DNA of 30,317 bases from Isohypsibius dastychi (taxonomy: Eukaryota; Tardigrada; Eutardigrada; Parachela; Isohypsibiidae), in NCBI GenBank assembly GCA_034696485.1, contig JAQIWT010000169.1, positions 1 through 30,317 on the forward strand, given 5' to 3'. The position numbers were made by a program, and so were the translations under genes. The notes under the pieces are model-generated. The model saw only the letters and a list, made by a program, of their open reading frames with translations. It made no database searches and had not been told where the DNA came from. This document shows, piece by piece, positions 1 to 30,317 of this stretch (within the stretch, counting starts at the first letter, position 1; the number at the start of each line of letters is the position of its first letter).

Positions 1-751
1 GTTCGCATGTGGTCTTCATATCGGTTCGTATACTGGTTCTCATCATACGAACCGATGGTCTGGTCGGCTATACCCTGATCATGAATTCTGTGACACAAAG
101 TTTCTGGTTCGCAATTTATATGCTGCAGCCTGCATTAATTCTGTGGACAGGATGGAAAATTAACATTGTGGTACGGTCTGCTTGCTAGTTTGCCTTTGAT
201 AAAATTCTGTTCTTTAATTTGTTTCGATTTCTTTGTGAGGCGTCAAAATGCAATAACAACTTAATTTCTTCTCTTAACAAATATTTTCATTTCAGGCACA
301 TTCACCGACGGAGTACGTTTATCGGATCAATTTGAGTAAATTATCCATGACGGAATATCATCAAGTGCAGTCGTTTATGAATAAATTAACAAGTGAAAGA
401 ATTGGATTCACGGCCTGGAAGCTGTTCACACTTGACGCATCCGCCATTTTGAGCGTGAGTGAACTGTAGCATTTTTTCCAGTACCATTAAGGCTAAATGA
501 CTTTTTGTGGTTCTTCTCCGGAAATTTGAATTCTTTCGCAGTGCCTCAGGTCGTGTTAATACTTAATATCCGGCTATAATTTAAGAATGATGGATGTTTT
601 CGATCAGAATTTGAAACGCCATAGTACACTCACGTTTCAGGTTATTGGTGTCTACCTCACATATCAGATCCTCTTATTCCAACTTCAAATGGATATAAAG
701 GGTGGAGAAGAGCCGGTCAAAGCCGTTTGTTCATGCAACTGTTCTTTCTGA
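1..751 (+). CDS. Gustatory-receptor-like 7-TM protein, 3' part only (gene A)
   Basis: This is the C-terminal end of a gustatory-receptor-like ion channel whose 5' part lies outside the window. Exons are <1-170, 296-454 and 641-751, all joined in phase 0 with GT..AG introns. The last exon carries the family signature TYxxxxxQ (seen as LTYQILLFQLQ) in the final membrane segment and ends in a short Cys-rich tail. From about base 75 onward it is nearly identical to gene B. The two phase-0 introns near the C-terminus, the second just before the TY..Q motif, match the old intron positions known for the insect Gr/Or superfamily. The first ~70 bases are much less like gene B and contain a 12-bp inverted repeat, so this copy could be a degraded gene. 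The frame is open throughout what is visible. Confidence 0.7.
20..56. repeat. Perfect 12-bp inverted repeat, 13-nt loop
   Basis: The arms at 20-31 (ATCGGTTCGTAT) and 45-56 are perfect reverse complements. The repeat lies inside the coding frame of gene A, in the stretch that matches paralog B least well. Confidence 0.6.
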
Positions 752-864
752 AACTTTTTGGCGAAACAATTTCAAGTGAATGTTTTAATTGTTCTCGATG
801 CGCCTCTTGAAATATTTGTGGACTGTAAAAAATGCATGTTTTTTCGTTCGTTTTGTTCAAATTA

Positions 865-884
865 GCCGACAGGAGTTCTCACGG
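865..884 (+). promoter_or_regulatory. Conserved upstream element of the C-type receptor genes (copy 1)
   Basis: GCCGACAGGAGTTCTCACGG lies 160 nt before the ATG of the pseudogene at 1025. The same 20-mer sits 160 nt before gene C, and a 17/20 match sits 167 nt before gene D. It could be a core promoter or 5' UTR element; the role is inferred only from spacing and conservation. In copies 1 and 2 it lies within a longer homologous upstream block that came from a segmental duplication, so the comparison with gene D is the informative one. Confidence 0.4.
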
Positions 885-1024
885 TTCTTCACTGTTTTGT
901 CGCTGAATAAAGTAAACCGGTTGACGCCTGCAGGCATTATCGTCGGCTTTGTTGTGATTTTTTACGTTTTTCGTGGTAAACATCTTCTTACAGTTTCTGA
1001 ACGATCTCAAACATTCACAAGAAA

Positions 1025-1511
1025 ATGATTTTATTCACCGCGAAAATAACGTTGCGGATTCCAACGAATTTCCTGCCGTTCCCGCTAAACACTGCAACAA
1101 GGATGGAAATAACACAACGGCGAATATCTCTTGTGCAAATCGACTCAGTGAGAATGAGCTTTTCATTTTATGTCGACCATTTCTAATTTTAATGCGAATC
1201 GGCGGGATATTTTTCACTACTCCGCTTCTATCCCGAAAACATCGGCCGAAAATCATTCGTCACAAGCCGACCAGTTGTGAACGAATCGAACTGGTCTCCA
1301 AATATCACTACCTGTTCGCATTCGTCGCGTTTGTCACTCATTTCGGAGCGACGCTCTATGACATCAACGAACGATTGCGGGTTGTAGACTTTAACGAACT
1401 TAACGCAAGAAGCCTGGAAAGATTGATTCCGAATGTTGGGATGGTTCTTTGGTTTGTTTCGGTTATCGTCGTACATCTCATATTCATTCGTGCATGTTGG
1501 CGACAGGACTG
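1025..1511 (+). pseudogene. Truncated, frameshifted gustatory-receptor-like pseudogene (A2)
   Basis: This is a copy of the first part of gene C, covering the N-terminal region through TM2 up to the motif FIRACWRQD. The ATG at 1025 aligns with the gene C start at 3859, but one G is missing near 1041 (GCG-AAA versus GCGGAAA), so the frame is lost after about six codons. The open frame that covers the rest has no ATG; it could begin only at a GTG at 973. Homology to gene C stops abruptly after base 1511, and the frame then runs through unrelated sequence to a stop at 1593. TM3-TM7 and the two 3' exons are missing. Together with gene A upstream it forms the left half of a duplicated A-A2 / B-C pair. 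Confidence 0.8.
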
Positions 1512-1950
1512 TGTTTTACTTGAAGTGCGAAAAAATCTGGGGTTTTTAGCACATTTCTTCCTGATTAATACTTTTATTTATATTTCTTTTTGAATTTATG
1601 GTTTCGAAGTCGATGTTGCCGAATGAAGATACTCAAAAGAAAGAAACTTATAAGGAATTCGAGAGTACGATGAGTTGACTGTTGATATTTGTAGATTACC
1701 GTTTTTTTGCTGAGTGGACGAAAATAGAATGCCAGATCAGACCCGATTACGATTACCTCAAATATAAATTTATAGCTCATCACAGATCGATGTATCCCAT
1801 TTTCATTTGAAGTGGGGAATTTTACCGAACGTCACCGTGAATTTTATCCTCGAATTTGCGCCGTCGTTTTTTTCTGTTTCGACACTAAATATTAACCAGC
1901 ATGTTGATATAGTTAATTTCTGTATGATTATTTTGCATCTCGAATATATA
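1512..1950 (+). other. Segment between pseudogene A2 and gene B, with a possible TATA box
   Basis: The 440 bp right of the duplication breakpoint carry no recognisable gene. TATAAATT at 1763-1770 lies about 155-190 nt before the candidate ATGs of gene B and could be its core promoter. Earlier in-frame starts for gene B (ATG 1924; a TTG at 1807) fall here and are considered less likely. Confidence 0.3.
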
Positions 1951-3586
1951 ATGCTCTCTTCTGCTGTCAGTCTGGAACACCCGAATCAAATGGCAGACTC
2001 TGACAGCGGCCCGACGCCGACGTTCTACAAATTATGCCGACCATATTTTTTCTTGATGCGAATAGGCGGGTTATTTTTTCTTCCCCAACGAAACGCACCG
2101 GAAATATTTTGGAGAGTGTATTCACTCGTTGGTTTCCTTTTCATCCTTTTATTTTGTGGGAAGACAGTTTACGTCGGAGGTGAATACCTCCACTCAATGC
2201 GGACCTCATCTCGCAATCTCGCCGAAATCGTAAACATCATGAATTTCTTCGTTTGGTTATTTAATATGATTGTCAGCTCGATTATTTTCATTCGAGCTTG
2301 CTGGAAGAAAAATCTGTTACTCAAGTATTTTTATTTATGGAACGAGTACCGGTATTGTTCGTTTTCGAGTGACCGGAAGTCGGCGGAAGTTGATGACCGC
2401 TCGAAAAAATGGATTTGCGTGATGACCTTTGGGGCTTTTATTTTGATTTTGGGAAATATTCTGACATTATGGATGCCCGTTCTTTCGGATTCGCTTCCGT
2501 ATCAGGATTTGAGGAACGCAATGTACGGACCTCATACCGGAAGTCTCTTTATGTCGATCAGTACAATCGCCGGTCATTTCTTCTGCAGTTTCGTTTATAT
2601 AGCGCCGATGTTTCTTTTTATGATAATTTCCGGATTGTTATGGCAGGAATTCGCGGCGATTGCTTCGGATATTTCGGAGAGGGTTGGAGAAAATGGAGAA
2701 TTTCGGGGAGAGTTGGAATGGTTCCGTCAGCGACATGAGAAGTTGTGCCGGTTGATCGATCATGCTGACAAGATATTTTCGCTGTATATTTTGGCGACAG
2801 TGTTTTGTTCGGTTTTGGAAATGCTGATGTTGGTGTTCAATATTTACGGGAACAGTGAGTTTGAGAGACCGATCATGCATTCTGTGACACAAGGATTCTG
2901 GTTCGTTACTTATATGCTGCAGCCTGCATTAATTCTGTGGACAGGATGGAAAATTAACATTATGGTACGATGTATTTCATATGATGTTTTCATGAACGCT
3001 TAATTTGATTTACTACAGTAGGTCTTAAAATAGATCAAAGTTTTCATCATGTTTTATTCCTTTCTTTACAGAAATAATTTTGTTGCAGGCACATTCACCT
3101 TCGGAGTATATTTATCGACTCGATTTGAGTAAATTATCCATCACGCAGAGTCAGCAAGTGCAGTTGTTTATGAGTAAACTGACAACTGAACGAATTGGAT
3201 TCACGGCCTGGAAGCTGTTCACACTTGACGCATCCGCCATTTTGAGCGTGAGTGAACTGGATCGTTATTTTGTCTCTTATCGCAAAAGTTGATTAAAACG
3301 CGAAACACTTTACACAGTTTTCCCTGTAGACTTAAATTTGTTTTTGTGATTTAACATAACTTTAATTACTGGTAGATCATTTAACACTTTCCATCATCCA
3401 TAATCCATAATTCCATAATTCAAAGTGATGGATGCTTTCTATCAAAATTTGAAACATAATGAATTTTTGTTTCAGGTTATTGGTGTCTACCTCACGTATC
3501 AAATCCTCTTATTCCAACTTCAAATGGATATAAAGGGTGGAGAAGAGCCGGTCAAAGCCAACTGTTCATGCAACTGCTCTTTCTAA
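1951..3586 (+). CDS. Gustatory-receptor-like 7-TM protein (gene B)
   Basis: Exons 1951-2964, 3089-3247 and 3476-3586 are joined in phase 0 and give about 374 residues. The large first exon holds six hydrophobic segments (among them GFLFILLFCGKTVYVGG, FVWLFNMIVSSIIFIRACW and FVYIAPMFLFMIISGLLW). The second exon encodes the loop before TM7. The third has the TYxxxxxQ signature and a Cys-rich tail, CSCNCSF. The family members are ligand-gated cation channels with an intracellular N-terminus, acting in sensory-cell membranes. The start is uncertain: ATG 1951 is chosen because it gives an N-terminal segment of ordinary length before the conserved LCRPYFFLMRIGG block; ATG 1924 and 1990 are also in frame. 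It pairs with gene C in a unit duplicated from A/A2. Sequence identity to genes C and D is moderate and strongest in the C-terminal third. Confidence 0.78.
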
Positions 3587-3698
3587 AACTTTTTCAGGAA
3601 AAATTTCAAGAGCATATTTTAATTGTTCGCGATACGCTTCGTGAATTATTTGTACGTTTTAACAAACGCGTGTTTTTTCACGCATTTTGTTCAAATTA

Positions 3699-3718
3699 GC
3701 CGACAGGAGTTCTCACGG
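3699..3718 (+). promoter_or_regulatory. Conserved upstream element of the C-type receptor genes (copy 2)
   Basis: Identical 20-mer to 865-884, 160 nt before the gene C start. Confidence 0.4.
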
Positions 3719-3858
3719 TTCTTCGCTTTTTTGTCGCTGAATGAAGTAAACCGGTTGTCGCCTGCAGGCATGATCGTCGGCTTTGTTGTGATTTCTTACG
3801 TTTCTTCGTGGTAAAATTTTTTTGCGGTTTCTGCACAATCTTAAAAAATTACCTGAAA

Positions 3859-5416
3859 ATGATTTTATTCACCGCGGAAAATAACGTTGCTGACTCCAAA
3901 GACTTCCCGGCCGTCCCTGCTAAACACTGCAACAAGGATGAAAACACCACAACCGCGACTGTCTCCTGCGCAAATCGACTCAATGAAAATGAGCTTTTTG
4001 CATTATGCCGACCATTTCTGATTCTAATGCGAATCGGCGGGATTTTTTTCATTCCGCTTTTATCGCGGAAACATCGGCCGAAAATTATTCGTCACAAATT
4101 GACCAGTTGTGAACTGATCGAACTGGTCTCCAAATATCACTGCATGTTCGCATTCGTCGCTTTCGTCACTCATTTTGGAGCGACGCTGTATGACATCAAC
4201 GAGCGATTGCGAGTTGTGGACTTCAACGAACTGAATGCAAGAAGCCTGGAAAGATTGATTCCGAATGTTGGGATGGTTCTTTGGTTCGTTTCGGTTATCA
4301 TCGTACATCTCATATTCATTCGCGCATGTTGGCGACAAGACTTCCTCTTTGCGTTCTTCATGAAATGGCAACAGCTCAGATATCACTGCGTTTACAAAAT
4401 CCCTACCTGCATGGAGTTCCCGCAATATTTCTCCAGAATGCGAAATCGCGCTGTTTTGGTCGCACTGATCGCCGTTGCTCTCAACTTGTTGTCAATTTGG
4501 TTTCCTTTGGCCATTTCATATTATCCAGAAATGCGCAAGGCATTATTCGGTTACACCGACACCCCGCGACTTGGGTGGATTATTGTGAGAGGAATCGGAC
4601 ATTTTTACGGAAGCTTCGTTTACATCATCCCAGTTTTCCTCCTGATCATGGTCGCTGTTGTAATTTTACGGGATTTCAATCATCTGACACACGACCTCTC
4701 GCATATGATCACAGAGGATGGGGAAATCGAGGCAGTTTGGATTGAATGGTTCCGTCAAAGTCACGAAAGATTGTGTCGATTATTGGCTCAGGCTGATCGG
4801 ATATTCTCGTTGTTTATCTTGGTGACCATCTTCGTCGGAGTTGTTGAAATGTTTCTGCTGATCTTCTCGGTTTACGCCAACTCTGCGAAGGACCCACTTC
4901 TGGGGAACTCGTTGTCGAGTTTGTTTTGGTTTTCGATATATCTTCTCCAGCCAGGTCTTGTGTTCTGGATTGGATCGAAAGTTAATAACGCAGTAAGACC
5001 CAGTTTTTCTCAAGTTTTTCGGGAGTAGGAAGTTTGCCATTTCAGGCGCATGCTCCGCTGGAGTTTCTGTACAGAATTGACCAGCGAAAACTGACGACCC
5101 ATCAAGCACTTCAACTCCAAATGTTTCTCAACAAGCTTACGTGCAATCGCATTGGATTCACTGCTTGGGGATTCTTCACGATTGACGTGACCGCCATGTT
5201 GAGCGTGAGTAGACAGAAAACCAAGTCGCCCATAGGGAAGGGGGGGGGGGGCATGTGGATGAACAACTGCATTCATTCGCTGGTTGTTGCTTGCAGATGG
5301 TTGGAGTGTACATGACATATCAGATACTCCTGTTTCAAATGCAACTGGATCTCATATTCAACGACAAGCAAAACAGTGTCGGCAATAGCACGGCGACGAA
5401 CAAAACAGAGTTATGA
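3859..5416 (+). CDS. Gustatory-receptor-like 7-TM protein (gene C)
   Basis: Exons 3859-4992, 5046-5204 and 5297-5416, all phase 0, encode 470 residues. An N-terminal tail of about 50 residues precedes the conserved block LCRPFLILMRIGG. Hydrophobic segments follow: FAFVAFVTHFGATLY, MVLWFVSVIIVHLIFI, VLVALIAVALNLLSIWF, FVYIIPVFLLIMVAVVI, LFILVTIFVGVVEMFLLIF, SLFWFSIYLLQPGLVFW and the TM7 motif VYMTYQILLFQ. The block HERLCRLLAQADRIFS matches the conserved intracellular loop of Gr proteins. The tail after TM7 has two N-x-T sites (NST, NKT), which fits the inverted, C-terminus-out topology known for this superfamily. ATG 3859 is chosen because no ATG lies upstream in frame (only a GTG at 3808). 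It is the intact counterpart of pseudogene A2 and is clearly paralogous to gene D. Confidence 0.82.
5240..5251 (+). repeat. Poly-G tract (12 G) in gene C intron 2
   Basis: A homopolymer lying about 45 nt before the 3' splice site of the last intron of gene C. It may vary in length and is prone to sequencing error. Confidence 0.7.
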
Positions 5417-5800
5417 TTAAGCGAGAATCGTCATTTGGGATGTCTGGTTTCAGAAGGTCGACTCCGAACAGTGCGTGTCTCTAGATATCCCGCCGAATTT
5501 GTAAATCTGCGAAAGTTTGGCTGGATTAAAAGCAGTTCAGAGCTCATTCATCGGGTTCAACATTTTCTTCATGCAAGTCCTGCCATTTTCTCGTCTAGTT
5601 CGGAAAAGCCGACGTGTTTTGAGAACAGATTAAACAGCTCGTGTAAAACTGTGTCTTGACATTCGGGAGAATCTGTTGGTTGCCCATGTTTGTAACTGGC
5701 TGAAACAAGCCAACATCGTTCATCTGGGCCTAGTCGTCGCAATAAATTAGATTCAAAAGACCCAAAGTTGCGCAAAATTTCGTTTCATTTGGTTAAATTG
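5417..5800. other. Intergenic stretch between genes C and D
   Basis: The open frames here are short and resemble no known protein. No RNA gene or repeat was seen. Confidence 0.5.
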
Positions 5801-5820
5801 GCCGAAAGGTGTTCTCATGG
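5801..5820 (+). promoter_or_regulatory. Conserved upstream element of the C-type receptor genes (copy 3, diverged)
   Basis: GCCGAAAGGTGTTCTCATGG differs from copies 1 and 2 at three of 20 positions and lies 167 nt before the gene D start. It survives although the surrounding non-coding sequence has largely diverged, which argues for selection. Confidence 0.4.
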
Positions 5821-5967
5821 AATTCCGCTTTTGTAGCGGGAACAATCCTCCGGCGGTTGACCCTGGGGGTTTTTTCAGTGTATGACTGATTTTATGAAAT
5901 TCAGTAACCCTTTCTTCACAGATCAAATGCAACACCACACCATGCGTAGTGCTCACCTTTTTTCAAA

Positions 5968-7491
5968 ATGAGTGATTCTAAGGCTTTTTCGGTTTCCATT
6001 GTCTTCGGCGGAGACAACTTCAAAGGCTACCCAGTCTTCCCCACGAAGCTTCCCGCGAATGAAACTACATCACTGAATATATCACGGGTAAAACGCCTTT
6101 ACACTAACCAGCTGTTCCTACTCTGCCGACCCTTTCTAATTCTCATGCGAATCGGTGGGTTCTTTTCCATTCCCCTCTCATCCTCCAAACGCCGGCCGCT
6201 GATCATTCGTCACAAACTGACCAGTTGTGAACGAGAAGAGATTGTCTCCAAATATCACTGTCTATTCGCGTTCACTACCTTTGTCGTTTATTTCGGAGCG
6301 GCGCTTTATGACTACGTCGAACGTTTGCGGATTATTGACTTCAACGAACTGAATGGAAAAACTCTAGAAATCTTGATCCCGATTGTTGGACTGATTTTAT
6401 GGTACGTCTCAGTCATAATTGTCCATGTCATTTTCATTCGAGCTTGCTGGCGCAAAGACCTCTTGTTCGCGTTTTTCATCAAATGGGAGGAGCTTAAATA
6501 TCACTGCATTTTCAATCTGCCAAACTGTATGGAATTTCCTGGATATTTCTCCAGATTTCGCAATCGTTGTATCACAGTCGCTGTAATTGCCCTGCTTCTT
6601 AATATCGTGTCAATATGGTTTCCTTTAACGCTCTCATATTATCCGGAAATCCGTAAAGAATTATACGGCTACACGGATCCGCCGTTACTTGGATGGATTA
6701 TCCTTAGAGGAATCGGTCATTTTTATGGCACATTTGTCACCATTGTCCCCATTTTTCTTCTGGTCATTCTGGGTGCAGTGATTCGGCGGAATTTCAACCA
6801 TCTGACGCATGACCTTTCGTGCATGATCACAGAGGATGGGCAGATTGAGGCAGTTTGGATTGAATGGTTCCGTCAAAGTCACGAGAGACTGTGTCGATTG
6901 TTGGCCCATGCTGATCGGATATTCTCGTTCTTTATTTTAGAAGCCGTGTTCGTAGGAGTTGCGGAAATGTTTCTGCTGATGTTTTCGGTTTATGCGAACT
7001 CGGGGAAGCAGCGATATTGGGGACAAGCGGTGACCAGTATGCTATGGTTTGCCATGTACATATTCCAACCTGGGCTGGTTTTCTGGATCGGATCAAAAGT
7101 CAACAACGCTGTAAGAGTCAGTGTTTTCTTAGTTTTTCGGGAGAAGGAAGTTTGACATTTCAGGCGCACGCTCCGTTGGAATTTTTGTACAGAATTGACC
7201 AGCGAAAATTGTCGACCCATCACGCACTTCAGCTCCAAATGTTCCTGAACAAACTCACGTGTAACCGCATTGGATTCACTGCCTGGGGATTCTTCACCAT
7301 TGACGTGACTGCTTTGTTAAGCGTACGTTCGCCACGACCAGTGCACACTTGGAACGAGCTGATGATTTTTGTCCTCCACTTTGCAGATGGTCGGGGTCTA
7401 CATGACCTATCAGATACTACTATTCCAACTGCAGTTAGACCTGATATTCAACGAGAAGCAAAACAGCGGAGGCAACAGCACAAACAATTAA
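5968..7491 (+). CDS. Gustatory-receptor-like 7-TM protein (gene D)
   Basis: Exons 5968-7110, 7164-7322 and 7387-7491, all phase 0, give 468 residues. The layout is the same as gene C: a tail of about 50 residues, then LCRPFLILMRIGGFF, six membrane segments in exon 1, the loop exon, and TM7 with VYMTYQILLFQ. The C-terminal tail holds an N-x-T site (NST). The ATG at 5968 is the first in frame. Protein identity to gene C is high over the whole length, including HERLCRLLAHADRIFS, so the two come from one duplication older than the A-A2/B-C event. It has no B-type partner in the window. A role as a chemosensory cation channel is inferred from family membership; the ligand is unknown. Confidence 0.82.
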
Positions 7492-7718
7492 GATGGTTGA
7501 TTCGCCATTAACAGTCCTTTGTTTTCTGTCATTTACATCATCTTAAGTAGCTGATAGCTGAAAAGCTACCTCAGATTCAGTTGACATGATCCCTCGCCAA
7601 AATGGAACTGCACTGAGACATTGGGCACATTATTTAATTGTTTGGATAAGACGGACAATATCCGCGAGTAAAATAATAACAAGACAACCCACTTCAATGA
7701 TACTTCTGTTTCACTTGG

Positions 7719-9559
7719 TTATCTGGTGGTTGAAAATTCAGACCCGTATACAGGCAACAGGTTTTCCGATTTAGATCCTCTTCTGCTCTTGTTGTAAGAA
7801 TGGCCGTTCATTGATACAGTTTGGGCATGTAACCCGTCTTTTGATGCTCGAAATGCTTGCTCCAAATCCTCCAACAAATCCTGTACGTCTTCCAGACCAA
7901 CAGACAATCTCACGAGGTTCTCCGTAATCCCCACTGAATCCAGCAATTTCGGACATATTCCGTCATGCGTCATCACTCTCGGATAGCTGACAATCGACTC
8001 ACATCCACCCAGACTGGCTGCCAGGGTAAAAACCTTCAGAGAGAAAGCTTAAAATTCGTGGAACACATTCAGTTTAGTGCATACCTTCAAGCTTCTGAAA
8101 AACGTCCATAGCTGAGCTTTTGATCCCTTGTATCGAAATGAGAGAACACCCGAATGTCCTCGAGTCTGGCTGACGAAAAGTGCATGCTGTGGATGAGAAG
8201 GCAGACCTGGATGATTGATCAGCTCAACATGTGGATGACGTTCCAAGAACCTCCCAACAATCATCCCATTCTTCATGTGTTCCCTCATTCGAACAGCCAG
8301 AGTTTTCAAGCTTCTCATCATCAAGTAGCAATCGAATGGAGATGGTACAGCGCCGATGTTCACCTGGAAGAATCTCAGTCGTTTGGCCAAAGCCTCGTCA
8401 TTGACAGCTATGGACCCCATCATGACATCCAAGTGGCCACACATGTATTTCGTGCAAGATTGATGGGAAATATCTGCACCGAGTTCCAGGGGTCGCATGA
8501 AATATGGAGTATTGAATGTGTTGTCAACTGCAATCAGGATCTGTGGATTGTGTGCTTTGACCAGCGCAGAGAGACGGGGGATGTCAATGACCGTCATTGT
8601 GGGGTTGGAGGGCGATTCCAGCCAGACGAGTCGCGTGGTTGGTCGAAAAGACTCTGAGACACATTGAAGGTCTGTGCAGTCTGTGAAGGTGAAGCTGATC
8701 CCAAGCGGTTCAGCCACGTGCTTGAAGTAGGTTATGGTTCCTCCGTATAGCTCCTGCATTGTGATGACGTGGTCACCTGGTTTCAGTAAATGCAAGATGG
8801 CGGATAGGGCAGCAGTTCCGCTCCCGAATGTGACCGCTAAAAAGTAGTACCGGTAACATGAGTATTCTACGAAGTGTTCTGCTAGACTTTCTGGTCAGTT
8901 TTTGTGCATAAAAATCCGTGGTCAAATTGATTTCGAACAATTGTCAACACGGATCACTTTTCACCAATTAACATGGACGTTTGACAAGAGGTTCATATCA
9001 GCCTGACAGGTTTAAATTATGCAGTTATTCAGATCAGACAGAGCGTACTTCGGGGAAAATTAAGAGATTTAGACCACCAAGCAAATATCTAAATAGTGGT
9101 TTGACTGTCAGCGACTTGATTGGTTTACATTATGCCACCGGGTTTCGCTGATAAATGTTTGCAATAGAATGGCCTTCAGCACTTACAATACTGGGCATTG
9201 TCTGCTGCTGCCAGAGCTTTCTCCAAAGCGTTCCGAGTCGGGTTTCCGCATCTACCGTAGTCATACTGCGGGAAGACCCCGGGTTCACTCTGACGGAATG
9301 TTGATGACAAACAAATTGGCGGAACAAGATCGTGATTGCCTGGACACAAGGAATGAAGTCTCAGTTTTGCGTCGATAAATTATATAGCCGGTGTTTCCAC
9401 AAAATGGCGGAGAAAATAACGTAGGTTGTTCGTAAATGAGGAAAAGTTTCGCGACCAGACCTTTGAGCCACAGTTTGACAGACACTCACCCCATTGATCT
9501 GGTTCACTTCCGGCATGAACGAGTCGGGTGGAGATTCTAGTGAAGGGATTGAATTCCAT
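7719..9559 (-). CDS. CTH: Cystathionine gamma-lyase family PLP enzyme
   Basis: Exons on the minus strand are 9559-9490, 9339-9187, 8836-8085 and 8033-7719, giving 429 residues. The family uses pyridoxal phosphate to cleave cystathionine to cysteine in transsulfuration and can release H2S, acting in the cytosol. Seen here are the PLP phosphate-binding Tyr and Arg in YDYGRCGNPTRN (Y51, R53), YGGT (Y105), the aspartate in VDNTF, the Schiff-base lysine K204 in SCTKYMCGH, and the conserved C-terminal block LVRLSVGLED. Three residues that set specificity in human CTH differ: E59 is D50, R119 is T110 and E339 is A331. The C-terminal tail is about 20 residues longer than in the human protein. The start at 9559 is the first ATG in frame and gives a short N-terminus. 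Membership in the Cys/Met metabolism PLP family is sure; cystathionine as the true substrate is not. Confidence 0.88.
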
Positions 9560-10076
9560 GACCTTAACACATCAGTGATTCAACAGGTGGGTAAAAAAAG
9601 CTTAAACAGGCTTTTTGCATTCAAGCTGAAACGGAGACGCAGATTTCAAAGCGATGTAATGGTCTTTCGTAGCAAGGTTAATGAACCGATAAAATTCCCA
9701 CGAAAAAAACAAAAAAGATTTACGAGGATTCGGCGGATGTTTTTGATTAAACTCAAAAATGTGTGCGCACTTGAGCGGTTTCAGTGCGGTGTCTTTCACG
9801 TGAGAGGAATGTTTGTGTAACGTTTATTTCCGATAACTGTCACAGGAGAATAGAATGTTTGCTCTTTGGTAATTAAGCTGAACTGTGGAGTAACAATGGT
9901 AGTGTCAATGAGCGCTCCATCAATGTCACCATCAAATGGTTTGTTTATTACTTTAAACATTTATTTGCAATCAGAAAAATGCTGAAACATCGAAATTTTG
10001 GTGGCCGTAAAACGTGCATTCCGGAGAAAAAAAATGCGTTGTTGAACCGATAGGGTTGTATTCCAGGAATGTCGTT
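9560..10076. other. Intergenic stretch between the CTH-like start and the SLC28 stop
   Basis: It should hold the SLC28 3' UTR and the promoter of the CTH-like gene, both on the minus strand. Open frames in it resemble nothing known. Confidence 0.5.
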
Positions 10077-12913
10077 TCAGATCCGTCCGACAGCGTCAGT
10101 GTCAACTAGCAGTGCTGCAAACAAAAGAGGTCTTTGTAACTGACTCCATTTGTATCAAGTCAACCCCCCCCCTCACCTGAGGGCCAATGAGACCTGTCAA
10201 AATTTACCTGCTAATGAAGCAACCATGAAGCACGATAATGAGCCCGTAATGAGCGACCTGATTCCGACGTCAACAATCACGCTCCGCCTCCCTGGCGCCA
10301 TCGCGCTCATTCCACCAATCATGATTCCCAGAGAAGCAATGTTGGAGAACCCACACAGTGCATATGTGGCCACCAGCTCCGACCTTGCCTGCCAATATTG
10401 AAATCTCATGAAAAAAAGGAATTCATGAATGGAACGATGGTTGAGTTTACGGAGATTGTGCGATTTTTGATCATGTCACCCAAGCTGACGTAAGCGATGA
10501 ACTCGTTCAAGAATGTTTTGGTTCCAACCAAAGTGGCGACCTGGTTGGAATCGGACCAATCGGCGCCCATGGCCCACGCCAGTGGAATGAATACATATCC
10601 GCAAATAAACTGCAACGTCAGAATCATTCGCAATTCAGACTGTGTGGGGTTTTATGAAGCTGAGAAATCAGTGATGTTTTTTACCTCAAAACTGAGCCCA
10701 TTCACTCCGACTAATCCACCAAGGTATTCCAAGAGCCAGTTGCACATTTTTAGTGCCGCCAAGCAGGAGATGATATTAGCAACAATGGCGCTGACAAGTT
10801 TGACAGCTTGTGTTGCGCCAAGTGTTGCCGCTTCGAGGACATTGTGTTCGGGTCTACAAATGATACAAACAAATATCAACAGCGGAAATTTCTGTCAAAA
10901 AATATACAATTGCTGAATTTCATCTCGGTGTATCAAGTTCGTGATCACGTAATGTTGAGACATGGCAAAACCTAATCCACCTCACAAACTTTCGATTTTA
11001 TGACTTGAGTGAGCGTAGGTCACTCGTTTTTCTCCCGAGCGACTGACACAATTCTCGCTACGAGAAAACGTTGCCCATCGAATTCGTGGAAATGCCACCT
11101 ACGAAACCTCACTAGGAAACCTGACTGAGGAAAGTGACATACCCCGGTGGAAGCGAGATCTGATCCAGTCCGGTTTGGCTGACCTCCGTTTCCGGGTAGA
11201 CCAGTTTGGAGAGCGCGAGAGAAGATGGAGCGGACATGACCGACGCAGATAACAAATGAACAGCTGTGAAAAAAATCCCGTTTTTGCGAAGACTGACAAG
11301 TGAACGTCGCGAACGCGATATTTGTGAGCTTAGATTTTTCTTACCACTTATCCCGAAGCTGATGTAAGCAGCCAGCACGGATCCCGCAACATTGGCAAAT
11401 CCGCCCACGAATAAACAATGTAGTTCGCTCTGCAATAATCCATGTAAAATAATAAAACTCTACCCAGATTTGAGAGAAACCTCCTTACCGCTGTCATTCG
11501 CTCAAGATATGGTTTAACCATCAGAGGCGCTTCGGTCTAGAAAGCAACAATCATTTTAACAGAATGTCTTGCTCATGAAATCTTCGATTTCCACTCACCA
11601 TTCCAACGAAAATATTTGCCGCGGCACAAAATGACTCACATGCGCTGGTTCCCATTACAACCTAAGATTGTTCAGTACACATCAATAAACAAATAAGTAG
11701 CGAATTCTGGGATCCCACGTTTAATAGCCAGCCGATTTTTATGATCATCCACTGCATTGCACCCCAATAATAAAGAGCAGAGATTATGAATCCGAAGAAT
11801 ACGATCACAGGGCAGACCTAAACAAACAGAATTTTAAAATCAACTCCTCCGGAATTTTTCGGTGTAACTTACGGCGAAAGCGAAGAAATGTTCGCGAAAG
11901 TCTTTCCCGAACACAAATTCCGAACCGGCGTCAGTAAATTTAATGAGCCCTTCGAATATCACACCGAAAAAATCAAAGACCGACCGACCGGCATCCCAGC
12001 GGAGAATAATGAGAGCGAATATGATCTGGATGGCCATTCCCCACAAAACTGTATACCTAAAAAACAAATTATAAATATCACAAAAAATTTGTTTAATATA
12101 TACAGATGCATTTTTTTGCGAATTTAAGATTACCAAGGGACTTTGGTTGGGTGTTTGGAGATCATCCATCCAAACAATATAATTCCGAAAATCCCAGTCA
12201 GAGATTGCAGCCGCCTCGGGTTGGAATAACAATCCACTCCAAGAAAAATGGCCACGGCGATGAAAAATAACAGAGCCTCCACTCTAAAAACAGAAACTTT
12301 TATTGAAAACTGGACATTTCTCTTTTAATGAATATTCAATCCCAAAACAGGTGGGGGGGGGGGGGATTAAACCTGTGGTCAGCTGAGATCGGGGAACCAC
12401 CTGTTGAATATATTTTGTGAAATTACCGTCTCCGGATAATTCGATGTCCGCTCAAAAACGTCCGTGCTACCAGAGTACGTGGATTGATTTTCGACCAAAG
12501 GAAATCTCGGATAAAATTGCAGTAAATTGCAATCACATAAATAACGACAGTCAGTATCAAAAGCGTTTTGGCTTTCTGAAAATCCCGGATGCAGGCGTAG
12601 ATGAGATACGCGTTATATGCCAGAAATAATAAGACCAGCAAAGCCGCTTTGAGTTTTGAACGATGTCGTTTCAATCTCCGCTCGAATCGGGAAATGGATG
12701 TCATTTTCTGGGTTTTCAAGAAATCTTGTGTCTTTTCCGGTTTGATCTGAATGGCCTGTCCATTATTCTGTGAAACAATCAATTTAATGTTCAATAATAA
12801 TACCAAAAGCGAGGTTGTTTTAAAAACAAACTTAAAATTTACAATGTTACCTCGTCCGACGGAATCTTCTCCAGGCTGTCGGTATTCGATTGATCGAGGC
12901 CAGGGTTATCCAT
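10077..12913 (-). CDS. Concentrative nucleoside transporter, proximal-start isoform
   Basis: A sodium- or proton-coupled nucleoside symporter of the SLC28/CNT family in the plasma membrane. Minus-strand exons are 12913-12851, 12767-12427, 12283-12134, 12056-11873, 11817-11719, 11661-11599, 11536-11489, 11429-11345, 11263-11143, 10853-10685, 10609-10451, 10388-10208 and 10114-10077. All phases agree and give 566 residues. Family landmarks in order are a basic tail and the first hydrophobic segment (AYNAYLIYACIRDF), AGSEFVFGKDFREHFFAFA, ESFCAAANIFVGMTEAP, SELH...AGSVLAAYISFGIS, HLLSASVMSAPSSLA, NVLEAATLGA, FICGYVF, KTFLNEFIAY and SELVATYALCGFSNI. The nucleobase-binding motif, usually GQTE, reads GMTE. 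The tail after the last conserved block is only about a dozen residues, much shorter than in mammals. The 13 exons include several of 48-99 nt. Confidence 0.88.
12353..12365 (+). repeat. Poly-G tract (13 G; poly-C on the SLC28 sense strand)
   Basis: A homopolymer in the intron between SLC28 coding exons 2 and 3. A C9 run lies in the last SLC28 intron at 10164-10172. Confidence 0.7.
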
Positions 12914-13548
12914 GTTTCAGATGGTGTAATTTTGTAGACCAAAATTCGGGAAGAGGATCCGAAATTCAAATAGTCACTTTTTCGGAATCAGCTCCAGATT
13001 TTAGCTCCGAATATACTGAACTAAATGAAATCCGAATGGCCACTCTCGCTCCGAAATTTTGATCAGGATTCGGGTTAAATAAAGGGAGTGATAACGAAAT
13101 GAAAAGAATTCATCGTGCCATCGATTGAGCATCGCTTTGAAAAACACCAGATCTGCACTCGATCTACGCACGTGTTTTTTTTGCAGCGATTCGTCATTGA
13201 CAAAATTTTTTTCAACATTTAGAAGTTTTATTGTGAAATGACGAATCTCGCGGTGAACCAGGAGGCTGGCTTACCATAGAATAGGAAATAATTCAATGAA
13301 ACCGACGCTGCAGGTTTTCAACGTTAAACCAAGCCAAGCGTAACGGAAACTCTAGATTGAACACCCAATTGGTAACTACTGCGTAATATTAGCCTTAAAT
13401 CAGGCCTCTGGATATTTCTAAAATATTCATGAAAATTCGAAGCACGAGATAATTAGCGCACATTTGTCAATTTTTTTTTTAATTTGTTTAGACATATTCG
13501 TTGCTGCTTCACTTTATTTTGCTTTTCAATTTGTCAATATTTTGTCAC
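12914..13548 (-). promoter_or_regulatory. Probable internal promoter region of the SLC28 gene
   Basis: This 635-bp non-coding gap lies between the two sets of first coding exons. If the proximal ATG at 12913 is used, its promoter or an alternative 5' UTR exon must be here. No core motif stands out; a T9 run lies near 13471. Confidence 0.35.
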
Positions 13549-14070
13549 CTTCTTCTGAATATCCTGTGGCGAGTCAAATAAATCCTAACAGGTTTCGTCC
13601 AAAGTGTCGCTTTCTTCCATAACACGTCGCTGACGAAATTGCAATAGAACGCAATGACGTAAACCGTCCCCGTAATAATCAGCAGCTTTCTGGCTCTCTC
13701 GAAGTCCCGGATACATGCGTAAATAAGAAACGCGTTGTAGAGTAGAAAAATGAGAAAAATAATTCCCAAGCGAATTCTGGAATGGTATTGGTGGAAGAGG
13801 TTCTCTATCCGCACTTCCGTTGTCGAAAGCAGACTGATGACGGACATGCGCTTGTCACGCCATCTTTTTGAAACAGGAACTTCCCATTCAAAACTAAATC
13901 GTTTAACAGGAATCTGGAAGATCACAAAATTTGACGGATAAATTACTGGGGTTTATTAAGAAAACTTTATTACGGTAACTTACAATATTGACTTGCTGGG
14001 GTACTGGTGCAACTTCCCTCTTCTGTGGCTTATCTTCATCTTCCAGATCGTTCTGAATTGGATTATCCAT
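13549..14070 (-). CDS. Alternative distal first coding exons of the SLC28 transporter
   Basis: Minus-strand exons 14070-13984 (29 codons, MDNPIQNDLE...) and 13913-13549 (365 nt) parallel the proximal pair 12913-12851 and 12767-12427. Both pairs begin MDNP, both second exons encode YNA(F/Y)LIYACIRDF and end in R-H-R-I-(F/I)-R-R, and both leave a two-base overhang that fits the same downstream exon at 12283. Spliced to it, this set gives a 582-residue isoform. The 5' splice site (AG|GTGACA) is weaker than the proximal one (CG|GTAATT). The other reading is a decayed partial paralog. Both frames are intact and the codon-level similarity is confined to the membrane and tail motifs, which favours functional alternative N-termini. 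Confidence 0.65.
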
Positions 14071-15946
14071 TACTTTTTAGAATAATCAATTTTCGATCCA
14101 AGTCGACAAAAAACGAATTTCTGGTTTTGTTGGAGCAGTGCTTCGGAACAAGCTGCCGTAAGCATGCAGATTCCCCGAAAGTCGGCGGTGTATTGGTTCC
14201 TTATTTTGCTGAAGTTGCAGGTTATTTTGAGTGGCGTTGGAAAACAGCCACAGAATATTATGTGCTCTAATTTATTTCGTGAGTCATCACAAACAACTCT
14301 GCCATTTTTTTGTTGGGGCTTTCTTCTCGAATACATTTCCAACCAAAAAATGCTGATTGACGATAGCTGAGCTGAGCACAACTTTAGGTCTATTCTATTT
14401 GTCTAAATTCGGTCCAAATTATCGTGAGTTCTGGTGAACTCAAGATCGATGAACTTGGTCATAAAAACTGTGGTCCTCATTTAAGCGTTATTCATACAAT
14501 CCGAAGGTGCGACGAGATACCGAAGCTGTCATTTAAACACATCAAGCGGAAAAGTAAAAAGAATGTTTCTTAATTGTGACGATCATTGCAGTTCGTTCCG
14601 TCATTTATTGCTTTGGTTGATCGAAGTCAAGACGCCGGAAAATGCGACTTTTGGTCGGTAATTTGCGTAAATAACCCAAGAAATTTGGATTTGGTTTACC
14701 GATGAGTCAGGTTTTCTGTGATTTGTTTTACAGCGGACCACGGTCGCACCGCAGTCGAACAATGCTATCCTTCTCGCAGAGAATGAAAGACTTAAAAAAG
14801 CGGTTGAGATACACATTTTTTTAAGGTGGTAGTTTTCTTTCTTGGAAAAAAGATTTCTCAGGTAATTGCAGACCGCAATTTTCGTTTTATCAGACGAAAA
14901 TAGGCTAATGTACAGTACTCATACAAAAAATTCGGCTCTGCTCACGGCAGTTATTCTTTTCCCACCCACCCGCAAAAACCTATCTTCATTGCATCTGTAC
15001 TGCAAATCAGATTTCAGAAGATGCGAGAGAGATGAAGTGAGAGTTCAAGATTAGAATTGAAATGATTAATGCGAAATACAAAGCCGACATGGAGTCTCGC
15101 GCAGATAAACAAACAAACCTGTTTCTCTCCAACATTCACTCTCAAACCACAGGTCAAACGCTCTTTCTTAAAAAACACGTCGTCGTCTAATTATTTCCAA
15201 ATTAAGAGCATACCAAAAAGCCACCCCATGTAAAAAAAGCGCCAAAATGACGTGCGAACTCGCCGGGCAAATTACACGTCGTTTTTCCACCTGTTGCTCA
15301 CATTCCAGCTGCGCACTCGGCGCGAACACATGTGACGAGTTAAAAAGTCCGTTTAAAACTGTCAGGAAAAAACAAAGCCACTCCGCCAATTAGACAGCGC
15401 GAGAGCAAGATCGAGGTTGAGTACCAATCAACGTGCGGCTCAATTCGCCCAGCCGACCAATCAAAAAACACTGTGAGCATTTTTATTGTCTGCCGGCCAA
15501 AACAGTTCTTCATAATACTAACCCAATTTAAAAGGCCTCAATTTAATCAACCATTGCCGATTGATTTTCTCTTTCTTTCCTTTCTTCAATCAGTTGTGTG
15601 TTGAGACGCGAGAACTCTAACCTCCTTTACCTTTACCCGGCATCTCGCCACCAGTCACAACAAGCTTACGATCATTATTTCAACTCGGATTAACGCCAAA
15701 GAACAGAGCTGGTGCGCAGCCATCTTTCCTCTCTCTATCTCATCTGATCACAGCTCAGCACGGCTTCACCTTAATTAAACGGTGAAGTTAAGACGGGGTC
15801 GCGATAAACCGGATCAGCATCTGCCAAATTGTCAATGACCATCTTCCCCCCGGATCGGCGTTTCTGAACAACCGCGTCTTCCCCGTAATATGGGGAAGTG
15901 ATTGTTTATTGAATCTCAATTTATTTTATCCCGAAACACCCCAGGA
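14071..15946. other. Divergent intergenic region between SLC28 and the peroxidase
   Basis: About 1.9 kb with no recognisable gene; the open frames on both strands are short and of odd composition. It should hold the distal SLC28 promoter on the left and the peroxidase promoter and leader on the right. A 5' UTR intron of SLC28 may end at the AG just before the ATG at 14070. Confidence 0.5.
15424..15535 (+). promoter_or_regulatory. Possible peroxidase promoter motifs
   Basis: CCAATCA occurs at 15424-15430 and 15457-15463, followed by a TATA-like ATTTAAAAGG at 15526-15535, about 410 nt before the peroxidase ATG. This is motif matching only. Confidence 0.25.
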
Positions 15947-18900
15947 ATGACGTCTGTTTATTGTTTTGTCTTGATTTTGGCGGTCCTGACCACCGGGAGT
16001 CAGGCAGCGTCTAAATTGCGGAAGATCGATCATTTCGAGTTTAAGCCGTTTGATGAGAGAAGTGGTGATCTGGAGATGTCGGCTTCGGAGAAGAAAACGA
16101 TGGTGGCGAGTATTCAGAGTGCGTTACCAGATGCTTTCAAGGAAGCACAGGAAGAAGCCACCGCCGCGTCCGAAGATATTCCGTCGCGACAGAGTCTTTG
16201 CTGTAAGTGATGCTGCAGTCTGATGGCCTATTTCTGTTTCTTGCAATAACCGGAAAACAATCTTTTCTTTGCAAAAAAATAAGGTCGCTGAATGGGTTTG
16301 ATCGAAAACGTCAGATGTTCACTTGTGCTGGATTTCGGCTCCATTGTTTCTTACCAAAAACAGAGATGATTGACCACTTGATTATCTGAATATGTTTTCA
16401 TGAAAATTCGCGTACTTTCTTATTTTTTAAGTCGGCTTGATAGAATATGAGTCTCTGTGGGAAGAACTTGAAAATACCGGTCAAATCATTATTTCTTCAG
16501 TTAGTCGTTGGTGATTTGCTTTGTACATTATTTCAAAAAAATTATTTAAAAAATAAGTAATAATAATAAAATAATAATAAACTAATTAATAAAATTATTT
16601 GAAATAAATTTTTTAAGATGAAAATAATATAAAATTAAGAATAAAGTTAATCAAAATACTAAATAATCTGTTCCTTGCGGCGATCTTATAAATCAATATC
16701 AATTTGCATTTTTTTTTCTTTTTAGCAACCGGTCAGGGTGCTCCTCAGCAGCGCATGTCTCAGATCCGTGCCAACAAGTTCAACTGGCCGAAAGATGCCT
16801 CAACAGAAATGGGGGTCGCCGCTCGCATCTCTGAGGTCGCCATGGGAAAGATTATGAAAAAGTGAGTAATCATCAATCGAAAACAAGTTCCATCCCAACA
16901 TCAGCGTCAGAAACGTCTGACACCGCGGATACTGATAAGGTTTTGTAACGAAACAAAACCACGATTTTTGTCGAAATCATGTCAGTCAACGTCCGCGACG
17001 TATTGTTTGGACATCAAGCGATGTAACACGAATAAACAACAGCAACAACATCGATAATATTTATGATCCATTCGCAGAATAACATTGCGTTGTTTTCAGA
17101 GGCAACATGAACAGTAATCATATGAGACAAGCGATGGAGGAGATTGATGCTCGTCAGACTCCGGTTGGCCGTTTCTGCGTCAACCGTGACCAACGTCCAT
17201 GCGACCCCAAGTCACGATACCGTGAACAGGACGGTTGGTGTAACAACATTCGCTTACCTTTCTGGGGTGCCGCGCTGACACCCCACATTCGCGTCACGCC
17301 TGTCCGATACGGTGACGGTAAGATTCAGAATAATATTATTTCTAGAATATTGTTTTCTGAAATTTGATATCCAGATTGTATCTTTAAACGTAAGATTAGC
17401 ATCTGAAAGAAACATCTTACCAAGAAACGAATTTCCGACGAATTCTGTATGAGCAAGATTATTTTCTCGTCTGTTAACCTTTCGAAAAACATGACAGCGT
17501 GACAAAATCGTGATTCTTCAAGAAATATGACAAGCACTTTTGTTTTGGTGCTTCTTTTGTTCTTCCCCGAATTCTGGCTTCGATTTGAGTTCGAACGAAA
17601 GCTTTAGGCCACGGGTTCAAAAACAGACAAAGTTCATGGTTCAATCTATGATCTGACGAGTATTGTGATGATGTCGCTCTTCGTTCAAAGCTGATACATC
17701 GTTCTTCTGAGTGGACGTTAGCCTGCTTTGACAGAATGAGTTGTTCTTGCAGGTCTGAGTTCCCCACGAACCCAATCAGTTGTGGCCAGCCAGCGTGGAC
17801 GTGAACTCCTTCCCAATCCACGTGAGATCAGCACAACACTCAGCCACAATGAAGATCGCCCACATCCAACAGTCACTCTCATGACAGTTCACTTTGGGCA
17901 GTTTCTGGATCACGACTTTGTGAATAGTAAGCGTTTTTTCGATGTGTGCGGACTTGAGTTCGTTGGGTCAGATATCCCTGGCTGCCCACGAAAAACTGCG
18001 GCTAATTTTCTTTTCTTTCAGCCCCAATCAGTCTGGTTCAGTCAGGTGGTAAGTAGTAGTGATTAAGAGAGACACGAACCTGCTTGGCTAATTGGACATT
18101 GTGCTGTACAGGGAATGCAGCACCACCGCAGTGTTGTAGTGTGCCTGCTCAATGTCGGGATGCTGCTTGTTTTCCGATCGAAATCTCCCCGAATGACAAA
18201 TTCTACGGACAGTTCGGTATTTTCCAGACTTGCTTGACCCGAAAACCCACAATTCTGATTTCGATTCTTGCAGGTGTCAAATGTATGGAATTTGTTCGTT
18301 CACTCCCTGCTCCAAGACCCGATTGCACAATGGGTAAAACGATAGACACAGCAGCTTTTTAAGACCCGTATAGCTTGTGTTTTCAGGTCCGCGTGAGCAG
18401 ATGAACCAGAACACGCATTTCATCGACCTTTCCCAAGTCTATGGCAGCAATGATGAAGAGAACAAGGCAGTGCGCGCTTTTGAACGGGGTGGTCTGCGCA
18501 TCAACACGTCGCCCCTGGCCGTCGATTTCCGAATGATGCTCATGCCCGCTGATCGCGACACACTGGATTGCCAGAAACTGGATGAATCTCGAGCCTGCTT
18601 CAAGTCGGGTGATAATCGTGTCAATATTCAGACGGCTTTGACAGCTCTTCACACGGTATGTGATTAGCAGGCTGTTAAACGGTTTACAGGCTTATATCAA
18701 CTGGTCAAGCTCGTCACCGCATTGTTGTGCTTTTACTGCTGCAGATCTTCCTGCGCGAACACAACAGGATTGCTGACTTTTTGTGGAATGCCCGCCGTAA
18801 CGTTCCTGATGAGATTTTGTTCAGGGTCAGAATCAAAAACCGTTACTCTTCGAAACTTGGCTTTGTAATTTCGAATATTTTCCAGGAAACCCAGAGAATC

Positions 18901-20364
18901 ATGCAGGCTCAATGGCAGGCCATGGTCTACAGCGAATTCGTCCCAGTTTTGGTCGGTGATCGAATCGCCATGGACGACAGAAACGGAATCCGATTGGTGG
19001 CCAACGGATTTTTCAATGGTTACAACGAGAACGTCAACCCTGGAACTTGGGTTGAGATGTCCACAGCTGCATATCGGTATGACTCCTCCTCCGCTCCGCT
19101 TGCAGAATGTCTGTAAATGCCTCCGTGAATGTAGGTTACATACACTGATCCAAAACTGGCTTCCAATGAAAAGGACGTTCAACGAAAGCTTCAAACCTTT
19201 CCACGAGTTCTTCTTCACTCCGTATTACATGTACGAACCAGGTGCACTGGACAATTTGGCAGAGGGTCTCTGTCATGAGAACGCTCAGTCGTTTGACAAT
19301 CAGATCACTGCTGAAATGACCAATCACCTCTTCCAAGCCGCTGACGAACCTTTTGGTCTTGACATCTTCTCATTGAATATCCAACGAGGTCGCGATCACG
19401 GTATGACATTGACAAATCAGCGTTACATTTTCTTTCGGAAAGTTTTGGAGAACAGTTTTATGAATGACTCTGGGAAGTTTCGTATAGAAAACAAAATTTT
19501 ACATGATGTACAGCATGTAATGATTGTATTGGTATCTGACGATAAACTGCATTCTTTCATACGAGAGGTTCTTACCTTTCTTCCAGGTCTTGCCACTTAC
19601 AATGACGTTCGAGAGTTCTGCGGACTTCCTCGTGCAAGAAACTTCAAGGACCTCGAAGATGTTATGACGCCCCGGTCAATCGCCGCTCTAGCTGGTGTTT
19701 ACAAGTAAGAAAGCTGAAGGAACACATTGTTCAAAAGGTCATGCTTTTTCTTTCAGGCACGTGGACGATATTGTACGAAGCTTGAAGCTGAGAAAACAAT
19801 CGATTTTCTATGTTGATTGTGGTTGCTATTTTTCTAGGATTTCTACGCTGGTGGTATAAGCGAGAACCCCGTTAATAGAGGAGACGGTCTTGTGGGACCA
19901 TCTTTTGCCTGCATCATGACCGGACAGTTCCGAGACTGGAGACAAGGTGACAGGTTCTGGTACGAAAATCCAGGACAATTCACACCAGGTAAACGAATCA
20001 GGAAATGAACTGAACGGACGCTCATGTTTTTCTTTCTTGATGTAGACCAGCTCAATGAGATCAAGAAGGTCTCCGTGGCTGGAATTATCTGCGCCAACAC
20101 GAACATTAAACAAATTCAACCAAGGGTATTCCTGGACGCAGTAGATAATCTGTGAGAATGCCCATGTGACAATGTTAGCATGTTGGTCACCTGTGCAATT
20201 CTGTTTCAGAAATCCGAGAATTCCATGCTCAAATATTCCACAAATGGATCTCTCGAAATTTTTGTCCACCGTAAGTGAAAAACTGGACCTTGCTTCATGA
20301 AGTCATTTCTATTGTAGTTGAATAATTATCTAATCCGTCTTTTTAAACGCAGATTCCTGGGTGA
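15947..20364 (+). CDS. Secreted animal heme peroxidase (peroxinectin-like)
   Basis: Seventeen exons: 15947-16202, 16726-16861, 17100-17317, 17753-17926, 18022-18048, 18112-18216, 18274-18333, 18387-18655, 18745-18825, 18886-19076, 19135-19400, 19587-19704, 19757-19772, 19838-19988, 20046-20151, 20210-20270, 20353-20364. Phases agree and give 748 residues. A signal peptide ([17 protein letters not shown]) is followed by a pro-region. Peroxidase landmarks: DGWCNN, the distal His H257 in [17 protein letters not shown], catalytic R403 in [15 protein letters not shown], proximal His H508 in [11 protein letters not shown]587 in [22 protein letters not shown], and a C-terminal [12 protein letters not shown]. 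Family members oxidise halides or phenols with H2O2 outside the cell, in immunity, cuticle or eggshell cross-linking. Odd points: the Glu that links heme in mammalian enzymes is I406, and the proximal-His segment is one residue short of the usual (F/Y)R(F/Y)GH. Exons of 27, 16 and 12 nt are very small. Confidence 0.88.
16525..16665. repeat. A/T-rich low-complexity stretch in peroxidase intron 1
   Basis: Almost pure A/T with irregular AATAAT units, including a core around 16555-16580, inside the 523-bp first intron. Confidence 0.7.
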
Positions 20365-20937
20365 GGCTGATCAAAGCATGGTTGTCACCAAATACGACGA
20401 GTCGCCATTCGAAGATGAACTCTCTTCTAAACGGTTTATATGTTCTCGCTTTCCCAGAAAGTTTGTGATTTGTGAGATGCACTAGTTTTCAGAGTCTTAA
20501 AAAGGCTGAGTGCCACCTAGTAAGTCAGTTCTTAGATTCTCTCAGGACTTCGCGACTGATGACAAAGACCTGTATATTTGTGCTTGTTATTGTACGTTCA
20601 TAGATTTCGTAACCTGAGAACACAGATCGTCATTCACAACACAGTATTTCAATCACAGTATTTCCGTTATGATGAAAGCAACCATCAATGCCAAAAAAAC
20701 AGCCATATCGAACGGAGTAACAGAATCTCCTCATATGTCCGCCAAACAAAACAGAACTCAATTCATAAATAATTTCAGAACAAGTAAATGCGACAAGCTC
20801 GATGCAAAGGTACAAATCACAGATTCAAAACAAATACAAAGTCAGCGCAACTCAAAAACTCCGGATGGTTCTAGAAAAACAGAATAAATATTTAGTCACT
20901 TCGGTTACACGAGAGAAAACCGAACAATATTTCTGTA

Positions 20938-21000
20938 GTGCAATCAGACGGTTTTATCATCAAAACTACTAAGACAGGGATAACAATTCATCATTCACAT
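20938..21000 (-). ncRNA. Box C/D snoRNA, snR38-like, copy 1
   Basis: Minus strand: box C ATGATGA at 20994-20988, guide GTTATCCCTGT, D' CTTA, C' TGATGAT, box D CTGA at 20947-20944. Short flanks pair (GTG-AA with TTGCAC, one bulged G). The guide pairs for 11 nt with the universally conserved ACAGGGATAAC of large-subunit rRNA. The D'+5 position falls on the middle G of GGG, equal to yeast 25S G2815. Copies 1 and 2 differ by one base over about 50. Confidence 0.82.
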
Positions 21001-21151
21001 TTCAAAATTCTGAAAAGCTTCCGAAAAAACCACTGACTCACGTGTCGTTCCGCTGAGCTCGTCAAGACTTTCCGCCGCCAGAAACCGATGCACTCTACAC
21101 TAACAGCAATTGTAAATACATGAAAAATAGTGCTTGGAAAAAGTTAATACA

Positions 21152-21215
21152 TTTTGCGATCAGACGTTTTTATCATCAAAACTACTAAGACAGGGATAAC
21201 AATTCATCACCAAAC
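21152..21215 (-). ncRNA. Box C/D snoRNA, snR38-like, copy 2
   Basis: Box C GTGATGA at 21210-21204, the same guide and CTTA D' box as copy 1, C' TGATGAT, box D CTGA at 21163-21160. A TTTG/CAAA terminal stem brackets it. It lies in the intron between the 59-nt and 58-nt non-coding exons. Confidence 0.83.
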
Positions 21216-21374
21216 TGCAGGCGGAAAAATTCGCGCGTTGGAAGGAACTCACTTGCTGTCATTCCGCGGCTAATTCCGATAATCCACCAAACCAACTCAA
21301 ATGATCGAAACCTGAAAAGTAATTGATGCCAGATATAACATCGTTTGAAACTGTAGAAAACATTCTAAATTAAT

Positions 21375-21440
21375 CTGATCAGAAAATAGTATCACCATTT
21401 GATTTTCTGACAGGGATAACTGAGAATATTCATCACAAAA
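21375..21440 (-). ncRNA. Box C/D snoRNA, snR38-like, copy 3 (diverged)
   Basis: Box C GTGATGA at 21436-21430, guide CAGTTATCCCTGT giving 13 nt of perfect complementarity to rRNA, D' CAGA in the same register, degenerate C' GTGATAC, box D CTGA at 21382-21379. No clear terminal stem is seen. Outside the guide and boxes it has diverged from the other copies. Confidence 0.75.
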
Positions 21441-21588
21441 AAACAAAGGCTGAAATTAAATATTTCCCGGTGCTCACCTCAATTTCCAAACATCATGCAA
21501 CAAAACCGTCGGATCTAAAACAATAAAAAGAGCGATCAAACAATAATCCGAAACAATCACTGATCATAATTTCTCAAGTCGATCTTGG

Positions 21589-21650
21589 TGCGCTCAGTAA
21601 TTTGCATCAACATGGATCATCTGACAGGGATAACAATTCATCATAAACCA
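21589..21650 (-). ncRNA. Box C/D snoRNA, snR38-like, copy 4
   Basis: Box C ATGATGA at 21644-21638, the 11-nt guide GTTATCCCTGT, D' CAGA, C' TTGATGC, box D CTGA at 21597-21594. The flanks form a TGGT/ACCA stem. It lies in the first intron after the RCE1 stop codon. Confidence 0.8.
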
Positions 21651-21688
21651 TTCAGTTCAACTTCCAGTATTTTCCGAAAGTTCTTACC

Positions 21689-22648
21689 TTATTCAAGAGA
21701 GAACTCCGTGAATGGAAAGTTGATGAAAATCCAGGAAACAAGTCCGCCGAAATATAAACAAACAATCGTGAGCTGCCTCCACTTTTCGAGCTGGCCAAAG
21801 CCGTGGAAATCCGGAACGCCCAAATAATTGCACAACGCATGCACCAGAATCGGCGCGACGACATTTCCGGTCTTCACAAACAGAAACGCCGAATAAATTC
21901 CAAAAACCGAAGTGTAGGCAATCTGGAATGCCGTCGTTATTATCGCAGATTTCGCCGGAGTTCCCAGTCGGATCCTGTCGAAAATATGATGAAGATGGGC
22001 TATCCCAAAGGCAAGTGGACTTATGAAAATAGAGGTGGAAATTCCATAGCAGAATTTCACGACGGAAATGAGGCAGGATCGATAAACGAATTCTTCCGAT
22101 AAAGGAGCGACGATATAAGCTCTCCACCAATGCAGCGAATAAATGGTATCTCGGAATATCCTCCGCCGGAAGTGGAGGTTGTAATATAACAACGAGAAGA
22201 ACGCTCGATTGTAGCCTCGCCATCTTCCCAAGAAATAATCACCGGAAATGGGTCCCGCGAACAAAATCAACGTCTGCATAAGTGGTCGAAATAGAACTCC
22301 CCAAAAGTCGATCTCTCGGATGCCCATATTGCCCAACCAGCAGCGCAGATTCGGTTCTTTTCCGCAGACGTCAAGGCGCCATTGAAAAATAATGCAGATG
22401 ATGAAGGAAATCACGGAAGCACAGAAAACTTTCACGAATCTCGTTCGGACTTCCAATGGATCGTCGCGATTTCTTGCTGGAAATGCAATCCAGTTGGGTC
22501 CTAGAGGGTGGATGTAGAGACTGGCCACGTAGCTCAGGGAAATCACGGAAGCCACAGAAATCGTCAGGAGCTCTTGTTGGAAGTTGCATCCCACAGTCTT
22601 GTCAGTCGGATTTTGGAGAGTAATCGAGTCGTTAGACACGTGAGCCAT
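21689..22648 (-). CDS. RCE1: CAAX prenyl protease 2 (RCE1)
   Basis: An integral ER-membrane protease that removes the last three residues (-aaX) from prenylated Ras-, Rho- and lamin-type proteins before carboxyl methylation. One exon encodes 319 residues with several hydrophobic segments. The ABI/CAAX protease motifs are all present: EExxxR as APLSEEFVYR (E185, E186, R190), FxxxH as FGIAH (H218, with further His in HLHH), and HxxxN as HALCN (H270, N274). The ATG at 22648 is the first of the frame. The C-terminal end is close to the family's usual length. A leader intron is likely at 22907-22805. The stop codon abuts a 5' splice site, and downstream introns carry snoRNAs. Confidence 0.93.
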   Translation of the reverse strand: MAHVSNDSITLQNPTDKTVGCNFQQELLTISVASVISLSYVASLYIHPLGPNWIAFPARNRDDPLEVRTRFVKVFCASVISFIICIIFQWRLDVCGKEPNLRCWLGNMGIREIDFWGVLFRPLMQTLILFAGPISGDYFLGRWRGYNRAFFSLLYYNLHFRRRIFRDTIYSLHWWRAYIVAPLSEEFVYRSCLISVVKFCYGISTSIFISPLAFGIAHLHHIFDRIRLGTPAKSAIITTAFQIAYTSVFGIYSAFLFVKTGNVVAPILVHALCNYLGVPDFHGFGQLEKWRQLTIVCLYFGGLVSWIFINFPFTEFSLE

Positions 22649-22669
22649 TTTTTGGTACCGGATATCAGA

Positions 22670-22804
22670 TCAGCAATCAGCGGAACGGAAGATGGAAAAA
22701 TCACAACTGGGAAAAGTTTCAGTTTCTTTTTCTGGGGTCTTAGGTTGGAATAGCTTCAACGACAGCTGGTATGCCAAGCTATATCCATACCAGCACACAA
22801 CCAT
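22670..22804 (-). promoter_or_regulatory. Upstream ORF of 44 codons in the RCE1 leader
   Basis: If the leader intron 22907-22805 is spliced (CTG|GTAAGC ... TTTTCAG|ATGG), the second leader exon begins exactly at an ATG. That ATG opens a frame of 44 codons (MVVCWYGYSL...) ending at TGA 22672-22670, 21 nt before the RCE1 ATG. Such a uORF would be expected to lower RCE1 translation. The splice sites are predicted by eye. Confidence 0.45.
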
Positions 22805-23313
22805 CTGAAAATGACAACGTCGTTCAGAAAACAGAAAACACTCAGTGACGAAATCAATCGGTATAATTCTTGCGAAATCGCGAGAAATGAAAACCCGTCA
22901 GCTTACCAGATCTCCACTCTCGTCCGAAGCTGCCGTTGCATGGCTGAGTTTTAGGAATGATAGAACTCAACTACACCCGATGCACGAGTGTGGAACACCT
23001 CTTTCCCGGCTGTAACTCTAGAGTTCCCGGGTTTCTCAAAATTTACAGAATTTGGAAAGCGATAAAATGCGAGTGCGACCGCAAGTAGTGAGGGGGTGGG
23101 GGGCAGTCATCGAGGTGCCACAACAGCGGTGTACAAGCTAAAAGTCAGGGGGGGAGGGCAGATTGGGTCCTACGCTTGTCTGCATGATGTAGATTTTGTT
23201 TTGCTTTTAATAACTGCAATTTCACGAAAGTTCTATGTTTTTGTTGTTCCTTGTTCCGTGCATCATCCGTTACACATCGCCCGAACACTGTGGAGTAGAA
23301 TAGCTGTAGACAA
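22805..23313. promoter_or_regulatory. Divergent promoter region between RCE1 and the C9orf78-like gene
   Basis: It contains the likely RCE1 leader intron (22805-22907, minus), its first leader exon ending at 22908, and the upstream region of the plus-strand gene starting at 23314. G-rich runs occur near 23090-23160. The short gap between head-to-head genes suggests a shared promoter. Confidence 0.45.
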
Positions 23314-25079
23314 ATGTCGAATGAGGAAGCTGTTGTCAGTGACGGAGCAGGTTCGCAAACGAATCCAACTGCAGCTGCAGATCAATCTGTGAAATTCAAC
23401 AAACGTCCAAATATCCGGAAGCGCACTGCTCGCGATAAATCTCCCGACGAAGAGCCTCAAATCACGTAAATCTGAAATCTTTAAATCCTCAACGGATCTT
23501 TCTTATGTTTCATTTCAGAGAGATTGTGCAGGATTTCCTCGAAGCCCAGCGAATGCGAAAAAGACCTCATGGAGTTTGGTGCGTGTTTTTTGGATTATTC
23601 GGTGATTTTTCGTTACCGTAAAACGAGCTTCACTTATGATCTCCTTATTCAGTGTGGAAACAATGGGGTCAAATCAGCGGGATTCCCCCGATCGAAATGC
23701 GATGACGGTAAGGAATTCCTGCGATAAAGTGTAGTGTTAATTATTTTCGTGAAATTTTATCTGGAGTAATTTATTTTTCGCCATCACGAGCAGCTTGTCA
23801 TGATATCACGAACTAATTTTCTTCTTGTTTTACACGATAGGATCTGGATCCGATGAGAACGCAGACGGGAGGAATGGTCAATTTGCGCGCCATGAAAGCC
23901 ATGTAAAGCAAATAATTTCTGTAAAAAAGATTTTCTGAAAAAATCAAAAAAATATCTGTAATTTTTTTCCTGCAGTTTTCTGAATTTTCTTTTGATTGTG
24001 GACATCATTTTGATTGATTTCATTTTAATTCAGGGGTGTACTGTCAAATAACCAGGAATCAGGGGGCCAGCATATTGATATTGGAACAGAATTCTCGGCG
24101 GAAACTCAGAGAAGGGATGAAGATTACGACATGTATGTTCGTCGAACCGTTCTTAGTTTTTCGTTTAATGGAGTTATACTCGAGTTCTTCAGGATGAAAT
24201 TTATCGAAGACGAAATGGCGAAACGGAAACCACAAATGGGAGCACCGATGCCCGATGCCATTTCCGGTGGAAATCTAATAAGGTTTGCTTCTTCTCTCTT
24301 TGGCTTTTTTGGCCATGATTTATATTTGGTAATGGTGATTTGTTTTCTGCAGGAAAGTGACGAGACCCGAGGACGCCCTTTTAGTTGTTGCGGAAAAATA
24401 CCAACGTGAACAGGGAAAGAAGTCGGAAGAAATGTTGTCACAGCAAATGCTTTCCGGCATACCGGAAGTTGATCTGGGAATAGAGTGAGTATCCTAAACT
24501 TTCCAAGCGCTGACGGAATTTCGGACATCAATATTTATTCGATTATCTGGGTTTTGATAAATGTTGGTGAATTTTCATTCGGTTCTTTTGCAGAGCCAAG
24601 ATAAGGAATATCGAAGCCACTGAGGATGCGAAAAAGCGGTTGATGCAGAAGTTCTCTGAGGCACCGGATGCGCGAAGTTCCCCAACTACCGAGAACTTGG
24701 CGATGAATTATATGCAACATACAAGATGTAATGACATCAACCTTGAGATTAGCACTGCATGGTATCACTCACTGCTGTTTTTTTAGACAACTTGGATAAT
24801 TACCATCAGCCAGCCGATGCCAAGCCTGATCAAGTTCAGAGCAAAACTTCCATGAAAAACTCACCAATTCCCACAAAAGAAGAAGGTATTTAGAAACTAT
24901 ACATTATTCAGTTTGAAAGAAAAATAATACAGGATTCTTTCGTTCGTTTTTTGGTTGCCCATTGTTGACCAGGTCTTTTTCCAGAACTTCCCATCGGTCC
25001 TTCGAAGGCGCAAGATTCCAAACATTACCACAAATTCAAATCGAATTTCATGAACAAAGTGGAAAAGGACAAAAAATGA
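23314..25079 (+). CDS. C9orf78/TLS1-family spliceosome-associated protein
   Basis: Exons 23314-23465, 23519-23578, 23653-23707, 23841-23902, 24034-24132, 24193-24282, 24353-24484, 24594-24727, 24787-24885 and 24985-25079 are phase-consistent and give 325 residues. The protein is homologous to human C9orf78 (HCA59) and fission yeast Tls1, nuclear factors that bind the Brr2 helicase and affect splice-site choice. Conserved blocks are RMRKRPHGV, MRTQTGGMVNLRAMKA, GTEFSAETQRRDEDYDMM, a long highly matching block SEEMLSQQMLSGIPEVDLGI, and AMNYMQHTRYN. The N-terminus is acidic/polar and basic, without a fold that can be recognised, and the C-terminus is lysine-rich (HYHKFKSNF). Human C9orf78 is 289 residues. 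The gene has ten exons of 55-152 nt and converges on TOP3B, with only about 175 bp between stop codons. Confidence 0.9.
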
Positions 25080-25190
25080 GCCGCTTCGATTAGTACGATT
25101 TTTATTTTGTCAAGTTTTTAAATAATTTACAAAACGAACAATGATCTTCACCTGTTAAGCAAACCAGCGTCATTCTGCTTAGACGATTAG

Positions 25191-25196
25191 AATAAA
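25191..25196 (+). terminator. Poly(A) signal of the C9orf78-like gene
   Basis: AATAAA lies 112 nt after the stop codon and before the convergent TOP3B stop. Confidence 0.55.
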
Positions 25197-25253
25197 AACA
25201 GGACAATACAACGTATTATTTGAATAAAAAGGCAACTTGATTGAAAAAAGCGT

Positions 25254-28193
25254 TCAATAATCTCCACGAGATCCGCGACCTCGACTCGGTCCGCCACGGC
25301 TTCTTCGAGGTGCTCCCCGACCTCTGCCCCCAAATCCCCTTGGGGGTCCAGCAATTCCCTGTGGTCGTTTATTTCTCCCACCAGTTCGTTCCCTCAATCC
25401 TCGATAGTCCACCTTGCATCCCTGCGCCATTTTCTCATCACAAAAAATACACCCACTTTTCTCAACTCCATCTTTATCCTCCATGACAAGCTGTCGACTC
25501 TGACAAGTCGGACACGCCTCAATCTTCACTCGCACCTTCTTCAGCGTTCCCAAGTAAATCTTCAACGAGCAGCTGTTACACGATATCCGTCGCTTATGCC
25601 CAGCTCCTTCCTCCAAAACCAAGTTGCCGGAAGGACATCCATAACAAGTGCGCACCGCGTTCATCATCAGCGAATGCGGGCACGATGGATGAGTACACTG
25701 GTTACACGGCGCCGCTTTCGGCATATCCGGAAACGGTGGATTATTATAACAGTACGGACACAGGGGGGTTCCTCGGGCGGAAGTAGTCCAGAAAACCAGA
25801 TCATACCCATCCAGGGGACACTTCATTTCTTGGTGCAGACCAATATTCCCGTCACGCGGCAAAGCGAGTGCCTCACTACAAAAGCTGCAATAGAGTCGTG
25901 GTGGTCGCGTCGTGATCAGTTTCATAAACCGCTGACATTTCCCACATCGACTAAACGGTTTCCCGGAATCGTTCAGTGTTGTAAACGACGACTCAAACAA
26001 TCCTTCCATCAACGCAATCTTCTCACAGAAATACTTGAACTTTGCTTTGAAGATGCTCAGAGTGTGATCCCGAACCGCTTCAAAATTCGCTTTTCCGGCT
26101 GCGATCAAGTTCAGTTGTTTTTCCACCCCGGACCGCATCGTTGGCAGAACAAGATCTGGGTCGATTTTATCGTAACCATGAACCAACATAATCCCCAGAG
26201 TACTCGGAATCAGACGTCTTCCGGTCGTACTAACAGCCACATAGTTACGCTGACAGATATTGTTGATATGCACCGGGATACTCGCATCCGTTCCTAGCCC
26301 ATGTTCCTCCATGAGTTTAATCAACTCACTTTCCGTTAAATAATCCGGCGGGGTTGTTTTCCGTTCAATCAATCGCACTTCCTCCACTCTCAGGACCATT
26401 TTCTCCTTGAGGTCAATCATGGCGGATGACGAAACTGCTTGAAACGGTAGAATAGACGTAAAACCTGGATCGATGACTTGAGTCGCTGTGATCTTGAATT
26501 CCTCATTTCCGAGCTTGATGAGAGCGGTGGTTTCTTTGTAAGTGCAGTCGGACATGATGGTTGCGAGGAAATGACAAGATATGTAATGGTAGATACGCCA
26601 GTGTTCTCCCCCTAAGATGGCTTCTGTGGCCGCTTTGGCTGGAGTGATGGGCGGATGGTCACCGACGTCCGTGCCCTTTTTCGGACGCTGGATGCCTTTA
26701 GCGAGAATTCCGTTGACAGTGGATGAGAAGAACGGGATTTTGCCGAGTTCGGTCGCGACTTGGCGCAGGTCAAAGTTGTCTGGGTAGCTGGAAGTTTCTG
26801 TGCGGGGATAACTGATGTAACCTTGGGTGTACAATCGTTCGGCAACCTTCAAATCGAGAAAATTTTTGACGGTATTATAAAAAGATGATAGAATCAAATC
26901 AGAACCGGTTTCCTTCGACGTACTTGCATTGTGTGATGCGGTGCCATGCCCAACCCGGCACTGGCCACTCTGAGCAAGCTGACCGTATTCAGCGCACTCG
27001 GACGCTGCTTATGGCATTCCTGGACGGAAATGGAAGCGACATGGGCCGTTTTGTTTTCCTTCAGCTGTTTCAAGATCATTTCGGCAACTTGACGATTAAA
27101 CATGGCACTCTTTGTCCAAGACGGCGTGAATGTCTCTCCTTTTGGAGTGATTAGAGTCGGCTGGATCACCCAGTACGGTTCTGGTTTAAACGAGCTGATT
27201 TCATCGTGACGCCGAACACACATGGCTAATGTTGGTGTCTGGCAAGGTCCAAACGAGATCGTTGCACTGTTCAGATCGCCAAACTTTCCATTAAAATATC
27301 TGGGAAAAACAGGACTTCCGGTTAGATTAAATTTCACCTTAACTGAAATGGTTATGCGGGATTTTCGTCTTAATGGGTCAATCAACTGAAATGTCCTTAC
27401 TTGGTCTGAAAACGAGTAAAGGCGCACCCGATCCTCAGATCCAGCTCCATTCTTGCGTCGACGGAAAGAGATTCGTTCTTGTTCGGCAGAATCAAAGTAT
27501 TCATCGCATGTTTGATATCTTTCGATGTAAGAGCACTGAATTTTGCGCGAAGAATGGTGGTCTCTCTGGGATTCCCTTTGTTCATCGTAGCTAAAAAGAA
27601 AAACCCATAAAAAAGTCAACCGGAAGTAGGGTCAGAATAATTCTCAATTACACCCGTAAATTCGACAACTTTCAATTTGATAAATTCCAAGAGAAATGCC
27701 GTCAAAGTACTCAAATATGGAACAATAATTCCGGTGACAAATGAACAATTATGAACACTTGGAAAAAGAAAAAAAAATAATATTCACCTTGAGCGCAAGA
27801 GATTACTTCGAAGCAGATATTTTCTCCCTCCTTGTCGCAATCCAGCCACAACACCAGTAAGTCAACTCCCTTTGCCTCTTGTGCTATCAGACGGGGAATC
27901 GCAAGGTTCGCATTGGCTTCGATTTGTTGAACGGGACAGTCGAAAAGTTCAGCGGGATCGGTAGCATCCCAGTTGTTATAACGTCCAGGAAAATCCACGC
28001 CCATCACATGCCCACATGTGCTAGTCATTTTGTAGTGAACGTTCTCACCGGTATTCGGCCAGGTTCCATTATATTCGTGGACGGAACAGGCGCGGTTGAA
28101 GGCTTTCCGGGAATTCAGTTGACCATTTGAAAGGATCTCCGCGATTGTCTGCGCCAGTGAGGGCTTTTCGGCCACCATCAAAACAGTCCGCAT
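25254..28193 (-). CDS. TOP3B: DNA/RNA topoisomerase 3-beta
   Basis: Minus-strand exons 28193-27788, 27590-27401, 27299-26924 and 26846-25254 give 854 residues (human 862). A type IA topoisomerase that relaxes single-stranded DNA and also acts on RNA, in the nucleus and on mRNPs with TDRD3. The N-terminal Toprim domain has E9 in AEKPSLA and the metal-binding acids in WLDCDKEGE (D118, D120, E122). The catalytic tyrosine is Y337 in YISYPRTE. Further matches are GDHPPITP and [18 protein letters not shown]. The C-terminal third has several CxxC pairs (CGKC, CSFC, CPYC, CNQC, CNSC, CPTC, CIFC) and ends in an RGG box of about 30 residues, the RNA-binding feature that separates 3-beta from 3-alpha. 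The last exon is unusually long (1593 nt). It is head-to-head with the PBDC1 gene and converges on the C9orf78-like gene. Confidence 0.95.
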
Positions 28194-28735
28194 GATGAAA
28201 GTTAAGGTCCTCGGTCAAAAAATACAAATTTCCAGGCGAACTGGCCGAAGAAACCGGTGCTTTTCGTTCGATGAGATCTCCGATTTATCTGAATCCGAAT
28301 GAAAAGACCAAAATGTAAACATTTGAATCCATACCGTGCAACCTCGGTCGAAGTAGGCCCAGGATCGTTAATGCGGTTTAGCCGATTAGTTTCAGCTGCT
28401 TAGTTTCTAACTGTTTAGTTTCTATGAGCTGTATCGCGCTTTCAAATAATGCTTGCTGGAATCAACACTAAGTTTCTATTTGGATAATATTTTGATAAAT
28501 ACTTCACAATTTCTGAAGAAAAATGAGTTGCCAAAGAATTGATTGGAATGGGTAGGCGTAGCGGTTGTGTAGTCGATTGCGGCTGCTGGATTGCACATGC
28601 AGCACATCACATCGCTTTTCCGATCTCGTCATATGGTTTCTTTCCTCTAAACGATTACCTCAATCATTTTCTCCGAGAACCGTCAAAAGTGTTTCTTCGT
28701 CGATTTTTGAAAGAAGTCGATTTTATCTAGCTGGG
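28194..28735. promoter_or_regulatory. Divergent promoter between TOP3B and PBDC1, with a triple TTAGTTTC repeat
   Basis: The 542-bp gap must hold both promoters. TTAGTTTC occurs three times in direct orientation at 28386-28393, 28400-28407 and 28415-28422, with starts 14 and 15 nt apart, followed by a similar CTAAGTTTC at about 28469. Regular spacing suggests factor-binding sites. The function is not known. Confidence 0.4.
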
Positions 28736-29239
28736 ATGGATTTGAAGGATATTGGTGCTGATGCTGCACGAAATGTGGCTTTTGCGCTGTCAGAGCCCGC
28801 GGAAAATTACGTGAACGACTCAGAAGTGGAGATGTTATGGGCAATGAAGGCCATTGAGCATGCAGAGGTCCATTTCAACCTCGTCTCAGCTGTTGATCCA
28901 CGATCTCTGCGTCTGACCGATCATGACGACCGAATGTACGCTGCATTCAAGGAAGCTTTTCGGAATGAGTTCCAGCTGAGTCCGCTGATTGTCGATCAAC
29001 TCAAAACCGAGGAAGCCAAAGAAAAATGGCGTCTTTTTATCAAAGATTTCGAGAATGTCATGGACTTCAACTATCTGACACTGTTGCGTTTGGATGCTGC
29101 GCGTGATTATTCCGAGGATAACACCATCGTCGTTCCGCGAGTTCAGTTCTTGACGATCGAGGTCGCCAGAAATCGCGAAGGCTTCAATGACGGATTACGC
29201 GCAAAGTATCCACCAAAGGCCAAGATCCCAGAAGCGTGA
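28736..29239 (+). CDS. PBDC1: PBDC1-family protein
   Basis: A single-exon gene of 167 residues, homologous to human PBDC1 (CXorf26) and yeast YPL225W. The family name refers to polysaccharide biosynthesis, but no such activity is established; the yeast protein has been linked to translation elongation factor folding. Seen here are the N-terminal helix with ALSEPAENYVNDSEVEM, then WAMKAIEHAEVHFNLV, SVDPRSLRLTDHDD, EKWRLFIKDFENVMDFNY and the C-terminal RVQFLTIEVARNREGFN. The start at 28736 aligns with the family N-terminus, though the frame is open further upstream without an ATG of better fit. It ends soon after the conserved core, without the long acidic repeat tail of the human protein. Confidence 0.92.
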   Translation: MDLKDIGADAARNVAFALSEPAENYVNDSEVEMLWAMKAIEHAEVHFNLVSAVDPRSLRLTDHDDRMYAAFKEAFRNEFQLSPLIVDQLKTEEAKEKWRLFIKDFENVMDFNYLTLLRLDAARDYSEDNTIVVPRVQFLTIEVARNREGFNDGLRAKYPPKAKIPEA

Positions 29240-29464
29240 CATGAGGGGATTCTAAACCCATCCGGAAATGTTGTCAACGATATTATTGCTTGGATTATTT
29301 GGATGGCTAGCTTTTCAATACGCGTCACGGAAGTCATCAGTTCCACCGGAAGTACATCTGTATTTTTCTGAGTCACCGTAAAAAATGTAACCGTAAAGCG
29401 CAGTTTTCATCTAGATAAGAGTGAATAGAAAGCATATTTTTGGTTTTTGTCAAAATCAAACAAG

Positions 29465-29470
29465 AATAAA
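29465..29470 (+). terminator. Possible poly(A) signal of PBDC1
   Basis: AATAAA lies 226 nt after the stop codon, within the 395-bp gap to the convergent p62 gene. Nothing else recognisable is in that gap. Confidence 0.4.
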
Positions 29471-29634
29471 AATGCAACCGGAAGTCTGTCTCGACAAATC
29501 GGTAAATTCCGTTTTTTCGAACCAGGAAAATGGTTTTTATAAACAAAGCATCGCTCACAGAATAATCCGAAGGAAAAATTCAAGGGATTCAAATACTGAC
29601 TCAACTGAAGAAAGATGGTTAAATGAACCGACCA

Positions 29635-30114
29635 TCAAGATCCACGTTTCATCTGGTTAATGTACCGGATTTCAGCAGCTTTGATCATCTCGTACAAAGG
29701 AGTGAATATCTGAATAATACACATCAAAATCACTTTTGAAAGGAAATTCTAACCATAGAAGCTCACCTGAGTTGACTGGCCCTCATCCGCAGCTCGATCA
29801 GCTAACTTTCTCAGAACATCGACTTGAAACTTCTCAATGCTCTTCTTCATCCGGACAAGCTGGAAAAAATGGGTTCACTTCAAAGAGATCGAAAAATCGA
29901 TTCGGGAGAGAGAACATACTTTTTCTTCAAGAAATTTGTCGGTTGTTGGATAGCATGACCAGTAATGGCGAAGAATTTCCGTCAGTGAAGCATAAGCGTT
30001 GCGGAGTTCTTCACGTAAAGCCGGCGGAAGTTGCAGTTCCGTTCCAGGATGATTTCGATTCTTCCCGCTCCCGATTTGCAGCAAAGCTTGTTGAGCTGCT
30101 TTGGCTGATATCAC
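29635..30114 (-). CDS. GTF2H1: TFIIH subunit 1 (p62/TFB1), C-terminal exons only
   Basis: Minus-strand exons 30114-29920 (65 codons), 29859-29767 (31 codons) and 29709-29635 (24 codons plus stop) are joined in phase 0; the rest lies beyond the window. p62 is a core subunit of TFIIH in transcription initiation and nucleotide-excision repair. The best-matching block is ILRHYWSCYPTTDKFLEEK, followed by LVRMKKSIEKFQVDVLR, which together are typical of the p62 C-terminal helical region. The last exon, ending IRYINQMKRGS, is less conserved. A 3' splice site at 30115-30116 marks the upstream intron, which runs to the window end. Confidence 0.88.
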
Positions 30115-30270
30115 CTGAAACAGACCAACCTTGAATCTAAATTATGAAAGCAAGGAAAACTTTGAGGTCAGAAAGGAAAACCCAAAGAGTGAATTTTTTT
30201 CAAAGACAAAAACGCGGACAAAAACGCAAAGATACGTCCAAAATATACCCGAAAAAGCTAGGGCTTTTTG

Positions 30271-30296
30271 TTATGACTGCCTTGGGGCAGTCATAA
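30271..30296. repeat. Perfect 11-bp inverted repeat, 4-nt loop
   Basis: The arms TTATGACTGCC (30271-30281) and its reverse complement (30286-30296) flank TTGG. It lies in the p62 intron at the window edge and is flanked by a C run. It could be the end of a small palindromic element that continues outside. Confidence 0.6.
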
Positions 30297-30317
30297 TGTC
30301 CCCCCAATTATTTTTTA

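Follow-up and report, generated by a model that had tools for sequence, protein, structure and literature searches.

Four putative snR38-type box C/D snoRNAs in predicted introns beyond the stop codon of an RCE1-like gene in the tardigrade Isohypsibius dastychi

Genes of the window and the RCE1 frame

The window, that is, the whole stretch of DNA analysed here (30,317 nucleotides of contig JAQIWT010000169.1), holds a number of recognizable genes. On the plus strand, tandem genes resembling chemosensory receptors lie at 958-7511, where the frame at 3745-5028 matches 7tm_7 (PF08395) and the frames at 958, 1768 and 5950 look alike by eye. A gene for a Cys/Met metabolism PLP enzyme (PF01053) is found on the minus strand at 8049-8894, and a partial animal haem peroxidase gene (PF03098) on the plus strand at 18869-19708, convergent with the snoRNA host gene described below. 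Further along, a partial DNA topoisomerase 3-beta gene (PF01131, PF23546) occupies 25254-27008 on the minus strand, with frames in 26894-28214 being, by eye, its putative upstream exons, and the PBDC1 gene (PF04669) stands at 28562-29239 on the plus strand.

The coding region of RCE1 (CAAX prenyl protease 2) extends over 21689..22648 on the minus strand, beginning at the first ATG that the open frame offers and closing with a TAA, and the frame matches PF02517 with E 4.7e-17. Among 64 protein hits, the two leading named ones come from tardigrades: that from Paramacrobiotus metropolitanus has 57% identity to the frame over 94%, and that from Ramazzottius varieornatus has 51% identity over 97%; named insect proteins (32-44% identity) stand behind both. 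Three other hits belong to the top five of the 64, among them a match with 65% identity over 57%. Compared with seven aligned relatives (7 of the 64 hits), the frame is just 3-18 residues shorter at its end, and for this reason the stop looks genuine. Judged by eye, there is likely an additional intron 5' of the ATG.

Structure, family and predicted target of the four copies

Downstream of RCE1 the word ACAGGGATAAC occurs as four exact matches (20974-20984, 21190-21200, 21410-21420 and 21624-21634) with no fifth in the window, while its chance expectation is a mean of 0.01 and none of 100 dinucleotide shuffles reaches four, which confirms the repeated plus-strand motif of the original prediction. 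A 55-nt repeat family contains three of the four sites, and the remaining site is in a common 20-nt repeat. On the minus strand, every copy displays box C, the guide, D', C' and D in that order, as had been proposed, with box C being RTGATGA and box D being CTGA throughout; the hallmarks of a box C/D snoRNA, namely RUGAUGA and CUGA towards the two ends and C' and D' between them, are thus present in all four.

The copies are numbered in transcript order, all on the minus strand, and their spans from box C to box D are 51, 58, 51 and 51 nt. Copy 1 (21594..21644) has C at 21644-21638, an 11-nt guide at 21634-21624, D' CAGA at 21623-21620, C' TTGATGC at 21610-21604 and D at 21597-21594. Copy 2 (21379..21436) has C at 21436-21430, the longest guide of the four (13 nt, 21422-21410), D' CAGA at 21409-21406, C' GTGATAC at 21395-21389 and D at 21382-21379; the C' boxes of these two copies are both imperfect. 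In copy 3 (21160..21210), C is at 21210-21204, the 11-nt guide at 21200-21190, D' at 21189-21186, C' at 21179-21173 and D at 21163-21160, and in copy 4 (20944..20994) the same elements are at 20994-20988, 20984-20974 (11 nt), 20973-20970, 20963-20957 and 20947-20944; both have the C' box TTGATGA and a weak, degenerate D' box, CTTA. The terminal stems by boxes C and D are weak (-3.9, 0.7, -3.2 and -2.7 kcal/mol). A second guide before box D was considered and rejected, since the gap from C' to D is 6-9 nt, under the usual guide length.

Regarding the family, a relaxed Rfam search of 1801 bases against 4227 families gave 31 rows, mostly weak, in which snoR38 (RF00213) aligns to all four copies across its full model, with 29.1, 37.5, 30.6 and 37.5 bits and E-values of 0.042, 4.8e-4, 0.019 and 4.9e-4 for copies 1-4. 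In the covariance-model check suggested in the original prediction, every copy matches the snR38 family, but none reaches its gathering score of 45 bits, which is a curation cut-off, and a gathering-level Rfam scan of the whole window was empty. For copy 1, GlsR6 has an E-value of 0.038, marginally below that of snoR38, yet fewer bits (21.4 vs 29.1). Other C/D families sharing the guide, for example ceN61 and Afu_328, match some copies. The Caenorhabditis C/D snoRNA ceN61 (RF01647) likewise has a GUUAUCCCUGUC guide ahead of D' and a short model of 72 positions, and it matches copy 3 (E 0.033) and copy 4 (E 0.0014); however, these matches are under its gathering score (60) and have fewer bits than those of snoR38, and the family has no listed match to copy 1 or copy 2. 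With snoR38/snR38 (RF00213; yeast snR38, human snR38A, plant snoR38Y) the copies have the D' guide, the predicted target G and the box order in common, whereas they are shorter than the 91-position model, chiefly in the C-to-guide and D'-to-C' stretches, and score below gathering. It is well supported, as far as the sequence goes, that the four copies are snR38-type guides, probable homologs and not formal members of RF00213.

The guide perfectly complements ACAGGGATAACTG over 11, 13, 11 and 11 nt in copies 1-4, and the plus-strand motif corresponds to a conserved LSU rRNA stretch, which by rRNA numbering would belong to the E. coli A2451 loop. The middle C of CCC takes the fifth position ahead of D' in every copy, so that the predicted methylation target is the G that would correspond to yeast Gm2815; the register claimed originally is supported to this extent. 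Pairing with the rRNA stretch as conserved in other eukaryotes has -17.8 kcal/mol for three copies and -22.5 for copy 2, while the best rRNA pairing of 500 shuffled guides was -12.4 or -14.9 kcal/mol, respectively. As described elsewhere, the methylation site is fixed by the nucleotide in fifth position ahead of D or D' (PMC8162545) and yeast Gm2815 is assigned to snR38 (PMC5199042); plant snoR38Y, human snR38A and yeast SnR38 are given in one row as family RF00213, with the yeast site numbered Gm2812 (PMC3511168), and a chicken snR38 homolog with an 11-nt guide at D' is reported (PMC2653536). A 20-base conserved pattern for the species' own rRNA had no match in the assembly, in which rDNA may perhaps be unassembled.

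The assembly (30,365,899 bases in 1648 contigs) was searched by pattern; it may be incomplete, and all counts are possibly lower bounds. On its own, the 12-base guide word does not stand out as rare, with at least six matches, two of them outside this locus, against four for the reversed control; box C combined with the guide has at least five, namely these four copies and one site in contig C704, against none for the reversed control. The C704 site, TTTATCCCTGG, misses the last guide bases and lies, by eye, antisense to a putative protein kinase; it has TGATGA and the shortened guide word but no snoRNA context, and was not accepted as a fifth copy. Neither were the two off-locus sites of the 12-base word, in C511 and C794, which have no TGATGA 2-28 bases upstream: by eye, the former resembles coding sequence (bases 1-2000 of 3012), and no snoRNA boxes were found in the 401 bases viewed for the latter. 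A genome-wide snoR38 search at E 0.001, in which 62 of 6128 first-look candidates were scored, gave no match and missed these four copies too, and its outcome is therefore compatible with diverged copies elsewhere; 14 control genomes likewise gave no signal. As a side observation, C511 reads like ryanodine-receptor coding sequence and differs in appearance by eye; the assembly may include DNA of other organisms.

Predicted introns, probable host gene and possible origin of the copies

Introns were chosen by eye from GT-AG ends and then measured, and splicing is predicted on this ground. On the minus strand, intron 1 (173 nt, 21515..21687, GTAAGA...TTTTAG) is followed by non-coding exon 2 (37 nt, 21478..21514), intron 2 (166 nt, 21312..21477), non-coding exon 3 (59 nt, 21253..21311), intron 3 (153 nt, 21100..21252), non-coding exon 4 (58 nt, 21042..21099) and intron 4 (171 nt, 20871..21041), and the last exon begins at 20870. 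Each of these four consecutive predicted introns contains one snoRNA copy, in support of what had been expected; the span first assigned to the array, 20938-21650, encloses all four snoRNAs but does not reach the outermost bases of introns 1 and 4. The distance from donor to box C is 41-47 nt, and that from box D to the predicted acceptor is 79, 67, 60 and 73 nt for introns 1-4. C/D snoRNAs are described as best placed some 50 nt ahead of the branch point (PMC8162545), and the distances of 60-79 nt to the predicted acceptors are compatible with this placement.

The stop codon of RCE1 (TAA, 21691-21689) is followed by a G and then by the donor GTAAGA, so that predicted intron 1 starts 1 nt past the stop, and exons 2-4 when joined have stops in all three frames. 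Since the donor adjoins the stop, the stop looks genuine and the joined exons are open in no frame, the snoRNAs are read as lying in introns of the RCE1 3' UTR: the host transcript seems to encode the CAAX protease RCE1, and all four snoRNAs look like residents of its 3'-UTR introns. No AATAAA or ATTAAA starts on the minus strand from 19700 to 21720, and the missing polyadenylation signal speaks mildly against the host gene model. In our literature search, no paper was found on Rce1 as a snoRNA host gene.

As for the origin of the copies, copies 3 and 4 have 96% identity over a 55-nt stretch that opens with box C and closes five bases after box D, whereas their intron flanks resemble each other no better than shuffled sequences do (z -0.3 and -2.0). 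In the remaining five pairs the cores have z 5.7 to 8.7 (5.7 to 14.4 over all core pairs), against -0.6 to 0.5 for the downstream flanks and 0.5 to 2.5 for the upstream ones, where a slight likeness is possible (three pairs at z 2.1-2.5). A segmental duplication of intron plus exon is unsupported, with exon pairs at z -0.2, -0.5 and 2.2 and flank pairs at -2.0 to 2.5, though there may have been an old duplication whose flanks have diverged. Either the snoRNA unit alone was copied or converted, or the flanks diverged under selection on the unit. Copies 3 and 4 have the same D'-C' spacer, unlike copies 1 and 2, and this speaks for a recent event between the former two.

Weighing of the readings and comparison with known hosts

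With high confidence we read the minus strand as carrying four snR38-type box C/D paralogs, each in a predicted intron of its own, within the 3' UTR of an RCE1 transcript. The boxes, the guide register, the splice-site-like ends and the position after the stop codon are read directly from the sequence, and the further course would be as follows. Splicing would release each snoRNA-bearing intron, of which about 60 nt would be protected by the C/D core (SNU13, NOP58, NOP56 and fibrillarin) in an assembled snoRNP, and the D' guide would then direct 2'-O-methylation of the LSU rRNA G equal to yeast Gm2815; the snoRNAs would be expressed, with copy number giving higher output. Against this reading stand the snoR38 scores under the gathering cut-off, the empty gathering-level scan, the genome-wide snoR38 search that gave no match, the CTTA boxes of copies 3 and 4, the weak terminal stems and the 20-base rRNA pattern that had no match in the assembly.

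Three other readings have to be considered. The CTTA form of D' in copies 3 and 4, the imperfect C' in copies 1 and 2, and the 13-nt guide found in copy 2 only could mean that only one or two copies are functional and the others are decaying paralogs; this is possible but rather unlikely, as the 11-nt guide and boxes C and D are intact in all four, and degenerate C' and D' boxes are frequent among known C/D snoRNAs. Non-coding snoRNA host genes are common, and here exons 2-4 are short and, joined, stopped in three frames, which speaks for a separate, UHG-like host gene downstream of RCE1 as the carrier of the snoRNAs. That arrangement is nevertheless improbable in view of the same-strand GTAAGA donor 1 base past the RCE1 stop and of copy 1 sitting in the intron so opened, 79 nt from its acceptor. 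It is hardly credible, finally, that the repeats are sense rRNA fragments or a homing-endonuclease-like site with no snoRNA function: the plus-strand motif does equal a conserved LSU rRNA stretch, but the C/D boxes are placed near-constantly in the predicted introns, and the whole unit fits the full snoR38 model.

If the snoRNAs do lie in 3'-UTR introns of RCE1, the last predicted exon junction falls 155 nt downstream of the stop codon, and a junction that far beyond the stop would invite decay if tardigrades followed the vertebrate rule of nonsense-mediated decay (NMD). It is reported for human cells that impairment of NMD raises snoRNA host RNAs and leaves the nested snoRNAs unchanged, and an uncoupling of snoRNA from host output by NMD is proposed there for human host genes (PMC4417159). 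A tentative and on the whole unlikely extension joins copying of the snoRNA unit only, perhaps from the mature RNA, with a host of two products, the RCE1 protein and the guide of the 3'-UTR introns, whose outputs NMD would uncouple. If it is true, NMD of the spliced mRNA could separate snoRNA output from that of RCE1. Guides in introns just past a stop would offer a clean case for studying how cells keep snoRNA and mRNA output apart. The locus adds a tardigrade record of a conserved guide for ribosome modification, and our search of the open literature, judged by title and abstract, found no paper on tardigrade snoRNAs.

The guide and the clustering are both well known, and it is the 3'-UTR host arrangement and the core-only similarity that add modest interest. 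UHG and GAS5-type host genes have short non-coding exons separating the snoRNA introns, as here, whereas the present transcript seemingly also encodes a full-length upstream protein. Drosophila has several clustered snR38 genes. Same-guide copies in consecutive introns had been called unusual, with most animals spreading snoRNA copies among hosts, and neither statement finds support in the human and chicken data of two reports: of the human C/D families that have at least two expressed members, 59.5% have all of these in a single host gene (PMC8178906), and in chicken almost all snoRNA paralogs are ascribed to intragenic duplication (PMC2653536). The human SNORD12, SNORD58 and SNORD53/92 families likewise have several same-family copies per host gene (PMC8178906), whereas the introns at this locus appear to belong to the 3' UTR, directly past the RCE1 stop.
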